From: Spirochaetaceae bacterium
Lineage (GTDB): Bacteria; Spirochaetota; Spirochaetia; SZUA-6; Bin103
Direction: 5' to 3'
Length of the DNA: 64,000 nt
NCBI GenBank assembly: GCA_028821475.1
Contig: JAPPGB010000173.1
Span: forward strand, 1-64,000
The notes beneath the pieces were generated by a model. The model saw only the letters and a program-made list of their open reading frames with translations. It was not told the DNA's origin and did not search any database. The translations under genes and the position numbers were made by a program. Below, one piece after another: positions 1 through 64,000 of this stretch (positions are counted from its first letter, which is position 1; each line of letters begins with the position of its first letter).

Positions 1-297
1 GCGCCCGCTGCCGGCGCCGCCGGCTGCCCCGGCCAGGGCCGGCCGCAGCGCCCGTTGCAGGAAGTCGGCCGCGGCGCGCCGTGCGTCGGCGCCGTGCCGC
101 GCCCAGGCCGGCAACCGCAGCAGCGCGGCCGGCAGGTCGACCCGCAGCCGGCTTGGCGCGGCGAATGGATCGCCCTGGATGTGTTCGAAGGTCAGGTCGC
201 CGGAATCGAGCGCGTAGCGGCGCCCGCGAAGGTCGCGATAGTGACCGTAAGGGCGGCCATCGATCCGGTGCAGGTCGTGGGCAAGCGTGTCGCTCAC
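1..297 (-). CDS. ABC-class ATPase, N-terminal part (runs off left edge)
   Basis: Reading leftward from a GTG at 297, 99 codons stay open to the window edge. The protein begins VSDTLAHDLHRIDGRPYGHY and continues with a conserved stretch HIQGDPFAAPSRLRVDLP (about residues 46-63). This is the hallmark N-terminus of the predicted ABC-class ATPase family PF09818 (established family knowledge). The nucleotide-binding part lies outside the window, so activity cannot be judged. The gene is divergent from modA, with about 200 bp between them. No strong ribosome site precedes the GTG, and no ATG is available in frame nearby. The cellular role of this family is not well defined. Confidence 0.72.
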   Translation of the reverse strand, partial: MSDTLAHDLHRIDGRPYGHYRDLRGRRYALDSGDLTFEHIQGDPFAAPSRLRVDLPAALLRLPAWARHGADARRAAADFLQRALRPALAGAAGGAGSGR

Positions 298-335
298 GTG
301 GGTGGTTCCGGTGGCCTGACGCGAATCTGGTTGGC

Positions 336-407
336 GGGTAGCATGGCGGGGACCGGCTGCAGGGTAGCCGTGCTACCCCGGAGAGTCCAACCGGGTACTG
401 TGCTACA
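336..407. promoter_or_regulatory. Repeated GGTA...TAC elements upstream of modA (candidate operator)
   Basis: Three related short elements lie in the modA upstream region: GGGTAGCATGG at 336-346; GGGTAGC-CGT-GCTACCC at 362-378, a perfect 7-bp inverted repeat with a 3-base loop; and GGGTACTGTGCTAC at 393-406. Spacing is about 26-31 bp, roughly helical phasing. A regulator of the molybdate operon or of the divergent ATPase gene could bind here. It does not match the known ModE box, so the regulator is unknown. Confidence 0.35.
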
Positions 408-504
408 GGGGGCGGGCCCGGAGCCGGACTGCAGGTAGTTGTTCACCCGCGGCAGGCTCGGCCGTGGCGCAGGTGCACGGCACGGACCCGAGATACGGAA
501 GACG

Positions 505-1335
505 ATGACCATTGATGTTCAGGGGGCGCCCGCCGACCGGCACCTGCGCGCCGTGCACGCGACCGCCGGGCAGGCGTCCACCAGGCGGCTGCGTGTGCCG
601 CTGCTCGCGGCCGCGTGGTGGTGGCTGTTGTCGGTATCGGTCGCGGCCAGCGCCTTGTACGGCGACGAGGTGCGAGTCGCGGCGGCGGCCAATTTCAGCG
701 CCGCGGCGCGGGAGATAGGGGAGTTGTTCGCGGCCGCCACCGGCCATGAGGCGCTGCTCAGTTTCGGATCGAGCGGACAACTGTATGCGCAGATCACCCA
801 GGGGGCGCCGTTCGACGTGTTTCTGGCCGCGGACCGCGGCTATCCGCGGCGTGCGGTGCAGGACGGCCACGCGGTGGCGGGCAGCGTGTTTACCTACGCC
901 ACCGGCCGGCTGGTGCTGTTCAGTGCCGACGCCGGCCGCGTCGCCGGGCGCGCCAGCCTGGCGGAGGGTCAGTTCACGCGGTTGGCGATCGCCAACCCGG
1001 AGTTGGCCCCGTACGGCACGGCCGCCGTCGAGGTGCTGGAGGCGCTCGGCCTCACCGACCGGTTGCAACCCACGTTGGTGCGCGGCAACAACGTGGCACA
1101 GACCTACCAGTTCGTGGTTACCGGCAACGCCGAGCTGGGTTTCGTGGCCCTGGCGCAGGTGATCGGCCATGAGCATGGCTCGCGCTGGATCGTGCCGCAG
1201 GAATTGCATTCCCCGATCGCCCAGGACGCGGTGCTGCTTGCGCTCGCCTCCGGGAGCGCAGCGCCGGAGGCGTTTCTGGTGTTTTTGCGCGGGCCGGAAG
1301 CGGCCGCCGTATTGGCGCGGTACGGGTACGAATGA
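505..1335 (+). CDS. modA: Molybdate ABC transporter, substrate-binding protein
   Basis: The protein is a periplasmic or lipid-anchored molybdate/tungstate-binding protein that hands oxyanion to ModB. Starting at ATG 505 it has a basic N-terminus, then a hydrophobic segment ([20 protein letters not shown], about residues 32-51) that serves as signal sequence. The mature start is [21 protein letters not shown], typical of ModA, with the ligand-loop motif [12 protein letters not shown] and the [15 protein letters not shown] segment. A longer frame opens at 439, but ATG 505 is preceded by GGAAG at suitable distance. The N-terminal tail before the hydrophobic core is still long, so a later start is possible. 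It overlaps modB by 4 bp (ATGA), showing translational coupling. The family call is secure. Confidence 0.9.
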
Positions 1336-2009
1336 GCGCCGCCGTGTGGCCGCCGATCGCGCTGACGCTGCAGCTCGCGTCGGTCACCACCGTGATCCTG
1401 CTGGCGGTGGGAACGCCGATCGCCTGGTGGCTGGCGCGCTCGCCGCATCGCTGGAAGGAGGCGGTCGCCGCGGTAGTTGCGTTGCCGCTGGTGCTGCCGC
1501 CGACCGTGCTCGGCTTCTACCTGCTGATCGCGCTGGGCCCGAACGGTCCCGGCGGCTGGCTGGCGGGCCTGTTCGGCGGGCGGTCGCTGGCGTTCACCTT
1601 CACCGGCCTGGTGATCGGGTCGGTGTGCTACTCGATGCCGTTCGTGGTGCAACCGATCCGCGACGCGTTCGAGGCGGTGGGCGAGCGTCCGCTGGACGTG
1701 GCGGCCACGCTGCGCGCCTCGCCGTGGGACGCGTTCTGGAGCGTGGCGGTGCCGCTGGCCCGGCCCGGCTTCGTGAGCGGTGCGGTGCTCGGATTCGCCC
1801 ACACGGTGGGCGAGTTCGGGGTGGTGCTGATGATCGGCGGCAATATCCCGGGGCGCACCCGCGTGCTGTCGGTGGCGGTGTACGAATTCGTGGAGACGCT
1901 GCAGTGGCGGGAGGCGCACCTGCTCGCCGGCGGCATGCTGCTGTTCGCGTTCCTGGTGATCCTGGCGATGCGCCTGCTGGAGCGGCGCGCTGTGCGGTGG
2001 CGCCCGTGA
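1332..2009 (+). CDS. modB: Molybdate ABC transporter permease
   Basis: Inner-membrane permease of 225 residues, the usual ModB length, with about five hydrophobic segments. It carries the EAA-type cytoplasmic loop that docks on the ATPase ([20 protein letters not shown], roughly residues 118-137), followed by the ModB/CysT-like [21 protein letters not shown] segment. The ATG overlaps the modA stop (ATGA), and its TGA overlaps the modC GTG, so the three genes form one coupled operon. Nothing unusual is seen. Confidence 0.92.
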
Positions 2010-3124
2010 GCGGCCCCTCCGTGTCCGGCGCGGCCGCGAGCCGCATCGAGGCGGCGTTTGCCGGCACCCTGGGCAGCTTTCGGCTGGACGTCGCGTTCCG
2101 GATCCCCGGCTCCGGGGTGACCGCGGTGTTTGGGCCGTCGGGGAGCGGCAAGACCACGATCCTGCGCTGTATCGCCGGCCTGCAGCGGCTCGCCGGACGG
2201 TTTCTGATCGGCGGCGAGACCTGGCAGGATGACGGCCGCGGCGAGTTCCGTGCACCGCACGAGCGGCGCATCGGCTACGTGTTCCAGGAGGCGAGCCTGT
2301 TCCCGCACCTGACCGTTCGCGGCAACCTGCGCTACGCTTCGCGCCGCGCCGCGGTGACGCCGGTGCTCGGGTTCGACGCGGTGGTGGAGATGCTGGGCCT
2401 GGACCCGCTGCTGGAGCGGGCGCCGGCGGCGCTGTCGGGCGGCGAGCGGCAGCGGGTGGCGGTGGGCCGGGCGCTGTTGTCGCAGCCCCGCCTGCTGCTG
2501 ATGGACGAACCGCTTTCCGCCCTGGACCAGGGGGCGCGCGAGGAGATCATCTCCTACTTCGAGGTGCTGCACCGCGAGCTGTCGATACCGATGCTGTACG
2601 TGAGCCACGACCTGGCCGAGGTGGCGCGGCTGGCCGATCACCTGGTGGTGATCTCGGGAGGCACCAGGCTCGCCGATGGACCGGTCGGCGAGATCCTGGA
2701 GCGCCTCGACCTGCATCCCACCGCCGAGCGCTTCGAGGCGGGCGTGGTGCTGGACGCGCGCGTGGTGGCGCACGACCCGCGTTACCACCTGAGCCGCCTG
2801 CGCCATCACCGCCAGGTCATCACGGTGCCGCTGGTCGATGCGGCGGTTGGCGAGGCGGTGCGCCTGCGTATCCGCGCGCGCGACGTGGCGCTGGCCACCC
2901 GGCGGCCGCGGGCAATCAGCATCCGCAACGTGCTGCCGGGCCACGTGGCGGAACTGCACGGTCAGCCGGGCACCGCCTACGCGGAGGCGCTGGTGGACAT
3001 CGGCGGCGGCCGGCTGCGCGCCCGCATCACCCGCGAGGCGGCCGCCGACCTCCGCCTGCGCGCGGGCACGCGCGTTTACGCCCTCGTCAAGAGCATCTCC
3101 TTCGAGCACCCCGCCCGCCATTGA
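2006..3124 (+). CDS. modC: Molybdate ABC transporter ATP-binding protein
   Basis: ATPase of the molybdate importer, 372 residues. Walker [10 protein letters not shown] is at 43-51, the Q-loop follows YVFQE (91-95), the signature [15 protein letters not shown] begins at 143, Walker B LLLMDEP is at 163-169 and the switch histidine is in YVSHD (198-202). The C-terminal part (about 290-372) resembles the MOP/TOBE regulatory domain that senses molybdate. The GTG start at 2006 overlaps the modB stop. A frame open further upstream is a shadow of modB. Nothing downstream appears to belong to the operon. Confidence 0.92.
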
Positions 3125-3205
3125 GCAGCGCCATGCGGATCTGACAAGCGCGTTCGCCTCGAGCCACCACGCTCGCCAAGCGCGCAGGGGTTGCGCTGGG
3201 CTGGA

Positions 3206-4393
3206 TCAGCGGCGTCTCGGTTGCAACTGTGCCTGCATTCCGAAGTACAGGGCATACAGGCGGTTGGGGAAGCGGTAGCCGCCACGAGTATCGGGGTCTA
3301 TCTCCAGCGCACCGAGGGTTCTCATGCGGCGCAGAAAGTTGTCGAGCACACGCCTCTCTTCCTCTTCCAGCCGCGCCGCAAGCTCTCCACGGCGAAACGA
3401 CATTCGTAGAGACTCACCTGCCATCTTGCGCAGGATGGATCGATATCGGTCGCTCTGAATCGCCCTGAAGACCTGCGGTTCCAGGAGTTTCCGCCCGATA
3501 ATCTCGGCCGCCTGGAACACGCCCGCGACTAGTTCATCAAGGGTGAAGGTGGGAGTTCCGGCGGCACGCCACACGGCATCGCCGATCTCATGCGCGAGCA
3601 CGGGCAGGCCGCCGGTATTGCGGACCAGGTAATCCAGGCCACCGGCAGGAAGCACTGCGTTTTCCCGTGTGAATGATCGCTGGAAGAACTGGGCCACCTC
3701 GTCGTCAGACCAGGGAGCGATGTCCACCAGGTCGAACACGCGGGCCAACGACGGTTGGTTGCGTATCAACTCCTGCCGTCTTTCTTCCAGGCCAACGACC
3801 AGGATACAGAGCTGAGTGGTGTGTTGCGACGTCGCCGCTTCGTCCACGATGCTCTTCAGCCAATTCGCAAAGTTGGTCGAGTTCGCGAGTCCGTTGATGT
3901 CATCCAGGATGAGCAGCAGCGACGTCTTGTCCTCGACGGTATTCAGCAACTGTCGAATGGAACTGATGAAGTTGCCCGAGATCGTACGCAAGTCGTTGTT
4001 GCTCAGCGCCAGTTCCACGGAGACCCCGAACAGGCCCACCTTGCGCACGCGGTCGCCGAAAAACTGTGCGACATGCTGATACCATGGGCGATCGATGCTG
4101 TCCTTGAGCAGGCGGTCGAAGGTGCGGCGCGCCATCTCGTGCAGGTCGTGGACGCCGCCAAGATAGACGTGACAGCCGGCAACCGAGCCTTCCCGTTCGC
4201 TCAGGTGGCGGACGAACGATGCCAGCGAGCTCTTGCCGATGCCGCGCTCGCCGGAGATGAAACCTATCTTGAACACCCCCCGATCGGCGGTGCGAACCAG
4301 GCCGCGGAGTCGTTCGATTGCGTCCTGCCGTCCGACGAACAACTCGGCAGGCACCGGTTGCCCGGGGCGGAATGGGCTTGCGTCCGGCTGCAT
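3206..4393 (-). CDS. AAA/Orc1-Cdc6-like ATPase
   Basis: 395-residue cytoplasmic P-loop ATPase. The N-terminus FVGRQDAIERLRGLV is the 'sensor of target' segment seen in Orc1/Cdc6-like and STAND-like archaeal/bacterial ATPases. Walker A GERGIGKSS lies at 48-56 and Walker B LLLILDDING at about 159-168. The C-terminal 120 residues look helical and winged-helix-like (FLRRMRTLGALEIDPDTRGGYRF). It is transcribed in the same direction as the ABC-F gene upstream, with an 80-bp gap, and converges on modC. No partner gene betrays its function. It could be a regulatory or conflict-related ATPase, and the family call is clearer than the role. Confidence 0.7.
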   Translation of the reverse strand: MQPDASPFRPGQPVPAELFVGRQDAIERLRGLVRTADRGVFKIGFISGERGIGKSSLASFVRHLSEREGSVAGCHVYLGGVHDLHEMARRTFDRLLKDSIDRPWYQHVAQFFGDRVRKVGLFGVSVELALSNNDLRTISGNFISSIRQLLNTVEDKTSLLLILDDINGLANSTNFANWLKSIVDEAATSQHTTQLCILVVGLEERRQELIRNQPSLARVFDLVDIAPWSDDEVAQFFQRSFTRENAVLPAGGLDYLVRNTGGLPVLAHEIGDAVWRAAGTPTFTLDELVAGVFQAAEIIGRKLLEPQVFRAIQSDRYRSILRKMAGESLRMSFRRGELAARLEEEERRVLDNFLRRMRTLGALEIDPDTRGGYRFPNRLYALYFGMQAQLQPRRR

Positions 4394-4473
4394 CTACACC
4401 AGTCTAAGCCGGTAACCGGCGGTTGTCGACGACTTGGGGTTGCATCCGTTGCGTCCGAGAAGGGGCACGAAGT

Positions 4474-6099
4474 CTATCCGCCGCGGTCGACCAGCAGGCG
4501 GCGCCGGCCCGGTGGCTGCTCCCGGATCTGCCAGCGGGTGGCGGCGTAGCGGTCCACGAAGTAGCGGTCGTGGGACACCACCACCACCGCGCCGGCGAAC
4601 TGGTCGAGCGCCACCTCGAACCGCTCGCGCGAGTCGATGTCGAGGTGGTTCAGAGGCTCGTCGAGCAGCAGTACCGTCGCTCCGCGCGCCACCAGCAGCG
4701 CCAGCGACAGGCGCGCGCGTTCGCCGTAGCTGAGTTCGCCGATGGGGCGCAGCGCGTCGTCGCCGGAGAACAGGAACAGGTGCAGGAACGAGCGCACCTC
4801 CGTTTCCGCCGCCGGCCCGGCGGCGCCGATCGTGGCCACCGCGGTGGCAGTCGGGTCGAGCAACTCCTGCTCCTGCGCCAAGTAGCCGACCTGCGCTGAC
4901 GGAGAGCGCCGTACCGCGCCCGCGAGCGGCGGCAGTGCCCCGGCGAGCGTACGCAGCAGGGTGGTCTTGCCGCTGCCGTTCGCGCCGAGCAGGGCGACGC
5001 GCTCCCGCCCGCCGAGTTCGACGCTGATACCCTCCAGCAGGGGCGCTGCGGGCGCGTAACCCAGGGCCGCGTCGGTCAGCTCCAGCACCCGGTCGCTGCC
5101 CCCGGCACCGCCGAACTCCACCTTCAGGCGCCAGCTCGTCGCGGGCCGCTCGGCGCGCTCCGGAGCGGCCTCGAACCGTCGCAGCCTGGTTTCGCGGGCA
5201 CTCGCCTTGCGGGCCACCTTCTTGGCCAGCCGGCGCACGTTTGGCTGGCTGGGGGTGGTGCTGCGCTCGACGCGGCGCGCCTGCTCCCTGGTACGCGCGA
5301 TGTCCTGGCGCATCTTGCGGATCTCTGCCTGCTCATGCACGTAGCGGCTGCGCTGGCGCTCCAGCTCGGCGGCGAGCTGTGCGGCGTAGGCCGAGTAGTT
5401 GCCGGCGTAGCGGGCAATGGTGCCCCGGCGCGCGTCCACCGCCAGGATCTCGGTGGCAACCTGGTCGAGGAACGCACGGTCGTGGGACACGAACAGCACC
5501 CCGCCGCGGAACGCCAGGAGAGTATCCGCGAGGACGCCGAGCGCCGCATCGTCCAGGTGGTTGGTCGGCTCGTCGAGGATCAGGAAGTCGGGCGCGCGCG
5601 CGAGTTCCAGGCACAGGCCCAGCTTGAGCCGCTGCCCGCCGCTGAGCTGTTCGACCGCCGTGCCGGGGTCGAGGTCGTCCAGGCCCCACCGGCGCAGCTC
5701 GTCGGGTGACCACGAGTCCCCCGCCGCCATCAGCCGATCCAGCGCGGCGTCGTAGGCTGCTTCCGCCGCGGCGTCGCCGGGCGCCTCTGCCAGCCGCGCG
5801 GCGGCATCCGCCACCTGCCGCTCCAGACTGGCGGCGGAGCCGAGCAATGCCGCCACCGTGGCGGCGGAGGTGTGGCTGCCTCCCTGGTCCAGGTAGCCGA
5901 AGGTGAGACCGGCGGGCGTCCAACTGACGCTGCCGGCGCGTACCGGGTGGCGCCCCTGGATCGCCTCCAGAAGAGTGGACTTGCCGCTGCCGTTGGGGCC
6001 GATAAGCGCCGCGCGGCACCCGGCGTTGACGCTGAACGAGACGTCCCGGAGCAGATCCTGCGGTCCACGGGACAGGGAGAGATTGGATACGGTAAGCAC
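4474..6099 (-). CDS. ABC-F family ATP-binding protein
   Basis: Soluble twin-ABC ATPase of 541 residues acting on ribosomes (established for the ABC-F family). The GTG start at 6099 follows a good ribosome site (GGAGG, 5-nt spacing) and gives VLTVSNLSLSRGPQDLL. Domain 1 has Walker A GPNGSGKS near residue 34, signature LSGGQRLKLGLCLELA and FLILDEPTNHLDD. A charged coiled linker rich in R/E/K follows (about 250-330). Domain 2 has LLGANGSGKTTLL, the variant signature LSYGERARLSLALL and LLLDEPLNHLDI. No transmembrane region is present. It most resembles short ABC-F proteins of the antibiotic-resistance or translation-factor groups, but the subfamily cannot be fixed from sequence alone. Confidence 0.88.
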   Translation of the reverse strand: MLTVSNLSLSRGPQDLLRDVSFSVNAGCRAALIGPNGSGKSTLLEAIQGRHPVRAGSVSWTPAGLTFGYLDQGGSHTSAATVAALLGSAASLERQVADAAARLAEAPGDAAAEAAYDAALDRLMAAGDSWSPDELRRWGLDDLDPGTAVEQLSGGQRLKLGLCLELARAPDFLILDEPTNHLDDAALGVLADTLLAFRGGVLFVSHDRAFLDQVATEILAVDARRGTIARYAGNYSAYAAQLAAELERQRSRYVHEQAEIRKMRQDIARTREQARRVERSTTPSQPNVRRLAKKVARKASARETRLRRFEAAPERAERPATSWRLKVEFGGAGGSDRVLELTDAALGYAPAAPLLEGISVELGGRERVALLGANGSGKTTLLRTLAGALPPLAGAVRRSPSAQVGYLAQEQELLDPTATAVATIGAAGPAAETEVRSFLHLFLFSGDDALRPIGELSYGERARLSLALLVARGATVLLLDEPLNHLDIDSRERFEVALDQFAGAVVVVSHDRYFVDRYAATRWQIREQPPGRRRLLVDRGG

Positions 6100-6338
6100 G
6101 GAGTCCTCCGCGGAACGAACGAACGAGGAGCGCCTGCCGTGGCGCTCTGTTACCGCATCCTGATGATCACACCGGCCTCCGCACGCAAGCCTACGTGAGA
6201 ACGGAGACGACATGCAACGGGAACGGTCTCCAGGGTTTCTCCAGGGTCCGGCACGGCCGGCACGGATTCTACAGGGTCGGCCAGGCTCCGGCATGCGGCC
6301 GGCGCCGTTCCTGCTATGCTGCGCCGCACGAGTAGTGC

Positions 6339-7049
6339 ATGCCGTTCTCGATCGACAACGTCGTTCCGTGGGGGCGTTCCCTGGAGGAGTATCGTGCGAT
6401 GTTCTCTCTCTCGGAGGGAGATCTGGCGTGCCGCATCCTGGGCTGCGGGGACGGCCCGGCGAGCTTCAACGCCGAGTTGTCGGCGCGCGGCGGCAGCGTG
6501 GTCTCGGTCGATCCGCTGTACCGGTTCTCCGCGCCCGCCATCGAGCGGCGGGTGCAGCAGACGTTTCCCACCATGATGGCGCAGACCGGTGCCAATCGCG
6601 GCGACTTCGTGTGGACCCACGTGCGGTCGCTGGAGGACCTGGGCCGGCGGCGGATGGCCGCACTGCACGGATTTCTGGCCGACTTTGAAGCCGGCCGGCG
6701 CTCGGGCCGCTACGTCGAAGCCGCGCTGCCGGTGCTGCCGTTCGCGGACGATGCGTTCGATCTCGCGCTGTCCTCGCACTTCCTGTTTCTGTACAGCGCG
6801 CAGTTCGACCTCGACTTCCACGTCGCGGCGTTGCGCGAGATGCTGCGCGTGGCCGGGGAGGTCCGCGTGTTTCCGCTGCTGCAGCTCGGGGGAGCGCCAT
6901 CCCCGCATGTCCCCGGCGTGCGGGTAGCACTCGCGGCGCCGGGAGTGCGGGTCACGGTGGAACCGGTGCCGTACGAGTTTCAGCGCGGTGGCAACCGCAT
7001 GTTGCGCCTGCATCGCGGCGACACCGCGGACACGGCGCGCTGCGCTTGA
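6339..7049 (+). CDS. SAM-dependent methyltransferase-like protein
   Basis: 236 residues. The SAM-binding motif I reads RILGCGDGPASFNAEL (about residues 32-47), followed by the acidic loop VVSVDPLY. A conserved LPFADDAFDLALSSHFLFLYS segment (about 130-150) and YEFQRGGNRML near the C-terminus are typical of an uncharacterised class I methyltransferase family. ATG 6339 was preferred because residues MPFSIDNVVPWGRSLEEYRAMF before motif I fit that family. An internal ATG at 6399 has a stronger upstream GGAGGAG. It is divergent from the ABC-F gene across about 240 bp. The substrate is unknown. Confidence 0.72.
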   Translation: MPFSIDNVVPWGRSLEEYRAMFSLSEGDLACRILGCGDGPASFNAELSARGGSVVSVDPLYRFSAPAIERRVQQTFPTMMAQTGANRGDFVWTHVRSLEDLGRRRMAALHGFLADFEAGRRSGRYVEAALPVLPFADDAFDLALSSHFLFLYSAQFDLDFHVAALREMLRVAGEVRVFPLLQLGGAPSPHVPGVRVALAAPGVRVTVEPVPYEFQRGGNRMLRLHRGDTADTARCA

Positions 7050-7067
7050 CGCGGATTTCTGACGGGT

Positions 7068-7103
7068 GCGACAGTTCCCGGTAGAGCGACAGTTCCCGGT
7101 AGA
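7068..7103 (+). repeat. Two tandem 18-bp copies just upstream of the PhyH ribosome site
   Basis: The 18-mer GCGACAGTTCCCGGTAGA occurs twice with no gap (7068-7085 and 7086-7103). It is directly followed by GAGGTGGCG and the ATG at 7114. The second copy contributes AGAGGAGG to the Shine-Dalgarno site. A GTG at 7066 opens the same frame through the repeat, but the well-placed SD decides for ATG 7114. Confidence 0.85.
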
Positions 7104-7113
7104 GGAGGTGGCG

Positions 7114-8145
7114 ATGCCGAACATACCCTGGACGGAGTGGAAGACCTGGGACAACTGGAAACGGTTGTGCGGCGTGGAGATCGACGGGCTCGGGCTCACG
7201 GACAATCTGCGCGAGCTCGAGGAGCGGGGATACACCGTGCTGGCTCCCGGTCAGCTCGGCGACGCGGATCTGACCGAGCGCGCGGTCGAGGCGCTGCTGC
7301 GGGTGGCGGAGGAACGCACCGGGGTGCGGCCCAATGTTGCGACCGGCGAGTTCGGCGCCACCCGGCACGCGGGTTCGCACCAGCACCAGAGCTGGATGCA
7401 AGGCGGCCTGCTGTGCAAGGACCCGGCCTTCGAGCAGATCATCCAGCATCCCAAGACCCTGCCGTTGCTGGAATACTTCCTCGGCCCCGGCTTCCTGCTG
7501 TCCGCCTTCAACGCCCTGATCAAGCGGCGCGATCCGGCGGTCTCACCGGCGGGCGGCGTGGTCGGCGGCGGCTTCCACACCGACGTGCACCTGTACCCGT
7601 TCGAGCCGCTGCCCGACCCTCCCATGGTGTTCAACACCAACTGGTGTCTGACCGAATACACCCGCGACGACGGCTGCCTGGCGGTGGTGCCGGAGTCGCA
7701 CAAGCTGCGCCGCAACGCGCAGCCCGGCGAAGCCGAGAGGCTGGCGGTTCCGGTCGAGGCGCCGGCCGGCTCGGTGATCGTGTTCCACGGCAACCTGTGG
7801 CACGGCTCCTTCCCGCGGCTCACTCCGGGACTGCGCCTTACGGTCACGGCGTTCTACAGCGCCCACTATTGCCGTCCCCAGGAACACTTCCCGGGCCAGG
7901 TAACCGACGAGAGCGTGGCACGCAACGGCGAGCGGTTCCGGCAACTGGTCAACCTGCAGGACATCTGGGGCATCGAGACCGAGGGCGACCACGGGGTGCC
8001 GCGCTGGGAGCGCGGCACCGGCGTCACGCTGCGCCAGGTGCAGGAGGGCACCGTCACCCATCACGGGCGGACTTACCGCGTCGAAGACGACGACACCATT
8101 ACCGAGCACGCGGCGGGGAGGTCGCGCTACGTTCCGGTTGACTGA
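7114..8145 (+). CDS. Phytanoyl-CoA dioxygenase (PhyH) family protein
   Basis: Predicted cytoplasmic Fe(II)/2-oxoglutarate-dependent oxygenase, 343 residues. The double-stranded beta-helix metal triad is visible: H155-x-D157 in GGGFHTDVHLYP and H230 in FHGNLWHGSF, with R241 (TPGLRLTV) as probable 2-oxoglutarate ligand. ATG 7114 follows GAGGAGG closely. Neighbours give no substrate: a methyltransferase lies upstream and an antitoxin gene converges downstream, leaving only 5 bp between stops. PhyH proteins hydroxylate varied small molecules, so the true substrate is open. Confidence 0.85.
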   Translation: MPNIPWTEWKTWDNWKRLCGVEIDGLGLTDNLRELEERGYTVLAPGQLGDADLTERAVEALLRVAEERTGVRPNVATGEFGATRHAGSHQHQSWMQGGLLCKDPAFEQIIQHPKTLPLLEYFLGPGFLLSAFNALIKRRDPAVSPAGGVVGGGFHTDVHLYPFEPLPDPPMVFNTNWCLTEYTRDDGCLAVVPESHKLRRNAQPGEAERLAVPVEAPAGSVIVFHGNLWHGSFPRLTPGLRLTVTAFYSAHYCRPQEHFPGQVTDESVARNGERFRQLVNLQDIWGIETEGDHGVPRWERGTGVTLRQVQEGTVTHHGRTYRVEDDDTITEHAAGRSRYVPVD

Positions 8146-8150
8146 CGCTC

Positions 8151-8381
8151 CTACAAGCGTTGCTTCCAATATCCGGGTCGACGGCGCGCCTCCGCCCACG
8201 GGACAGTCTTGGCGATGCCGTTATCCAGCCGGTGCAGGCGCCGCTGAATCTCGACCGACCACGCCGCTTCGACATCTTCGTCGATGTGTGGGTCGAGGCT
8301 CTCGATCAACTGCCCAGCGAGCGCGCCACGTTCCTCGGCAGAGAGCTGGAGTGCCTCGGCGAGCAATTGCTTGTGGTTCAT
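8151..8381 (-). CDS. Addiction-module antitoxin-like protein (orphan)
   Basis: 76 residues starting MNHKQLLAEALQLSAEERG. The pattern LxLSAEERGALAGQLIESLD, then AAWSVEIQRRLHRLDNG and VPWAEARRR, matches the unstable antitoxin family PF09720 (TIGR02574 type). No RelE/ParE toxin follows it: the space downstream on its strand is occupied by the convergent PhyH gene. The frame stays open to 8432, but the alignment-like N-terminus favours ATG 8381. No clear ribosome site precedes it. It is probably a solitary antitoxin remnant. Confidence 0.72.
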   Translation of the reverse strand: MNHKQLLAEALQLSAEERGALAGQLIESLDPHIDEDVEAAWSVEIQRRLHRLDNGIAKTVPWAEARRRPGYWKQRL

Positions 8382-8448
8382 GAGTAGAAGAGTAGCATGC
8401 GAAGCGCTGACCGTCCGAGGCTCCAGATCCACCCCGGCGGATCCCTCC

Positions 8449-9384
8449 TCACCTCACTCTTCCCGGCTTGGCGGCGGCGCCGAGGCGGCCCGTACCGCCC
8501 CGGAGGCGGGGATCGAGCAGGTCGCGCACCGCGTCGCCGAGCATGTTGAGGCCGTACACGGTCACGGTCAGGCACAGGCCCGGCAACAGCGCCAGGTGCG
8601 GCGCCAGCTCCATGTAGCTGCGCCCTTCCCGGCTGAGCATGCCGCCCCAGCTCGGAATCTCGCGCGGCAGACCGAACCCGAGGAAGCTCAGCGACGCCTC
8701 GCTGATGATCACCCCGCCGATGTTGATGCTGAAGATGATGATGATGAGCGGGGTGGTGTTGGGCAGGACATGGCGGAACAGCGTGCGCGCCTTCGAGGAG
8801 CCGACCGACTCCGCCGCCTGAAAGTAGGCGCTCTCCTTGATGCCGATGACCGCGCCCCTGATGATCCGGGAGCCGGGGATGCCGCCCGCCACCCCCAGCA
8901 CCACGATGGTCTGCGCCAGGCCCTGACCGACCACGGACATGATGGTGAGCAGCAGGAGCAGTCCCGGGAACGCGATCCAGGCATCCACGAAGCGCTGCAC
9001 CATCAGGTCCACCTTGCCGCCGAGGAACCCGGAGGTGCCGCCGATCAGGAACGCCACCGCAATGTTGATCGCGGTGGCGGACAGACCCACGGCCAGCGAC
9101 AGGCGGGCGCCGAAGATGAGGCGGCTCAACAGGTCGCGGCCCACCTGGTCCGTGCCGAGCAGATACTGCGCCGACGGCCCCTGCAGCCGATCCGCCAGGT
9201 GCACTTCATCGAACGGGTAGGGGGAGATGACGTCGGCAAACACGGCCACGGCGATCAGCAGCAGCACGATGGCGCCGCCGACGACACCGAGCGGCTTCTC
9301 GCGGACCAGCCGGACCACGAACTGGGCGGGCCGGCTGCGCCGTCCGAGCCGGGCCGCCGCCGCCCGCGCGCCCGGCTCAGCCAT
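8449..9384 (-). CDS. Peptide/sugar ABC transporter permease (DppC/OppC type), cassette 1
   Basis: 311-residue inner-membrane permease. The first hydrophobic helix (GVVGGAIVLLLIAVAVFADV) is followed by the family motif LLGTDQVGRDLLSRLIFGAR, several further helices, and the ATPase-docking loop SAYFQAAESVGSSKARTLFRHVLPN. The C-terminus DAVRDLLDPRLRG is typical. It is last in the minus-strand operon (binding protein, DppB type, DppC type) and overlaps the upstream permease gene by 8 bp. No ATPase gene accompanies it, so the ATPases must be encoded elsewhere. Confidence 0.9.
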   Translation of the reverse strand: MAEPGARAAAARLGRRSRPAQFVVRLVREKPLGVVGGAIVLLLIAVAVFADVISPYPFDEVHLADRLQGPSAQYLLGTDQVGRDLLSRLIFGARLSLAVGLSATAINIAVAFLIGGTSGFLGGKVDLMVQRFVDAWIAFPGLLLLLTIMSVVGQGLAQTIVVLGVAGGIPGSRIIRGAVIGIKESAYFQAAESVGSSKARTLFRHVLPNTTPLIIIIFSINIGGVIISEASLSFLGFGLPREIPSWGGMLSREGRSYMELAPHLALLPGLCLTVTVYGLNMLGDAVRDLLDPRLRGGTGRLGAAAKPGRVR

Positions 9385-10330
9385 GGCGGACCCGCGGGTC
9401 CAGGTAGGGGTAAATCAGGTCGATCAGCAGGTTGAACACCGCCACCGCGACCGCAAAGAACAGGTTCACCGCCGAGATGACCGGGTAGTCGCGTTCCTGG
9501 AGGGCGGTCACCATCAGCCGGCCGAGCCCCGGCAGGTTGAAGATGTTCTCCATGATCACCGACCCGCCCACCAGCAGTGGCAGCGACAAGCCGATGCCGG
9601 TCACCACCGGGATCATGGCGTTCTTGACCGCGTGCCTGACCACCACGAGCCGCTCCTTGAGGCCCTTGGCCCAGGCGGTCCTGATGTAGTCCTGCCGCAG
9701 TACCTCCAGCATCATGGTGCGCGTCAGCCGCATCGTGTGCGCGGACATGGCGGTGCCCAGGATCAGGGCGGGGACGAGCAGAATGCCGAGGTTCGCCGTC
9801 GGGTCTTCGGCCAGCGGCACGTACTCCAGCGGCGGCGTCCAGCCCCACCAGATCGCCGGGTAGATCATCACCATGGTGCCCAGCCAGAAGTTGGGCGTGG
9901 CCAGGCCGATCACGGCAACGCTGCGTCCCACGAAGTCACCGAACTGGTCCTGGCGAATCGCCGAGTAGACGCCGACCGGCAGCGCAATCACCAGCGCAAT
10001 CGCAATCGACAGGAGGCCGAGCTCCGCGGTTACCGGCAACTTGGCCAGGATCCGCTCTTCTATCGGAGCAGCTCCCCCAAACAGTGACTCGCCAAAGGTG
10101 CCGCGCAGGAGAATCCCGCTGATCCAGCGGCCGTACTGTACGTGCAGCGGTACGTCGAGTCCGAGACTGCGCAGCAGCTCTTCACGGTCGATGTCGAACA
10201 ACTCCAGCCTGATCACCATCGCATCGATGGCATCGCCGGGAATGAAGCGCACCGTGAGAAACACGATCATCGTCAGGATGAGCAAGGTTGGGATCATCAG
10301 CAGCAGTCGCCTGATCATGTACGCCTTCAT
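9377..10330 (-). CDS. Peptide/sugar ABC transporter permease (DppB/OppB type), cassette 1
   Basis: 317-residue permease starting MKAYMIRRLLLMIPTLLILTM after GAGGAG (5-nt spacing); a longer frame to 10390 lacks support. The docking loop RQDYIRTAWAKGLKERLVVVRH and the NAMIPVVTGIG motif are characteristic of DppB-type subunits, and six hydrophobic segments are visible. It pairs with the downstream DppC-type gene, which it overlaps. A strong stem-loop separates it from the binding-protein gene. The transported ligand is unknown; family-5 binding proteins carry peptides, nickel or oligosaccharides. Confidence 0.9.
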   Translation of the reverse strand: MKAYMIRRLLLMIPTLLILTMIVFLTVRFIPGDAIDAMVIRLELFDIDREELLRSLGLDVPLHVQYGRWISGILLRGTFGESLFGGAAPIEERILAKLPVTAELGLLSIAIALVIALPVGVYSAIRQDQFGDFVGRSVAVIGLATPNFWLGTMVMIYPAIWWGWTPPLEYVPLAEDPTANLGILLVPALILGTAMSAHTMRLTRTMMLEVLRQDYIRTAWAKGLKERLVVVRHAVKNAMIPVVTGIGLSLPLLVGGSVIMENIFNLPGLGRLMVTALQERDYPVISAVNLFFAVAVAVFNLLIDLIYPYLDPRVRHG

Positions 10331-10349
10331 GCCACTCCTCTCAACAAAC

Positions 10350-10416
10350 GGGGGCTGGCAAGCTCGCGCCTCCCAGCCCCCTCGCATCAATGGGGCCAGT
10401 GCAGGGGCGATGCCCC
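10350..10416 (-). terminator. GC-rich stem-loops between binding protein and permease (attenuator-like)
   Basis: Perfect 9-bp arms GGGGGCTGG (10350-10358) and CCAGCCCCC (10373-10381) enclose a 14-base loop. A second hairpin GGGGC-GAT-GCCCC lies at 10404-10416. No T-tract follows. The position directly after the binding-protein stop suits partial termination or mRNA-end protection, giving more binding protein than permease. This is an inference by analogy with other binding-protein operons. Confidence 0.6.
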
Positions 10417-10433
10417 TTCTGACCGCCTATTTC

Positions 10434-12233
10434 CTAGTGTCCCATCTCCTGCTTCAGAGCGGAGTCGATCCAGATGCGGGCGAAGAGCTGCGCGTAACGC
10501 TGCTGAAAGCCGAGGAAGTACTCACCGTTGTAGCCCACCACCCATGGATGTACCGCATTGAATGCCGGCACTTTGAAGAACCAGATGTGATACTGGTTCG
10601 CAATCACATTCTGGTCGGCCTCCTTGATCAGCCGTTGCTGCTCCTCCCAGGTCGTTGCCTGCTCGGCGGCTTCGATCAAACTGTCCAGGTGCGGATCCCG
10701 AATCCCCGGTTGGTTGTAGCCTCCTTCCGAGTGAGCCCAGGAGCGCATGACAAGGGTGGGGCTTCTGTCGTAGCCCATGTAGGCCGAGATCATGCCCGAT
10801 TCGTAGGTATGCTCGCGTATGCTGGCGCCGTGCGCAGCCCGGTCACTGGGTGTCTGTATCTCGACGTCGACGCCGATCGCCTCCCAATAGGAGGCGGCGA
10901 TGTCGCTGAGGGCGGGATCGCTGAAGTAGTTTTCACTCGCCAGCGTGGTCCGGAATCTCACCCCGTCCTCACCGCGTGGAAGCCCAGCCTCCTCGAGAAG
11001 CTGCTCGGCACCCTCGGGATTGTACCTGTAGCCCTCCTTCACCTCCTCGGGCCACTCGTCGAATGGAATGAAATAGTCCACGGCGCCATCCCCGATCAGG
11101 CCCTGTGGTTTCCACTTCGCCCAACCATCGAAGTAGGAGCCATTGATCGTCTCCAGGTCGAGCGCCATCTGCATCGCCCTGCGCACGCGGATGTCGTCGA
11201 ATGGCTCCTTGTCGATGTCCATGGCGAAGCTCGTTGCATTCGAGCGATACGAATACGGCAGGAAGGCCATTTCCGAGTTGGTCTGCGACAGGGCCCTCAT
11301 CTGGTCGATCGTTATTGCCGTGTCGCCGCTCCAACCGAGGTAATCGACCTTGCCGGTGCGCAGCGCCGAAATGCGCGTTGCCGCATCTGGCATGATCAGA
11401 GCCCTGATTTCATCGACGTAGGGCAGGCGGTTGTCCGGGAACTTCTCGTCGAAGCCCCAGTAGTTCGCATTCTTGGTCCAGGTGGCGGAGGTGTCCTCGA
11501 CGTAGCCGGTGAGCTCGAAGGGACCGGTGCCGACCAGCAGCTTCCAATCGTCGATGCCACCGTGTTCTTCGATTACCTCCGGCGGCATGATGTGATTGGG
11601 GTAGTCGTCCAGAAGCGCCGCCAGCGCGGTAAGCTGCGGTGTGTGCAGCTTGAAGACGACCGTCCAGTCGTCGGTTGCGGTTACCGATTCGATCGGCAGG
11701 GTCTTGTACTGGCTGATGGGTCCGGCTTCGGCCCACTTGCCCAGTCCCAGGTAGCGGTGGAAGTTGTAGACGATGTCATCGGGGGTCAGCTCGCGACCGT
11801 TCATCGGCTCCTTGTCGTGCCAGTGCACGCCCCTGCGGATCGGGAAGATGATCGTGGTCTCGTCGGGCTGTTCCCAGCCCTCGGCCAGTTGCCCTCGCAT
11901 CGCCCACACCGGTGTCGGGCGGCTCTTGTGGTTGTAGACGCTCCGCTCGATCCCCCAGTCCGCAATCGACAGCATCTCCGTGACGCCGCCCTGTATCGGG
12001 TCGCCGTGGCGAGTGGGATAATTGTCGATCTTGGTCTGCAGGTTCTGCCAGACGTAAGTGAACGTGCCGCCGTACTCCGGCGCGGATAGCTGCGTGCCGG
12101 TGGTGGGGTCGATCACGTACTCCTTCTCGGCTGCTGCCGCCTGCTCCCCTTCGCCGGTGGCCCACAGGCCGGTTGCGGCCAAAACGAGAACCAGGGCGGC
12201 CGCAAGGATCCTGGTGACGTGTGCAACGGTCAT
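10434..12233 (-). CDS. Family-5 extracellular solute-binding protein, cassette 1
   Basis: 599-residue secreted or lipid-tethered ligand receptor for the cassette-1 importer. The signal sequence (ILAAALVLVLAATGLWATG, residues 9-27) is followed by the acidic GEGEQAAAAE tail often seen in spirochaete binding proteins. Family-5 features include LAEGWEQPDETTIIFPIRRGVHWHDKEPMNGRELTPDDIVYNF (residues about 118-160, written here only as landmarks LAEGW...GVHWHD...DDIVYNF) and RVRRAMQMALDLETIN in the second lobe. Start ATG 12233 is preceded by AGGAGGT. The divergent partner is an aminotransferase gene, and a 27-bp inverted repeat lies between them. Ligand class cannot be decided from sequence. Confidence 0.88.
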   Translation of the reverse strand: MTVAHVTRILAAALVLVLAATGLWATGEGEQAAAAEKEYVIDPTTGTQLSAPEYGGTFTYVWQNLQTKIDNYPTRHGDPIQGGVTEMLSIADWGIERSVYNHKSRPTPVWAMRGQLAEGWEQPDETTIIFPIRRGVHWHDKEPMNGRELTPDDIVYNFHRYLGLGKWAEAGPISQYKTLPIESVTATDDWTVVFKLHTPQLTALAALLDDYPNHIMPPEVIEEHGGIDDWKLLVGTGPFELTGYVEDTSATWTKNANYWGFDEKFPDNRLPYVDEIRALIMPDAATRISALRTGKVDYLGWSGDTAITIDQMRALSQTNSEMAFLPYSYRSNATSFAMDIDKEPFDDIRVRRAMQMALDLETINGSYFDGWAKWKPQGLIGDGAVDYFIPFDEWPEEVKEGYRYNPEGAEQLLEEAGLPRGEDGVRFRTTLASENYFSDPALSDIAASYWEAIGVDVEIQTPSDRAAHGASIREHTYESGMISAYMGYDRSPTLVMRSWAHSEGGYNQPGIRDPHLDSLIEAAEQATTWEEQQRLIKEADQNVIANQYHIWFFKVPAFNAVHPWVVGYNGEYFLGFQQRYAQLFARIWIDSALKQEMGH

Positions 12234-12245
12234 AAGTACCTCCTA

Positions 12246-12272
12246 CAGGATGACTGTCGTTTGACCATCCTG
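12246..12272. promoter_or_regulatory. Inverted repeat in the divergent 82-bp promoter region
   Basis: CAGGATG (12246-12252) and CATCCTG (12266-12272) are perfect 7-bp arms with centres 20 bp apart, about two helical turns. They sit between the starts of the binding-protein gene (12233, minus) and the aminotransferase gene (12316, plus). The layout fits a dimeric regulator acting on both. No regulator gene is adjacent. Confidence 0.4.
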
Positions 12273-12315
12273 GCACCGCCACGGCACGCTGTCAACGACC
12301 AGGAGGTCATGTCTC

Positions 12316-13509
12316 ATGTACAGGATTGGGCAACGGGAGCTGGACGGGATCGCCAGCGTACTAGCCTCCGGGAACCTGTTCCGCTACCTGGCGGAGGGCG
12401 GCGCGGAGTGTGAACGGTTCGAGACCCGCTATGCGCGCAGGCTTGGCGTGCGGCACTGCCTGATGACGGCCAGCGGCACCAATGCGCTGACCGCCGCGCT
12501 GATGGGGGCCGGCGTGGGTCCGGGCGACGAGGTGATCGTGCCCGCGTGCACCTACATGGCCACGCCGATGGCCGTCCTCGCCGCGGGCGCGATTCCGGTG
12601 ATCGTCGATATAGACGAGAGCCTCGGCATGAGCCCGGACGCGTTGCGGGACGGCATCGGGCCGCGCACCCGGGCGGCGATCCCGGTGCACATGTGGGGCC
12701 TGCCGTGCGACATGGGCTCGATCATGGCGATCGCCGCCGACCGCGGGTTGCTGGTGATCGAGGACGCCTGCCAGGCGGTCGGCGGCGCCTACGAGGGCAG
12801 CATGCTCGGCTCGATCGGCCACGCCGGCGCGTTCAGCTTCAACTACTACAAGAACATGAGCTGCGGCGAGGGCGGCGCGGTGGTCACCGGCGACGACTCG
12901 TTCGCCGAGCGCATTGGCTGCGCGGTCGATCCGTGCCGGTTCTACTGGGACGGGCGCAGCGACAGCTTCGCGGGCTTCGTGGCCAACGGTGCGCGGGCGT
13001 CGGAGATCGAGGGCGCGGTGATGAACTGCCAGCTCGACCGTCTGGACGGCATGATCGACGCCACGCGCGCTCAGAAGCGGAGGATTGTCCGCGAAACCGC
13101 GGCCTGCGGCCTGTCGGCGAGCCCCAGCAACAGCCCCGCCGGGGAGTGCGGCAGCCACGCAGCCTTCCTGCTGCCTTCGCCGGCCGCGGCCGATTCGCTC
13201 GCGGAAGCGGGCGGCGGCTTCGTAGCGCTGAACACCGGGCGTCACGTGTACACGGAGTGGGACCCGGTGCTGCAGCACCGCGGCGCCCACCACCAGGTGC
13301 TGAACCCCTTCGAGCTGGAGCAGAACCGCGGCTGCCGCATGCACTACTCGAAGGAGATGTGCCGCCGCTCGCTGGACATTCTGGGCAGAACCGTGCTCAT
13401 CCGCACCCATCCGGACTACTCGGACGACGAGGTGGCCCACCTCATCGCCCGAATCACCGCCGGCTCGGACGCGCTGACCACCGACCCCGCCGCCCTCCCG
13501 GTCCGGTAG
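12316..13509 (+). CDS. DegT/DnrJ/EryC1 family aminotransferase
   Basis: Fold-type I PLP enzyme of 397 residues, a family that transaminates keto-sugars or related substrates. TASGTNALTAALMG (51-64) binds cofactor phosphate, IEDACQAVGG (148-157) holds the pyridine-ring Asp150 and Gln153, and SFNYYKNMSCGEGG contains the Schiff-base Lys179. AGGAGG ends 9 nt before ATG 12316. Another ATG at 12309 is out of frame. Divergent transcription from an ABC importer suggests the substrate may derive from an imported sugar, but no other sugar-nucleotide gene is nearby. Confidence 0.88.
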   Translation: MYRIGQRELDGIASVLASGNLFRYLAEGGAECERFETRYARRLGVRHCLMTASGTNALTAALMGAGVGPGDEVIVPACTYMATPMAVLAAGAIPVIVDIDESLGMSPDALRDGIGPRTRAAIPVHMWGLPCDMGSIMAIAADRGLLVIEDACQAVGGAYEGSMLGSIGHAGAFSFNYYKNMSCGEGGAVVTGDDSFAERIGCAVDPCRFYWDGRSDSFAGFVANGARASEIEGAVMNCQLDRLDGMIDATRAQKRRIVRETAACGLSASPSNSPAGECGSHAAFLLPSPAAADSLAEAGGGFVALNTGRHVYTEWDPVLQHRGAHHQVLNPFELEQNRGCRMHYSKEMCRRSLDILGRTVLIRTHPDYSDDEVAHLIARITAGSDALTTDPAALPVR

Positions 13510-13515
13510 AAGTAC

Positions 13516-13541
13516 TTGGGAGAATATATTGGGAGAATATA
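13516..13541 (+). repeat. 13-bp tandem duplication containing the ribosome site
   Basis: TTGGGAGAATATA occurs twice in tandem (13516-13528 and 13529-13541), immediately before ATG 13543. Each copy carries a GGGAGAA ribosome-site-like core and a TATA-rich tail. The first TTG could open the same frame, but the second copy places its SD correctly for ATG 13543. Confidence 0.8.
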
Positions 13542-13542
13542 C

Positions 13543-13836
13543 ATGTCTGCTTATCAGTTTATTTTGCTTGTAGAGGGCCCGGATCTGCAGACCGACCATG
13601 GGATTGACGCTCTGTATGAAGCGGGTTGCAACGATGCTCTCGTCGGTCGCACCGACGGGATGCAGTACCTTGACTTCGACCGGGAGGCGTCGAATCCGGC
13701 GACGGCAATTGCGTCCGCGATCGCGAACGTCGAGCGCCTCCCTGACGTCGCGGTGCTCCGGCTCGCTGGCGGCGGGGTTGTTTCCATGGCTGATGGATCC
13801 CGACTCGGGGAGAGGCTCGATGACCGGTCCACATAG
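13543..13836 (+). CDS. Small protein resembling the N-terminal domain of HTH regulators; probably truncated
   Basis: 97 residues, MSAYQFILLVEGPDLQTDHG onward, with the pattern EGPDL...GIDALYEAGCNDALVGRTDGMQYLDFDREA. This pattern is familiar as the N-terminal domain of small DNA-binding regulators, which normally continue into a helix-turn-helix. Here the expected HTH segment is missing. The C-terminus (GGGVVSMADGSRLGERLDDRST) runs instead into the start of zwf, overlapping it by 17 bp. It is likely a shortened regulator or partner that lost DNA binding, though an intact standalone domain cannot be excluded. Confidence 0.5.
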   Translation: MSAYQFILLVEGPDLQTDHGIDALYEAGCNDALVGRTDGMQYLDFDREASNPATAIASAIANVERLPDVAVLRLAGGGVVSMADGSRLGERLDDRST

Positions 13837-15448
13837 TGCCGGCGCATCCGGGGCGGCGCATGCGGGAGCGGACGGGGCGGCGCCGTGCACGATGGTGATC
13901 TTCGGGGCGTCGGGAGACCTCACGGCGCGCAAGCTGATTCCGGGACTGTACGAGCTGTACCGCCGAGGGCTGCTGCCCGACCGGTTTGCGGTACTGGGTG
14001 CCGGGCGCACGGGGATGAGCGACGAACAATTCCGTACCGCCATGGCGGCGGCGCTGGCGGATGACACGGGTGACCGGTCACGGCAGGACCGCGACCGCTT
14101 TCTCGGCGCGCTGTACTACCAGCGGCTCGATCCCGCGGTTGCGGCGGAGTACGGGAAGCTGGCTGAGCGGCTGAGCGCGGTTGCGGCAGGCGCCGGGACC
14201 GGGGACAACGTCCTCTACTACCTGGCGACGCCGCCAAGCAGCTTCGAACCGATTGCCGGCGGGCTGGCGGGGGCGGGTCTGGCGGAGGAGCGCGGCGGCG
14301 CCTGGCGGCGGCTGATCGTCGAGAAGCCGTTCGGCTACGACCTGCAGTCGGCGCGCGCGCTCAACGAGCGGCTGCACTCCTGGTTCGGCGAGCGGCAGAT
14401 TTACCGCATCGACCACTACCTGGGCAAGGAGACGGTGCAGAACGTGCTGGTGCTGCGCTTCGCCAACGAGGTGTGGGAGCCGCTGTGGACGCGCGCCACC
14501 ATCGACCGGGTGGAGATCACCGCCGCCGAGCAGGTGGGGGTGGAGGGCCGCGGCGGCTACTACGACGGCTCGGGTGCGCTGCGCGACATGTTCCAGAACC
14601 ACCTGCTGCAGGTGGTGGGCATGATCGCCATGGAGCCGCCGGCGCACTTCCGCCCGAGCGCGGTGCGCAACGAAACCGTGAAGGTGTTCGACTCGTTGCG
14701 TCCGATTGCGCCGTCGCGGGTGGCCGAGGACGTGGTGCGCGGCCAGTACACCGGCTCGCTGACGACCGAAGGCGCCATGGCCGGCTACCGCGAGGAGCCG
14801 GGGGTACCGGCCGGGTCGAGCACGGAGACCTACGTGGCGCTACGGTTCCACATCGACAACCGGCGCTGGGCCGGGGTGCCGTTCCTGGTGCGCACCGGCA
14901 AGCGGCTGCCGGCGCGCGTCACCGAGGTGGTGATCCACTTCAAGCAGGTGCCGCACCACCTGTTCGGCACGCCGCCGGCGGACCTGGTCTCCGGCGCTCC
15001 CCACCTCGGCGCCGCCGGGCACGCGGTGTCGGCGGCGGCAGCGGAGGCAAGCAAGCTGATCATCCGCATCCAGCCGGACGAGGCGATCCAGCTCCGCTGC
15101 AACGTGAAGCTGCCGGGCGCCGGCTTCGAGGTGCAGCAGGTGGGCATGGACTTCCGCTACGCCGACCTGGCCGACACCTACCTGCCCGACGCCTACGAAC
15201 GGCTGCTGCTGGACGGCATCACCGGCGACGCCACCCTGTACGCGCGCGCCGACGCCATCGAGTCGTGCTGGGAGTTCGTGCAGCCCGTGCTGCAGGCGTG
15301 GCGGGACCAGCCCGCCATTCCGCTGCACGGCTACCCGGCCGGGAGCTGGGGACCGGCCGCGGCTGCCAGCCTGTTCCGCCGCCCCGGCTACGGCTGGCGC
15401 ACCCCGGCGCCGTCCCTGGTCGACGCCGGAGGGCGCACGGCGCTGTAG
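13820..15448 (+). CDS. zwf: Glucose-6-phosphate 1-dehydrogenase
   Basis: Oxidises glucose 6-phosphate to 6-phosphogluconolactone with NAD(P)+, the entry step of the oxidative pentose phosphate pathway. The Rossmann motif IFGASGDLTARKLIPGLY starts at residue 27, and the catalytic motif RIDHYLGKE lies at about 196-204. ATG 13820 (542 residues) is preceded by GGGGAGAGG; the frame open from 13598 is not needed. The protein is somewhat longer than the usual 480-510 residues because of a Gly/Ala-rich N-terminus and small insertions. No gnd or pgl gene follows within the window. Confidence 0.93.
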   Translation: MTGPHSAGASGAAHAGADGAAPCTMVIFGASGDLTARKLIPGLYELYRRGLLPDRFAVLGAGRTGMSDEQFRTAMAAALADDTGDRSRQDRDRFLGALYYQRLDPAVAAEYGKLAERLSAVAAGAGTGDNVLYYLATPPSSFEPIAGGLAGAGLAEERGGAWRRLIVEKPFGYDLQSARALNERLHSWFGERQIYRIDHYLGKETVQNVLVLRFANEVWEPLWTRATIDRVEITAAEQVGVEGRGGYYDGSGALRDMFQNHLLQVVGMIAMEPPAHFRPSAVRNETVKVFDSLRPIAPSRVAEDVVRGQYTGSLTTEGAMAGYREEPGVPAGSSTETYVALRFHIDNRRWAGVPFLVRTGKRLPARVTEVVIHFKQVPHHLFGTPPADLVSGAPHLGAAGHAVSAAAAEASKLIIRIQPDEAIQLRCNVKLPGAGFEVQQVGMDFRYADLADTYLPDAYERLLLDGITGDATLYARADAIESCWEFVQPVLQAWRDQPAIPLHGYPAGSWGPAAAASLFRRPGYGWRTPAPSLVDAGGRTAL

Positions 15449-15646
15449 GACTCTGTTTGGTCTCGGTGGGCTCCGGCAGCACCGCGCCGCGCCGCTTGCC
15501 GGCTACGGGTTGGCCCCAGCGGGTTGCGTGTAGTCGTTGAGGGTCGCCTCGAGCGCGTTCCGCCCGGCCGCTCGCGACTTGGTCGCGGGGCAGCGCCGTG
15601 CCCGCACCGCGGCTGTCAATCGGCGCCTGCACCGGACGCGCCCCGG

Positions 15647-18043
15647 CTACCCGCGGCGTTCCGCCGGAGCCTGCTCAAGGGCGGCACGGTCGGCGCGCTG
15701 CAGCCAGATCTCGCTGACCTGGGCGCCGCGGCCGGGGCCGCCGCTCTCTTCGTGGAACACCCGTAGCGTGACCGAACCGTTCGCCGCGGCGCCGGCCGGC
15801 AGGTCGAAGTTCAGCGGGCCGCGAGGGTGGGGCTTGGCGAGCCAGCCGTGGACCGCGTGCGCGGCGCCGTCGGAGCCGACGGCATCCATGCGTACGCGGG
15901 GATGCGCGCCGCCCCAGCGCCGCTCGCCGCCGTACACCACCACCACGCGCCAGCATGCACCAGGATCGAGGCCTTCGTAGCGCAGTTGCAGGGGGCCGTG
16001 GCCGATCGACTCGGCCTGGCTGAGCCAGGCGTAGGGGATCGGCTCGGCGGGGTAGGGAATCGAAAACCCGCGCAGCGCCGAGTCCAGAAACGACGGGTCG
16101 CTGCAAAACCCGGCGTCCGGCACCAGGTGCGGCTGTTCGGCCGGGTCGCCGAGGTTGTCGTAGCGGCCGCCCGGACCGGGGTCGGTGCGGCGCAGTACGC
16201 GTGCGATCGCATCGAGGCGCTCCTGCTCGGTGGCGAGGCGCGCGATTTCGGCGCAGCGTTCGTGCAGCCACAGGCGGTCGCCGAGCGGATACTCCAGTCC
16301 GTCCAGGCTGGCGCCGCGGCGCACCGCCTGGGCGCCGTAGCGCGGCACGGAGAGTTGCACGTGAATGCTCTGAAACAGCGCCTCGGCGAGAGCGTAGACG
16401 CGGGCGCGCAGTTCGCCCTGGCAGGCGGCGGCCGCCGCCTCGTCCACCGCCGCGAGCGCACGCCGGCACGCCGCCCGCGCGCCGATGTCGGGCGCCCGCC
16501 GCAGTTCGCCGAGCGCGCAACTGCCGGCGGCTGTCTCGGCGATCAGCCGCTCGCGGATGTAGGCGTCGGAACAGGCGCGGTAGAGCAACTGCTGGAAGCG
16601 CCAGCTCTTCAGCACACGAGGCGGCGCGGCGCGCTCGAGCGCCTGCATACGCAGCAGCGTTGTGTTCACCGATCCGTTGGCCAGCAGCGGGCCGCGCCAG
16701 TTCTGCTCCAGCCCCAGGATCGCCGCCGCCACCCCGTCGGCCAGGTCGGGGTGCACGAACGCACGCCCGTACTGCCGCAACACCGCGTCCAGGTCGGCCG
16801 CCGGGTCCCACAGCAGGGCGCTCCACACCATCTTGTTGAGGTCGTCGTTGTTGCCCTCGCAGTAGGTCAGGGCGCCGATCGAGTGCGGCGCGGTGAGCGC
16901 GAAGATGTGCGCCTGGTCGGTCGGCCGCGGATTGATCGGCTCGCGGCCCTGGCAGGCGGCCAGCGCCGGGTCCCAGTCCGGCACCGGATACTGGCATGAC
17001 CAGCAGTGGGTGATGTCGGGGTAGAGGCGGATCGGGTAGCGCGCCGGCACGCGCGCGCGGAACGCCTCCGCTGTCAGGTGAATCCACGGCCCGAAGATCA
17101 CCCCGTCCAGCCAGTTGACCCCGTCCTCCAGTGCTGCGTAGAAGTGCGCCTCGTCGGCGCCGTGAAACCCCTGCGGGGCAATCCACATCTGCGCATTCGG
17201 GTGTACCTCGCGCAGCGACGCCTTTTGCCGTTCCGCCAGCGCCAGCAGCAGGCGAGCCGGCGTCGAGCCCGGATCGCCGCCGGGGATGAACACGGCGTCA
17301 ATGCGCGGCATCGCCTCGAACACCGCGCGCCAGTCGGCGAGCGCGCGCCGCACGGTCGCTCCGTCGCCGTAGTCGGTCTCCAGGGCCGGGAACCAGACCC
17401 ACAGGTCGACGTCGTAGCGGTCGGCGATTGCGGACACTTCGCGCAGCATGTCGATCGGCGGCAGCGGGAAGTGGTCGGAGTCGGCCTCGTCGTCCGACAC
17501 CGGCGGGATTACCTCGACGGCGTTGGCGCCGAAGATGGCCAGTTCGCGGACGTACTGTTCCCACTCGGCCGCCGTCCAGCCGGCGTAGGAGTTGGTCTTG
17601 GGCCGGTAGCCGATCTGGTGGCCGCGCAGCGGATAGTGCGGGGCCGACCGAAACGGTCCGGCGGCCAGCAGCGCGTCGGGCAGCACGACCGCGCCGCGGC
17701 GCACCTCCAGGTGGCGCAGCAGCCAGCCCACGCCGTACAGCACGCCGCGGGTATCGTTTCCGGTAACGGTGAGGCCGTTTCCATCGCGCTCGATCCGGAA
17801 CCCCTCCGGGCGCGCCGCGAATTCGGCGGCGCGGAACGACCGCGCCTCCTCCGCCGACCAGCGTACGCCGCGGCGCACCGCGGTGCCGCCGTTGCGCAGC
17901 ATCACTACCGGGCCACCCTGGTCCGCCGCCGGCCAGACCCGTTGTGCGCGCCGGGCTACCTCTTCCGTCAGGACGGCGCGCGCCTGCCGGCAGCGCGGCG
18001 AACTGCCCGCGTCCAGCTCGATTCGTGCGTACGTCAGATCCAA
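15647..18043 (-). CDS. Large glycoside-hydrolase-like protein (GH20b/alpha-glucuronidase-like)
   Basis: 798 residues with no evident signal peptide. The N-terminal domain (about 1-125, ending FRIERDGNGLTVTGNDTRGVLYGVGWLLRHLE) resembles the zincin-like domain that precedes the catalytic barrel in GH20, GH67 and GH84 enzymes. The middle has TIM-barrel character: GANAVEVIPP, DLWVWFPALETDYG, DAVFIPGGDPG, NAQMWIAPQGFHG and YPDITHCWSCQYP, with acidic residues suited to catalysis. The C-terminal 300 residues are helical plus a beta-rich end. Start TTG 18043 follows GGGGGTGA; an alternative GTG lies about 30 nt upstream. Exact family and substrate are uncertain. Confidence 0.55.
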   Translation of the reverse strand: MDLTYARIELDAGSSPRCRQARAVLTEEVARRAQRVWPAADQGGPVVMLRNGGTAVRRGVRWSAEEARSFRAAEFAARPEGFRIERDGNGLTVTGNDTRGVLYGVGWLLRHLEVRRGAVVLPDALLAAGPFRSAPHYPLRGHQIGYRPKTNSYAGWTAAEWEQYVRELAIFGANAVEVIPPVSDDEADSDHFPLPPIDMLREVSAIADRYDVDLWVWFPALETDYGDGATVRRALADWRAVFEAMPRIDAVFIPGGDPGSTPARLLLALAERQKASLREVHPNAQMWIAPQGFHGADEAHFYAALEDGVNWLDGVIFGPWIHLTAEAFRARVPARYPIRLYPDITHCWSCQYPVPDWDPALAACQGREPINPRPTDQAHIFALTAPHSIGALTYCEGNNDDLNKMVWSALLWDPAADLDAVLRQYGRAFVHPDLADGVAAAILGLEQNWRGPLLANGSVNTTLLRMQALERAAPPRVLKSWRFQQLLYRACSDAYIRERLIAETAAGSCALGELRRAPDIGARAACRRALAAVDEAAAAACQGELRARVYALAEALFQSIHVQLSVPRYGAQAVRRGASLDGLEYPLGDRLWLHERCAEIARLATEQERLDAIARVLRRTDPGPGGRYDNLGDPAEQPHLVPDAGFCSDPSFLDSALRGFSIPYPAEPIPYAWLSQAESIGHGPLQLRYEGLDPGACWRVVVVYGGERRWGGAHPRVRMDAVGSDGAAHAVHGWLAKPHPRGPLNFDLPAGAAANGSVTLRVFHEESGGPGRGAQVSEIWLQRADRAALEQAPAERRG

Positions 18044-18111
18044 TGTGTCACCCCCGGCAACAGCCAACCACGGCACCCGCTTGTTGGTCGAGCCGCCCGG
18101 GGCGCCGGCGG

Positions 18112-20991
18112 CTACTCTTCGCCGGCGGTTTCCTCGGGCAGCAGCACCACGCGCACGTAGCGGTCGCGGCTGAGGTAGCGCGCTGCCGCGTCGACCACGT
18201 GGTCCAGGGTCAAGGCATCGAGCCGCTCGTCGAAGCCGGGGATCACGGCGAAGTCCTCGCCGCGTTCGACCACCGCCTCGATCTGGCCGAGCCAGAATCC
18301 GTTGCGCCGCAACTGTTCCTCGCGGGCGGCGCCGATCAGCTCCTTGGCCGTGTCCAGGTACTCCTGCTCGCCGCCGCCGACCAGCCAGTCGACGCCGGCA
18401 AACACCTCTTCCAGCAGCTCGTCGGCGCGGGCCGGGTCGCTGCCGAAGTCCACGAACACCCGGTACTCGGGATCGGGAAGCAAAGACGCCGACGCACCGA
18501 CGTGGATCGAGTAGGTGCTGCCCAGTTCCATCTCGATGCGCTCGCGCACCTTCGCCTGCAGCATCTCCTTGAGCGCGGCGATGGCCATCGCCTCCGGCCG
18601 GCTCCAATCCATCTCCCCGGCGAATACCAGCCGGGTGCGGCTGCGCGGTTCGATCCCCATGTACACCGCCTGGTCCACCACCTCCGCGGGCGGGTCGATG
18701 TTCAGGTCCTGCCACCGCTCATCGCGCCCGGCCGCCGGCAGCGCGGCAAGGTAGTTGCTCGCCAGGGTGCGCAGCGAGTCCCAGTCGAACGCGCCGACGA
18801 TGATGAACGTGAAGTCGCCGAAGTCCGCGAACCGCTCCTCGTACACCGCAATCGAGCGCTGCAGGTCCATCTCTTCCAGCACTTCGAGCGTGAACGGCCG
18901 CGAGCGGAAGTGGTCCTGGCTGAGCGCGCTGCGCAAAGTGTCCGCCCACACCGCCTCCGGCTGGGCGCGCCGGTTCTCGATTTGGCTGCGCAGCCGTGAC
19001 GAGTAGGAGGCGTAGTAGGTGGGATCGAGCCGCGGTGCGGTGCCGTAGAGCGTGATGAGCTGAAAGAGCGTCTCCAGGTCATCCGGAGACGCGCTGCCGG
19101 AAAAGCCCTCGAACAGCGCGCCGATGAACGGCTCCGCCGCGGCCGTGTTGCCGGCGAGCAGCTTGTCCAGCGCAACCCGGTCGTGCACGCCGGCGCCGCT
19201 GCCCTCGGCGATGGAGGTGGCCGTGATGGCGGCGATGTAGTCGCCGTCCGCCACCAGCGAGGTGCCGCCGGGGCTGGTCGCCTTCACCAGCACCTCGTCG
19301 TTGCGAAAGTCGGTCTGCTTGGCGATCACGGTGACGCCGTTGGACAGGGTCCAGCGCACGGCGTCGATCGCCGCGATCGATTCCTCGGCCGTGATGCTGC
19401 CCGGCTCCGGGAGATCCGCCATCAGCGGGACGTCGCTGGCCACGTCGTCGTACGGTGCGACCTGCAGGGCGCCGGCTCCTTTCAGCTTGGCGAGCAGCGC
19501 CTGCTCGACCTCGGGGCCGGAGTCGACGGCCTCGGGACCGCTGATCATCGCCACGGTGCTCGCCATCGCGCGCCACGGCTCCGCCAGCCGGTTCACCTCC
19601 TGCAGCGTGATCTCGGGCAGGAGCTGCTGGTGCAACTCGTATTCCGCGTCGATGCCCGGCACCGGCTCGCCTTCCATGTAGTGACGGACGTACTCCTCCA
19701 CCAGCCGCACCGACGGCCGCTGATCGCGTTCCAGCCACGCGCTTTCCATGCTGCGCAGCAGGTTGGCCTTTTCGCGCTCCAGCTCGGTCGCGGTGAACCC
19801 GTGGCGCAGAATGCGCTGCATCTCTTCCAGCACCGTGTCCAGCCCGCGCTCGACACCGTCCTCGTCGACCCGCGCTATGGCGTACAACAGCGCGGTGTTC
19901 GGCACAAACAGCGTCTGCCCCATCCAGGCCCCGATGAACGGCGGGTCGGCGACCTGGGTACGCTCGAACAGCCGGGAGTTGGCCATCATCGCGAACAGCG
20001 ACTGGGTCAGCAGGTGCCGGTAGGTGGCCAGGCTCTGACCGGTCGTCGGCGGCAGCTTGGCGTAGATGCGCAGTACGGTGGAACTCAGCTCCGGGTCGGT
20101 ATTGACCGTCACACGCGGTTCGTCGTGCGGCGGAACCGGATACTCGGGACGCACCGTAGGGGCCTCGTGCCGCGCGGCACGCTCCTGGTACGCCTCGCCC
20201 TCCGGCGGCGGTGCGAAATGGCGGTGGACCAGATTCACCATCTGCTCGGCGTCGAAGTCGCCAACCACGGCCACGGCCATCAGGTCGGGCCGGTACCAGC
20301 GCTCGTAGAAGCCGACCAGGTCCTCCCGGGTGGCCGTCTCGATCACCTCCGGCACGCCGATCGGGAGCCGCACGGAGTAGCGCGAGTCACCGAACAGCAC
20401 GGGAAACTCCAGGTCCCGGATGCGCGCGCCCGCACCGCGCCGGGTGCGCCACTCCTCGAGCACCACGCCGCGCTCCTGCTCCACCTCCTCCGGGTCGAAG
20501 GTGATGGCGAAAGCCCAGTCGCTGAGAATCTCGAACGCGGTCTCGATTACCTCCGGGTCGTCGGTTGGTATCTCGATCTTGTAGACGGTTTCATCGAAGG
20601 AGGTGTGAGCATTCAGGTCGGGGCCGAACTTGGAGCCGATCGACTCCAGGTACTCGATGATCTCGTGACCCGAAAAGCGCTCGGTGCCGTCGAATGCCAT
20701 GTGCTCGACGTAGTGCGCGAGACCGCGTTCGTGTTCTTCCTCCAGGATCGAGCCGGCGCGTATGGCCAGCCGGAGCTGTGCGCGGTTGAGCGGTTCGCGG
20801 TTTTCCTTGACGTACCAGGTGAGGCCGTTGCTGAGCGTGCCGTGGTGCGCCTCCGGATCGAACGGAAGGTCACCCTCCGCCGCCTGAGCCCAGGACAACG
20901 ACGCGAATACCAAGAGGATCAGAACGGCGGCAGCCGGGATCACGCACGTTCGGATCCCCGCACCTGCTGGACGTACCGAATGGGAATACAT
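18112..20991 (-). CDS. M16 family zinc metallopeptidase (insulinase/PqqL-like)
   Basis: 959-residue exported peptidase. The signal sequence (CVIPAAAVLILLVFASLSWAQA, residues 16-37) ends at a probable AQA cleavage site. The inverted zinc motif HxxEH is at 93-97 (HYVEHMAF), with the distal Glu expected about 75 residues later in the helix ETVYKIEIP...ETAFEILSDWA. Two M16 halves are visible, the second beginning near DAVRWTLSNGVTVIAKQTDF. Length matches single-chain periplasmic M16 proteases such as PqqL. It lies 68 bp upstream of the glycoside-hydrolase-like gene on the same strand, but a functional link is not evident. Confidence 0.88.
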   Translation of the reverse strand: MYSHSVRPAGAGIRTCVIPAAAVLILLVFASLSWAQAAEGDLPFDPEAHHGTLSNGLTWYVKENREPLNRAQLRLAIRAGSILEEEHERGLAHYVEHMAFDGTERFSGHEIIEYLESIGSKFGPDLNAHTSFDETVYKIEIPTDDPEVIETAFEILSDWAFAITFDPEEVEQERGVVLEEWRTRRGAGARIRDLEFPVLFGDSRYSVRLPIGVPEVIETATREDLVGFYERWYRPDLMAVAVVGDFDAEQMVNLVHRHFAPPPEGEAYQERAARHEAPTVRPEYPVPPHDEPRVTVNTDPELSSTVLRIYAKLPPTTGQSLATYRHLLTQSLFAMMANSRLFERTQVADPPFIGAWMGQTLFVPNTALLYAIARVDEDGVERGLDTVLEEMQRILRHGFTATELEREKANLLRSMESAWLERDQRPSVRLVEEYVRHYMEGEPVPGIDAEYELHQQLLPEITLQEVNRLAEPWRAMASTVAMISGPEAVDSGPEVEQALLAKLKGAGALQVAPYDDVASDVPLMADLPEPGSITAEESIAAIDAVRWTLSNGVTVIAKQTDFRNDEVLVKATSPGGTSLVADGDYIAAITATSIAEGSGAGVHDRVALDKLLAGNTAAAEPFIGALFEGFSGSASPDDLETLFQLITLYGTAPRLDPTYYASYSSRLRSQIENRRAQPEAVWADTLRSALSQDHFRSRPFTLEVLEEMDLQRSIAVYEERFADFGDFTFIIVGAFDWDSLRTLASNYLAALPAAGRDERWQDLNIDPPAEVVDQAVYMGIEPRSRTRLVFAGEMDWSRPEAMAIAALKEMLQAKVRERIEMELGSTYSIHVGASASLLPDPEYRVFVDFGSDPARADELLEEVFAGVDWLVGGGEQEYLDTAKELIGAAREEQLRRNGFWLGQIEAVVERGEDFAVIPGFDERLDALTLDHVVDAAARYLSRDRYVRVVLLPEETAGEE

Positions 20992-21073
20992 GAACAGAAA
21001 GATACCGGTTGCCTCGTGTTAAGGGCACGCGCGGTTTCTTAATTTCGCGCAACGTGAAGGCGGGCTGTTGCGG

Positions 21074-21535
21074 CTAGAGGCGGAGTTCCTCCTCGGTCGG
21101 GACCGGGTACAGGTCGATGCCGAGAGACACGGCGTTGCGGCGTATCGGCTTGGCGAGCGCCACCATGGCGAGCTCGGTTACCAGGCTGCGTGCGATCAGC
21201 GCCGTGGACAGGTGGATCGCGTCGGGGGTGCGCAGCGGCTCGCGTGGGAACGGGCGGCGCGCCCGGTCGATCACCTGGGGGTCGATGGTGAAGATCGTCC
21301 AATGCTCGGCTACCTGGTTGAGCGCGTCGCGGGTCTGGGCCACCCGCGCCAGGCTGAACACGCCCCGCTCCTGGCCGCGATGCAGTACGCGTTCGCACTC
21401 GACCAGCGCCAGGTCGGAGGTCAGAACCAGCTCCGCCGCCTGCAGCCGGAAGCGTATCTCATCGCCGCCGTCTTCTCCCATGAGCCAGGCCAGGATTGCG
21501 CTCGACTCGGCGTAAATGTTCGCGGGTTTGCTCAT
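21074..21535 (-). CDS. PIN-domain toxin (VapC-like)
   Basis: 153-residue putative Mg-dependent RNase toxin. The acidic residues expected in PIN domains are seen: E10 in IYAESSAILAW (replacing the usual Asp), E47 in LVECERVL, D113-type acid in LRTPDAIHLSTALIA, and a late acidic residue. The ATG overlaps the antitoxin stop by 4 bp (ATGA), the standard coupled arrangement. Unlike the second pair at 52 kb it follows a Phd-like rather than an AbrB-like antitoxin. Confidence 0.83.
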   Translation of the reverse strand: MSKPANIYAESSAILAWLMGEDGGDEIRFRLQAAELVLTSDLALVECERVLHRGQERGVFSLARVAQTRDALNQVAEHWTIFTIDPQVIDRARRPFPREPLRTPDAIHLSTALIARSLVTELAMVALAKPIRRNAVSLGIDLYPVPTEEELRL

Positions 21536-21822
21536 AGCAGGCCGCGTTCGTCGTCGAGCAGACGCTGCGTGCTGTCGCGGGCTAGCGAACGCTGCACACG
21601 CGGGTAGGAAACGGCCACGTTCGGCGCACCGAGACGGGCTCGACCGGCGCGGGCATGACGAATCAGACCAGCATATTCGGCCCCGCGCGGAACGCCGGTT
21701 GGCTGGCGCAATTCGGCGACCACCCGGCCGCGGTCGGTGACCAGAAACTCTTCGCCGCGGCGGACTCGGCGGACGTACTCGCTGAGCCGGTTTTTCAACT
21801 CACGGATACCAACAGAAGTCAC
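21532..21822 (-). CDS. Phd/YefM-family antitoxin
   Basis: Starting at GTG 21822 it gives VTSVGIRELKNRLSEYVRRV, the classic Phd N-terminus, followed by GEEFLVTDRGRVVAELRQP and a C-terminal toxin-binding tail (96 residues). An ATG at 21852 in the same frame would add ten residues, but those codons coincide with a palindrome (21828-21840) that looks like the operator, so the downstream GTG is preferred. It neutralises the PIN toxin encoded immediately downstream and probably autorepresses the operon. Confidence 0.8.
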   Translation of the reverse strand: MTSVGIRELKNRLSEYVRRVRRGEEFLVTDRGRVVAELRQPTGVPRGAEYAGLIRHARAGRARLGAPNVAVSYPRVQRSLARDSTQRLLDDERGLL

Positions 21823-21827
21823 GGTGG

Positions 21828-21840
21828 CTACAATTTGTAG
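21828..21840. promoter_or_regulatory. Palindrome at the antitoxin start (autoregulatory operator candidate)
   Basis: CTACAATTTGTAG is an inverted repeat with 6-bp arms around one central base. It is followed after three bases by a half-site-like ATGTAG. Position directly before the antitoxin coding region fits Phd-type autorepression. Confidence 0.5.
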
Positions 21841-22046
21841 CAATGTAGGCACATCTGTCTACGGCACGGCGCGATTTTTTGTGCGTTTCGTGTACTTTTT
21901 GTCGTGAGCCCCGAATTATTTGGCGATCCGCTTGCGGGCTGACCATGCAACGGTTACAAGGGGCGGGCGGGCAACTCGGGGATGCAGAAGGCGATTGCAA
22001 TTCAGGTGCGCGCGGTCACGCCCCGGACACGGGTTCGAGGCACGTT

Positions 22047-23618
22047 ATGACTGCGCAATACCTGGTCGGTGTCGACCTCGGGACCAGCGTGGTGAAGGCC
22101 GGGCTGTACGACGCGGGAGGCCGGCTGGTGGCGCAGGCGGCCCGTCCGGCGCCGTTGCGGCAGCCGGCCCCTGGGGTGGCGGAACAGGACGGCGACGAAT
22201 TCCTGGCCGCCGCGGCGGCTTCCGTTCAGGAGGTCGTTGGCGAGGCGGGGGCCGCGCCGACGCAGGTTGCGGGGATCGCATTCGACGGGCAGATGGGTGG
22301 CGCCATGGCGGTGGACGCGCGGTTTCGGGCCCTGACGCCCTGGTACCCATCCGGGCTCGATGGACGCTACCTGCCGCACCAGCGGGAGCTTGCCGCGCGT
22401 GCCGGAACACACCTGATCAAGTTGTGCGGCGACCTGCCGATCATGTCGCCGCGCATGTTGTGGTGGCGCGAGCAGTCTCCGGATCTGTACCGCGGCATCG
22501 CCAAGGTGGTGACGCTGGCCGGCTACGTCGCCGGGCGCATGGCCGGGCTGCACGCCGACCGGGCGTTCGTCGACGCCTCCTACCTCACCTGGGTGGGGCT
22601 GGGCGACACGGCGCGCCACCGCTGGTCGGCGGAACTGGCGGACATCACCGGCCTCGGCGGCGGCGGCCTCGCCAGGATGCCGCGCATCGTGCCGGCGACC
22701 GCGGTGGTGGGACAACTGTCGCGAGAGGCGGCGGCCGCCTGCGGTCTCTCGGCGGGGGTGCCGGTCGTGGCCGGTGCCGGCGACCAGGCGGCCGGGTTCG
22801 TGGGCGCCGGCCTGGTCGAGCCCGGCCAGCTCATCGACGTGGCCGGCACGTTCCCGGTATTCGGGATCTGCTCGCGGCGCTACTTCGCCGACCTGCAAAC
22901 GCGCATGCTCAAGCCGATCGCCAGTCCGCTCGGCGGCGGTGCCTGGTACTCGATGATGTACATCAACGGCGGCGGCCTGACCCACCGCTGGTTCGCCGAG
23001 CAGTTCGCCGGCGCCGGAGGCGAGGCCGGGGCCGCCGCGGGCGGCGCGGCGTTCGCGGCGCTGGACGCGGCGGCGGAGCACGTGGCGCCGGGCTCCGACG
23101 GTCTGCTGTGCGTGCCGCACCTGATGGGCCGGGCGTGTCCGAACGAGCCCGACGTGCGCGGCGCGTGGGTCGGGTTCACCTGGACGCACGGGCCGGCGCA
23201 CTTCTACCGCGCCCTGCTGGAGTCGGTCGCCTACGAGTATGCCCTGGCGTGCCGGGCGCTACGCGCGGCGGCGCCCGACATTACGCTGGGGGAGGTGCGG
23301 GTGACCGGCGGCGGCGCCGCGAGCGGCCTGTGGAACCGGATCAAGGCCGACGTGCTCGGCCTGCCCTACGTGCGCCTCGCGGTGCCGGACGCCTCCACCC
23401 TGGGCAGCGCGATCCTGGCCGGACACGCGGTCGGGCTGATCCCGGACATGGCGGCCGTGGCCCGCCGCGCTGCGCGGCCGGGTCCTCGTCTCCTGCCCGA
23501 CGCCGCCGCCCACCGCCGCTACCGTGCCGCCGTGGACGCCTACCGCGCGGCGCTGCGTCACCTCGGCGGAGCTTACGCCGCCCTGGCCGACCTTCGTGCC
23601 GCGGAGGCCGGGCGCTGA
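22047..23618 (+). CDS. FGGY-family carbohydrate kinase (xylulokinase-like)
   Basis: 523-residue sugar kinase. The N-terminal phosphate loop YLVGVDLGTSVVKAGLYD (residues 5-22), the substrate-region QMGGAMAVDARFRALTPW, the adenosine motif PVVAGAGDQAAGFVGAGLV and the C-terminal VTGGGAASGLWNRIKADVLGLP place it in the FGGY family near xylulokinases. ATG 22047 follows GAGG at 6 nt; frames open from 21879 are not needed. A sulfatase gene lies downstream, so it may act in breakdown of sulfated or pentose-containing glycans. The precise sugar is not determined. Confidence 0.87.
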   Translation: MTAQYLVGVDLGTSVVKAGLYDAGGRLVAQAARPAPLRQPAPGVAEQDGDEFLAAAAASVQEVVGEAGAAPTQVAGIAFDGQMGGAMAVDARFRALTPWYPSGLDGRYLPHQRELAARAGTHLIKLCGDLPIMSPRMLWWREQSPDLYRGIAKVVTLAGYVAGRMAGLHADRAFVDASYLTWVGLGDTARHRWSAELADITGLGGGGLARMPRIVPATAVVGQLSREAAAACGLSAGVPVVAGAGDQAAGFVGAGLVEPGQLIDVAGTFPVFGICSRRYFADLQTRMLKPIASPLGGGAWYSMMYINGGGLTHRWFAEQFAGAGGEAGAAAGGAAFAALDAAAEHVAPGSDGLLCVPHLMGRACPNEPDVRGAWVGFTWTHGPAHFYRALLESVAYEYALACRALRAAAPDITLGEVRVTGGGAASGLWNRIKADVLGLPYVRLAVPDASTLGSAILAGHAVGLIPDMAAVARRAARPGPRLLPDAAAHRRYRAAVDAYRAALRHLGGAYAALADLRAAEAGR

Positions 23619-23994
23619 CTGGGCGAGGCGGTCGGGGCGGCTTGGCAGCCCGTGGCGGAACTCCGCGGCCTGGGCCGAACGAGGGTCCGCCGCCGGGCGC
23701 TGCTTGGGGATCGTCAGCATCGTCTTCCATGTCGCGGAGTGGCCGTGCAGGCTCAGGCGGCGCTGCCTCCGGGCCGGCTGCGCCGTTCCGCTCCCCCTGG
23801 CCGACACGCTCGCTCGGCGCGCGGTGCCCGCTCCACGCCCGCGCCGCTCCCGGTCGACGGCGGGTCCGGTTACCGGCGGAAGCAGGTCGCACGTTCCGCC
23901 GTAGCGGCGACGGACCAGGCCGTGCTCGATCCGCACGACTCCTCCACCGCCGCGGCGGCTGGCAGCAGGCCGCGGCTTTGCGCACACTGCGGGT
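23619..23994. other. Intergenic region with a short dispersed-repeat core
   Basis: The 376 bp between the kinase and the sulfatase show no convincing gene. At 23715-23744 lies CAGCATCGTCTTCCATGTCG and following bases, matching the core of the dispersed repeat found at 25984-26070 and 59593-59679. The rest is GC-rich with only low-complexity open frames. Confidence 0.5.
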
Positions 23995-25383
23995 ATGAGT
24001 CGACCCAACATCATCCTGTTCCTGACCGACCAACTTCGGCAGGACGCCCTGGGGTGCTACGGCAACGCGATCTGCCGGACGCCGAACCTGGATCGCCTGG
24101 CGGCGCAGGGCACCGTCTTCGACTACGCCTACACCACCTCGCCGGTATGCTCGCCGGCGCGCGCCTCCCTGCTGACCGGGCTGTATCCTCACAACCACGG
24201 GGTCATGATCAACACCCACATCGGGCCGGCGTGGTGCCGCGGGTTGTCGCCGGAGCTCCCCACCTTCTCGAGACTGCTGCGCGACGGTGGCTACGCGCTC
24301 GACTACGTCGGCAAGTGGCACGTGCACCAGGATCGGGGGCCGGAAGAGTACGGGTTCCACCGCTACGGCACGCCGGAGGCGGTGCGCCGAGGCAAGCCGG
24401 AGACCATGGTGTACATCGACTTCCCAGGCGGTAGGCAGGCGGTGTGCGGCGTGCTCGACGCGCCCCGGGAGCAGTCCTTTTCGTGGCGCTGCACCGACGA
24501 AGGCATCGCCTTCATCCGCGAGCGGGCGGCCGGCGAGCAGCCGTTCTTCCTGCGCATCGACTGCACCGCTCCCCACTTCGCCAACATCGTCCCGGAGCCG
24601 TTCGCGTCGCTGCACGACCCGGACGCCATTCCGCCGTGGCCCAACTTCGACGAGTCGTTCGCCGGCAAGCCCGCCGCCCACCTGCGCAAGCACCGCGAGT
24701 GGCACCTGGAAGACAAGGACTGGACCTGGTGGCGGCAGGCGGTGGCCAGGTACTACGGCGACGTGGCGCTGCTCGATGCCTGCCTGGGCCGGGTGGTGGC
24801 GGCGGTCGAGGAGAGCGGCATCGCGGACGACACGGTGATCATGTTCGCCACCGACCACGGCGACTCGATGGGCAGCCACAAGCACTTCGAGAAGGCCGGC
24901 ACGATGTACGAGGAGGTGTTCCGGATTCCGCTGATCGTCAAGGCACCCGGTGTTCCGGCGCAGCGCAACGACCACTTCGTCCGCCTGATGGACCTGATGC
25001 CCACCATCGTCGAGCTCGCCGGCATCGAACCGCCGGATGGCATCGACGCGTCGAGCCTGCTGCCGCTGTTGCAGGGCGAGGTTCCGTCAACGTGGCCGGA
25101 CAGCGTGTACTGTGAGCAGCACGGCGAGGTATGGGGTTACCAGACGCAGCGCATGGTCAGAACGCACGACTGGAAGTACGTGTACAACGCTCACGACATC
25201 GACGAGCTGTACGACGTGCGCAACGATCCCTGGGAGATGCACAACCGGATTGACGATCCGGCGGCACGCGCCGCGCAGCAGGAGATGAAGGGCCGCCTGC
25301 TCGGCTGGAACGACGCCACCGGCGACCAGTTGCAATGGAACTGGGTACGCTGGAACTTCCCGGACCCGATCCCCCCGCGATAG
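23995..25383 (+). CDS. Type I sulfatase / alkaline-phosphatase superfamily
   Basis: 462 residues. NIILFLTDQLRQDALGCYGN (5-24) provides the first metal-binding Asp. VCSPARASLLTGLYPHNHG (51 onward) contains C52-x-P-x-R56, the sequence converted to formylglycine in type I sulfatases. ATDHGDSMGSHKHFEKAGTMYEE supplies later metal ligands and GKWHVHQ the active-site lysine. No signal peptide is evident, so it appears cytoplasmic, in line with imported sulfated sugars being desulfated inside. An anaerobic or aerobic sulfatase-maturing enzyme is not in the window. Confidence 0.88.
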   Translation: MSRPNIILFLTDQLRQDALGCYGNAICRTPNLDRLAAQGTVFDYAYTTSPVCSPARASLLTGLYPHNHGVMINTHIGPAWCRGLSPELPTFSRLLRDGGYALDYVGKWHVHQDRGPEEYGFHRYGTPEAVRRGKPETMVYIDFPGGRQAVCGVLDAPREQSFSWRCTDEGIAFIRERAAGEQPFFLRIDCTAPHFANIVPEPFASLHDPDAIPPWPNFDESFAGKPAAHLRKHREWHLEDKDWTWWRQAVARYYGDVALLDACLGRVVAAVEESGIADDTVIMFATDHGDSMGSHKHFEKAGTMYEEVFRIPLIVKAPGVPAQRNDHFVRLMDLMPTIVELAGIEPPDGIDASSLLPLLQGEVPSTWPDSVYCEQHGEVWGYQTQRMVRTHDWKYVYNAHDIDELYDVRNDPWEMHNRIDDPAARAAQQEMKGRLLGWNDATGDQLQWNWVRWNFPDPIPPR

Positions 25384-25419
25384 TCGGCCTGCCGGCCTCG
25401 GCGACGGTTGCCCACGCGC

Positions 25420-25719
25420 TCATCGGAGAGGCTGCGGCCGTGGGCTGGCGACCGGGCCGAAGCGTTGCGCCGAGCGCGCCCGGGCCTTTGCGGCCTCCAA
25501 CTCGCGGTTGCGCGGCGGGGCGCTGGTGACCAGCGTGTCGAGCAGGCGCGCTGTGGCAGAGGCTACTTCGTCCACCGCCCGCAGGAACGCAGCTTCGTTT
25601 GCGCGCGACGGCTTGCTGGCGCCGGACACCTTGCGCACGTACTGCAGCGCGGCGGCGCGCATCTCCTCGCGCGTGGCCGGCGGTGCGAAATTGTGCAGAG
25701 GACGAATGTTGCGGCACAT
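25420..25719 (-). CDS. DUF2277 family protein
   Basis: 99 residues beginning MCRNIRPLHNFAPPATREEM, with AALQYVRKVSGASKP, NEAAFLRAVDEVASATARLL and LDTLVTSAPPRNRELEAAKA. This is the full conserved pattern of DUF2277, a small family of unknown function. ATG 25719 is chosen because the family begins MCRNI; a frame to 25785 is open but unsupported, and ATG 25731 is a close alternative. It is convergent with the sulfatase gene. Confidence 0.85.
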   Translation of the reverse strand: MCRNIRPLHNFAPPATREEMRAAALQYVRKVSGASKPSRANEAAFLRAVDEVASATARLLDTLVTSAPPRNRELEAAKARARSAQRFGPVASPRPQPLR

Positions 25720-25983
25720 GACGGGTGGCATTGTAGACGAGTTCCGGCGGCAGCCGCGAGCCCGTACCGGCACCGCGCACTCCATGGAGCAATCCGGCTC
25801 GGAGGCGAATCAGCAGTGGGTCGACGGTGTGCGCCCAGGGCGACGAGCCGCCACGGGCTGTCGAAGCGGGCGCCGGAGCAGACGCGAATCTTGCACGCCG
25901 CACCGTCCCGCGCGGGCGGTACCGGCGGCGGTTGCCGCCCAATCCGATCGGCGGCCGGGTTCATGATGGCTTGCTCTATTGCC

Positions 25984-26070
25984 TGGTCCGAAAAAGGCGT
26001 CCGGCGTGCGATGCCCGTGCATCGGTATTCATCGTCTTCCAGGTCACGGAGTGACCTCGCCGACTCACGA
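25984..26070 (-). repeat. Dispersed ~87-bp repeat with paired stem-loops, copy A
   Basis: On the minus strand this copy reads TCGTGAGTC ... GGTCACTCCGTGACC ... GACGATGAATACCGATGC ... CGGACCA. It contains two perfect hairpins, GGTCAC-TCC-GTGACC and CGATGC-ACGG-GCATCG. A copy about 80% identical by eye lies at 59593-59679, and a core fragment at 23715-23744. It sits between DUF2277 and the cassette-2 binding-protein gene. Confidence 0.75.
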
Positions 26071-26139
26071 AAATCTAACTTGTGTTCCTTGCCACCGTGC
26101 GCTAATCTGCCGCCACCAACATCCGTGAGGAGGAATCGA

Positions 26140-28206
26140 ATGAGACACAGACTACTGTCGTGTGCCGGTTTGGCGGTCGGCGTCCTGCTGGCCGCGGTGC
26201 CGCTGTTTGCCAGCGGCGAAGAGGAAGGCGCCGCCGGCGGCGGCGCTGCCGCGATGGCCGCGGAAGGCAGCGACATCATCAAGATCGTTGGCCGCTACAC
26301 CGTGAGGGAGAGTTGGCTCACCCCGCCGACGGCGTCGCAGGTGGGCATCACCACGTTCCAGGAGGCGCCGATGCTGGCCGCCCTGGTGGAGGCCGGCGAG
26401 TTGCCGCCGGTGGAGGACCGGCTGCCCGACGACCCGATGGTGATGGAGCCCTACTCGGAGGTGGGCAAGTACGGCGGCGAGCTGCGCGTGGCGCGCACCG
26501 GACCCACCGACTACGGCGACATGCACCGCGGCGCCAAGACGTTCCTGTTCCGCGCCGACCCGACCCTGAACGAGATCATCCCGCACGGCGCCAAGGGCTA
26601 CACCTTGTCCGACGACCGCACCGTGCTCACCTTCCACCTGCGCGAGGGGATGAAGTGGTCGGACGGCATGCCGTTCACCACCGCCGACTTCATGTGGGTG
26701 TACGACAACGTGTTCCTGAACCCGGACATCCCGAGTCAGGCAATCCGCTGGTCGAACGGCGGTGAGCTGTCCAAGTGGGAGGCGGTCGACGACTACACGC
26801 TGCGCATGACCTACGCGGAGCCGCTGACACCGACCTACCTGATCCCGCTGTTGAACTTCCACCGCACCCGGCAGGGCAACATCTACTCGCCGGTGCACTA
26901 CATCGAGCAGTTCCACGCCGCATTCAACGACAAGGCCGAGGAGATGGCCAAGGCGGAGGGACACGAAAACTGGATCGCTCACCTGCGCGCCCGCATGGAG
27001 ACCGCGCCCAGGGAGGCGTACCCGCAGCCCAAGCTGGCCGCGTGGGTGCTGGAGAGCCGTGACTCGACCGGCAAGTTCAGCGTGCGCAACCCGTACTTCT
27101 TCGCCGTCGACTCGGCCGGCAACCAGCTTCCCTACATCGACACCCTGCGGGCGATCTTCTTCGCCGACAAGCAGGTGGCGATCCTGAACATGATGCAGGG
27201 CAAGGTGGACATCGGCGGGCGCATGATGGACCCGGCCAGTTTCGCCCTGTACAAGCAGAACGAAGAGGTGGGCGGCTACGGCGTGCGCGAGTGGCAGGAC
27301 ACCAAGACCAGCCGCGTCATCTTCATGCCCAACATGAACAGCGTGCACGAGGTCAAGGGGCCGGTGCTGTTCGACAAGCGGTTCCGGCAGGCGCTGTCGC
27401 TGGCCATCAACCGCCAGGAGATCAACGAGTTCGTGTTCCTGGGCCTGGCCACCCCGGCGCAGTACACGGTCGATCCGGGCGCCGCGTTCTACGACGAGGC
27501 GTGGGCACAGTCGTACGCCGAGTACGATCCGGAGGCGGCCAAGGCCAAGCTGGATGAGATGGGCATGACCGACCGCGACGGCGACGGCTGGCGCGAGGCG
27601 CCGGGCGGCGAAGAGTTCATCCTCGACCTGCGGCCCCATACCAGCTCGGTGCTCGGCACCATGGGTGACAACATCAGCGAGCTGGCCCGCACCTACTGGG
27701 AGGAGATCGGCATCAAGATCAACTACAAGCAGATCGCCCAGGAGCTGCAGTCGCAGTTGCTGAACGCCAACGAACTGGACATCGTGATCTTCGTCTCCGA
27801 GCACTACATGCCGAGCCGGCTGTCGTCGCCGCCGCCATTCGGGGGCGACGTGATCATCCACTCGCTGGAGTGGCGCAACTTCTACCGCCACCAGCGCTGG
27901 CTGGACGGTGGCAAGCAGGGTGACGAGCCGCCGATGGGCACCGAGCCGCCGCCGGAGTGGAAGCAGTGGATCGACGACTGGCACGCCTGGGTCGACGCTG
28001 CCGACGCCGAGGAGTTCAACCGCATCGGCGCCAAGGTGTGGGCGTTCCAGGCCGAGCAACTGCCGGTCATCGGCACGGTGGCCAAGGCGGTGCGGCCGAT
28101 CATCATCAACAGCCGCATCAACAACGTACCGGACGTGCTGCCGTTCTCGTTCGAGAGCTTCCTCTGGGTGCAGACTCTGCCGGCCCAGTGGTACATCGAC
28201 GAGTAG
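26140..28206 (+). CDS. Family-5 extracellular solute-binding protein, cassette 2
   Basis: 688-residue ligand receptor. ATG 26140 follows GAGGAGGAA; the long frame opening at 25408 is a shadow. The signal sequence (LLSCAGLAVGVLLAAVPLFA, residues 4-23) precedes SGEEEGAAGGG, a spirochaete-like acidic linker. Landmarks are GKYGGELRVARTGPTDYGDM, LTFHLREGMKWSDGMPFTTA, FDKRFRQALSLAINRQEINE and the C-terminal SRINNVPDV. It leads the operon with an OppB-type and an OppC-type permease, separated from the former by a GC stem-loop. The larger size and the YejE-like permease suggest a bulky ligand, but this is inference. Confidence 0.88.
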   Translation: MRHRLLSCAGLAVGVLLAAVPLFASGEEEGAAGGGAAAMAAEGSDIIKIVGRYTVRESWLTPPTASQVGITTFQEAPMLAALVEAGELPPVEDRLPDDPMVMEPYSEVGKYGGELRVARTGPTDYGDMHRGAKTFLFRADPTLNEIIPHGAKGYTLSDDRTVLTFHLREGMKWSDGMPFTTADFMWVYDNVFLNPDIPSQAIRWSNGGELSKWEAVDDYTLRMTYAEPLTPTYLIPLLNFHRTRQGNIYSPVHYIEQFHAAFNDKAEEMAKAEGHENWIAHLRARMETAPREAYPQPKLAAWVLESRDSTGKFSVRNPYFFAVDSAGNQLPYIDTLRAIFFADKQVAILNMMQGKVDIGGRMMDPASFALYKQNEEVGGYGVREWQDTKTSRVIFMPNMNSVHEVKGPVLFDKRFRQALSLAINRQEINEFVFLGLATPAQYTVDPGAAFYDEAWAQSYAEYDPEAAKAKLDEMGMTDRDGDGWREAPGGEEFILDLRPHTSSVLGTMGDNISELARTYWEEIGIKINYKQIAQELQSQLLNANELDIVIFVSEHYMPSRLSSPPPFGGDVIIHSLEWRNFYRHQRWLDGGKQGDEPPMGTEPPPEWKQWIDDWHAWVDAADAEEFNRIGAKVWAFQAEQLPVIGTVAKAVRPIIINSRINNVPDVLPFSFESFLWVQTLPAQWYIDE

Positions 28207-28237
28207 CGCAGGCGCGCCGACGCTGACGAAACCTCAA

Positions 28238-28267
28238 GGCCGCACCTCCCCGCGCGGGGGTGCGGCC
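28238..28267 (+). terminator. GC-rich stem-loop between binding protein and permease, cassette 2
   Basis: GGCCGCACC (28238-28246) pairs perfectly with GGTGCGGCC (28259-28267); additional inner C:G pairs tighten the loop. No T-tract follows, and the permease ATG is only 14 bp away. Likely attenuates or stabilises the upstream mRNA end. Confidence 0.6.
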
Positions 28268-28281
28268 GGTAAGGGGCCGCG

Positions 28282-29277
28282 ATGGTCGACTATCTGATCC
28301 GCCGGTTCATGAACATGCTCCTGGCGCTGATCGTGATCTCGTTCCTGTCGTTCGTGATCATCCAGTTGCCGCCGGGCGACTACCTGACCAGCTACATCAC
28401 CCGCCTGCGCGCGCAGGGGGAGTTGGTGAGCGAGGAGATGGTGGCCAGCCTGACCATGCAGTACGGGCTCGACAAGTCGTTCATGGGCCAGTACTGGAAG
28501 TGGATCACCAACTTCGTGCAGGGCGACATGGGGCAGTCGTTCCGCTACCAGACCCCGGTCAACGACCTGGTGTGGGAGCGGATCGGGCTGACCCTGGTGA
28601 TCTCGACTTCCTCCCTGATGTTCATCTGGGTCGTGGCCTTCCCGGTGGGCATCTACGTGGCGGTGCGGCAGTATTCGCCGGGCGACTACGTGGCGACGTT
28701 CTTCAGCTTCATCGGGCTGGCGATTCCCAACTTCATGCTGGCGCTGGTGCTGATGTACGTCAGCTTCCGCTACTTGCGGATCGACGTGGGCGGCCTGTTC
28801 TCGCTGGAGTACCAGGACGCTCCCTGGTCGTTCGGCAAGGTGATCGACCTGATCGGCCACCTGTGGATTCCCACCATCGTGCTCGGCTCGGCCGGCACCG
28901 CGGGGCTGGTGCGCATCATGCGCGCCAACCTGCTCGACGAGTTGCGCAAGCTGTACGTGATTACGGCGCGCGCCAAGGGGCTGGCCGAGAACCGCATCGT
29001 GATGAAGTACCCGGTGCGGGTGGCGCTCAACCCGTTCATCAGCACCGTGGGGTGGACCCTGCCGCAACTGATATCGGGCGCCACCATCACCGCGGTAGTG
29101 CTCAACCTGCCCACCACCGGCCCGCTGCTGATCGACGCGCTGCTGGCGCAGGACATGTTCCTGGCCGGCAGCTTCATCATGCTGCTGAGTATTCTCACGG
29201 TGATAGGCACGCTGATATCGGACCTGCTGCTGATCGTGATCGATCCGCGCATCCGGTTCGAGAAGAAAGCGGGCTAG
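28282..29277 (+). CDS. Peptide/sugar ABC transporter permease (OppB type), cassette 2
   Basis: 331-residue inner-membrane permease with six hydrophobic helices. It starts MVDYLIRRFMNMLLALIVIS. The docking loop is LYVITARAKGLAENRIVMKYPVRVALNPFIS (landmarks ARAKGL...NRIV) and the end IVIDPRIRFEKKAG is typical. It is 67% or more similar by eye to the oppB at 31456, indicating that the two cassettes are paralogous. The next permease starts 14 bp downstream. Confidence 0.9.
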   Translation: MVDYLIRRFMNMLLALIVISFLSFVIIQLPPGDYLTSYITRLRAQGELVSEEMVASLTMQYGLDKSFMGQYWKWITNFVQGDMGQSFRYQTPVNDLVWERIGLTLVISTSSLMFIWVVAFPVGIYVAVRQYSPGDYVATFFSFIGLAIPNFMLALVLMYVSFRYLRIDVGGLFSLEYQDAPWSFGKVIDLIGHLWIPTIVLGSAGTAGLVRIMRANLLDELRKLYVITARAKGLAENRIVMKYPVRVALNPFISTVGWTLPQLISGATITAVVLNLPTTGPLLIDALLAQDMFLAGSFIMLLSILTVIGTLISDLLLIVIDPRIRFEKKAG

Positions 29278-29290
29278 GCGGGGTCGGTCG

Positions 29291-30481
29291 ATGACGGAGG
29301 CGGATCGCGGGCACGGCCCCCAGGTCGAGACTCGCGAACTGGTGGTGCCGCGCGTAACGGACGCGGAGCGCGCCGCCGCGCTCGACGACCGCGACGACCG
29401 CGAGTTCTACGCGTCGCAGTGGCAGCTCATGCGGCGCCGCTTCTTCCGCCACAAGGTGGCCCTCGGCGCGATGATCGTGCTCGCGGTACTGTACCTTGCG
29501 GCGCTGTTCTCGCCGTTCCTGAGCCCGCACGACCCGGTGCTGCGCAGCCTGGCCTACAAGGAGGCGCCGCCCATGGTGGTGCGCTTGTTCGAGGAGGGGC
29601 GCCTGCGCGGGCCGTTCGTGTACCCGCTGGTGAGCGAGCTGGACCGGGAGACCTACGAGAACGTCTACCAGGAGGATCGCGCGCAGCGCTACCCGGTGAA
29701 GCTGTTCGTGCGCGGATTCGAGTACAAGCTGTTCGGGCTGTTCCCGTCCGACAGGCACCTGTTCGGCACCGGCGTGGAGGGCGTCCCGGTGCACCTGTTC
29801 GGCACCGACTCACTCGGCCGCGACGTGTTCTCGCGCACCCTGTACGGCGCCCAGATCTCGCTGTCGGTGGGCCTGGTCGGGGTGGCGATCAGCTTCTTCC
29901 TGGGCATCCTGATCGGCGGCGTGGCCGGCTTCTTCGGCGGCACCGTGGACGAGGTGATCCAGCGCATGATCGAGATCATCATCGGCATTCCCAGCCTGCC
30001 GCTGTGGATGGGGCTGAGCGCGGCACTGCCTACCGGCTGGCCGGTGCTCAAGATGTACTTCGCCATCACCGTGATCGTGTCGCTGATCGGCTGGACCAGC
30101 CTGGCGCGCGTGGTGCGCGGCAAGTTCCTGTCGCTGCGCGAGGAGGACTTCGTGGTGGCCGCCAAGCTGGCCGGCCGGCGCGACGTGCCCACCATCTTCC
30201 TGCACATGGTGCCGTCGTTCCTGAGCCACATCATTGCCTCACTGACCCTGGCGATCCCGACCATGATCCTGGCCGAGACCGCGCTCAGCTTCCTGGGCCT
30301 GGGCATGCAGCCGCCGGCGATCAGTTGGGGCGTGCTGCTCAAGGCGGCCCAGAACGTGCACTCCATCGCCCTGGCACCCTGGTTGATGATCCCCGGCCTG
30401 TTCGTGATCATTACCGTGCTCGCCTTCAACTTCGTCGGCGACGGCCTCCGCGACGCCGCCGACCCCTACGCATCACATTGA
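29291..30481 (+). CDS. Peptide/sugar ABC transporter permease (OppC/YejE type), cassette 2
   Basis: 396 residues. After the first helix (GAMIVLAVLYLAALFSPFL) there is a roughly 90-residue extracytoplasmic insertion (PPMVVRLFEEGRLRGPFVYP ... FGTG) before GTDSLGRDVFSRTLYGAQ. This feature is shared with YejE of the microcin C/peptide importer and absent from DppC. The docking loop is EEDFVVAAKLAGRRDVPTIF. The C-terminus GLRDAADPYASH ends in a 29-bp sequence repeated at other oppC ends and at the island edge. Its 3' end abuts a headless binding-protein fragment. Confidence 0.9.
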   Translation: MTEADRGHGPQVETRELVVPRVTDAERAAALDDRDDREFYASQWQLMRRRFFRHKVALGAMIVLAVLYLAALFSPFLSPHDPVLRSLAYKEAPPMVVRLFEEGRLRGPFVYPLVSELDRETYENVYQEDRAQRYPVKLFVRGFEYKLFGLFPSDRHLFGTGVEGVPVHLFGTDSLGRDVFSRTLYGAQISLSVGLVGVAISFFLGILIGGVAGFFGGTVDEVIQRMIEIIIGIPSLPLWMGLSAALPTGWPVLKMYFAITVIVSLIGWTSLARVVRGKFLSLREEDFVVAAKLAGRRDVPTIFLHMVPSFLSHIIASLTLAIPTMILAETALSFLGLGMQPPAISWGVLLKAAQNVHSIALAPWLMIPGLFVIITVLAFNFVGDGLRDAADPYASH

Positions 30482-30496
30482 TGCGTCTCGCCTCCT
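30443..30496 (+). repeat. oppC 3'-end repeat, copy A
   Basis: A 29-bp core (starting GGCCTCCGCGACGCCGCC, ending CCCCTACGC at 30471) is identical at 33556 and 48028. About 25 further bases across the stop codon (pattern ATTGAYRCGYCTYGCCTCC) remain similar to copy B. Immediately after it begins the truncated binding-protein gene. Confidence 0.75.
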
Positions 30497-30497
30497 G

Positions 30498-31352
30498 CTG
30501 ACCAAGGACTGGCTCGACCACCCGTTGATCTTCTTCTTCAACAACGCGCCGGCGGACCCGGTGCTCAGGGAGCTGGTGCAGGACCCGCGTCTCGGCCAGG
30601 CGATGTCGCTGGCGCTCGACCGGCAGGACTTCATCGAGTCTCTGTTCCTGGGCTTCGGCCGTCCCGCGCAGGTGTCGCCGGTGCGCGGCAACCCGATGTT
30701 CAGACAGGAGCTGGAAGATTCCTACGCCGCCTACGATCCCGACCAGGCCAATGCCCTGCTCGATGCGATGGGCCTGGAGTGGGATGCCAACAACGAGTTC
30801 CGCCTGCGTCCCGACGGCGAGCGGTTTACCATTCCGCTGACCTACTACGAGGTGTTCCCGTCGGTCACGCCGGGTTCCGAGCTGGCGTCGCAGTACTGGA
30901 AGGATATCGGTATCCACGTGCCTACCAAGGCGATGGACGGCGGCGCTTGGTGGACGGCGTTCCAGGCCAATGAGCACGTGCTCACTACCTGGGGCCTGGG
31001 CAGCGCCAGTGTCGTGCCGTCCTGGTTCTTCCAGGGCTTCAGCACCACCACACCCACCTGGTGGCGCTGGTACCAGACCGGCGGCGCCGAGGGTGTCGAG
31101 CCGACCGAAGCCGGCAAGCGCGTGTACGAATTGCGCGACATCATCCAGTCCACCCCGTCCGCGGAGGAGCGCTTGGCCGCCAGTCGCGAGGTGTTCGAGA
31201 TTCAGGCCGAGCACCTGTGGGTGATCGGCGTGGCGGTGGACGTTCCCTCGCCGCTGGTGCACTCCCGGCGGATCGGCAACATCGGCATCGCCAAGGATTT
31301 CTACAACATCACCGTGCTCGACGGCGGCGAACAGTGGTTCTTCAAGAACTGA
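30498..31352 (+). pseudogene. Headless family-5 binding-protein fragment
   Basis: Reads LLTKDWLDHPLIFFFNNAPA and onward for about 285 residues to KDFYNITVLDGGEQWFFKN. It includes the second-lobe motif DPRLGQAMSLALDRQDFIES, matching the last 40-45% of the cassette-2 binding protein (FDKRFRQALSLAINRQEINE). There is no signal peptide, first lobe or start codon with ribosome site; the earliest starts are TTG codons. The reading frame is open into the end of oppC, so the break is at or inside the oppC 3'-end repeat. The product would not be exported or functional as a receptor. The permease pair downstream is intact. Confidence 0.8.
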
Positions 31353-31410
31353 TGGTTCTTCAAGATATAGCCTTCCAGAGCGATTGATCCGCACCAGCGG
31401 AACGTGATGT

Positions 31411-31446
31411 GCCCGTCGGCCGCCGTGGTAACGGCTGCCGGCGGGC
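31411..31446 (+). terminator. GC-rich stem-loop before oppB, cassette 2b
   Basis: GCCCGTCGGC (31411-31420) pairs with GCCGGCGGGC (31437-31446) over 10 bp with one G-T wobble and a 16-base loop. It occupies the same place, between binding-protein stop and permease start, as the stem-loops of cassettes 1 and 2. Confidence 0.55.
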
Positions 31447-31455
31447 GCTAATGCT

Positions 31456-32448
31456 GTGCTGTACTACCTCCTGCGCCGCTCGCTCTACATGCTGCTGCTG
31501 CTGGTGGTGCTGTCGATGGCGGGCTTCGCCATCATCCAGCTCCCGCCCGGCGACTACCTGAACAGCTATATCCAGGCGCTGGCGATGCGCGGCGCCGCCC
31601 CGGACGAGGCGGAGCTGGCCGCGCTCAAGCGGCAGTACGGCCTCGACCTGCCGCTGCACCGCCAATACCTGAAGTGGGCCGGGCGCGCGCTGGCCGGCGA
31701 TTTCGGTCGCTCCATGGACTGGCGCAAGCCGGTATCGGAGCTGATCGCCGACCGCATGCTGCTGACGGTGATCATGAACGCCGCGGCGATGGTGTTCATC
31801 TACGTGGTGGCGATCCCGATCGGGATCTTCGCCGCCACCCACCAGTACTCGGTCGGCGACCATGCGCTGACGGTGGTCAGCCTGACCGGGCTGGCGACGC
31901 CGCAGTTCCTGCTCGCGCTGGTGCTGATGGTGTTCATGGTGCGCAACTTCGGCGCCAGCGTCGGTGGCCTGTTCTCGCCCGAGTACGTCGACGCCGCCTG
32001 GAGCGTGGGCCGGGTGATCGACCTGCTGGCGCACCTGCCGGTGCCGGTGGTCATCATCGGCCTGTCCGGTACCGCGGCGCTGATCCGGGTGATGCGCAGC
32101 GGGGTGCTCGACGAGTTGAAGAAACAGTACGTGGTGACCGCCCGCGCCAAGGGCGCCACCGAGCGCGCGCTGCTGTTCAAGTACCCGGTGCGGGTGGCGA
32201 TCAACCCGATCATCAGCACGGTCGGCTGGATGCTGCCGGCCACCATCTCGGGCGGGACGATCACGGCGGTGGTGCTCAGCCTGCCCACGGTGGGGCCGAT
32301 GCTGCTGCGCGCCCTGCGCAACCAGGACATGTTCCTGGGCGGCACCATCGTCATGCTGCTCGGCTTCCTGACCGTGATCGGGACCTTCGTCTCCGACATG
32401 TTGCTGATGTGGATCGACCCGCGCATCCGCTACGAACGGAGCCGTTGA
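31456..32448 (+). CDS. Peptide/sugar ABC transporter permease (OppB type), cassette 2b
   Basis: 330 residues starting at GTG (VLYYLLRRSLYMLLLLVVLS) with the same helix pattern and IIQLPPGDYLNSYIQ motif as the cassette-2 OppB. The docking loop is YVVTARAKGATERALLFKYP. The end WIDPRIRYERSR is followed 3 bp later by oppC. It is a paralogue of the gene at 28282. Its own binding-protein gene is the truncated fragment upstream, so this permease pair may now depend on another receptor. Confidence 0.9.
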   Translation: MLYYLLRRSLYMLLLLVVLSMAGFAIIQLPPGDYLNSYIQALAMRGAAPDEAELAALKRQYGLDLPLHRQYLKWAGRALAGDFGRSMDWRKPVSELIADRMLLTVIMNAAAMVFIYVVAIPIGIFAATHQYSVGDHALTVVSLTGLATPQFLLALVLMVFMVRNFGASVGGLFSPEYVDAAWSVGRVIDLLAHLPVPVVIIGLSGTAALIRVMRSGVLDELKKQYVVTARAKGATERALLFKYPVRVAINPIISTVGWMLPATISGGTITAVVLSLPTVGPMLLRALRNQDMFLGGTIVMLLGFLTVIGTFVSDMLLMWIDPRIRYERSR

Positions 32449-32451
32449 ACG

Positions 32452-33594
32452 GTGGCGGAGCCGCAGGTGTCGAGTGCTGCCGCGACCGCCGCCGAGCAGG
32501 CGGAAGAGCGCCTCTTTCTCGCTTCGCAGTGGCGCCTCATGTGGCGCCGGCTGGGCCGCCACCGGGTGGCGCTGGCCGGCGGCGTGGTGCTGCTGCTGTT
32601 CTACCTTACCATGTGCCTGGGCGCGGAATTCTGCGCCACCTACACCAGGGACACCCGCTTCAAGGCGTTCTCGTTCGCCCCGCCGGCGCGGATTCGCGTG
32701 GTCGACGCCGACGGGCGCCTGCGGCTGCCGTTCGTGTACGGCCTGGAGTCGGGACGCGATCCGGTTTCGTTCCGCAAGGTGTACACCGAGGACGTGAGCG
32801 TCCGTTACCCGCTGCGCCTGTTCGCGCGCGGCGAGCCGTACCTGCTGTGGGGGCTGTTCCCGGCCGAACGCCACTTCATCGGCGTGGACGAGCCGGGCCT
32901 GCTGCTGCTGTTCGGCAGCGACGAGCTGGGCCGCGACCTGTTTTCGCGCACCCTGTACGGCGGCCGCATCTCGCTGTCGATCGGCCTGGTCGGGGTGGCG
33001 GTGAGCTTCGTGCTCGGCTGCATCCTGGGCGGGCTGTCGGGGTTCTACGGCGGCGGCATCGACAATGCCATTCAGCGCGTCATCGAGTTCCTGCTGTCGA
33101 TACCCACCATCCCGCTGTGGATGGCGCTGGCGGCGGCGGTACCGGTGGACTGGCCGCCGCTACGGGTGTACTTCGGCATCACCATCATCCTGTCGATCAT
33201 CGGCTGGACGGCGCTGGCGCGGGTGGTGCGCGGCAAGCTGATCAGCACTCGCGAGGAGGACTTCGTGGTGGCGGCGCAGATCGCCGGCTCGACCGAGCGC
33301 AAGATCATCGTGCGCCACCTGCTGCCCTCGTTCCTGAGCTACCTGATCGTCGACCTGACGCTGTCGATCCCGCGCATGATCCTGGGCGAGACGGCGCTCA
33401 GCTTCCTGGGCCTGGGGCTGCGCCCGCCGGTGGTGAGTTGGGGGGTGCTGCTGAACCAGGCGCAGAACGTCAAGGCGGTGGCCCTGCACCCGTGGATGCT
33501 GATCCCGGCGGTGTTCGTGATCGTGTCGGTGCTGGCCTTCAACCTGCTCGGCGACGGCCTCCGCGACGCCGCCGACCCCTACGCCTCGCATTGA
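32452..33594 (+). CDS. Peptide/sugar ABC transporter permease (OppC/YejE type), cassette 2b
   Basis: 380 residues from GTG 32452. It has the YejE-like insertion between helix 1 (VALAGGVVLLLFYLTMCLG) and FGSDELGRDLFSRTLYGGR, and the docking loop REEDFVVAAQIAGSTERKII. The gene is repeated at 37410-38576: 32721-33572 is identical to 37679-38530 (852 bp with constant offset), whereas the first 270 bp differ at about 24 positions. Its 3' end carries copy B of the oppC 3'-end repeat and marks the left edge of the low-GC island. Confidence 0.9.
   Translation: MAEPQVSSAAATAAEQAEERLFLASQWRLMWRRLGRHRVALAGGVVLLLFYLTMCLGAEFCATYTRDTRFKAFSFAPPARIRVVDADGRLRLPFVYGLESGRDPVSFRKVYTEDVSVRYPLRLFARGEPYLLWGLFPAERHFIGVDEPGLLLLFGSDELGRDLFSRTLYGGRISLSIGLVGVAVSFVLGCILGGLSGFYGGGIDNAIQRVIEFLLSIPTIPLWMALAAAVPVDWPPLRVYFGITIILSIIGWTALARVVRGKLISTREEDFVVAAQIAGSTERKIIVRHLLPSFLSYLIVDLTLSIPRMILGETALSFLGLGLRPPVVSWGVLLNQAQNVKAVALHPWMLIPAVFVIVSVLAFNLLGDGLRDAADPYASH
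32721..33572 (+). repeat. 852-bp direct repeat, left copy (right copy 37679-38530)
   Basis: The oppC copies align with a constant offset of 4958 bp and no difference seen by eye over 852 bp, while flanking coding sequence is about 91% identical. The R-M cassette lies between the copies. This looks like recent gene conversion or duplication, or an assembly joint at a repeat. Confidence 0.85.
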
Positions 33595-33609
33595 CACGCC
33601 TTGCCTCCC
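33556..33609 (+). repeat. oppC 3'-end repeat, copy B (left boundary of island)
   Basis: The 29-bp core is identical to copies A and D; the bases after the stop (ATTGACACGCCTTGCCTCC) resemble copy A. Base composition drops from GC-rich to about 50% within 40 bp after this element. Confidence 0.7.
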
Positions 33610-33631
33610 CTGGATTGGAATTGGACGCAGT

Positions 33632-35446
33632 TCAGCCTTTCTTACAACTGATGAGCCCTGTGGTCTGGTCAATCGAACATCCCGCGTTACGCAGAGCGAC
33701 TAGAACGTCTCCCAAATGAAAGTTGTCCAATATCAATCCTTCTTTTATTGCTGTCCGGACAATCTCGACATATAGAAGGCTTGGGCTCTGTTCGTCCAAG
33801 GTGGGATGATTCTGAATGACTCTATGCACCAGTGCTCCGGTTTCAACGCTGCGGAAAGCTGCCGCGTTCAGTTCCTCTCCAACATTGGGCTTTTGTACAG
33901 TCAAAACGAGATCAAGGATTACGACACCTTCTGATCCTGAATTCAACCCCTTAATGGATCGCTGTCCCTTGTCAAGGATCGCTACGTGAACAGGAGTTGG
34001 CTTAAACCCGGCATCCCGCAGAGCGCGCTGAACGAGTCCCCAGATTCGTCCGCTGCTGTTTCCAAATACTACAGACATGTGACGTCCAGGTCTAAGCACT
34101 CTGTATGCTTCCTTAAATGAATCACGGAGAAGACCCTTGTAGCGCTCCATTGCACCGTTCTTTTTCTTACCTGTCGTGTGTACTACCGCCTCTGAAGTAT
34201 TATCAGTAACACGTCCGAGCCACGCCTCCTGAAACAAATTCATATCACTGTAGAATATGTTGCTTCCAAATGGAGGATCGGTAAATACATAATCGATCGA
34301 CTCTGTTTGGATATGCGAAAGCCGTGCTGCCGATCCTTTATGATAGGTGACATCCTGCAACGAAAAGCCGTTGAGCATGGGCTGTCTTCCAAAGAGAACA
34401 TCATTCGCACGGATCACGGAACTCAGTTTTCTTTTGTATAGATCGAACACGTTCCACTCATAGTAGACCGGCGCAATGTAGTAGGTTTGATTTTGCGCAT
34501 TTAGCGGGCGTTTCCGACTCCACTGGTATCGCTTTGATGCTCGAGGAAGGATGGCAGTAAATGCGAAGCTCAGCTTCTGACGAATCTCACTATCCTTTAT
34601 TCTCTTGATTGCTGTCCAAAGTTCCAGCAGAGCGATGGCATTTCGGGCGGAAAAGAATCTCGCGGTCTCCGTCATACCTGATTTCGCGAGGCCAGACCTG
34701 CCGTACATCTCTCTGTGTGGCTCGATCTTGAGAGACGGAACGTCGCTTAGGCGGGAATCGCGGCACGCGGCCGCAATATTCTCCCAGTCAAGAGACGATA
34801 CATTTTGCTCGACCTGACGCCCATCGGCACCGTGAACGACGACCCGCACCGGCATGTCGTCACTGCGCTGCCACGAACGGCGTGCAAAGTTGGCTCCACA
34901 ACTGGGACAGGTCCGTGGTGGGTTCCCTTGTTCGTCCAATTGCTCAAAGTACACGATCTCCAAGTCACACTTGGGACACCGATAGCAAAATGACCAGACA
35001 GTTCGAACTAGCTGCAGACGGTGTCCGTCACTGTTCCGTTTGGTTGTGTAGAGCGTGCCAATCGCAGTACGGGCCTGCTCAACCACTTGAACCCCTGCTT
35101 CCCGTAGCGTCGCTTCAGGAAGATTCGTGAGGTAACCATGTGCGATGTGCTGTCCGAGGACGGAGATGTCACTAAGCCGAGCTCGACGATTGAGCGTCAG
35201 TGCCGCAAGACCGGTCATGCCGGATCCAGCGAAGAAGTCGGCCACAATCTCGCCTGGTTGGGTGCAAGCTTCAATGAACGGCTGAATAGCCGCGATTGGG
35301 ACCTTGGTTAAATACTGATGACAGTTATATATAGGATCCGTTCGCGGCGCGACTATCGTCGCTGGGAGCATACGCAGCTCTTGCGATGAAGCCTCCAATA
35401 TAACACCCCTCGTTGCAGAATTGTGACGGATAGTCTGTAGATTCAT
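33632..35446 (-). CDS. DNA methyltransferase of an R-M system (alpha motif order, zinc-ribbon insertion)
   Basis: 604 residues. SAM-binding motif I ADFFAGSGMTGLAAL is at 69-83 and catalytic motif IV FTDPPFGSNIFYSD at 388-401, an amino-methyltransferase (N6A or N4C) in the order I-TRD-IV. The 300-residue middle region presumably contains target recognition and includes a zinc-ribbon-like CYRC..C (154-160) and CPSC (180-183). It is divergent from the C and R genes. ATG 35446 lies inside the C-box operator; a TTG at 35398 preceded by GAGGGG is a plausible real start, and Met26 another. It protects host DNA against the neighbouring nuclease. Lower GC than the flanks suggests transfer. Confidence 0.87.
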   Translation of the reverse strand: MNLQTIRHNSATRGVILEASSQELRMLPATIVAPRTDPIYNCHQYLTKVPIAAIQPFIEACTQPGEIVADFFAGSGMTGLAALTLNRRARLSDISVLGQHIAHGYLTNLPEATLREAGVQVVEQARTAIGTLYTTKRNSDGHRLQLVRTVWSFCYRCPKCDLEIVYFEQLDEQGNPPRTCPSCGANFARRSWQRSDDMPVRVVVHGADGRQVEQNVSSLDWENIAAACRDSRLSDVPSLKIEPHREMYGRSGLAKSGMTETARFFSARNAIALLELWTAIKRIKDSEIRQKLSFAFTAILPRASKRYQWSRKRPLNAQNQTYYIAPVYYEWNVFDLYKRKLSSVIRANDVLFGRQPMLNGFSLQDVTYHKGSAARLSHIQTESIDYVFTDPPFGSNIFYSDMNLFQEAWLGRVTDNTSEAVVHTTGKKKNGAMERYKGLLRDSFKEAYRVLRPGRHMSVVFGNSSGRIWGLVQRALRDAGFKPTPVHVAILDKGQRSIKGLNSGSEGVVILDLVLTVQKPNVGEELNAAAFRSVETGALVHRVIQNHPTLDEQSPSLLYVEIVRTAIKEGLILDNFHLGDVLVALRNAGCSIDQTTGLISCKKG

Positions 35447-35450
35447 AGTT
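35425..35450. promoter_or_regulatory. C-box operator of the R-M cassette
   Basis: Two half-palindromic boxes, GACGGATAGTC (35425-35435) and GATTCATAGTT (35440-35450), are separated by TGTA. They closely follow the tandem C-box pattern of controller proteins such as C.Esp1396I (GACTTATAGTC, 4 bp, GATTATAGTC; established knowledge). It lies between the methyltransferase and the controller gene and should set the timing of both promoters. Confidence 0.75.
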
Positions 35451-35501
35451 TACAACCTTCGTACGCTGCCGGCAAGCGCACGGGGTGCCGGAGGTTCAAC
35501 G

Positions 35502-35729
35502 ATTCTCGACCCGAAACTCATACTCGGAACCAACCTCCGGCGTCTCCGGACCTCGACGGGGTTATCTCAGGAGGAACTCGCTTCACGTTCGAGTCTCCAT
35601 AGGACGTACATTAGTTCGGTAGAACGTGGCCAGCGCAACGTCTCAGTCGAGAACATTTTCTTGCTGGCAAAGGCTTTAGGAGCTGAGCCTTCGGACCTTC
35701 TCCGTGTCGACCGAGAGGGTGAGCGCTGA
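35502..35729 (+). CDS. R-M controller (C) protein, XRE-type HTH, apparent ATT start
   Basis: 75 residues. After the start it reads LDPKLILGTNLRRLRTSTG, then LSQEELASRSSLHRTYISSV, ERGQRNVSVENIFLLAKALG, AEPSDLL: a single HTH_XRE domain with the RTYISSVERG...NIFLLAKALG pattern typical of C proteins. No ATG, GTG or TTG occurs in frame upstream. ATT at 35502 is preceded by GGAGG with 7-nt spacing, making it the best start. Its TGA overlaps the ATG of the downstream nuclease gene (TGATG), so C and R are translationally coupled. It should bind the C-box 50 bp upstream, first activating and then limiting nuclease expression. Confidence 0.82.
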   Translation: MLDPKLILGTNLRRLRTSTGLSQEELASRSSLHRTYISSVERGQRNVSVENIFLLAKALGAEPSDLLRVDREGER

Positions 35730-37219
35730 TGCCATTCAAAGCGGGCACGAGCTTCCTTCGATTCCTGAGCATGGGGGCCGCAGGTGTACACCGCACCATG
35801 GAGACTCTGCGGCGGAGCGGTTTCGAACCAATCGAGCTTGAGCGATATTGCGGCTCCAATAAGATCTGGTCGACAAAGATTAAGCGGCTGAGGCTTTCCG
35901 ACCTTCTATGTGTCAGAACCGGCCTGCGTGTGGAAGTACGCGCAAAGACTGATCTCAAAATCCGGATGAGCGATACGCCATCCAACCGAGATCGGGCATG
36001 GGATGCAGGGCTACGCGACGACGATCTTGTCGCGTTCATCTATTGCTCGTTCCAAAACCATCGTCCCATTCCGGCGGATCAGCCCGTATTCTTGAGCGTC
36101 GGTGCACTTCGCAGCTCGATTGCCGCATCCACAGTCGGTCCTCCGAAGTCCGCCTCCGAGGGCGCGGAACGAGATCGCACGTGGCCAGCCACCGTACCCT
36201 CTCGCGACGGGACGGTGCTTGAAGTCACCGATAACAGGATCATCACGCAGATGGACGCAGACCGCACCCGGGCTGCACGCCGTCAGACGTACCTGCTTAG
36301 GGGAAAGACCCCGTACGTCGCTCCCGGTCAAGAATTTAGGGCCCATAGCCAGATAATCTGCGGCGCTCCTCGATCTTTGGCCGATCTGTCTGATTTCTTG
36401 AACCATGATTATGACCCGATGGCGGCCCTTGAATCCGACAGCGTCGTGGATCGCTATGCTGCGGTGAAGGCGCTCGCTCATCGTCCGGAGTTGGGAGCGA
36501 GCCGGATCACGCTGCTTGAGAACATGTTGGACCACGAGTCGGACGATCGAGTTCTCCTGGAAGCCGCTGCCGTCGCAGCATTGATCGGTTCCAGTCATGG
36601 TGAAGATCGGTTGTCTTCGTTCATTTGGGCCGACCACCGTCGACCCGATCTCAGAATGGAAACTGTGATCATCCTTACTGAACTGGGCAACACACCGTTC
36701 GCGCGTGACCAGTTGATGCAAATCGCTGGTTCTGACCGTTTTCAAGGTGATGAGTTGCGACAGGCTGCGGTGTGGGGCCTCGGCAAGATGGGGCTCAAGC
36801 GATATGAGGACCTCCTCGGTTTCATTGATGACAGCGACGATGACGTCGCCTTGCATGCGATAGCCGGGTTTGACCATAACACGCCTCCGAACATTATCAA
36901 CAGCTTGGTGTCGGACCTTGCTACTAGCGGAGAGCGAAGATGTGCGGCAGCGTCTGCCGCTCTTGCCGCCATCGGTTCAGATGCAGCGATCACCGCACTG
37001 GCCTCCGTCGCACGCGTGGCGACCAACGACTGGACAATCGCCACAATCGGGAGTATGCCACCTGAGCGGGTCCGTAGCTTGCTGGTGCGAGACGATCTCC
37101 TGCGTCTCGTTTCTCCGCTTCTTGTCAAGGCCGAGGGCGCAAACTGGCTTGCGTCGGAGGAGAAGCGTAAGGACCTCCGTTTTTTGCAGGCTCAGGACAT
37201 CGCCTCAGATCATCTGTGA
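35729..37219 (+). CDS. Putative restriction endonuclease with C-terminal HEAT repeats
   Basis: 496 residues. The N-terminal 110 residues contain RLSDLLCVRTGLRVEVRAKT, giving D58...E69-x-R71-x-K73, a PD-(D/E)xK-like core, preceded by an Arg/Lys-rich strand. Residues about 235-475 form short helical pairs (RYAAVKALAHRPEL, VLLEAAAVAALIG, ELRQAAVWGLGKMG, DVALHAIAGFDH, RCAAASAALAAIGSDAAI), the pattern of HEAT repeats. Position (C-R operon, divergent methyltransferase) argues strongly for the restriction subunit. No known type II enzyme is recognised. HEAT repeats may give DNA wrapping or dimerisation. Nuclease activity is inference from motif and context. Confidence 0.68.
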   Translation: MPFKAGTSFLRFLSMGAAGVHRTMETLRRSGFEPIELERYCGSNKIWSTKIKRLRLSDLLCVRTGLRVEVRAKTDLKIRMSDTPSNRDRAWDAGLRDDDLVAFIYCSFQNHRPIPADQPVFLSVGALRSSIAASTVGPPKSASEGAERDRTWPATVPSRDGTVLEVTDNRIITQMDADRTRAARRQTYLLRGKTPYVAPGQEFRAHSQIICGAPRSLADLSDFLNHDYDPMAALESDSVVDRYAAVKALAHRPELGASRITLLENMLDHESDDRVLLEAAAVAALIGSSHGEDRLSSFIWADHRRPDLRMETVIILTELGNTPFARDQLMQIAGSDRFQGDELRQAAVWGLGKMGLKRYEDLLGFIDDSDDDVALHAIAGFDHNTPPNIINSLVSDLATSGERRCAAASAALAAIGSDAAITALASVARVATNDWTIATIGSMPPERVRSLLVRDDLLRLVSPLLVKAEGANWLASEEKRKDLRFLQAQDIASDHL

Positions 37220-37409
37220 GATGGCGTGTTACGGTGGGTAGCTATAGTTCGCAGTACCGATCCTCGCCGATCCGCTGGTTCTCGGAGGCAGGGTGGAGCA
37301 GCGTGGTCACCCCAAATCCCAGCACTGACGCTTGGCGTACCATCGTTCGCGCTGAGTGCGAAGCCAAGCGGGCCCGCGCGGACCCGGTACGAACGGAGCG
37401 CCGGAACCG

Positions 37410-38576
37410 GTGGCGGAGCCGGCCGTCTCGATCGCTGCCGCGACCGCCGCCGAGCAGGCGGAGGAGCGGCTCTATCTCGCTTCGCAGTGGCGGCTCATGT
37501 GGCGCCGCCTGGGCCGCCACCGGGTGGCGCTGGCCGGCGGCGTGGTACTGCTGCTGTTCTACCTCACCATGTGCCTGGCGGCGGAGTTCGTCGCCCCCTA
37601 CACCAGGGACACCCGCTTCAAGGCCTTCTCGTTCGCCCCGCCGGTGCGGATTCGCGTGGTAGACGCTGACGGGCGCCCGCGGCTGCCGTTCGTGTACGGC
37701 CTGGAGTCGGGACGCGATCCGGTTTCGTTCCGCAAGGTGTACACCGAGGACGTGAGCGTCCGTTACCCGCTGCGCCTGTTCGCGCGCGGCGAGCCGTACC
37801 TGCTGTGGGGGCTGTTCCCGGCCGAACGCCACTTCATCGGCGTGGACGAGCCGGGCCTGCTGCTGCTGTTCGGCAGCGACGAGCTGGGCCGCGACCTGTT
37901 TTCGCGCACCCTGTACGGCGGCCGCATCTCGCTGTCGATCGGCCTGGTCGGGGTGGCGGTGAGCTTCGTGCTCGGCTGCATCCTGGGCGGGCTGTCGGGG
38001 TTCTACGGCGGCGGCATCGACAATGCCATTCAGCGCGTCATCGAGTTCCTGCTGTCGATACCCACCATCCCGCTGTGGATGGCGCTGGCGGCGGCGGTAC
38101 CGGTGGACTGGCCGCCGCTACGGGTGTACTTCGGCATCACCATCATCCTGTCGATCATCGGCTGGACGGCGCTGGCGCGGGTGGTGCGCGGCAAGCTGAT
38201 CAGCACTCGCGAGGAGGACTTCGTGGTGGCGGCGCAGATCGCCGGCTCGACCGAGCGCAAGATCATCGTGCGCCACCTGCTGCCCTCGTTCCTGAGCTAC
38301 CTGATCGTCGACCTGACGCTGTCGATCCCGCGCATGATCCTGGGCGAGACGGCGCTCAGCTTCCTGGGCCTGGGGCTGCGCCCGCCGGTGGTGAGTTGGG
38401 GGGTGCTGCTGAACCAGGCGCAGAACGTCAAGGCGGTGGCCCTGCACCCGTGGATGCTGATCCCGGCGGTGTTCGTGATCGTGTCGGTGCTGGCCTTCAA
38501 CCTGCTCGGCGACGGCCTCCGCGACGCCGCGGACCCTTCCTTCGCCCTCTCATTGACGCCCCGCCAATCTCTATGA
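37410..38576 (+). CDS. Duplicate OppC/YejE-type permease (partner-less)
   Basis: 388 residues from GTG 37410, nearly the same protein as that at 32452 from residue 90 on. Upstream, 37385-37400 (ending TACGAACGGAGC) is a remnant of the 3' end of an oppB gene, so the copy begins at an oppB/oppC boundary but lacks oppB. The C-terminus differs (AADPSFALSLTPRQSL) because the last 45 bp diverge. No permease partner, binding protein or promoter is adjacent, so it may be silent. Confidence 0.88.
   Translation: MAEPAVSIAAATAAEQAEERLYLASQWRLMWRRLGRHRVALAGGVVLLLFYLTMCLAAEFVAPYTRDTRFKAFSFAPPVRIRVVDADGRPRLPFVYGLESGRDPVSFRKVYTEDVSVRYPLRLFARGEPYLLWGLFPAERHFIGVDEPGLLLLFGSDELGRDLFSRTLYGGRISLSIGLVGVAVSFVLGCILGGLSGFYGGGIDNAIQRVIEFLLSIPTIPLWMALAAAVPVDWPPLRVYFGITIILSIIGWTALARVVRGKLISTREEDFVVAAQIAGSTERKIIVRHLLPSFLSYLIVDLTLSIPRMILGETALSFLGLGLRPPVVSWGVLLNQAQNVKAVALHPWMLIPAVFVIVSVLAFNLLGDGLRDAADPSFALSLTPRQSL
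38514..38567 (+). repeat. oppC 3'-end repeat, copy C (diverged)
   Basis: Shares GGCCTCCGCGACGCCGC with copies A, B and D but departs after 17 bases, then again has CATTGACGCCCCGCC near the stop. The second low-GC block (DUF262 onward) begins directly after it. Confidence 0.55.
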
Positions 38577-38711
38577 TACCTATCGCTCGCGTCTGGTCGT
38601 CGCGGTCTTGCCTCATGGACGCACAGGCGCGGCGCGCCGTGAATACGGATGGTATGGAGCGCTACGTACCGGCGCCACTCTGGCACTCCCGTCCGGGTGC
38701 GGTATGATGAC

Positions 38712-38817
38712 GTCCGATTGCATGTGATATAGTCGGACAGGGAGGACACTTTGCGCTATCGTGCCACCGAAGATTCCGCTAGAGTGTTGACAAGTGTCAG
38801 TTTTCACCCGATATAAG
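38712..38817 (+). promoter_or_regulatory. Promoter and operator candidates upstream of the DUF262 gene
   Basis: TTGACA at 38787-38792 and TATAAG at 38812-38817 (19-bp spacing) form a sigma-70-like promoter 12 bp before ATG 38829. TGACA-AG-TGTCA (38788-38799) is an inverted repeat covering the -35 box. Further upstream, GTCCGA (38712-38717) and TCGGAC (38733-38738) form a second inverted repeat. The rest of 38577-38711 shows nothing. Confidence 0.45.
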
Positions 38818-38828
38818 GACTTGCGCCT

Positions 38829-40580
38829 ATGAATGCCCATGACCGCTATCTCCCGGTGTGGTTTAACCGAATTCGAACACGGCAAATAACTTTACCCAGG
38901 TTTCAACGATTTACCGCTTGGGGACACGCCGAAGTTTCCGGATTGTTGACGACTGTTCTACGCGGGCTCCCTTCTGGGGCAGCGCTGATACTTGAGGTTG
39001 GAGACGAAGAGAAGTTCCCTAGCAGAACGATGGTCGACGCGCCTGATTCGGGAGATCGAGTCACGGAGCAACTTCTTGATGGCCAACAACGCCTGACCGC
39101 GCTCTGGCGTAGTCTGCACGACAAGTACGACGACCGTACCTATCTCATTGGCTTCGAGGACGATCCGGGTAGGGAAGGAACGCGCCTTCCTTACGTGTAC
39201 GGACACGCCCGGTGGTCGAGGAATGGTAGGCGGTATCCTCTCTGGACCGATGATCCTGCAGACTGTTGGCGGCGAGGACTGATCCCGCTCTTACTGCTGC
39301 GTCCGGAGGACATTAGCAACGAGATTGACGCATGGATAGACGCGGCAATACCGAACGGATCTGCAGACACGTTGGCAGACTACAGAGCGATTGGTCATAC
39401 AATCCAAACGCTTCGGACAAGTGTTCGCGAATTCAATCTTCCGTACCTCGCCTTGCCGACGACCACGCCCAAGGAAGTGGCGTTGGATGTGTTTATCAAG
39501 ATGAACACAAGCTCCGTCAAGCTCTCGACCTACGACATCGTCGTGGCGCTTGTGGAAGAGGAGACCGGTAAGTCGCTACATGAGCATGTCGATGAGCTGA
39601 GGGACGCAGTGCCGAGGGCAAGCGACTACGCCGATCTGCCAAGTTTAGTTCTTGATGTTGTAGCACTGCGTCAGGATCGAAGTCCGAGCCAAGCAGGTTA
39701 TCGAGGAATCGACTACAAAAGAATGGTGAACGAGTGGGCCTCGGTGAAGGACGGCATACGGGGAATGGTTACGTTCCTTGAGGACGAGAGTATATTCGAT
39801 GATCAGCGCCTTCCGAGCTACACGGCCATTCCGATTATTGCGGCCCTCTTGGAGCATCTGCCCACTCAACCTGACCAATTGGGTAACGCGTGCCATCTGT
39901 TGAGGCGGTTTCTCTGGAAGGCGTTTCTGACAAGTCGTTACGAGCAGTCCTCAGCAACCAATGCGTTACAGGATTATCGGGGACTTCGCCGGGTGTTAAC
40001 CGAGGGAGCTGACGAGGATTCGGTGCCGATACTCAATGTGGACTCCTTCCCGTGTCCAACCAAGGAGATGGTGCTCCGGGCCGATTGGCCAAAGCGGAAG
40101 TCTATTCTCGGCCGAGGTCTGCTGGCACTGATGTTGAAGGCCGGCGCCGAGGATCTGGCGGACGGGGCACGAGCGACAGTCACGTCCATCACTTCAAAGG
40201 ATCACCCGCGCGAGTACCATCATCTGTTCCCGGTCTCAACGTTGGAGGACGCCAAGGTTCCCGACGATCAAATCTACAGAGCCTTGAATTGTGCCCTAAT
40301 CACTTGGCGGACGAACAGGACAATTGCCAACAAGGACCCCGTGGCCTACCTCAAGGAGCGTGCGGACAGTAACGTCCTTGGAGAGCGCGAGTTGCGTAGT
40401 CGGCTATGTACGCATTTCATACCATATTCGGAGCTCGCAGTTGGATATCACGGCCTATCTGACCAGGATAGGCGCCTTCGGGTTAAGCACGACTACAGCG
40501 CATTTCTTGACGCCCGCGCCGAATTGCTTGTTGAAGCGGCCGAAGGAGCGTGCTCAGGCGAGCGGATTCGAGCACAGTGA
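38829..40580 (+). CDS. GmrSD-like DUF262/HNH protein (type IV restriction candidate)
   Basis: 583 residues. The N-terminal DUF262 (ParB-like NTPase) domain shows LPRFQRFTAW (22-31), VTEQLLDGQQRLTALWRSL with DGQQR at 84-88, and FIKMNTSSVKLSTYDIVVAL. The C-terminal quarter has EYHHLFP (about 461) and LNCALITWRTNRTIANKDPVAYL-type spacing (landmarks ALITWRTNR, PVAYL), an HNH nuclease as in DUF1524. This is the fused GmrS-GmrD architecture known to attack DNA with modified cytosines. The central 200 residues are helical. Low GC relative to host and its place among defence genes support acquisition by transfer. Start ATG 38829 lies 12 bp after a likely -10 box. Confidence 0.85.
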   Translation: MNAHDRYLPVWFNRIRTRQITLPRFQRFTAWGHAEVSGLLTTVLRGLPSGAALILEVGDEEKFPSRTMVDAPDSGDRVTEQLLDGQQRLTALWRSLHDKYDDRTYLIGFEDDPGREGTRLPYVYGHARWSRNGRRYPLWTDDPADCWRRGLIPLLLLRPEDISNEIDAWIDAAIPNGSADTLADYRAIGHTIQTLRTSVREFNLPYLALPTTTPKEVALDVFIKMNTSSVKLSTYDIVVALVEEETGKSLHEHVDELRDAVPRASDYADLPSLVLDVVALRQDRSPSQAGYRGIDYKRMVNEWASVKDGIRGMVTFLEDESIFDDQRLPSYTAIPIIAALLEHLPTQPDQLGNACHLLRRFLWKAFLTSRYEQSSATNALQDYRGLRRVLTEGADEDSVPILNVDSFPCPTKEMVLRADWPKRKSILGRGLLALMLKAGAEDLADGARATVTSITSKDHPREYHHLFPVSTLEDAKVPDDQIYRALNCALITWRTNRTIANKDPVAYLKERADSNVLGERELRSRLCTHFIPYSELAVGYHGLSDQDRRLRVKHDYSAFLDARAELLVEAAEGACSGERIRAQ

Positions 40581-40640
40581 AGGTATTGGACGGCCGGCCG
40601 CGAAATGGTACGGTTGATCGATAATCGAATCCAACGACAG

Positions 40641-40781
40641 GGTGGCTGACGTCAGCCATCCACCGAGTGAATGAAGAGCTGTTTCGAATTGGTCGATCTG
40701 CGAATGGTAATCATGATCGATCAGGCGACACACCGCGCCCTCCGCAAGCCCCGCTCGCTTGGCAACGGCTGTATCGCTCAC
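40641..40781 (-). pseudogene. HicB-like HTH fragment
   Basis: A GTG at 40781 opens MSDTAVAKRAGLAEGAVCRL, followed by IDHDYHSQIDQFETALHSLG, closely like the C-terminal DNA-binding part of HicB-type antitoxins. A TAG stop lies 12 codons upstream, and the typical N-terminal domain and HicA are absent. The remainder of 40581-40932 shows no gene. Probably a decayed toxin-antitoxin remnant. Confidence 0.35.
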
Positions 40782-40932
40782 TCGTCGGCGCTAATCGCGC
40801 CGCTACCGGCGACGAGGCGACGCTCAAGACGTAGCGTTGAGCGGGCTTCTACAGCTGTAGGCAGTGGTGTCTTGCGGGATGGTGCGGTGCGGATCAGCGA
40901 CTCATGCGCCGCTTGAAGCTACCGGCAAGCGA

Positions 40933-41880
40933 TCAGGTTTGAATCCGTCTGGTGAAGTTCGCGGAGGTCGGCATTGGCACCATCGTGGTCGTCAAGGCTG
41001 TGATCGGATAGAGCAGGATCAGGATGTTGTATGTCGTGTCGATAGCTTCGGCGAGGCATTCGTGTCGTTGCCCGTTGCAATCAGTGACGGCGAGAGGAAC
41101 GGCCTTGGTCATCCTGCGGTGAATGGGTATGACTGGCCACAGAAGATGGTCTGGCGTAACTGCCTCGACAGTGGGGCGTCCGAACTGGGCGACAAAAGCG
41201 GGCGATGGCTCTATACGACGCACGGGCGCCCGGAATCCCGAACCTTGATCGTTCTCTATCGGCTCCAGCGCAAAGACAACGCAAGCTCTGGGGTTCGTAC
41301 GGGCAAATTCACGCGCAGCAGCGTAGACCGATGACCCAAACGTTCGCGCAAGCGTGATCGGCGTCTTGATGTCCAACGGGTAGTCGGCGGCGTGCTCAGC
41401 GAAGGTAGGGCCCTTGAAGAGGAGGAAGCGCGCAAAGTTGTTGGCTTCCCGTTCGAACTGATCCGCCACCTCCGGGGACAGGGTCTTGTTACAGTCCTGA
41501 AAGAAGCGAAACAGTTTGCGATGCGTGGGGATTTCGTGGTGCCCGGCCTCGTGTAGCTTGAGGAACGTCTGCTTCGCGTCGACGACAGTGTTGTCGATGT
41601 GGATGACCGCTTCCTTGGCGTCGTAGAGCCCGAAGACCTTCCCTATCGCGGACTTGATGCGAGCGCCTGCGACAGCAGCCTTCCCTCCGAGGTACGAGAC
41701 GATGGTGGCGGGATCAAACGCACCGGTCGGCGTAACGCGAACATTGGCTGCAGAAAGGATGTCATCGACCGGGACGGGGAAGCGGTCCCAAGCATCCGCG
41801 CGGTCGAGGAGCCCTTGGGCTTGTTCCTCGACCGCGCGAAGATCATCGCCGTCGAGCGTGCTATCGTCAGGTCTTGTCAT
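40933..41880 (-). CDS. ImmA/IrrE family metallopeptidase
   Basis: 315 residues. HEAGH at 110-114 is the gluzincin motif, within TFLKLHEAGHHEIPTH, and the downstream helix FEREANNFARFLLF provides the third ligand. ATG 41880 follows AGGAG at 8 nt and overlaps the end of the HTH gene by 14 bp, so both are one operon. ImmA/IrrE proteins cleave or sequester their partner XRE repressor, usually to derepress mobile-element or stress genes (established for ICEBs1 ImmA/ImmR and Deinococcus IrrE/DdrO). The C-terminal 120 residues are not recognised. It may control this island. Confidence 0.87.
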   Translation of the reverse strand: MTRPDDSTLDGDDLRAVEEQAQGLLDRADAWDRFPVPVDDILSAANVRVTPTGAFDPATIVSYLGGKAAVAGARIKSAIGKVFGLYDAKEAVIHIDNTVVDAKQTFLKLHEAGHHEIPTHRKLFRFFQDCNKTLSPEVADQFEREANNFARFLLFKGPTFAEHAADYPLDIKTPITLARTFGSSVYAAAREFARTNPRACVVFALEPIENDQGSGFRAPVRRIEPSPAFVAQFGRPTVEAVTPDHLLWPVIPIHRRMTKAVPLAVTDCNGQRHECLAEAIDTTYNILILLYPITALTTTMVPMPTSANFTRRIQT

Positions 41881-42232
41881 GTGCTTTTCTCCTGCTTCGG
41901 ATGAACTGGAGGTACTCCAGCAACTCGGATTCCTCATCTTCGGTTAAGTGGTACTCGGCGAAAGTGGCCACCCGACCATGGCGCCGGTTATCGGAATCCC
42001 GGGTCGAGGACATGAGGTAGCCGGCCTTGTCCATCAAGTTCTCAAAGCTGATTGCGTAGATCTCAGCGAGGGAGTGAAGGATGTTGGGTGAAGGTTTCCG
42101 AATCCTGTCATTCTCGATTTGGCTGAGATAGGCGTTAGAGACTTGCCTGTTCGTTGCCTCTTCGACTTCGCGCAGAGTCATCTTCCGATCCGTGCGAATC
42201 GAGGCAAGATATTGTCCGAGCGTAGGTTTCAC
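41867..42232 (-). CDS. XRE-family transcriptional regulator paired with ImmA/IrrE
   Basis: 121 residues from GTG 42232, which follows AGAGGAGC. The HTH_XRE domain runs from TLGQYLASIRTDRKMTLREV to SNAYLSQIENDRIRKPSPN and ILHSLAEIYAISFENLMDKA (about residues 4-70). The tail ends ELLEYLQFIRSRRKAHDKT, the short helical 'ELLEYL.FI' segment common to repressors cleaved by ImmA-type peptidases. Likely a repressor of its own promoter and perhaps of other island genes. Confidence 0.87.
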   Translation of the reverse strand: MKPTLGQYLASIRTDRKMTLREVEEATNRQVSNAYLSQIENDRIRKPSPNILHSLAEIYAISFENLMDKAGYLMSSTRDSDNRRHGRVATFAEYHLTEDEESELLEYLQFIRSRRKAHDKT

Positions 42233-42296
42233 GCTGCTCCTCTGGGCACCGGGGCGGAACCATCTCCACCGCGTGCAATTGGCTTGGCGGACTGGG

Positions 42297-42326
42297 AGTA
42301 TATCCCCTGGGTCGCATCCGGCTCAA
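42297..42326 (-). promoter_or_regulatory. Promoter of the XRE-ImmA operon
   Basis: On the minus strand TTGAGC (42326-42321) and TATACT (42302-42297) are separated by 18 bp, about 65 bp upstream of GTG 42232. The stretch 42327-42583 shows no gene. Confidence 0.5.
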
Positions 42327-42583
42327 GCATGCAGACATTCGATAGTGCATCATTTTACGTGTTCTTTTCTTGTAGTGGTTTGCGTACCGCACTCTGGACC
42401 GCCATGGGGCTGCTTGTGGCCGCCACCACGAGATAGGCCAGCAGCGTAGTCAGCCAGTGAGCAGTCATCACTGTGTGGACACACGCACGATCATGGCGGC
42501 CGTCGTGCTCGCGGGCCTAGCCGCTTGCGCTGGGACCGCGCTGACTTAGAGCGTCAGCAGTTCATCAGGTGTCCTCCGGCGAA

Positions 42584-42615
42584 CGCTACGTGCCAGCGTA
42601 GCGCGAGTCGCGCTA
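42584..42615. terminator. Two overlapping, mutually exclusive stem-loops after the SDH-type protease gene
   Basis: CGCTACG (42584-42590) pairs with CGTAGCG (42597-42603), and TAGCGCG (42599-42605) pairs with CGCGCTA (42609-42615). Both stems are perfect 7-mers and share 42599-42603, so only one can form at a time. They lie 30 bp beyond the stop of the minus-strand protease gene. No T-tract follows. Confidence 0.5.
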
Positions 42616-42645
42616 AGCCGCGTCATCGTCCTTACTAGGCGATCA

Positions 42646-43584
42646 TCACTCCATATGTTCGGCGTGGGGGACACTATCGGACGAAACGCCTCCTCCATCC
42701 TTTTCAGTTTCTCCTCCTTTATTTTCGGCGTGATCATTATCGTGTGTTCCATGGTCATCTCCTTGATCCTCGTCAGAAGTATGAGATCTCATTTCTGGCG
42801 GCGCAATCACCTTCACATGGGGCGGATCCGTCGAAGCGTCCGTGTGGCCCTCCGAGACGGCCTGTTTGTATGCCTCCAACTCATCTTTCGATGGATCTCT
42901 GACACGGTCGAACAGCCCCTTGGCCTCCGTTACATTTATCACGAAGGCGTGGTCGGGGTATCCCCTCACCAGTGTGTTTAGCGATCCGGGGGTGAGATTG
43001 TTCGTTATTTGCAACAGCCTTTGGCCATAAGCCTCGGCTACGGCTACACTACGACTAACGGCCGCCACTTTGTAGGGATCGATTTGGGCAGCGATGGGAC
43101 TGAAAATACCCGACACCAAGTCGGAGGCGATCCTACATGCTGTGGCAGTGGAGATGCTCGTGTACGACCGCCTTATTAGAAGCAGCATGTACTTCTCGAA
43201 AGCCTTGAACGCATCGGTGTATAACACCTCCAAAGAGTTGGTCGTCTCCAGGCCAGAAGACCTTTGCGCGATTTCGTCTGGCTTCCTAATCTGAACATCC
43301 AGCGGCCCTAGTTCTCCAGTAAGGGTCATGGCAACGGACGTAGCCCCGATTGCCACCAACGTCCCTGCACTCTTGCAGCGACCAAATACCACCACATCGA
43401 CGTCATCAAAAAAAGCGTGAAGGGTCGTGATTAGGCGGAACGCCTGATGAATGTCGCCTCCCACGGTCGTCAGCAATAGAGATACGTCACCTGGATCTCC
43501 TTCTCTTTCGCTCCAAGCAGACACGATGCCTGTTATGACTTCATTCACCCCTTCTTCGTTGATCTCGCCGCTGTAGACGATCAT
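42646..43584 (-). CDS. SDH-type (PF01972) ClpP-fold serine protease
   Basis: 312 residues from ATG 43584; a TTG at 43596 would add four. The ClpP/crotonase fold is shown by LLLTTVGGDIHQAFRLITTL (37-56), the nucleophile region FGRCKSAGTLVAIGA with Ser72, and ELGPLDVQI (91-99), the signature of the 'serine dehydrogenase proteinase' family. No signal peptide or membrane helix is seen. The last 60 residues are charged and low-complexity (rich in D, H, E, K). It lies 1 kb upstream of, and divergent from, the ubiquitin-like operon. A role in cleaving conjugates or targets is conceivable but unproven. Confidence 0.8.
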   Translation of the reverse strand: MIVYSGEINEEGVNEVITGIVSAWSEREGDPGDVSLLLTTVGGDIHQAFRLITTLHAFFDDVDVVVFGRCKSAGTLVAIGATSVAMTLTGELGPLDVQIRKPDEIAQRSSGLETTNSLEVLYTDAFKAFEKYMLLLIRRSYTSISTATACRIASDLVSGIFSPIAAQIDPYKVAAVSRSVAVAEAYGQRLLQITNNLTPGSLNTLVRGYPDHAFVINVTEAKGLFDRVRDPSKDELEAYKQAVSEGHTDASTDPPHVKVIAPPEMRSHTSDEDQGDDHGTHDNDHAENKGGETEKDGGGVSSDSVPHAEHME

Positions 43585-43691
43585 CGTTCTATCCAAGGTG
43601 TCTGTCTCCCACGCTACTGCCTTTCCTCAGTGCGCCTTCGCTGCACCTCTGCCTATCCACACGATCTCCCCTGCAAGTTCCGACGAGGGGG

Positions 43692-43910
43692 CTACTGCTC
43701 CCAGCGCGCGGCAGCAGCCTGTTTTGCGATCTGCTGGCGCTGCTCTGAGGTGACTGCTTCGACCCGGGCCTCGCCGCCCCTCTGGCCGGCAGCCTGTTTG
43801 GCCGTGTCGACGTACTGTGCATCGGTCTCGCCCGTGGCCAAGCGCCTGATATGCACGCCGTGGGCTATCGGGTTGTTGGGGCGCTCATCCCCCCGCGCGG
43901 GCCAAGTCAT
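43692..43910 (-). CDS. Small basic protein with GGxAR...AKxAAxARW motif
   Basis: 72 residues from ATG 43910, which follows AGGAG at 7 nt. The C-terminal half, AAGQRGGEARVEAVTSEQRQ then QIAKQAAAARWEQ, matches a short helical motif found in many small uncharacterised bacterial proteins. A sigma-70-like promoter lies 22 bp upstream. The frame remains open to 44141 but has no support there. Function unknown; nucleic-acid binding is only a guess from charge. Confidence 0.6.
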   Translation of the reverse strand: MTWPARGDERPNNPIAHGVHIRRLATGETDAQYVDTAKQAAGQRGGEARVEAVTSEQRQQIAKQAAAARWEQ

Positions 43911-43931
43911 GGTGAATCTCCTATTACGTAG

Positions 43932-43961
43932 ACTATAGTGGCAATCCCCGGCGAAAGTAAA
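43932..43961 (-). promoter_or_regulatory. Promoter of the small basic protein gene
   Basis: Minus-strand TTTACT (43961-43956) and TATAGT (43937-43932) are separated by 18 bp. The -10 box lies 22 bp before ATG 43910. Confidence 0.5.
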
Positions 43962-44511
43962 CGGATGCACTACCCGACATTCGGTAGCTCCTCTCGGTGA
44001 GCGTGGGTCGGGACGTGAGTGGAGGCGACTGACGGAAGCGACTGCGGTCGAACTGGACGCGAGCGCACTATAGCAGAGGCACCAGTCGCCTGACAGCCAG
44101 ATTCCATGTTCGACCCCTGCAGCGTACCCGCTGGTCGGCATGGTGTGATCGCCACCTCTCGTCGCCAGCGGCGGAACCGGCGTTCAGGTGGGTCAGACTG
44201 TTACGGTGGAAGAGTCCCCGCCGCGAGGCGACACTGCCGCGCTACTCGCCCTTTGGTCGTGGCCCGAAATGGCGCGCATGCTGCGGGCCGAACCCGTAGT
44301 GGGCGGGCATGTCGACTAGCGTCATGTGGTTGCACACCTCATCGTCCTGGTTCTCACCGCACCACGGTACCTCATCCGGTGGGTAGAGTGGATCGCGCTG
44401 TAGGTTTCGTATAAATAATTATATACAAATGAATTACATTCGACATTTTCTCTGCAGAACCACGTCTCCAGGGCGGTTTTCGTATCAGGCCAGAAAAGTG
44501 GGGACCTATGC
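43962..44511. other. Non-coding stretch with AT-rich patch upstream of the ubiquitin-like operon
   Basis: No gene is recognised in 550 bp. At 44409-44426 GTATAAATAATTATATAC is an imperfect palindrome in the most AT-rich patch of the window, about 85 bp upstream of the operon promoter. It could be an operator or an architectural-protein site. Confidence 0.4.
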
Positions 44512-44540
44512 TTGACTAACTTAGCATGCGTGTATATGTT
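44512..44540 (+). promoter_or_regulatory. Promoter of the ubiquitin-like operon
   Basis: TTGACT (44512-44517) and TATGTT (44535-44540) with a 17-bp spacer form a good sigma-70-like promoter. It predicts transcription from about 44547. That rules out starts at 44512 or 44536 and supports TTG 44596 for the first gene. Confidence 0.62.
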
Positions 44541-44595
44541 AGCAGCATCCCCGCACGATCGCGATGCAGGGAAATCCGCCAAGGAGGACAAGACC

Positions 44596-44952
44596 TTGGA
44601 AACACTGGACAAGATTGGGACCGACCAGACGGAGTGCGACGACTCCGGAGTGGAAGCAATCCTCGATGACACTATTGACCTTGCGGAGTACGCAAAGCTC
44701 GGTAAGAGGCCGCCGTTGGCGAAGGGCTATCGGTTCACGGTGAACGGCGACTCCTACGTTGTGCACGATCCTGCACCGACGGGGTTGGAGCTGCTGACGC
44801 TGGCGGGCCTGCTGCCTGCGAAGGAGTACACGCTGCGGGTGAAGTCCGTCGGCGAGAGGCCTCGCAAGGTGAGGCTCGATGAGAAGGTCGACCTCTGCCG
44901 ACAGGGTGTCGAGAAGTTCAAGGCGCTGCCGCGCGACCAGACCGAGGGCTGA
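44596..44952 (+). CDS. Ubiquitin-like protein, multiubiquitin-type beta-grasp domain
   Basis: 118 residues from TTG 44596, preceded by AAGGAGG with 8-nt spacing. An acidic N-terminal tail (about 35 residues) is followed by one beta-grasp domain: YRFTVNGDSYVVHDPAPTG, LELLTLAGLLPAKEYTLRVK and VRLDEKVDLCRQGVEKFKAL. This is the pattern of the Multi_ubiq family (PF14452). Only one domain is present, whereas relatives may have two or three. The C-terminus ends RDQTEG with a single terminal glycine, suitable for adenylation by the E1 encoded downstream without processing. It is 3 bp from the E2 gene. Confidence 0.82.
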   Translation: METLDKIGTDQTECDDSGVEAILDDTIDLAEYAKLGKRPPLAKGYRFTVNGDSYVVHDPAPTGLELLTLAGLLPAKEYTLRVKSVGERPRKVRLDEKVDLCRQGVEKFKALPRDQTEG

Positions 44953-44955
44953 AGC

Positions 44956-45357
44956 ATGGTGCCGCGTCGGGACTTCCACCTGCTGCCGCAGGACGAGAAA
45001 TTCCTGCAAGAGTACGGACGCCCTTGGGAGACCGTCGCGGATGGGTCCCAATGGGTGCTCATCCACGAGTTTCCGACGCACACGGGGTACATCCATCCCC
45101 AGGTGACGGCGGCAATTCGCATGGAGACCGGCTATCCGAACGCAGAACTGCACATGGTGTACTTTTATCCGGCTCTCGCGCGCAAGGACGGGGAGGCGAT
45201 CGGCGCGACGCAGGCTAGCCAGATAGTTGACGGAAAGACGTATCAGCGCTGGTCGCGCCACCGCACCGCGCAGAATCCATGGAGGCCGGGTGTCGACGGC
45301 CTGGACACCCATGTCTTCCTGATTGAGGACTGGCTTGCGAGGGAGTTCGATCGATGA
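44956..45357 (+). CDS. Prokaryotic E2-like protein (Prok-E2_E type) without cysteine
   Basis: 133 residues. Landmarks ELHMVYFYPAL (65-75), DGKTYQRWSRHRTAQNPWRP (92-111) and VDGLDTHVFLIEDWLAREF match the E-type prokaryotic E2-like family (PF14462) associated with multiubiquitin genes. The whole protein contains no cysteine, so it cannot form the thioester of classical E2 enzymes. A serine or threonine, for instance Ser100 next to the conserved Arg-His-Arg, may carry the Ubl as an oxyester (inference). Its stop overlaps the E1 start by 4 bp. Confidence 0.82.
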   Translation: MVPRRDFHLLPQDEKFLQEYGRPWETVADGSQWVLIHEFPTHTGYIHPQVTAAIRMETGYPNAELHMVYFYPALARKDGEAIGATQASQIVDGKTYQRWSRHRTAQNPWRPGVDGLDTHVFLIEDWLAREFDR

Positions 45358-46769
45358 GCGTGCCGACGAGCCTATCACTCTCCGGTGATCAGTATGAGCA
45401 CCTGAGGAAATTCCTGTTTCCGGGCGATGGGAAAGAGGCGGTGGCGCTTCTGCTCTGCGGGCGGCGGGCGGGGGATCGACGCGAGCGCCTAGTGGTTCGG
45501 GAGGTTCAAGGCATCCCCTACGACCGTTGCTCCGAACGCACGGGAGCGCGGGTAACTTGGCCGCCGGAGTACATGGCCCCGATGCTCGACCGCGCGGCCG
45601 AGGAGAGGCTTTCGGTGGTGAAGGTGCACAGTCACCCGTCGGGGTGTACCACGTTCTCGGCGACGGACGATGAAGGGGATGCCCGTCTCTTACCGATGAT
45701 CCGAGGGTGGGTGGAAGCGGACATTGCGCACGGAAGTGTCGTGATGCTTCCTAACGGGGTGATGTTCGGTCGGGTCCTGCGCTCTGGTGGGTCGTTGGAG
45801 CCGATCGACTGCATTGCGGTTGCAGGCGACGATCTCCGTTTCTGGTACGCCGACTCGGGGGGAGAGGGGGTACCGGACTTCGCCGCGTCTCACGCGCAGC
45901 TCTTCGGGGAGGGAACGATTGAGCGGATGCGGCGCTTGTCGATCGCGGTCGTTGGAGCGTCCGGGACAGGCAGTCCCGTAATCGAGCAGCTCCAGCGCTT
46001 GAATGTCGGAGAGCTTGTCGTTGTCGATGATGACCACATGGAAGAGCGCAACGTCATTCGGGTGTTGAATTCGACGATGCAGGACGCTGACGAAAAGCGG
46101 CTCAAGGTCGACGTCCAGGCGGATGCCATCAACCAAGTCGGGTTAGGGACACGGGTGATCCGCATCGGTCGGAACCTTTGGGATCCGAAGGTGGTTCGGA
46201 CCGTAGCGCAGTGCGACGTGTTGTTCGGATGCATGGACAGCGTCGATGGGCGGTACCTGTTGAACTCTCTGGCCAGTTACTACACGCTGCCGTACTTCGA
46301 CATCGGGGTGAGGCTCCAGGCCGTACCGAGCGGGCCCCGGAAGGGGCGGATTCGCGAGGTATGCGGCACGGTCAACTACGTGCGTCCGGGACGGTCGAGC
46401 CTGATGAGCCGGGGACTGTTCACGATGAGCGATGTCGCAGCAGCGGGCTTGCGGCGCAACGATCCCGATGCGCACACCCAGCAGGTGAAGGACGGCTACA
46501 TCAGGGGGGCGGCCGTTCAGCGCCCGGCTGTGATCAGCGTTAACATGTTCGCTGCTTCCCTCGCCGTGAACGAATTCCTGGCCCGGTTGCATCCGTTCCG
46601 GGAAGAACCGAACGGGACCTGGGCTGCGGTGGAGTTCAGCCTCGCAAGCATGGAGCTGTACGGCGATCCCGATGAAGGGATCTGCGAACTCACGGCGGGG
46701 GATGTTGGCAAGGGCGACGTCAAGCCGTTGCTCGGCTTGCTGGAACTGGCGGAAAGGCGAATGGCGTGA
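45354..46769 (+). CDS. JAB deubiquitinase-like domain fused to ThiF/E1-like adenylyltransferase
   Basis: 471 residues. N-terminal JAB/MPN domain (1-150): Glu28, then VVKVHSHPSGCTTFSATDDE, giving an intact zinc motif H92-x-H94-x7-S102-x-x-D105. C-terminal E1 domain: nucleotide loop GASGTG (201-206), DDDHMEERNVIR (225-236) and CMDSVDGRYLLN (293-304). Where ThiF-like enzymes usually have PGxxCxxC, this one has PGRSSLMS (345-352), with serine at both cysteine positions. This removes the usual zinc or thiol cysteines and agrees with the cysteine-free E2. It should adenylate the Ubl C-terminus and also remove or process conjugates through JAB. Overlaps both neighbours by 4 bp. Confidence 0.88.
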   Translation: MSVPTSLSLSGDQYEHLRKFLFPGDGKEAVALLLCGRRAGDRRERLVVREVQGIPYDRCSERTGARVTWPPEYMAPMLDRAAEERLSVVKVHSHPSGCTTFSATDDEGDARLLPMIRGWVEADIAHGSVVMLPNGVMFGRVLRSGGSLEPIDCIAVAGDDLRFWYADSGGEGVPDFAASHAQLFGEGTIERMRRLSIAVVGASGTGSPVIEQLQRLNVGELVVVDDDHMEERNVIRVLNSTMQDADEKRLKVDVQADAINQVGLGTRVIRIGRNLWDPKVVRTVAQCDVLFGCMDSVDGRYLLNSLASYYTLPYFDIGVRLQAVPSGPRKGRIREVCGTVNYVRPGRSSLMSRGLFTMSDVAAAGLRRNDPDAHTQQVKDGYIRGAAVQRPAVISVNMFAASLAVNEFLARLHPFREEPNGTWAAVEFSLASMELYGDPDEGICELTAGDVGKGDVKPLLGLLELAERRMA

Positions 46770-47113
46770 ATCGGTTCCGCCGCTTCGTCAGGCGGTTCTT
46801 CGCACGGGTGGAGCAATTGCTCGTTCCGCCCTACCGAACGATCGTAGTGGAGGAGTCGTTGTCGAGGCGGCTCAGGCGGCGTGCCGTTTATATCGTGCGT
46901 GAGGACGGGTTCGACGAGCAGGTCGCTCTTCTATGCCCATGCGGTTGCGGACAGGTTCTTCACATGAACTTGCTGCCCGACGAACGGCCTCGCTGGTGCG
47001 TGGACCAGAACGTCGATGGGACGGTGACACTGCATCCGTCGGTTCGGCGCACGAAGGGATGCGCCTCTCACTTCTGGTTGCGGAACGGCCGGATCCGGTG
47101 GTGTAAGGACTGA
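46766..47113 (+). CDS. DUF6527 family protein
   Basis: 115 residues from GTG 46766, overlapping the E1 stop. A strongly basic N-terminus (NRFRRFVRRFFARVEQ) precedes VALLCPCGCGQVLHMNL with Cys57, Cys59 and Cys61, then RPRWCVDQN, TVTLHPSVRR and GCASHFWLRNGRIRWCKD. The C-C-C-H-type pattern suggests a bound metal. This is the conserved shape of DUF6527, a recurrent last gene in multiubiquitin/E2/E1 operons. Its role there is not established to my knowledge; target recruitment or an E3-like function would be guesses. Confidence 0.8.
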   Translation: MNRFRRFVRRFFARVEQLLVPPYRTIVVEESLSRRLRRRAVYIVREDGFDEQVALLCPCGCGQVLHMNLLPDERPRWCVDQNVDGTVTLHPSVRRTKGCASHFWLRNGRIRWCKD

Positions 47114-47204
47114 TTAACCCCTACGCTTTCGGCGTTCGCACCCCGTCGATCTGCGTGGTTGACCCGAGTCGCAGGTCCGTGCTTCGGTCGCACAGCAAAC
47201 CATT

Positions 47205-48027
47205 GTGGGGGCCTACCGGGGCCCGGAGGAGCCGGCGAGTGAACGGCACACCCGATTCCGACTCCGAGGGGAACGATCGTGGCCAGCGCTGCTGGACGTG
47301 GCATACGACAGTGACGGCATCGATCTCGCTGCGGTGCGCCGCTACCGGCAGGAGCGCGTGCGCGCCGAGATGGCCGCCAGGGGCATCGGCGCCGTCATCC
47401 TCAGCGATTCCGTCAACATTCGATATGTGAGCGGCAGCCGGAACATGCAGGTCTTCACGTCCCGCAACGCCCCGTCCCGCTATCTCGTACTCACCGGGGA
47501 CCGTTCGATCCTGTTCGAGTTCACCGGGTGCGAGCACCTCGCGGACGGGCTCGACACCATCGACGAAGTACGACCGGCGCTGACGGCCAGCTACGTGGCC
47601 GCCGGGCCAGACATCGGTGAGCGCGAGCATACGTGGGCGGCGCAGATGTCGCAGTTGCTGCGGCAGCTGCTGGGGCCGGGTCAACACCGCGTGGGCATCG
47701 AACGGATGAATGCGGGAGCGGCGATTGCCCTGCAAGCGCATGGTCACGTGCTGGTGGATGCGCAGGAACCGGTGGAAATGGCACGCGCCATCAAGTCCCC
47801 GGGTGAGATCCAATGCTTCAGGGCGTCGGTGCGCATGACCGAGCGCGCCGTGGCCGATATGCGTTACGCACTCGCGCCCGGTCTGACGGAGAACGAGCTG
47901 TGGTCGGTGCTGCACAAGTCCGTCATTGCCGGCAACGGCGAATACTGCGAGACACGCCTGCTGTCATCGGGGCCACGGACCAACCCGTGGTTCCAGGAAT
48001 CGGCGTCGAGGGTGATCCAGCCCAACG
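47205..48027 (+). pseudogene. Truncated M24 (DddP-like) metallopeptidase-family gene
   Basis: The frame from GTG 47205 encodes the creatinase/prolidase-type N-terminal domain and the start of the M24 domain: SDSVNIRYVSGSRNMQVFTS, ILFEFTGCEHLADGL, VGIERMNAGAAIALQ, AIKSPGEIQCFRASVRMTE and YCETRLLSSGPRTNPWFQES. This fits DddP-like DMSP lyases or prolidase relatives. It breaks off after RVIQPN, just before the LDTD... metal-ligand region, and continues into a foreign oppC 3' end, so no active site remains. High GC marks it as host-like DNA rather than island DNA. Confidence 0.75.
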
Positions 48028-48077
48028 GGCCTCCGCGACGCCGCCGACCCCTACGCCGCGCATTGACCCGCCTCGCT
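48028..48077 (+). repeat. oppC 3'-end repeat, copy D (right boundary of island)
   Basis: The 29-bp core (48028-48056) is identical to copies A and B and still spells the oppC tail LRDAADPYAAH with its stop, although no oppC gene precedes it. The bases after the stop (ATTGACCCGCCTCGC) also resemble the others. It directly follows the cut end of the M24 gene. Confidence 0.75.
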
Positions 48078-48130
48078 GTGCACCGGCCACGCCATTTTGA
48101 CGCGGAGCGACGATCTGTTACGCTGAGGAT

Positions 48131-51100
48131 ATGAGAAGCAAGCTGATCGGCATCTCCTGCCTGCTGGCACTCGCAGCGGCGGCCACGGCCGCTTATGCCG
48201 AGGATGCCGCGCCCGCGATCTCTTCCATCAGGTTCCACGACCACGGCTCCCCGGCGAGAGGCGGCACGTACGAACGCGGCGAGCGGGTCCTGGTGGAAGT
48301 GCGGTTCGACCGGGCGGTGAAGGCAACCGGCAGTCCGCGGCTGGCACTGACCATCGGGACGCATACGCGGTACGCAACCCATTCGGGACCGGGCGGATCG
48401 TCTCCGGACGCCTTCGATACCCTGTACTTCGACTACGTCGTGCAGGCGGGTGACCGCGATGAAGACGGGATCAGCTTCGCCGCCAACGCGCTCAGCCTGA
48501 ACGGCGGCACCATCAGGTCCGCGGACGGAACCACCGACGCCGACTTGAACCACGACGCGGTTCCATCCTGGGGCGGTCACAAGGTGAACAGCGACCTGGC
48601 GTCGCCGCCGCTAGTGATCGGCATTTCCGTGTGGCCGCCGGCGAAGGGCGACACCTACGAACAGGGGGAGACGATCAACGTGCGCGTGGAATTTCACCGC
48701 GCGGTGACCGTGACCGGCAGTCCTCAGTTGGCGTTGACCATCGGGACGCAGACGCGGCATGCCGCGTACACAAGGTCTTGGTGGGGCGGGAGCGTGCTGC
48801 TTTTCAGCTACGCGGTGCAGGAAGGAGATCGTGATGAGGACGGGATCGGCATCCGCAACGATGCGCTGTCCCTGAACGGCGGAACGATCGAATCCGCGGA
48901 CGGCACCGCCGACGCTGTTCTGAGGCATGCCGCGCAGACCCGCCGGCGCAACGGCAAGGTCGACGGCAGCCGGGTCACGATCCCGTCGGTGGAGGGTATC
49001 TCCTTCATCTCCTCCCCGGCGAGGGGTGACACCTACGAACTCGGCGAGACGGTGGAGGTGGAGGTCGAATTCGACGGAGCCGTCAGGACGACCGGCGAAC
49101 CGCGGTTGGCGCTGACCGTCGGAGCGCGCACGCGGTACGCTACCTACAACGGGTGGGGGCGTGACGTCCTGTTCTTCGCCTATACCGTGCGGGAGGATGA
49201 CCGGGACCAGGACGGGATCAGCATCGCGGCCAACGCGCTGGAGCTCCACGGCGCAACCGTCACAGCAGCCGACGGCAAGACCTCCGCCGATCTGATGCAC
49301 GCGGAGGTAGACGCCGACGGAGGCAGCAAGGTGGACGCCGGCCTGGTCACGCCGCCGCGGGTGACGGCTGTATCTCTCATCTCCTCTCCTGGGAGGGGTG
49401 ACACGTACGAGCTCGGCGAGGAGGTCGTGGTGCAGGTCGAGTTCGACCGGGCTGTGGTGGTGACCGGCGATCCCCGGCTGGCGTTGACCATCGGGTCCCA
49501 GACGCGGTACGCGGCCTACTCCGCGGCGTGGGAGGACGACCGGTACGTGTACTTCAGCTACGCCGTGCAGGCGGCGGACCGGGATGAGGATGGGATCAGC
49601 ATCGCGGCGAACGCACTGGTCGTCGTCGGCGGGTCGATCACGGCCACCGACCGCACGACCGGCGCCGACCTCACGCACGCAGCGGTAACCCCGGTGAGCG
49701 GCGGCAGGGTGGACGGCAGCCGCGATGTTACGCCGCCGCGCGTGAGGAGCATCGCCTTCGTCTCCTCTCCGGAGCGCAGCGGCACGTACCAGCTCGGGGA
49801 GACCGTCGAGGTGGTAGTCAGATTCGACGGCGCGGTGAAGTCCACCGGCGAACCGCGGTTGGCGCTGACCGTCGGAACGCGGACGCGGTACGCGATCTTC
49901 TCCGGCTGGGGCAGCGATGCACTGTACTTCAGCTACACCGTGCAGGCGGGTGACCGCGACGAGGACGGCATCGGCATCCCGGCCGACTCGCTGGCGCTCG
50001 GCGACGCAACGATCACGGCCGCGGACGGCGTGACCGGTGCCGTGTTGACGCATGCGGCTATGGCTCCCGCCGGTGCCGGCAAGGTGAACGGCAGCGATGC
50101 CGCGCCGCCGCGGGTGAGGGAGATCCGGTTCGCCTACTCGCCGGCGCGGGGCGCCACCTACGAGCTGGGCGAGACCGTGGAGGTGGAAGTCGAGTTCGAC
50201 CGGGCGGTGGAGGCGACCGGCGAGCCCCAGGTCGCACTGACCATCGGGACGCAGACGCGCTACGCGAGCTTTTCCGGCTGGGGAGGCGAGACGCTGTACT
50301 TCGAGTACGCCTTGCAGGCGGGTGACCGCGACGAGGACGGCATCGGCATCGAGGCCAACGCGCTGGTTCTGAACGGCGGGACCATCACGGCGGTGGACCG
50401 CGTCACCGCCGCCGACCTGACACACGACGCGTTGGCAAGCGGCCGCGAGGTTGACGGCAGCCTGGTCACGCCACCCGGGGTCAGTGACATCTACTTCGTG
50501 TCCTCCCCGGCACGGGGCGGCACCTACGAACTGGGGGAGGCGATCGAGGTGCTGGTCGAGTTTGACCGGGCGGTGACGGTGACCGGCAGTCCGCTGGTTG
50601 AACTGACCATTGGGGCACAGACACGGCATGCCGCCTTCTCCGAGTGGTGGGGACAGAACCAGCACGCACACTTCAGCTACACGGTGCGGGAAGATGACCG
50701 TGATGAGCGCGGGATCCGCATCGCGGCCAACGCGGTGTTGCTGAACGGCGCGACCATCACGGCCGCCGATGGCATCACCGCCGCCGATCTGACGCATCCG
50801 GCGGTGGCCGGCGCCCCGATTTTCAAGGTGCGCGGAAGTTTGGTTTCGGCCCCCGCGGTGAGTGCCATCTACCTCGACAACCACGTTCCGCCTCCCACCG
50901 GCGACACCTACGTGCTCGGTGAGAGAGTTCGGGTGTGGGTCGAGTTCGACAAGGAGATCACCGTGACCGGCAGCCCGCAGGTGGCGCTGACCATCGGCGG
51001 TGAGACCAGGCAGGCGTACTACTCCGGCTTCAGTGTGGCGGTCATGTCTGATGGCGGCACGATGGTCGACAAGGGCGTGCTGTCATTCGACTACTACGTG

Positions 51101-51268
51101 CAGGCAACGGACCGCGATGAGGACGGGGTCGGCTTTCCGGCCAACGCGCTGAATCTCAACGGTGGGACCATCAAGCACGCCGGCGACGGCTCCACCGATG
51201 CCGACCTGATGCACGACGCCGTGCGCCCCGACCCCACCCGCAAGGTGGACGGTAGCCGGACCGAATGA
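48131..51268 (+). CDS. Secreted multi-repeat protein with eight Ca-loop Ig-like domains
   Basis: 1045 residues. Signal peptide 1-23 (LIGISCLLALAAAATAAYA). Eight tandem domains of about 115-130 residues follow, each with the same scheme: ISSPARGDTYELGE..V-V-V-FDRAV, TGxPRLALTIG, YFSYxVQAGDRDEDGIxIxANAL and LNGGTIxxADG. Each carries the DxDxDG loop (DRDEDG; one repeat has DRDQDG and one the degraded DRDERG), which suggests calcium-stabilised rigid rods. No membrane anchor, sorting signal or autotransporter domain is present at the C-terminus, so it is probably secreted or a fibre subunit. The GAGG ribosome site is 3 bp before ATG 48131. TTGACG and TACGCT lie just upstream. Confidence 0.8.
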   Translation: MRSKLIGISCLLALAAAATAAYAEDAAPAISSIRFHDHGSPARGGTYERGERVLVEVRFDRAVKATGSPRLALTIGTHTRYATHSGPGGSSPDAFDTLYFDYVVQAGDRDEDGISFAANALSLNGGTIRSADGTTDADLNHDAVPSWGGHKVNSDLASPPLVIGISVWPPAKGDTYEQGETINVRVEFHRAVTVTGSPQLALTIGTQTRHAAYTRSWWGGSVLLFSYAVQEGDRDEDGIGIRNDALSLNGGTIESADGTADAVLRHAAQTRRRNGKVDGSRVTIPSVEGISFISSPARGDTYELGETVEVEVEFDGAVRTTGEPRLALTVGARTRYATYNGWGRDVLFFAYTVREDDRDQDGISIAANALELHGATVTAADGKTSADLMHAEVDADGGSKVDAGLVTPPRVTAVSLISSPGRGDTYELGEEVVVQVEFDRAVVVTGDPRLALTIGSQTRYAAYSAAWEDDRYVYFSYAVQAADRDEDGISIAANALVVVGGSITATDRTTGADLTHAAVTPVSGGRVDGSRDVTPPRVRSIAFVSSPERSGTYQLGETVEVVVRFDGAVKSTGEPRLALTVGTRTRYAIFSGWGSDALYFSYTVQAGDRDEDGIGIPADSLALGDATITAADGVTGAVLTHAAMAPAGAGKVNGSDAAPPRVREIRFAYSPARGATYELGETVEVEVEFDRAVEATGEPQVALTIGTQTRYASFSGWGGETLYFEYALQAGDRDEDGIGIEANALVLNGGTITAVDRVTAADLTHDALASGREVDGSLVTPPGVSDIYFVSSPARGGTYELGEAIEVLVEFDRAVTVTGSPLVELTIGAQTRHAAFSEWWGQNQHAHFSYTVREDDRDERGIRIAANAVLLNGATITAADGITAADLTHPAVAGAPIFKVRGSLVSAPAVSAIYLDNHVPPPTGDTYVLGERVRVWVEFDKEITVTGSPQVALTIGGETRQAYYSGFSVAVMSDGGTMVDKGVLSFDYYVQATDRDEDGVGFPANALNLNGGTIKHAGDGSTDADLMHDAVRPDPTRKVDGSRTE

Positions 51269-51350
51269 CAAACCGCCGCTGGACCGTGCCGCCCGCCACG
51301 TGGCGTCCGCGATTGCGTCAGACTTCCGCGAGATGCAGCCGGGTTGGCGT

Positions 51351-51713
51351 TCAGGCGCCGACCAGTTGACGCAGCTCGAAGCCGTTGCCCTCCGGATCGT
51401 TGAGCTCCGCGATCCGCACGGGCACCCCGCCACCGGCTTCCCGCACCTCCTTGACCTTGCCCCCGCCCGCTATGACTTCGGCGACTGCGCCATCGAGGTC
51501 GTCGACGCGGAGATTCAAACCGGCATGGTCGACGGCGTCTTCGTTCATGCCCGGACCAAGGATATGGAGTGCGACGGTGCAGCCGCCACAGCGCAAGGTG
51601 CTCCACCCGGGTGACACATCGATCACTTCGAGGCCGATGACGTCGCGGTAGAACCGCAGTGCCCGGTCCATGTCTTCGACATAGTGGATGAACATGGGAT
51701 CTCTGTCGTTCAT
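51351..51713 (-). CDS. VOC-superfamily (glyoxalase-like) protein
   Basis: 120 residues from ATG 51713, preceded by AGGAGGG. A single VOC unit: FIHYVEDMDRALRFYRDVIG, LRCGGCTVALHILG, HAGLNLRVDDLDGAVAEVIA and RIAELNDPEGNGFELRQLV. The metal-ligand positions H (HYVED), H (ALHIL), H (DHAGLN) and the terminal E (NGFELRQ) are present. Families include glyoxalase I, fosfomycin resistance and dioxygenases, and which applies here is unclear. The start is 14 bp downstream of the VapC stop, so it may be cotranscribed with vapBC. Confidence 0.85.
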   Translation of the reverse strand: MNDRDPMFIHYVEDMDRALRFYRDVIGLEVIDVSPGWSTLRCGGCTVALHILGPGMNEDAVDHAGLNLRVDDLDGAVAEVIAGGGKVKEVREAGGGVPVRIAELNDPEGNGFELRQLVGA

Positions 51714-51727
51714 GGCTCCCTCCTGGA

Positions 51728-52141
51728 TCAGGTATCTGCCAGCCAATTCTCGATGACGAGTCCCGGCACGCGGGCGAACTCGCCGGTGTTGTGGGTGACC
51801 AGCGTCGCATTCAGTGTCCGGGCGTGAGCGGCGATCAGCAGGTCGTTATGTCCAATGGGACGGCCAATGCGCTCCAACTCGGTGCGTATCTCGCCGTAGT
51901 GACGGTCGGCCTCCTCCTCAAGCGGCAGGATGTCGACTCCTTCCAGTACCGCCTCCAGTTGCGACGACAGGCGTGGGGAGCGCTTGCGGGCGGCGCCGTA
52001 GCGTAGCTCGCAGGCGACGATGATGCTGATTCCGAACTCGCTGCGTGGCATCGCCGACAGCCGCTCTGCGAGTCTGCCACCCGGGGCTCGCACGACCGCG
52101 GAAACGATGTTGGTGTCCAGCAGATAGCGCACTGTCGGCAT
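51728..52141 (-). CDS. vapC: VapC-family PIN toxin
   Basis: 137-residue PIN-domain RNase. YLLDTNIVSAVVRAP holds the first catalytic Asp (residue 9), VACELRYGAARK the Glu, RPIGHNDLLIAAHA the next Asp and LVTHNTGEFARVPGL the C-terminal part, all as in VapC/FitB toxins. It follows the antitoxin gene after 2 bp. Likely cleaves tRNA or another structured RNA when not held by VapB. Confidence 0.9.
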   Translation of the reverse strand: MPTVRYLLDTNIVSAVVRAPGGRLAERLSAMPRSEFGISIIVACELRYGAARKRSPRLSSQLEAVLEGVDILPLEEEADRHYGEIRTELERIGRPIGHNDLLIAAHARTLNATLVTHNTGEFARVPGLVIENWLADT

Positions 52142-52143
52142 TT

Positions 52144-52410
52144 CTAGAACACGTCCTCAGGTCGTGCAGGGGGATCAGCGGCCTCCGGGAAATCCTCGTC
52201 GAGCGGCTTGAGTCCAGGGAGGATCTCGGCAAGAGAACGTCGACGGGCGACCGGCTCGACGATCAGACGGTCGTCTTCCTTGTGCAGAATGACCTCGTCT
52301 CCCGGGAACTCCAACTCCCGTGGAATCCGCAACGCTTGATTGCGGCCGTTTCGAAACAGCCTGGCGCGGCGCGGGCCGTGCGGCTGAGTGGACGTTTTTC
52401 GGCTTGGCAT
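52144..52410 (-). CDS. vapB: VapB-family antitoxin (AbrB-type)
   Basis: 88 residues. RARLFRNGRNQALRIPRELE then DEVILHKEDDRLIVEPVARR is the swapped-hairpin AbrB-type DNA-binding domain of VapB, and the proline-rich acidic C-terminus wraps the toxin. ATG 52410 lies inside a perfect palindrome, suggesting a leaderless or nearly leaderless message; a TTG at 52428 would add six residues. Confidence 0.86.
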   Translation of the reverse strand: MPSRKTSTQPHGPRRARLFRNGRNQALRIPRELEFPGDEVILHKEDDRLIVEPVARRRSLAEILPGLKPLDEDFPEAADPPARPEDVF

Positions 52411-52417
52411 ATGCCAA
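52404..52417. promoter_or_regulatory. vapBC operator palindrome
   Basis: TTGGCATATGCCAA is a perfect 14-bp palindrome over the vapB start codon. A second related half, TATACCAA, follows at 52421-52428. Position and symmetry fit autorepression by the VapBC complex. The stretch 52429-52596 shows no gene. Confidence 0.65.
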
Positions 52418-52596
52418 GCATATACCAATGGGCCACGCCGTGGCGACCCGAGCGGCCCTTCATCGAGGGCGTGACGCTGGGCAATGCAGACGTGAGGTGA
52501 TCTGCATGCGCTCGCAGATTACGCGGTCGGCGAGCAGCCGTTCTGGGTGATGGTCACGTCGCTGGGGTAGTTCTGGTTGTCGCGTCGCTGCAGACC

Positions 52597-53352
52597 TCAG
52601 AGCAGCGCCGGCAGCAGGGCGCGGCGCCGCCCCGGGTAATCGGCAAAGGTTGTCTGATACCAGGCATGGCGCCACAGGGCCCGCGGTACCAGGTTGGCGA
52701 TGGTCCACATGGCGAAGGCCAGGCCGGGCAGCGACCAGGTGAGCAGGGCGAAACCGATCCACTCGATGATCTCGCCGAGCAGGTTGGGGCACGACACCAG
52801 GTCGAACGGTCCGCCAGACGGCATAACGTAGGCGCCGCCGCTGGCCTTGCGCAGGCGGCTGAGCCGATAGTCGCTCCACGCGTTGATCGCGGCGCCGCCG
52901 ACCGCCAGCACCAGGCCGGCGACGACCAGTGGCCGCCCCAGCCAGCCGGAAGGATACTGCGCGAGGTGACCCAAGAACCATCCCCACAGCACGCCATTGA
53001 AGAGATTGAACAGGATGCCGGAGCCGCAGAAAATCAGCGGCATGGTGCGGTCGCGCCGTTGCACCAGCCACGGCCAGAGGAAGGCGCGGTGGCCGTAGTG
53101 GGCGATCCACATGGCGACCACGAGGTTGCCGACCGGATGCTGGTGGGAACTCGCCAGGTAGATGGCGGGGAAGACGGCCAGCGCCGGAATCTCCATCAGG
53201 AACCAGCCCCAGCGACTGTCTATGCGCGGGCCGACGCCGCGGCCGCCGGAGCGCGCGATCGGATCCCACCGCGCCAGGCAACCTGCCAGGGCCGGCACGG
53301 CGAGCGCGGCCCAGATCGCCGCCAGCCAGGTGAACGCGGTGCCGCCGGTCAC
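52597..53352 (-). CDS. 3-oxo-5-alpha-steroid 4-dehydrogenase-like membrane protein
   Basis: 251-residue integral membrane protein with about six hydrophobic segments. The C-terminal region INAWSDYRLSRLRK, GGPFDLVSCPNLLGEIIEWI and GFALLTWSLPGLAFAMWTIA carries the pattern of the steroid 5-alpha-reductase C-terminal domain (PF02544), including the conserved Asn and Glu. GTG 53352 overlaps the stop of the upstream SDR gene. It would reduce a C=C bond next to a ketone in a lipid or isoprenoid, with substrate unknown in this organism. Coupling with a 3-beta-HSD-like SDR hints at a sterol- or terpenoid-like substrate. Confidence 0.78.
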   Translation of the reverse strand: MTGGTAFTWLAAIWAALAVPALAGCLARWDPIARSGGRGVGPRIDSRWGWFLMEIPALAVFPAIYLASSHQHPVGNLVVAMWIAHYGHRAFLWPWLVQRRDRTMPLIFCGSGILFNLFNGVLWGWFLGHLAQYPSGWLGRPLVVAGLVLAVGGAAINAWSDYRLSRLRKASGGAYVMPSGGPFDLVSCPNLLGEIIEWIGFALLTWSLPGLAFAMWTIANLVPRALWRHAWYQTTFADYPGRRRALLPALL

Positions 53353-54389
53353 GCCAGCATGCCTCGAGTCCGGAACCAGGCCAGGGCGTCAGCGATGGTG
53401 TTGGTGAGCGGGCGAGGCGCGTATGCCAGTTGCCGCCTGGCCGAAACGTCGTCGACCGCCGTCGGGCAGTCGTGCAGCAGGTCGAGCGCGTTGCGGGAAT
53501 AGAGCGGTGGCCGTCGGCCAAGCGCGGCATACGCCTTGATGAAGGGTAGCGCCGCCACGGCGAGCGCACGCGGCAGCACGGGGCGGCGGACGTCACGGTC
53601 CAGCGCGTGCGAACACAGGTCCGCCAGTTCGCGAACCGAAGCGTAACGTCCGGTGGTGAAGTACACAGCGCCGGCTTCCCCGCACTCGACCGCCCGGGCG
53701 ATCGCCGCCGCGACGTCGCGCACGTCGCACCACCAGTAGCCGCCCTTTACCAGGCAGGGCAACCGGCCGCCGGCGATCCCGAGCAGCATGCCGCCCACCG
53801 GGGTGGGGCGCCGGTCGCCGGGCCCCAGGAGCCCGGACGGGCAGACCAGAGATGCATCGAGCAGCCCGTCGCGGGCGGCCTCCAGCACCGCGGCGTGGGC
53901 CAGCGCCTTGGTCGCGCCATAAGGTACGCGCGTCGACGAGGCCAGCGGCGAGTACGCGTTCAGCGACGTGTCGCGCAACGGCCCGAAGGCGTGAATGGAG
54001 CTGACGTGCACCAGCTTGCGCACCCCGCCGGCGATGCAGGCGGCAACCACGTTGCGGGTGCCGCCCAGGTTTACGGCGTATGCCTCTCCCTCCCGGTCGC
54101 GATCGACGCGCACCGCTGCGGCGGTGTGCACCACCGTATCGATCCCCCGCAACGCGGCCTCCACCGAGTCGCGGTCGCGGACCTCGGCCGAATGCTCCTC
54201 GACCCAGGCGACCACCTCATCCGCCGGCGCGTCGTCACCGCCGGCATGGGTTACGGCGCGCACCCGGCAGCCGCGCTCCAGCAACGCCCGGCACACATGG
54301 CCGCCCAGGAAGCCGCCGGCGCCGGTCACCGCCACGGTGGCGACGGCCTGCCCGGATGACGCCTGCGTCGCAGTCGGGGCACAACTCAC
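53349..54389 (-). CDS. NAD-dependent epimerase/dehydratase (3-beta-HSD-like SDR)
   Basis: 346 residues. The Rossmann motif VAVTGAGGFLGGHVCRALLE (about 19-38) and the extended-SDR catalytic elements VHVSSIHAFG and YGATKALAHA (Y-x-x-x-K) are present. The later WWCDVRDVAAAIARAVE segment is usual for 3-beta-hydroxysteroid dehydrogenase and HpnA-like members. GTG 54389 has no clear ribosome site, so the true start may be closer to the glycine motif. It is translationally coupled to the reductase-like gene, implying consecutive steps on one molecule. Confidence 0.8.
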   Translation of the reverse strand: MSCAPTATQASSGQAVATVAVTGAGGFLGGHVCRALLERGCRVRAVTHAGGDDAPADEVVAWVEEHSAEVRDRDSVEAALRGIDTVVHTAAAVRVDRDREGEAYAVNLGGTRNVVAACIAGGVRKLVHVSSIHAFGPLRDTSLNAYSPLASSTRVPYGATKALAHAAVLEAARDGLLDASLVCPSGLLGPGDRRPTPVGGMLLGIAGGRLPCLVKGGYWWCDVRDVAAAIARAVECGEAGAVYFTTGRYASVRELADLCSHALDRDVRRPVLPRALAVAALPFIKAYAALGRRPPLYSRNALDLLHDCPTAVDDVSARRQLAYAPRPLTNTIADALAWFRTRGMLA

Positions 54390-54731
54390 GGTGGCATGAA
54401 CCGCGCGTGCATGATTGGTCTGAGCATCGGATCGGCGTTCCGGTGGGACCGGCTGTCAGTGACCGTATGCCGTTCTCTCGGGCGCGTCAACGAAACGTGG
54501 GGTTGGTTGGGGTTGGTTGGGTGGGTGAGCGAGCCGGCAGGTCCTCGGGTTGACCGCATCGCCCATGACGGAATACCTGAACCTACTGTTGTGCTCCCCT
54601 GGTCCTCGAAGATCGCCACCCGAGGCGGCGAAGCCCCAGACGCTGGGCGTCGCCGCGGAAGTGGAGCCGCTGACGACGAGAACTTGACAGCCGCACACGG
54701 TCTACTCACCATCCGGGAGCGGCGAACCAGC
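54390..54731. other. Intergenic region before cassette 3
   Basis: 342 bp without a recognisable gene, although a plus frame is open. GGGTTGG-type direct repeats occur around 54500-54525, and a perfect -35 hexamer TTGACA lies at 54684-54689 without a convincing -10 box. Promoters for the divergent SDR gene and for cassette 3 must lie here. Confidence 0.4.
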
Positions 54732-55739
54732 GTGGCGGAGCAGCAGTCCGGGGGCAGCACATTCAAGGGGTACGTGGTCCGGAGGCTGGCGCTGTCGCTG
54801 CTCACCATCCTGGTGGCCAGCTTCCTGGTATTCATGCTGCAGCGCCTGACGCCGGGCACCATCGTCGATGCGATGGTGGGCCAGTACATGGGGATGAACC
54901 CCGACGAGATCGACATAGCCGCGGCGCGCGCCGAGATCGAGCGGGCGCTGGGGCTGGAGCGGCCGCTGTTCGAGCAGTACGCGAGCTGGCTCGGCGGCAT
55001 CGTGCTGCGCGGCGACCTCGGCGCGTCGCTGTGGCGGCGCACGCCGGTGCTGGAGGAGATCGCCGCGCGCTGGCCGGTCACCGTCGAACTGGGCCTGCTC
55101 GGATTCATTTTCAGCCAGATCATCGCGCTGCCGATCGGCATCTACTCGGCGGTGCGCCAGGACTCGCTCGGCGACTACGCCGGGCGCAGCTTCGCCATCT
55201 TCTGGGTCGCCGTGCCGGGCTTCTGGATCGCTACGATGGTGATCGTCTACCCGTCGATCTGGTGGGGCTACGCGCCGCCGTTCCGGTACGTCGGGTTGTT
55301 CGAGGATCCGGTCGAGAACCTGAAGATCCTGGTCATTCCGGCGCTGGTGCTGGGCATGGGGATGGCGGGCGGGACGATGCGCATCGCCCGTACCATGATG
55401 CTGGAGGTGCTGCGCCAGGACTACATCAGGACCTCGTGGGCGAAGGGGCTGCGGGAGCGGGTCATCCTGATCCGGCACGCGCTCAAGAACGCGATGATCC
55501 CGGTGGTGACCTCGATCGGCCCGCAGCTCCTGCTGATGGTGGGCGGCTCGGTGATCGTGGAGCAGATCTTCAACCTGCCGGGGATGGGGCGGCTGACGCT
55601 GCAGGCGATTCAGGCGCGCGACTACCCGGTGGTGAGCGGGGTGCTGCTGATCTTCTCGGTGGCGATCGTGCTGATCAACCTGCTGATCGACCTGAGCTAC
55701 GGCTACCTGGATCCCCGCATCCGGCACGAACGGAAGTGA
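54732..55739 (+). CDS. Peptide/sugar ABC transporter permease (DppB type), cassette 3
   Basis: 335 residues from GTG 54732 (VAEQQSGGSTFKGYVVRRLA); the frame is open from 54396 but only this part aligns with DppB-type proteins. Docking loop RQDYIRTSWAKGLRERVILI and NAMIPVVTSIGPQLLLMVGG are very like cassette 1, so cassettes 1 and 3 are closer relatives than cassette 2. The C-terminus YLDPRIRHERK precedes the next gene by 68 bp. It serves the binding protein encoded third in this operon. Confidence 0.88.
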   Translation: MAEQQSGGSTFKGYVVRRLALSLLTILVASFLVFMLQRLTPGTIVDAMVGQYMGMNPDEIDIAAARAEIERALGLERPLFEQYASWLGGIVLRGDLGASLWRRTPVLEEIAARWPVTVELGLLGFIFSQIIALPIGIYSAVRQDSLGDYAGRSFAIFWVAVPGFWIATMVIVYPSIWWGYAPPFRYVGLFEDPVENLKILVIPALVLGMGMAGGTMRIARTMMLEVLRQDYIRTSWAKGLRERVILIRHALKNAMIPVVTSIGPQLLLMVGGSVIVEQIFNLPGMGRLTLQAIQARDYPVVSGVLLIFSVAIVLINLLIDLSYGYLDPRIRHERK

Positions 55740-55744
55740 CGGCG

Positions 55745-55810
55745 GTGGCGCAGGACGGGCGGCGCTCCCGGCTGACCGGCTTCGGGGTCAGGATCGGAGG
55801 CCACCGGTGA
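55745..55810 (+). other. 21-codon mini-frame duplicating the start of the next permease gene
   Basis: GTG 55745 opens VAQDGRRSRLTGFGVRIGGH R and stops at 55810. This mirrors the beginning of the adjacent permease, VTGDQKRSRLAGFLVRLVKE. Its TGA overlaps the permease GTG (GTGA), so it could act as a translationally coupled leader. It looks like a partial tandem duplication of the gene start. Confidence 0.6.
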
Positions 55811-56721
55811 CCGGGGACCAGAAGCGTTCCCGGCTGGCCGGCTTCCTGGTGCGGCTGGTCAAGGAGAAGCCGCTTGGGGCCGTAGGGCTGGTGATCACGC
55901 TGCTGCTGCTGTTTGCCGGCATCTTCGCCGACTTCCTGGCCCCGTACGGCATGAACGACATGCACGACGACCGGCTGGCGCCGCCGTCGGCGCGTTTCCT
56001 ACTGGGCACCGACAACCTGGGCCGCGACCTGCTGAGCCGGGTGATTTTCGGGGCGCGGGTGTCGATGGTGGTCGGCCTGGCGAGCAGTACCGTGGCCACC
56101 GTGATCTCGGTCGGCATCGGCATGCTGAGCGGCTACGTCGGCGGCAAGTTCGACCTCATCGTGCAGCGCTTCGTCGACGCGGTGATGTCGCTGCCGCTTA
56201 TCATCATCGTGGCGGTGATCATGTCGATGGTTGGCCAGGGCATGCTGCCGCTGATCATCGTCATGGGCGTGGGCGGCGGCATCAGCGGCTCGCGCCACTC
56301 GCGCGGCTTCACCATCAGCGTGGTCGGCAACGCCTACGTGCAGGCGGCGGCCGCGATCGGCGCCCCCACCAGCCGCATCCTGCTGCACCACATCCTGCCC
56401 AACATCGCACCGCTGATCATCGTCGGCTTCTCGATGCTGCTGCCGGGGATCATCCTCACCGAGGCGTCGCTGAGCTTCCTGGGCTACGGTATCCCGCCGC
56501 CGGCGCCGAGCTGGGGGGCGATGCTGAGCGGCGCCAACCGCAGCTACATGTTCCTGGCGCCCTGGATGGTGCTGTGGCCCGGACTCGCCCTGAGTGTGGT
56601 AGTGTACGGCACGCACATGTTCGGGGACGCACTGCGCGACATCCTGGATCCACGCCTGCGCGGCGGGGCGGGGCGCTACGGTGTCCGCCAGCGTCGGCGA
56701 AGGGTGCGAAAGGGGAAATGA
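55807..56721 (+). CDS. Peptide/sugar ABC transporter permease (DppC type), cassette 3
   Basis: 304 residues starting at GTG 55807. Helix 1 (GAVGLVITLLLLFAGIFADFL), the family motif FLLGTDNLGRDLLSRVIFGA and the docking loop NAYVQAAAAIGAPTSRILLH are followed by LSFLGYGIPPPAPSWGAML. It lacks the YejE-like insertion of the cassette-2 permeases. The C-terminal tail is basic (RQRRRRVRKGK). The binding-protein gene follows after 71 bp. Confidence 0.9.
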   Translation: MTGDQKRSRLAGFLVRLVKEKPLGAVGLVITLLLLFAGIFADFLAPYGMNDMHDDRLAPPSARFLLGTDNLGRDLLSRVIFGARVSMVVGLASSTVATVISVGIGMLSGYVGGKFDLIVQRFVDAVMSLPLIIIVAVIMSMVGQGMLPLIIVMGVGGGISGSRHSRGFTISVVGNAYVQAAAAIGAPTSRILLHHILPNIAPLIIVGFSMLLPGIILTEASLSFLGYGIPPPAPSWGAMLSGANRSYMFLAPWMVLWPGLALSVVVYGTHMFGDALRDILDPRLRGGAGRYGVRQRRRRVRKGK

Positions 56722-56792
56722 CGACAGCAGACTCGTGACTGGTGACAGTCGCGAGTACATAACGCAACGCTACCAAACAGGAGGAGAGAGCG

Positions 56793-58514
56793 ATGCAGAA
56801 CAGATGGATGGCCCTGTTGACCGGGGCCCTGGTATTGGTCGGCGCGTCCGCGTGGGGCTCGCCCGCGGGCGAGGAAGGCGCCGCCGCCGAGGACTCGATG
56901 TACGGCGGCACGGCGGCCCTCTACTTCTGGGGGCAGGACGTGCCGAGCGCGGACACCAACCTCAATCAGTGGGTCACCCGCATGTACATCAGCCCGGTGA
57001 TGCAGCGCCTGGTGGAGGCGGACTTCGTGCAGTACGGCCCGCGCGGTACCGGCGAGTTCACCAATTTCACCAGCGACAACATCTCGCCGGCCTACTCGCG
57101 CGGAGCGCTCGCCGAGAGCTGGGAGGTCACCGCCGACCGGATGGTGTTCACCATACGCGACGGCATCATGTGGGCGGCCGACGGCAAGGAACACGTCATG
57201 CAGTCGCGTCCCTATACCGCCGAGGACTGCGCGTACGCCCTGAACCGGGTCGCCGACCGCGGCAACGCCGGCTGGCGCACCGAGAACGGCGGCTTCATCG
57301 ACTCGATCCATGCGGAAGGCAACGACTGCATCGTCGAGACCAGCAGCTTCAACCCGGGCGGCTTCGCCAACATCGCGCAGCATTCCGGTTCGGTGCACTA
57401 TCCGCGCGAGGTGGTGGAGGCCGATCCCGGCAACTGGGACAACCTGGTCGGTACCGGGCCGTTCCTGCTGCAGGAGGCGGTGGTCGGCTCGCACATCTCG
57501 TTCGCGCGCAACCCGCAGTACTGGCGCACCACCACCATCGACGGCGCCGAGTACCAGTTGCCGTTCATCGACGAGATGATCATGCCCAACCTGCCGGACG
57601 AGTCGACCCAGATCGCGTCTTTGCGCACCGGCAAGCTCGACATCATGGGCACCGTGAGCGTGAAGTTCCGGGACACCCTGGCCGACACCTCGCCCGATCT
57701 GCAGAGCGAGGGCTGGGTGGAGATCTGGCCGGTGGTGGTGGCGCTGAACCACGACAACGAGCACCTGGCCAACAAGCAGGTGCGCCGGGCGCTGATGATG
57801 GCGGTCGACCAGGAGGCGATCATCGACGCGGTGTGGGGCTACGGCGCGCTGTACAACTACCCGGTCGACTGGCGCGACGGCTCCAGCATCCTGGGCGACT
57901 TCAGCCAGCTTCCCGCACACATCACGGAGTTGTACACCTACAACCCGGACAAGGCGCGGCAGATGATCGTGGACGCCGGCTACCCGGACGGCTTCAAGCT
58001 GGAGATCGCCTTCACGCCGGCGGCGACGGCGGGCACGCATGGCGACATCGCCACCATGATGGCGGGGTTTTTCGAGGACGTGGGCGTCGAGCTGGAGCTG
58101 AAGTCGCACGAGCACACCGCGCTGTCCGCGCTGATGTCGTCGCGCACCGGCTATGACCTGTTCGCCACCAACTCGGCGTCCAACAACCCGCTCGGCATCA
58201 TCGGGTCGCTGGCATCGACGGACGAATCGAACCCGTGGAACACGCCCAACTACGACAACCCCAAGCTCGGTGAGCTGACCGACAAGGCGCGGATGACCGT
58301 GGACGCGGGCGAGCGCGACGCCATCCTCAAGGAGATGGCGCTGCTGGTGATGGACGAGGTGGCCTACATTCCGATCGGCGCCAGCGGCCGGTTCGTGTAC
58401 TGGTGGCCGTGGGTCAAGAACTACTACGGCGAGGCGATGAGCGGCGGCACCAGCGTCGGCCCCTACATGGAGCACCTGTGGATCGACCAGGCACTCAAGG
58501 CGGAGATGCAATAG
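56793..58514 (+). CDS. Family-5 extracellular solute-binding protein, cassette 3
   Basis: 573 residues; ATG 56793 follows AGGAGGAGAG. Signal sequence WMALLTGALVLVGASAWG (5-22), then SPAGEEGAAAED. Landmarks are LAESWEVTADRMVFTIRDGI, RPYTAEDCAYALNRV, VGTGPFLLQEAVVGSHISFA and NKQVRRALMMAVDQEAIIDA. It lies after the permeases, unlike cassettes 1 and 2, and before an SDR and a GH127 gene, so the ligand may be an arabinose-containing oligosaccharide rather than a peptide (inference from context; family-5 proteins in Thermotoga bind oligosaccharides). Confidence 0.88.
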   Translation: MQNRWMALLTGALVLVGASAWGSPAGEEGAAAEDSMYGGTAALYFWGQDVPSADTNLNQWVTRMYISPVMQRLVEADFVQYGPRGTGEFTNFTSDNISPAYSRGALAESWEVTADRMVFTIRDGIMWAADGKEHVMQSRPYTAEDCAYALNRVADRGNAGWRTENGGFIDSIHAEGNDCIVETSSFNPGGFANIAQHSGSVHYPREVVEADPGNWDNLVGTGPFLLQEAVVGSHISFARNPQYWRTTTIDGAEYQLPFIDEMIMPNLPDESTQIASLRTGKLDIMGTVSVKFRDTLADTSPDLQSEGWVEIWPVVVALNHDNEHLANKQVRRALMMAVDQEAIIDAVWGYGALYNYPVDWRDGSSILGDFSQLPAHITELYTYNPDKARQMIVDAGYPDGFKLEIAFTPAATAGTHGDIATMMAGFFEDVGVELELKSHEHTALSALMSSRTGYDLFATNSASNNPLGIIGSLASTDESNPWNTPNYDNPKLGELTDKARMTVDAGERDAILKEMALLVMDEVAYIPIGASGRFVYWWPWVKNYYGEAMSGGTSVGPYMEHLWIDQALKAEMQ

Positions 58515-58541
58515 GAGCGGCGCGCACGGAAAGAGAGCCGC

Positions 58542-59561
58542 ATGAGCCGGGTGTTGCTGATCGGCGGACCGGGGAACATCTCCGGCGGCTGCGCCGAGGA
58601 ACTGGTCGCCGGCGGGCATCCGCTGGCGATCCTCAAGCGTAGCGAGAACGCCGATCCGCGGTTCGCGGAGGCGGTGCGGTTCTATCGCGGCGACCGCGGC
58701 CGCCCGTCCGACCTGAAGGCGGCGATAGACGACTTCAGGCCGGACGCGGTGGTCGACTTCGTCTGCTTCGAGCCGAGGCAGGTGGAGGAACTGGTGCCGT
58801 TGTTGCCCGCTGCGACGCACTACGTGTTGGTGAGCACCGTCGACACCTACGGCTACCCGCTGTCGCGCATCCCGATGCGGGAGACGGATCCGCTCGCGCC
58901 GACCCGCAACCCGTACGGCGCGCACAAGCGCGCGTGCGATGAGCGGGTAGCGCGGCTGCTGACCGGGGCGGGGCGCCCGGCCACCGTCGTGCGTCCCACC
59001 TACTCGTTCGGGACGGCGAGCGGCATGATGTCGCTGTTCGCGTGGGGCGGCATGAAGGACCAAGTGCCGCGCATGCGGGCCGGCATGCCGGTGCTGGTGC
59101 CGGGCGACGGCAACACCATCCTGCACGCCAGTTGCGCGCACGACACCGGGCGGATGATCGCGCGCGTGGTGCAGGGGAGGGACACGGCGGCCGGGCGGAG
59201 TTACACCTGCGGCCATGACGGCGCCCTGACCTTCGACGGGTACATGCAACTCGTCGGCGGCGTACTCGGCGTGCAGCCGGAGCTGGCGCACGTGCCGGTG
59301 GAGGCGCTGCTGGCGATCGACAGCGACGAGGTAAGGGGTAGCTTCGTACCGTCGCTGACGCGCTACAACATGTGCTTCTCGGTGGAGGCGTTCAAGCGCG
59401 ACTTCCCCGACTTCGCGTGGCGCATGAGCCTGGAGGAGGGCGTACGGCAGTACGTGGAGTGGTACGACCGGCACGGCCTGTTCTCTGACGCCGAAGAGGA
59501 GATCTACGAGGACCGGGTGATCCGCGCCTGGCAGAAATGCCTCACTCATTTCCACCTGTGA
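58542..59561 (+). CDS. NAD-dependent epimerase/dehydratase family protein
   Basis: 339 residues. Start MSRVLLIGGPGNISGGCAEE carries a GGPGxxSG variant of the Rossmann glycine motif. YVLVSTVDTYGY supplies the catalytic Ser/Thr strand, and NPYGAHKRACDE the Y-x-x-x-K pair. A C-terminal helix-rich lobe follows. It is 27 bp downstream of the binding-protein gene and in the same operon. A likely role is oxidation or epimerisation of an imported sugar or its nucleotide form. Confidence 0.82.
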   Translation: MSRVLLIGGPGNISGGCAEELVAGGHPLAILKRSENADPRFAEAVRFYRGDRGRPSDLKAAIDDFRPDAVVDFVCFEPRQVEELVPLLPAATHYVLVSTVDTYGYPLSRIPMRETDPLAPTRNPYGAHKRACDERVARLLTGAGRPATVVRPTYSFGTASGMMSLFAWGGMKDQVPRMRAGMPVLVPGDGNTILHASCAHDTGRMIARVVQGRDTAAGRSYTCGHDGALTFDGYMQLVGGVLGVQPELAHVPVEALLAIDSDEVRGSFVPSLTRYNMCFSVEAFKRDFPDFAWRMSLEEGVRQYVEWYDRHGLFSDAEEEIYEDRVIRAWQKCLTHFHL

Positions 59562-59592
59562 TGCAGGACGGAAGCACGAAACCGCCAGAATC

Positions 59593-59679
59593 TCGTGAGT
59601 CTGTACCGTCACTCGGTAACATGGACGACGATGAAAACCGATGCCCCGGTATCGCCCGCCGTCCGGCTCCTCGGACCAG
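59593..59679 (+). repeat. Dispersed ~87-bp repeat with paired stem-loops, copy B
   Basis: Same element as 25984-26070, here on the plus strand, from TCGTGAGTCTGTACC to CTCGGACCA. The second hairpin is kept as CGATGC-CCCG-GTATCG by a G-T wobble, and the first is replaced by ACCG-TCACT-CGGT. It lies in the untranslated space 20 bp before the GH127 start. Confidence 0.75.
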
Positions 59680-59698
59680 TACTGATACACTTCCGCAC

Positions 59699-61624
59699 AT
59701 GAAGGGTTCCGCATATCACTATCCGAGTCCGCATTCCAGGATGACCGCGCCGGCTCTCGGCCGGAGCCGCTGGACCGGCGGCTTCTGGGCCGACCGCTTC
59801 GAACTCTGCCACGGCACGATTCTGCCGAGCATGCGCCGCGCGCTGGAGGATCCGTCCAACACGGCGCGGCTGGCCTACTTCCGCATTGCCGCGGGCTTGG
59901 AGGAGGGCGCCCACGAGGGCACCGACTGGAGCGACGGCGACTGCTACAAGTGGCTGGAGGCGATGGCCCACGTGTACGGCGCCACCCGTGACCCGGACCT
60001 GGACCGGCAGATGGACGAGGTGATCGGCTGGGTCGCCGCCGCACAGGAGCCCGACGGCTACCTCAACACCCAGATCACGTTGGGTCCGGCCAAGGAGCGC
60101 TGGCAGAACGTGCATCACCATGAGCTGTACAACGCCGGGCACTGCTTCACCGCCGCCGCCGTGCACCTCGAGGCCACCGGCAAGCGCAGCCTGCTGGAGG
60201 TGGCGGTCCGGCTGGCCGACTACCTGTGCGGCGTGTTCCTGCCGACGCCGCCCGCGCTCGCCAACTTCGGCTTCAACCCGTCGCAGATCGTTGGCCTGGT
60301 GGACCTGTACCGGGTGACCGGCGAGCGCCGCTACCTGGAGCTGGCCGGCGTGTTCGTGAGCAACCGCGGGTCGGCGCCCGACCCCGGTTTCAACGGCGAC
60401 CTGAACCAGGACCGGGTGCCGCTGCGCGAAGAGACCGCGGCGGTCGGCCACGCCGTGACCGCGACCTACCTGTGGGCCGGCGCCGCGGACGTGTACGCCG
60501 AAACCGGCGAAACGGCCGTGCTGGAGGCGCTGGAACGGATCTGGAACGACATTGTAGCCACCAAGCTCTACCTGACCGGGGCGATCGGCGCGGACCACTT
60601 CAGCGCCTCCATCCGGAACGACCCGGTGCACGAGGCGTTCGGGCTGCCGCACGACCTGCCCAACGCCACCGCCTACACCGAGACCTGCGCCAACATCGGC
60701 CAGGGCATGTGGGCGTGGCGTATGGCGGCGCTCACCGGCGACGCCCGCTACGGCGACGTGCTGGAGCAGGTGCTGTACAACAGCGGGCTGTCCGGGATGA
60801 GCGCCGACGGCACCCGCTTCTGCTACACCAACCCGCTGCGCTGGTACGGCGCCGAGCACCGCGGCATGAGCAACGACACCCCGGAACGCTGGTCCACCCA
60901 TACCTGCTACTGCTGCCCGCCGCAGGTCGCCCGCACCATCGCCCGCCTGCACCGCTGGGCGTACGGCCTGGCCGACGACGCCGTGTGGGTACACCTGTAC
61001 GGCGGCAGCCGGCTGCAGGCGGAGGTCGCCGGCGGTGCCCTAGTGCTGACACAGGAGACCGACTACCCCTGGGACGGCGCCATCGCCATCACGCTGGAGG
61101 AGGCGCCGGAGCACCCGTTCACCCTGCACCTCCGTGTGCCCGGCTGGGCGCGCGGCGGCGAGCTGACGGTAGCCGGCGCGCCGGTTGCCGCCGAACCAGG
61201 CACCTACGCCGCCGTCCGCCGGCAGTGGCAGGATGGCGACCGGGTCACCCTGACCCTGCCGCTGCACGCCGAGCTGGTCACCGCCCACCCGCGCCTGGAG
61301 CAGGACCGCAACCAGGCCGCCGTAGTGCGCGGCCCCGTGGTTTACTGCGTGGAAGCGGTCGACCTGAGTGACGACACGGCGCTCGACGCGATCCACCTGC
61401 CGCGCGACTTCGCGCCGGCGGCACGCCACGACGCCGACCTCCTGGGCGGCGTAACCGTGCTGGAGGGAACGGCTATCCGTGCCGGGGGCCGGCCCTGGGA
61501 CGGCGAGCTCTACCGCCGCGGCGCCGCCGGCGACCGCGAGCCGGCGCAGATCCGGATGATCCCCTATTTCGCCTGGCACAACCGCGGCAACCACCCCATG
61601 ACCGTCTGGCTCCCGCTGGCGTAG
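59699..61624 (+). CDS. GH127 beta-L-arabinofuranosidase
   Basis: 641 residues from ATG 59699; the frame is open from 59537 but overlaps the SDR end and the repeat. The (alpha/alpha)6 barrel is visible in repeats such as WLEAMAHVYGATRDPDLDRQ and EPDGYLNTQITLG. Catalytic elements of GH127 are present: Glu328-Thr-Cys330 (YTETCANIGQG) and the cysteine cluster Cys403, Cys405, Cys406 (HTCYCCPPQ). Together these form the zinc-bound thiolate nucleophile site known from HypBA1. No signal peptide is present, so it acts in the cytoplasm on sugars imported by cassette 3. Confidence 0.92.
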   Translation: MKGSAYHYPSPHSRMTAPALGRSRWTGGFWADRFELCHGTILPSMRRALEDPSNTARLAYFRIAAGLEEGAHEGTDWSDGDCYKWLEAMAHVYGATRDPDLDRQMDEVIGWVAAAQEPDGYLNTQITLGPAKERWQNVHHHELYNAGHCFTAAAVHLEATGKRSLLEVAVRLADYLCGVFLPTPPALANFGFNPSQIVGLVDLYRVTGERRYLELAGVFVSNRGSAPDPGFNGDLNQDRVPLREETAAVGHAVTATYLWAGAADVYAETGETAVLEALERIWNDIVATKLYLTGAIGADHFSASIRNDPVHEAFGLPHDLPNATAYTETCANIGQGMWAWRMAALTGDARYGDVLEQVLYNSGLSGMSADGTRFCYTNPLRWYGAEHRGMSNDTPERWSTHTCYCCPPQVARTIARLHRWAYGLADDAVWVHLYGGSRLQAEVAGGALVLTQETDYPWDGAIAITLEEAPEHPFTLHLRVPGWARGGELTVAGAPVAAEPGTYAAVRRQWQDGDRVTLTLPLHAELVTAHPRLEQDRNQAAVVRGPVVYCVEAVDLSDDTALDAIHLPRDFAPAARHDADLLGGVTVLEGTAIRAGGRPWDGELYRRGAAGDREPAQIRMIPYFAWHNRGNHPMTVWLPLA

Positions 61625-61975
61625 CCTCCGGCACCGGCATAGCCCAGGAGGGACGAAAACGAGTAACGAACAGTCACCGGCAGCCGGCTCCTATCGGGCC
61701 ACGGCGCTTGCCGATGCCAAGCCCGAGCACGCCGCTCCCGGCGCCACCCCGGAGCGTCTGAATCACCTGCAGTCCGTCCCGGAGGGTGCGGTCGATACTG
61801 CCGCGCGGCAGCTTCCCAGTGCTTGGAGTGCTCCCGGAAGATGCGGTAGCCTGCGCTACGCTCGCTCGCGAGTCTCCGCACTCGAAGCGTGCCGAAACGA
61901 AGCGTCCGATTGCTGCTGCGGCTTCTTCGGGCAGCATCCGCACATGCTCGTGACAGGGAGCATACGCTGTCGTTG
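61625..61975. other. Intergenic region after GH127
   Basis: 351 bp without a recognisable gene or clear terminator. Open frames on both strands have no family resemblance and biased, shadow-like composition. Confidence 0.4.
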
Positions 61976-62539
61976 CTAACGGTCGAATGTCGCCTTTGCG
62001 GTGGCGAGATCGAACTGGTCCGGCTTCCATTCATCGATCCAGCCGGGCTGTTCGTCGGGGTCCAATCCCCAGGGGTCGTTGCCGGTCTCGATCATCTCGA
62101 CCAGACGCCAGTATCCGTAGATCCCTCCGCTATCTTCCTTCGGGGCTGCACGACTTCCGGCGACAAGGCGGCGGTGGTATCGTTCCGCAGTCGTTGCTCG
62201 CCGCCGCAACTTCACGGCATGAACCCAGTTGTCCCCGAGGTCGTAGGTGTACCGGCACGTCATCGACACGCGCCGGAAGTGCTGCGTGAGCTTCACCTCC
62301 CACGCATCCGGAATCTCGTCGCTCTCGAAGCCCAGGTCGAACGCCCCGGGACCGGCGAGCGTGCGTCGGTCCCGGCCCGCCGCACGAAAAATCCACATGT
62401 GGTCCGTGTCCCAGTCGAAACTGTCCTGAATCGCTTCGTGCAGATCGCCGAACGTGTCATCCGCGCCAAGCTGGAAGCGCCGCCAGATGCGCGGATCGAT
62501 GTCCAGCAAGGAGACCTCGAACTCAAGGTAAGTGTGCAT
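61976..62539 (-). CDS. Plasmid pRiA4b ORF-3 family protein
   Basis: 187 residues from ATG 62539 (MHTYLEFEVSLLDIDPRIWR); an ATG at 62551 would add four. The pattern IDPRIWRRFQLGADDTFGDLHEAIQDSFDW, here abbreviated as IWRRF...LHEAIQ...FDW, and YTYDLGDNWVH, then GGIYGYWRLVEMIETGNDPW, identifies PF07929. The family is widespread, small, intracellular and of unknown function. It converges on nothing obvious and lies 37 bp from the neighbouring minus-strand gene. Confidence 0.87.
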   Translation of the reverse strand: MHTYLEFEVSLLDIDPRIWRRFQLGADDTFGDLHEAIQDSFDWDTDHMWIFRAAGRDRRTLAGPGAFDLGFESDEIPDAWEVKLTQHFRRVSMTCRYTYDLGDNWVHAVKLRRRATTAERYHRRLVAGSRAAPKEDSGGIYGYWRLVEMIETGNDPWGLDPDEQPGWIDEWKPDQFDLATAKATFDR

Positions 62540-62576
62540 CGGAGGCAGCATAGTGGAAATGACTCACCTTCGCCGT

Positions 62577-64000
62577 TCAATCGGCGAGCAGCAGGGTGTA
62601 GAGGCGGAGTGGCAGGTTCGCCGACAGGTAGAAGCGCCACGTCGACGGGTCGCCGGCGGTGCGCAGCGGAACGTCGAGCCCGCCGGCGATCGCCAAGGGT
62701 ACGTCGATCAGGGATGTGATGCCCGCACTCAGCTCGATCCCGGCATGCGGACTCCATTCCCGTCCGTCGCCGAGCGCCGGGAACGCGGTGAAGCGGTTCT
62801 CGGCTTCGAAGTAGAGCGCCGCCGTGAGGCTGCGGAACACCACCAGGTCCAGGAGCCGGTCCTCGCGCCCACCGACCAGTGGCACCAGCAGATCCACACC
62901 GCCAAGGGCGCGCCCGGTCGCCGGCTGACCGCCGGCCTCGCTTCGGTCGCCGGCGCGCAACCGGCTCTCCACGCCTGCCGGCGGCGCGCTGCCGATGCCG
63001 AACAGGCGCCAGTCGGCGCCCAGGTCGACGCTCGGCACCAGGTACACGCGCGGCACGATGCGCAGCGGCACCGCCGCCGCCAGACTCGATTGCAGCGACC
63101 AGGTGCCGTCGCGCGGCAGCACCGTGGACCGCTGCCGCAGCGATGCCCAGTGGGGAACGGCTCCGGGCAGCCGCACCGAATCCAGCCCGATCCACGGCTC
63201 CAGCGCCGGGCGTTGATCGACGTCCAGCCCGGCCGCCAGCGACAGGCCGCTGTCGTAGTAGGTCGGCCGGGTACCCAGCTCCAGCGGCGTGCGCAGCGGC
63301 CGCCGGAGTGCGAATGAGCCGCTCCAGTCTTCCGCGCCGTACCAGGTGAAGAGGACCCCGGCGTGCGCGCCGCGCGGCAGCGACAACTCCGCCGCGGCAT
63401 AGGCCCCCGGCGCGACCACGGGAGGGGTCGCGAGCCACTCGGCGGGCGCGCCCGGCTCGATCCGGGCGGCGCCTCCGGCGCTCAGTTCGTAGGACACCAT
63501 CCCGGTCGACCGGTAGCCGACCCCGCCCCCCAGGCGCAGCGTTTCCGGCGACAGCTCGAACAGGCGCAGGTCGATGGCGACCAGGTCGGCCTCGTGGCGG
63601 CTGTGCTGCCGGAACACCCAATTGACCTTGCGCGGGTGGTGGTTGTTCTTGCGGTCGACATCGAGCGTGTACCACGCCGGGTCGATCTCCACACTGCGCA
63701 CGCGGCCGGCCACTTCCAGCACCTCCGTGCCGCGCACCGTGAAGTCGAGGGTCCGCTCGCCTTCGCCGACCTCCTCGACGACGACCCTCACCAAGGTGGT
63801 CAGACCGCTGTCGCCATGGTCGCGGATCGTGATCCGGGCCACGTTCCCGTCGTAGGCCACCCCGGCCACGGCGTAGTCGGGATAGCGGTCGGTGGTCAGC
63901 ACCTGCTCGCCGGCGCTGCGCATGCCCGGCCGGCGCGCCTCGAGGTGGGCGAGGAACTGCCCGGTGTCCGTGAACCGGCGCCGGTACCGGCGGGCATACT
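62577..64000 (-). CDS. C-terminal part of an M1-peptidase-like/outer-surface protein (runs off right edge)
   Basis: At least 474 residues; the frame is open to the window edge (YARRYRRRFTDTGQFLAHLE...). The first part resembles the C-terminal region of M1 aminopeptidase-like proteins, with a beta-sandwich (VTTL-like LTTLVRVVVEEVGEGERTLD) and SVEIDPAWYTLDVDRKNNHH. The last 300 residues are a series of amphipathic beta strands with alternating hydrophobic residues, ending in YLSANLPLRLYTLLLAD, suggestive of an outer-membrane barrel. The zinc site would lie outside the window. The peptidase call is tentative. Confidence 0.6.
   Translation of the reverse strand, partial: YARRYRRRFTDTGQFLAHLEARRPGMRSAGEQVLTTDRYPDYAVAGVAYDGNVARITIRDHGDSGLTTLVRVVVEEVGEGERTLDFTVRGTEVLEVAGRVRSVEIDPAWYTLDVDRKNNHHPRKVNWVFRQHSRHEADLVAIDLRLFELSPETLRLGGGVGYRSTGMVSYELSAGGAARIEPGAPAEWLATPPVVAPGAYAAAELSLPRGAHAGVLFTWYGAEDWSGSFALRRPLRTPLELGTRPTYYDSGLSLAAGLDVDQRPALEPWIGLDSVRLPGAVPHWASLRQRSTVLPRDGTWSLQSSLAAAVPLRIVPRVYLVPSVDLGADWRLFGIGSAPPAGVESRLRAGDRSEAGGQPATGRALGGVDLLVPLVGGREDRLLDLVVFRSLTAALYFEAENRFTAFPALGDGREWSPHAGIELSAGITSLIDVPLAIAGGLDVPLRTAGDPSTWRFYLSANLPLRLYTLLLAD

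Follow-up and report, generated by a model that had tools for sequence, protein, structure and literature searches.

The locus raises the question of whether a HEAT-repeat protein lying beside a DNA methyltransferase gene can be a restriction enzyme. The window (the whole 64,000-nucleotide stretch of a Spirochaetaceae genome analysed here) encodes a putative restriction endonuclease of 496 aa at 35729-37219 on the forward strand, with an ATG start that the alignment shows to be common to all 26 relatives; the gene is single-copy in the host genome (5.73 Mb). We propose, at a probability of about 0.72, that this protein serves as the endonuclease in a self-contained Type II restriction-modification system of two genes, directed at CAGCTG, the PvuII site. 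The endonuclease most likely represents a new Type II family isospecific with PvuII.

Family models recognise only one end of the protein. Pfam detected a HEAT_2 match (E 1.2e-10, aa 302-378) and saw no portion other than the HEAT part, PADLOC gave a weak HEAT-ARM match and NCBIfam zero matches, and the N-terminal half (nuclease domain and barrel, see below) has no family in Pfam, PADLOC, NCBIfam or PDB sequence models. An AlphaFold2 model built on a 27-sequence alignment (pLDDT 88.3, pTM 0.85) consists of three domains, and residues 1-224 modelled alone gave a pLDDT of 87.9 and a pTM of 0.85. In the viral structure library nothing matched the model with E <0.001, and other restriction endonucleases were absent from the VIA and Foldseek match lists, which we do not count against such kinship. 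A preliminary description of this DNA had called the architecture unfamiliar, and the blank family searches agree with it, as does a literature search for HEAT-repeat restriction enzymes or for HEAT with PvuII, in which nothing relevant was found. The Pfam search and structure prediction that it proposed yielded HEAT_2 only and a PD-(D/E)XK-like fold, respectively. The model supports a nuclease domain, an RNA-polymerase-like barrel and a HEAT solenoid in succession, a build previously unrecognised for a restriction enzyme.

The PD-(D/E)XK-like nuclease domain (aa 1-110, 35729-36058, forward strand) is the best-conserved portion of the protein. D58 (35900-35902), E69 (35933-35935) and K73 (35945-35947) are invariant in 27/27 sequences, and this invariance argues that PD-x10-E-x-R/K-x-K is, in the family alignment, a genuine conserved motif for which chance is excluded. 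P57 is almost invariant in the family and is a serine in the window copy. The usual residue at the xK position of such motifs is a lysine; here it is occupied by R71 (35939-35941), an arginine in 26 of the 27 sequences and a lysine in one, with K73 two residues further, making this a variant motif. Upstream, a basic segment, SNKIWxTKxKRLR (aa 43-55), is invariant or nearly so across the family. D58, E69 and K73 fall at or on beta strands of the model, and comparison of this predicted structure with the PDB returned two PD-(D/E)XK nucleases: the archaeal Holliday junction resolvase Hjc (2wcw; Z 8.8, rmsd 2.9, with 110 of its 121 residues matched) and the homing endonuclease I-Ssp6803I (2ost; Z 8.5, 128 of 148 residues). 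The fold matches of this domain are moderate (Z 8.4-8.8) and span most of each target. At the sequence level, hhalign pairs D58, E69 and R71 with D33, E46 and K48 of Hjc (query sequence identical to 1gef) at a low probability of 9.5%, the alignment offers no residue equivalent to the glutamate in the first helix of Hjc, and a sequence-profile search against known PD-(D/E)XK members gave no family match. The likeness to Hjc and I-Ssp6803I is thus one of predicted fold, whereas significant sequence similarity is absent and the genomic role differs. A PD-(D/E)XK core fold for the N-terminal domain is nevertheless supported by the model, and the presence of a conserved D, E and K within such a fold points to catalysis. 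The short PD-(D/E)xK-like N-terminus (D58...E69-x-R-x-K73) of the preliminary description therefore stands on conservation, AlphaFold2 fold and PDB matches together.

Two further domains follow. A middle barrel (aa 153-216, 36185-36376, forward strand), which the preliminary description had not noticed, resembles a module of RNA polymerase beta: residues 153-213 superpose on 6yys chain C (residues 631-696) with a Z of 9.4, an rmsd of 1.0 over 55 aa and 33% identity. Unlike in the polymerase, the module is isolated and stands in a DNA-cutting context, the other polymerase parts being absent. The remainder is an acidic HEAT solenoid (aa ~221-490, 36389-37198, forward strand), where the HEAT array announced earlier is confirmed by the HEAT_2 match and by the model, where a helical solenoid spans aa ~221-487; from aa 221 on, its fold matches alphaReps and YibA, from which it differs by its fusion to a nuclease domain. 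A non-nuclease, phycobilisome lyase-like HEAT family, the outcome that would have spoken against a nuclease, is not what was found; HEAT_PBS scores 14.8 bits, below the Pfam cut-off of 20.9. The HEAT part carries a net charge of -17 (family mean -12) and the N-terminal part one of +7 (family +5), which places DNA binding in the N-terminal half; judging from these charges, the main DNA-binding surface is unlikely to be on the HEAT part. The preliminary description had suggested a novel recognition or allosteric mode for the HEAT repeats, which would be speculative here.

The partner gene (33632-35446, reverse strand) encodes a DNA methyltransferase of 604 aa, identified by Pfam (N6_N4_Mtase, E 4e-17), by PADLOC (MTase_II, PDLC03312, 9e-93; PglXI, 7e-87) and by conserved motifs. 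Motif I, FAGSGMTG (aa 72-79), precedes motif IV, DPPF (aa 390-393), an arrangement kept across 19 orthologs, in which four zinc-ribbon-like cysteines (157, 160, 180 and 183) are invariant. Because of the DPPF motif, the enzyme is read as probably an N6-adenine methyltransferase. Relatives on plasmids, which share ~30-37% identity with it, comprise BREX-3 methyltransferases as well as paired methyltransferases from other loci. It is a distant relative of the PglXI/BREX-3 enzymes, but is shorter, has no BREX genes nearby and belongs to a two-gene system. The two genes diverge from an intergenic region of ~0.3 kb (35447-35728), similar in size in nearly all relatives, and an Rfam scan of 30-44 kb gave no match. 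The cassette is enclosed by a 1.18-kb direct repeat, each copy an OppC-like permease gene on the forward strand (left, 32418-33595; right, 37373-38557), a feature also missing from the preliminary description. The copies are 96.6% identical, ~780 bp being perfectly so, which suggests an insertion that duplicated its target gene, recombination, or an assembly effect.

The nuclease family is rare. Searches with a single sequence were negative in 392 genomes of the phylum and in plasmids, phages and viral contigs. A degenerate seed (the N-terminus of the window protein and two made-up variants, used solely to pick search patterns) retrieved three relatives in viral contigs, and an alignment of real sequences then retrieved 23 more in 84,980 species genomes, giving a total of 26; all relatives used are real sequences, verified by tblastn. 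The hosts are Proteobacteria, Acidobacteria, Nitrospirales, Eggerthellaceae, a cyanobacterium, a planctomycete and Firmicutes, the majority of the carrier genomes having been assembled from metagenomes. In the phylum of one carrier (398 genomes), only the centre genome itself matched.

In 27/27 loci a methyltransferase gene adjoins the HEAT nuclease, and the identity of this methyltransferase separates two clades. Clade 1 comprises 20 loci (the window, L011, L014-L030 and L036), in all of which the nuclease gene and an ortholog of the window methyltransferase point away from each other (orthologs 54-66% identical; the L016 copy is short), with an intergenic gap of mostly 200-430 bp. The remaining neighbours are unrelated between loci, and the hosts come from unrelated phyla. 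Pairwise distances of nuclease and methyltransferase are correlated (r = 0.92, Mantel p = 1e-4, 19 loci); in clade 1, as far as sequences tell, the two genes form an exclusive, co-evolving pair. Clade 2 comprises seven loci (L012, L013, L031, which is a near-identical copy of L013, and L032-L035), and all seven have an M.PvuII-like partner (for L035, a match to 1boo at E 2e-126). R.PvuII (PF09225) is also present in five of these seven loci; it is absent from the genomes of L034 and L035, which have M.PvuII-like, leaving the HEAT protein as the sole adjacent nuclease candidate there. In clade 1, L028 (Sphingomonas gilva) has both partner methyltransferase types and R.PvuII, and L036 has both methyltransferase types; beyond L028 and the five clade-2 loci, R.PvuII was found in none of the other carrier genomes searched. 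Full PvuII-type M and R pairs lie directly beside the HEAT nuclease at L013 (1697-3220), L028 (3924-5872) and L031-L033, so that the genes of two unrelated endonucleases, apparently directed at a single target, are neighbours; at L031 there is a stop inside the R.PvuII frame. Membership of the window protein in the PvuII endonuclease family itself was considered and rejected: it has no PF09225 match, nor does its own genome (G000), and it is ~3x longer than R.PvuII, with extra barrel and HEAT domains. The window methyltransferase likewise lies outside the M.PvuII family. The resemblance to the PvuII system would rather lie in the predicted CAGCTG target and, observably, in the shared loci and in the capacity of relatives to use an M.PvuII-like partner.

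The M.PvuII-like partners of clade 2 led to CAGCTG being predicted as the target ahead of any counting. Avoidance of the target site was reported in 47.9% of genomes with Type II systems having separate R and M genes, versus 3.9% of controls, and was not reported for Types I, III or IIG (PMC4687349). Using a maximum-order Markov expectation on sampled genome stretches and 64 six-base palindromes, we found that carriers without M.PvuII-like or R.PvuII genes, when pooled, contain 53 CAGCTG observed versus 331 expected, the lowest of the 64; CAGCTG has a carrier/non-carrier contrast of 0.28, against at least 0.71 for the other 57 testable palindromes. In whole-genome counts, CAGCTG falls below 50 per Mb in 10/16 carriers without PvuII-type genes versus 5/139 non-carriers (Fisher 1.2e-8), and its density differs between carriers and non-carriers (Mann-Whitney, 7e-4 and 1.3e-5), the controls being roughly matched by kinship only; the six alphaproteobacterial carriers alone gave p = 0.06 against controls. 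Carriers have between 3.5 and 512 sites per Mb (median 37), and the non-carrier medians are 254 per Mb for relatives of the window genome and 155 for those of carrier G402, the non-carrier label having been checked with the family profile in all 60 of the former and 34/79 of the latter. Avoidance of CAGCTG is thus specific to carriers. The window's own genome, with 210 CAGCTG in 5.73 Mb, shows the same depletion (12 observed versus 163 expected in 404 kb; Karlin-type ratio 0.14, all other palindromes at least 0.64), but this is confounded by a second M.PvuII-like gene (49% identity) on G000:C71 (L105:10473-12523), and the target argument therefore rests on the carriers without PvuII genes (G394 being outside the search for M.PvuII-like genes). 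This second gene is overlapped or adjoined by a 327-aa ORF that has no Pfam family and reads like another restriction endonuclease.

The best-surviving alternative, which we nonetheless consider unlikely, is that the protein is a Type II nuclease with another target, its association with PvuII reflecting defence-gene clustering and the avoidance having other causes. CAGCTG is indeed somewhat low in non-carriers as well (pooled, 120 observed versus 208 expected), three of these (G814, G864 and G842) are strongly depleted, and carriers G394, G399, G405, G406 and G408 are undepleted. Against this, the target was named ahead of the counts, among 58 palindromes only CAGCTG shows such a carrier contrast, and M.PvuII-like genes are rare (6/26 genomes searched) yet lie next to the nuclease in 9/27 loci and in clade 2 take the place of the usual partner. 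A blind prediction that the depleted non-carriers G814 and G864 carry the nuclease failed in a family-profile search, and both also have no M.PvuII-like gene. Mismatches between depletion and carriage are usually explained by lost or recent systems, and close relatives often retain the trace of a lost one (18.4% within genus; PMC4687349); by analogy, such a trace may fit G813/G814. In G814, a relative genome (L106, G814:C1:936001-955000), the genes of two long PglX-like methyltransferases (32%) lie side by side, and an ATPase-like protein and a C5 methyltransferase are encoded as well. The alphaproteobacterial G864 (L107-L110) has only 19 CAGCTG in 2.7 Mb.

Less probable again is an accessory role in CAGCTG systems, as a nickase, a regulator or a DNA-repair factor tolerating the methyltransferase, with the true endonuclease encoded elsewhere. 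This could be argued from the five clade-2 loci and L028, where a complete PvuII pair, needing no helper, is already in place; however, 18 clade-1 loci as well as L034 and L035 have no other conserved adjacent nuclease, R.PvuII is absent from those genomes although most of them avoid the site, and the conserved D, E and K argue for a catalytic protein. A reading as a HEAT scaffold with no nuclease function, lying by chance beside a methyltransferase and with a purely structural motif, agrees with family models recognising the HEAT part only, but is highly improbable and was dismissed given that the N-terminal domain, with its invariant strand residues, is the most conserved and the methyltransferase pairing is exclusive and co-evolving.

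The favoured reading is a Type II endonuclease directed at CAGCTG. The Type II slot claimed in the preliminary description is supported by the exclusive, co-evolving methyltransferase cassette and by target-site avoidance, and the predicted target by the M.PvuII-like partners and the same avoidance. The scheme that we infer for cleavage and its target, for the methylated base and for what the barrel and HEAT repeats do is as follows: the divergently transcribed methyltransferase would mark CAGCTG sites of the host, and the endonuclease would cut unmarked sites in a metal-dependent manner via its N-terminal PD-(D/E)XK-type domain, using D58, E69 and either R/K71 or K73. The SNKIWxTKxKRLR segment, which has low confidence in the fragment-only model, is the likely DNA-reading loop. 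The barrel and the acidic HEAT solenoid would most likely keep the enzyme in shape, form a dimer or gate cleavage. It is tempting to go further, and we do so tentatively since this version is rather doubtful: the barrel and solenoid may control the nuclease and, in some hosts, R.PvuII may co-restrict CAGCTG under a shared methyltransferase.

If the proposal is correct, it adds a restriction endonuclease family invisible to current family models, together with a concrete target predicted from DNA sequence alone. The loci would also show two unrelated endonucleases, apparently of the same specificity, under one methyltransferase, and provide a test case for the role of HEAT repeats and a polymerase-like barrel in a DNA-cutting enzyme.

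The cassette has other neighbours of interest. A DUF262/GmrSD_N-domain protein beside it (38829-40580; E 1.9e-17; PADLOC HEC-05) is likely a further defence gene. A capP/capH-like pair (40933-42232) consists of an IrrE-type peptidase and an XRE regulator, a regulator type that accompanies several defence systems, and a ClpP-like SDH-family serine protease (42646-43596) lies close to the same island.

Follow-up and report, generated by a model that had tools for sequence, protein, structure and literature searches.

The operon and its neighborhood

The window, a stretch of 64,000 nucleotides from a Spirochaetaceae bacterium, encodes a complete bacterial ubiquitin-like tagging operon. Genes for a ubiquitin-like protein (Ubl), an E2-like protein, a JAB-E1 fusion and a DUF6527 protein follow one another in close succession, with 4-base overlaps between the E2 and E1 genes and between the E1 and DUF6527 genes. 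The system extends past the segment from 44956 to 46769, with the Ubl gene upstream, the DUF6527 gene downstream and CapH/CapP regulators farther upstream. Its features are as follows.

40933 to 41937, minus strand: CapP-like ImmA/IrrE peptidase with HExxH (PADLOC capP, 5.1e-15; PF06114, 4e-07)
41867 to 42232, minus strand: CapH-like HTH repressor (PADLOC capH, 2e-05; HTH_VI, 4e-09)
42646 to 43596, minus strand: ClpP-like protein (PF00574, 1.6e-05; PF01972, 4.3e-04 [below cut-off])
44508 to 44540, plus strand: conserved promoter/operator with a TTGACT -35 element and a TTAGCATGC half-site, a match in a scan for promoter-like sequences
44596 to 44952, plus strand: Ubl (BubA-like), 118 aa, TTG start, one Multi_ubiq domain (PF14452, 1.2e-15)
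44956 to 45357, plus strand: E2-like protein (BubB-like), 133 aa, no Cys (Prok-E2_E, PF14462, 5.4e-40)
45354 to 46769, plus strand: JAB-E1 fusion (BubCD-like), 471 aa (Prok-JAB, PF14464, 4e-07; ThiF, PF00899, 2e-21)
46766 to 47113, plus strand: DUF6527 protein, 115 aa (PF20137, 2.4e-23)

Identification of this operon as Bub-type, orthologous to Citrobacter BubA/BubB/BubCD, is well supported. Genes for the Ubl (PF14452), the E2 (PF14462) and the JAB-E1 are adjacent, and the order Ubl-E2-E1-DUF6527 is kept across the loci compared. Homology to the characterized Citrobacter proteins in the PDB is full length, with E values of 4.3e-92 for E1 against BubCD and 1.7e-27 for E2 against BubB; profiles built from relatives gave 1.9e-174 (E1) and 1.7e-45 (E2) against the PDB. 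Neither expected catalytic position holds a Cys (Ser100 in E2, Tyr382 in E1). The sequence-only reading had placed these genes in a Bub pathway, and the Pfam domains, the conserved gene order and the PDB orthologues BubB and BubCD bear that assignment out. In a phylum-wide search PF14462 was rare (2 of 393 genomes, the source genome counted), and the sequence diversity used below was therefore drawn from plasmids and other phyla. A phage collection searched for relatives of the E1 yielded none, and IMG/VR gave relatives on two contigs, L036/L048 (clear) and L037/L049 (partial). On a Microbacterium plasmid (L031:2344-4132) the Bub E1 lies in two frames, a possible frameshift, and the E2 is intact.

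Citrobacter Bub (PDB 9ea4, 9ea5, 9ea8, 9eae, and 9eav) consists of full-length orthologues and resembles this operon in its JAB-E1 fusion, the WSRH motif of its E2, the E1 Tyr and the lack of Cys at the expected active sites. The Ubl described here is a single domain encoded by a separate gene, whereas in Citrobacter a single residue numbering runs through the Ubl (155-229) and on into the E2 (from about residue 230); in 9eae, BubB is numbered 234-361, after a Ubl ending at 229, which fits a Ubl-E2 fusion. Ubl and E2 are likewise fused in related enterobacterial operons, unlike here, and form one open reading frame in 14 loci (L014, L015, L018-L028, and L033). A Gly (EG, NG or DG) immediately precedes the junction in these fused forms, and the JAB domain may cleave them. 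Our Ubl ends ...RDQTEG-stop, an ending shared with its close relatives (TEG-stop in most of them), so that the terminal Gly is exposed without processing; a C-terminal Gly that is exposed or can be exposed is what is expected of a Bub Ubl. The mechanically listed Ubl start at 44512 falls on the promoter element, and we set the start at the TTG at 44596, which is preceded by the Shine-Dalgarno sequence AAGGAGG and supported by an alignment of upstream regions with the ATG of relatives.

Three other systems invite comparison. The same four gene products make up operon class 6e of Iyer, Burroughs, and Aravind (2006), described as a polyUbl, an inactive E2/RWD-like protein, a JAB-E1 and a metal-binding protein Y (PMC1779556). 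Bil (type II BIL) shares the Ubl, E2, E1, and JAB components, but BilB has a catalytic Cys138 with CEHH and BilD a Cys domain with Cys417 (PMC11354881), whereas the E2 here has no Cys of any kind, hence no CEHH-associated catalytic Cys, and the E1 crossover region has no conserved Cys. CBASS Cap2 likewise has an E1 of ThiF type and an acceptor position in its crossover loop; it is an E2-E1 fusion that uses Cys, whereas this operon has a free-standing E2, a JAB-E1 fusion and Tyr at the crossover position.

All relatives examined carry a DUF6527 gene in their Bub loci. The product of this gene is likely a zinc-binding protein with a putative CxCxC...CxxH site, in which C57 and H102 are conserved in 34 of 34 sequences and C61 and C99 in 32 of 34.

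The capH and capP genes supply the nearby DNA damage regulator (CapW, CapH plus CapP, or CapK plus CapS) that is a common, not universal, companion of Bub. CapW or CapH plus CapP accompanies 219 of 544 Bub operons, and phage protection by Bub has not been shown (PMC13373217). The promoter block at 44508 to 44540 is unique in the window (0 copies expected) and recurs in L003-L007 and L012, relatives in which it separates capH from the Ubl gene. In capH-bub intergenic regions, the bub promoter is flanked by inverted TCAAGCRYGC and TTAGCRYGC half-sites that probably form the operator for CapH; in this operon the left one appears degenerate. Whereas capH adjoins the block in relatives, here about 2.27 kb carrying the ClpP-like gene intervenes. 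This insert (42242-44507) occurs once in the genome, so nothing points to a mobile element present in several copies. Related genes of ClpP/SDH type directly follow DUF6527 in three other loci (L024:4674-5390, L031:4759-5187, and L034:4544-5290), in the last of which the gene overlaps the DUF6527 gene, and the ClpP-like protein is a possible protease partner or accessory of Bub.

Among the other neighbors, a GmrSD_N (DUF262-type) protein adjoining capP (38829-40580, plus strand) is another possible defense gene. Directly after the operon, a truncated-looking gene (47205-48134, plus strand) encodes Creatinase N and the first part of peptidase M24, followed by a secreted-looking protein of 1,045 aa (48131-51268, plus strand) made up of numerous similar units, each about 100 aa long, with a weak Big_7 match. 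A 757-aa open reading frame antisense to the latter is probably a shadow frame.

Candidate acceptor residues in E2 and E1

The absence of Cys from the E2, which had drawn attention to this operon, was confirmed on the 133-aa translation. At the Cys frequency of the 64-kb window, a Cys-free protein of this length arises with a probability of about 0.27, which makes a single instance unremarkable and places the argument on the family pattern. We aligned 35 E2s, comprising the window protein, the Citrobacter protein and proteins from 33 loci in several phyla; identity to the window protein ranged from 28 to 73%, and the rows are not independent but include deep branches. W99, S100, R101 and H102 (WSRH) and W109 were invariant in all 35, no conserved Cys column was found among them, and S100 was the only invariant Ser, Thr or Cys. 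Ser100 (codon 45253-45255, within QRWSRHR) stands 9 residues before W109. In classic E2s the catalytic Cys and a Trp are 8 residues apart, close to this spacing.

The predicted E2 structure (pLDDT 90) matched BubB (9eae_C) with a Z score of 21.0. Below BubB, the ranked matches were nearly all E2 or UEV folds with Z scores of about 7.4 to 9.0, values that are middling by themselves in a list that is consistent. HHalign detected no match between the Bub E2 and a Cap2-like E2. Invariance of WSRH, the lack of any conserved Cys and the location of Ser100 where the catalytic Cys is expected all favor the residue that the sequence-only reading had put forward. The E2 very probably uses Ser where other E2s use Cys, and a Ser100 oxyester is likely.

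Three sites in the E1 bear on how the Ubl would reach Ser100.

46497 to 46499, plus strand: E1 Tyr382, at the crossover-loop Cys position, invariant in 34 of 34 E1s
46230 to 46232, plus strand: E1 Cys293, the only invariant Cys of E1, two residues before D295 and equivalent to ThiF C125
46398 to 46409, plus strand: E1 Ser349 to Ser352, in the place of the zinc CxxC of ThiF, MoeB, and Cap2, degenerate here

The JAMM residues H92, H94, S102 and D105 (about 45627-45668) are conserved, as are the adenylation residues G201, G204-G206, N233, R236, K251 and D295, which occupy invariant columns. The predicted E1 structure was poor (pLDDT 58), and the E1 was analyzed through alignments. Of three alignment modes, two put Tyr382 in the column of the Cap2-like crossover Cys and the other missed it by one column. 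Tyr382 lies 30 residues after position 352, and in each of the two Cap2-like E1s the second zinc Cys and the crossover Cys are exactly as far apart. The ThiF crossover Cys is 8 residues before a conserved Pro and Tyr382 is 9 before P391; MAFFT places the ThiF Cys a few columns from Tyr382 because the ThiF loop is shorter. In other E1s, ATG7 Cys507 and UBA5 Cys250 are located in the crossover loop (PMC12355090). PDB entry 9eav differs from 9ea4 by a JAMM mutation and a Tyr-to-Phe change at chain residue 372, the Tyr382 position; we take the latter to be a designed mutation, which by itself does not give the residue's role.

By sequence, the best E1 candidate for an acceptor or helper role is Tyr382, ahead of Ser349 and Ser352. 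Tyr382 could be the acceptor itself, forming an E1 Tyr ester from which the E2 Ser ester is made. Its invariance, its alignment and spacing at the crossover position and the change to Phe in 9eav all point this way, and this version of the relay is quite possible, if short of probable; it is not known to have a precedent. The same data are accounted for by direct transfer of the Ubl from the adenylate to E2 Ser100, with no covalent E1 intermediate and with Tyr382 positioning or activating groups. Direct transfer is consistent with the existence of E1-like enzymes that lack a catalytic Cys, such as the yeast Tcds, in which a crossover-loop Ser-to-Ala substitution gave only a moderate effect (PMC13139853), and with the unusual reactivity that a Tyr phenol ester would have; an invariant Tyr at the E1 acceptor Cys position fits an acceptor at least equally well. 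We regard direct transfer as just as credible, without leaning toward it. Both routes are compatible with an oxyester on Ser100, and direct transfer is an alternative only to the Tyr-ester version.

A more radical departure would make the E2 an inactive RWD- or UEV-like scaffold, with the E1 acting on targets directly. Iyer et al. called the class 6e E2 inactive (PMC1779556), whereas we argue for Ser100 as a nucleophile; given that label, the conservation around Ser100 could reflect a scaffold. The lack of Cys in the E2 would also suit a scaffold. Against it stands the strict invariance of WSRH, at the active-site region, among E2s of 28 to 73% identity to the window protein, and we consider this reading unlikely.

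E1 cysteines and the remnant of a zinc site

The sequence-only reading held that the E1, like the E2, lacks the expected cysteines. The PGRSSLMS segment at residues 345 to 352 on which it relied was confirmed, but the E1 contains eight cysteines, of which Cys293 is invariant. Cys337, given in that reading as an example of a Cys that might carry a thioester instead, was rejected as a nucleophile; it is Cys in only 17 of 34 rows, and the position is Thr in Citrobacter.

An E1 thioester on Cys293, leaving only the E2 to use Ser, would agree with the conservation of this residue in 33 of 33 aligned E1s. Cys293 precedes the Mg/ATP aspartate D295 by two residues, however, and corresponds to ThiF C125 and MoeB C128 in LDCTDN. 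This Cys is conserved in E1-like proteins that have a separate crossover Cys, which makes a structural role likelier, and we judge a Cys293 thioester to be improbable.

PGxxCxxC had been taken as the thioester motif that this E1 should carry. Alignments with ThiF, MoeB, and Cap2-like E1s identify it instead as half of a zinc site. All three alignment modes pair E1 positions 349 and 352 with ThiF C169/C172, with MoeB C172/C175 and with the CxxC found in two Cap2-like E1s, and a zinc site of two CxxC-type pairs has been described in SUMO E1 (PMC12355090). The zinc tetracysteine of ThiF and MoeB (two CxxC) is absent from the window E1, which has no CxxC. CLxC is retained in five Bub E1s (L029, L030, L032, L033, and L034), and all but L034 of these have a second CPxC about 96 residues later. 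Synechocystis offers an example of a Bub E1 of this CLxC type. All five loci keep WSRH in E2 and the invariant Tyr in E1, so that keeping or losing the zinc pair is not linked to the E2 nucleophile.

The sequence-only reading had named an alignment in which the PG motif was not the catalytic loop as grounds for giving up its proposal, and the alignments with ThiF, MoeB, and Cap2-like E1s are of that kind. An oxyester on Ser349 or Ser352 would suit the Ser or Thr found at S348/S349 in most members and the one-time prediction of the Cap2 CxxC (C493/C496, inactive as a double mutant) as the E1 active site, but we find it hardly tenable, since the positions vary freely (S, T, C, G, or N at 349; S, D, C, Q, or A at 352), align with the zinc CxxC of ThiF and MoeB and, in four of the five CLxC members, are accompanied by the second CPxC that a zinc tetracysteine site requires, and the Cap2 catalytic Cys has been assigned to C513 by ThiF homology (PMC10097602). 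That PGxxCxxC in ThiF-type E1s is a zinc half-site corrects an easy mistake; its loss alone is no argument for oxyester chemistry. Nor does a missing catalytic Cys in itself imply a Ser ester, as the yeast Tcds work without one (PMC13139853).

A putative cysteine-free relay

Bub pathways have been reported to use oxyester intermediates. The explanation that we favor, and hold to be likely, is that this is a Bub operon, probably induced by DNA damage via CapH/CapP, with a Ser-based oxyester relay at the E2. From gene content, homology, the E2 fold and residue conservation we infer the following chemistry. The Ubl would present its free C-terminal Gly, which the ThiF half of the E1 would adenylate, as the intact ATP-binding and adenylation residues suggest. 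It would then pass to E2 Ser100, either straight from the adenylate or via an ester on E1 Tyr382, forming an oxyester with the Ser rather than a thioester; we base this step on the invariant WSRH at the E2 active-site region and the lack of a conserved Cys. The E2 would hand the Ubl to a target, and the N-terminal JAB domain, with its JAMM motif intact, would reverse the conjugates; where relatives encode Ubl and E2 as a fusion, the same domain may also cut the two apart. The DUF6527 protein, likely a zinc protein, might, at a guess, help in target choice.

In a more specific version, a thioester-free relay would run from the adenylate to a Tyr382 ester and on to a Ser100 ester, and the conjugates would in some lineages be handled by the nearby ClpP-like protease; we offer this combination tentatively, as a possibility rather than an expectation. 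Tyr-ester and Ser-ester chemistry of Bub may already have been published.

For the E1, these comparisons direct attention away from the two serines and toward a single invariant tyrosine. For the family as a whole, they suggest a ubiquitin-type relay without catalytic cysteines that is conserved across several bacterial phyla.
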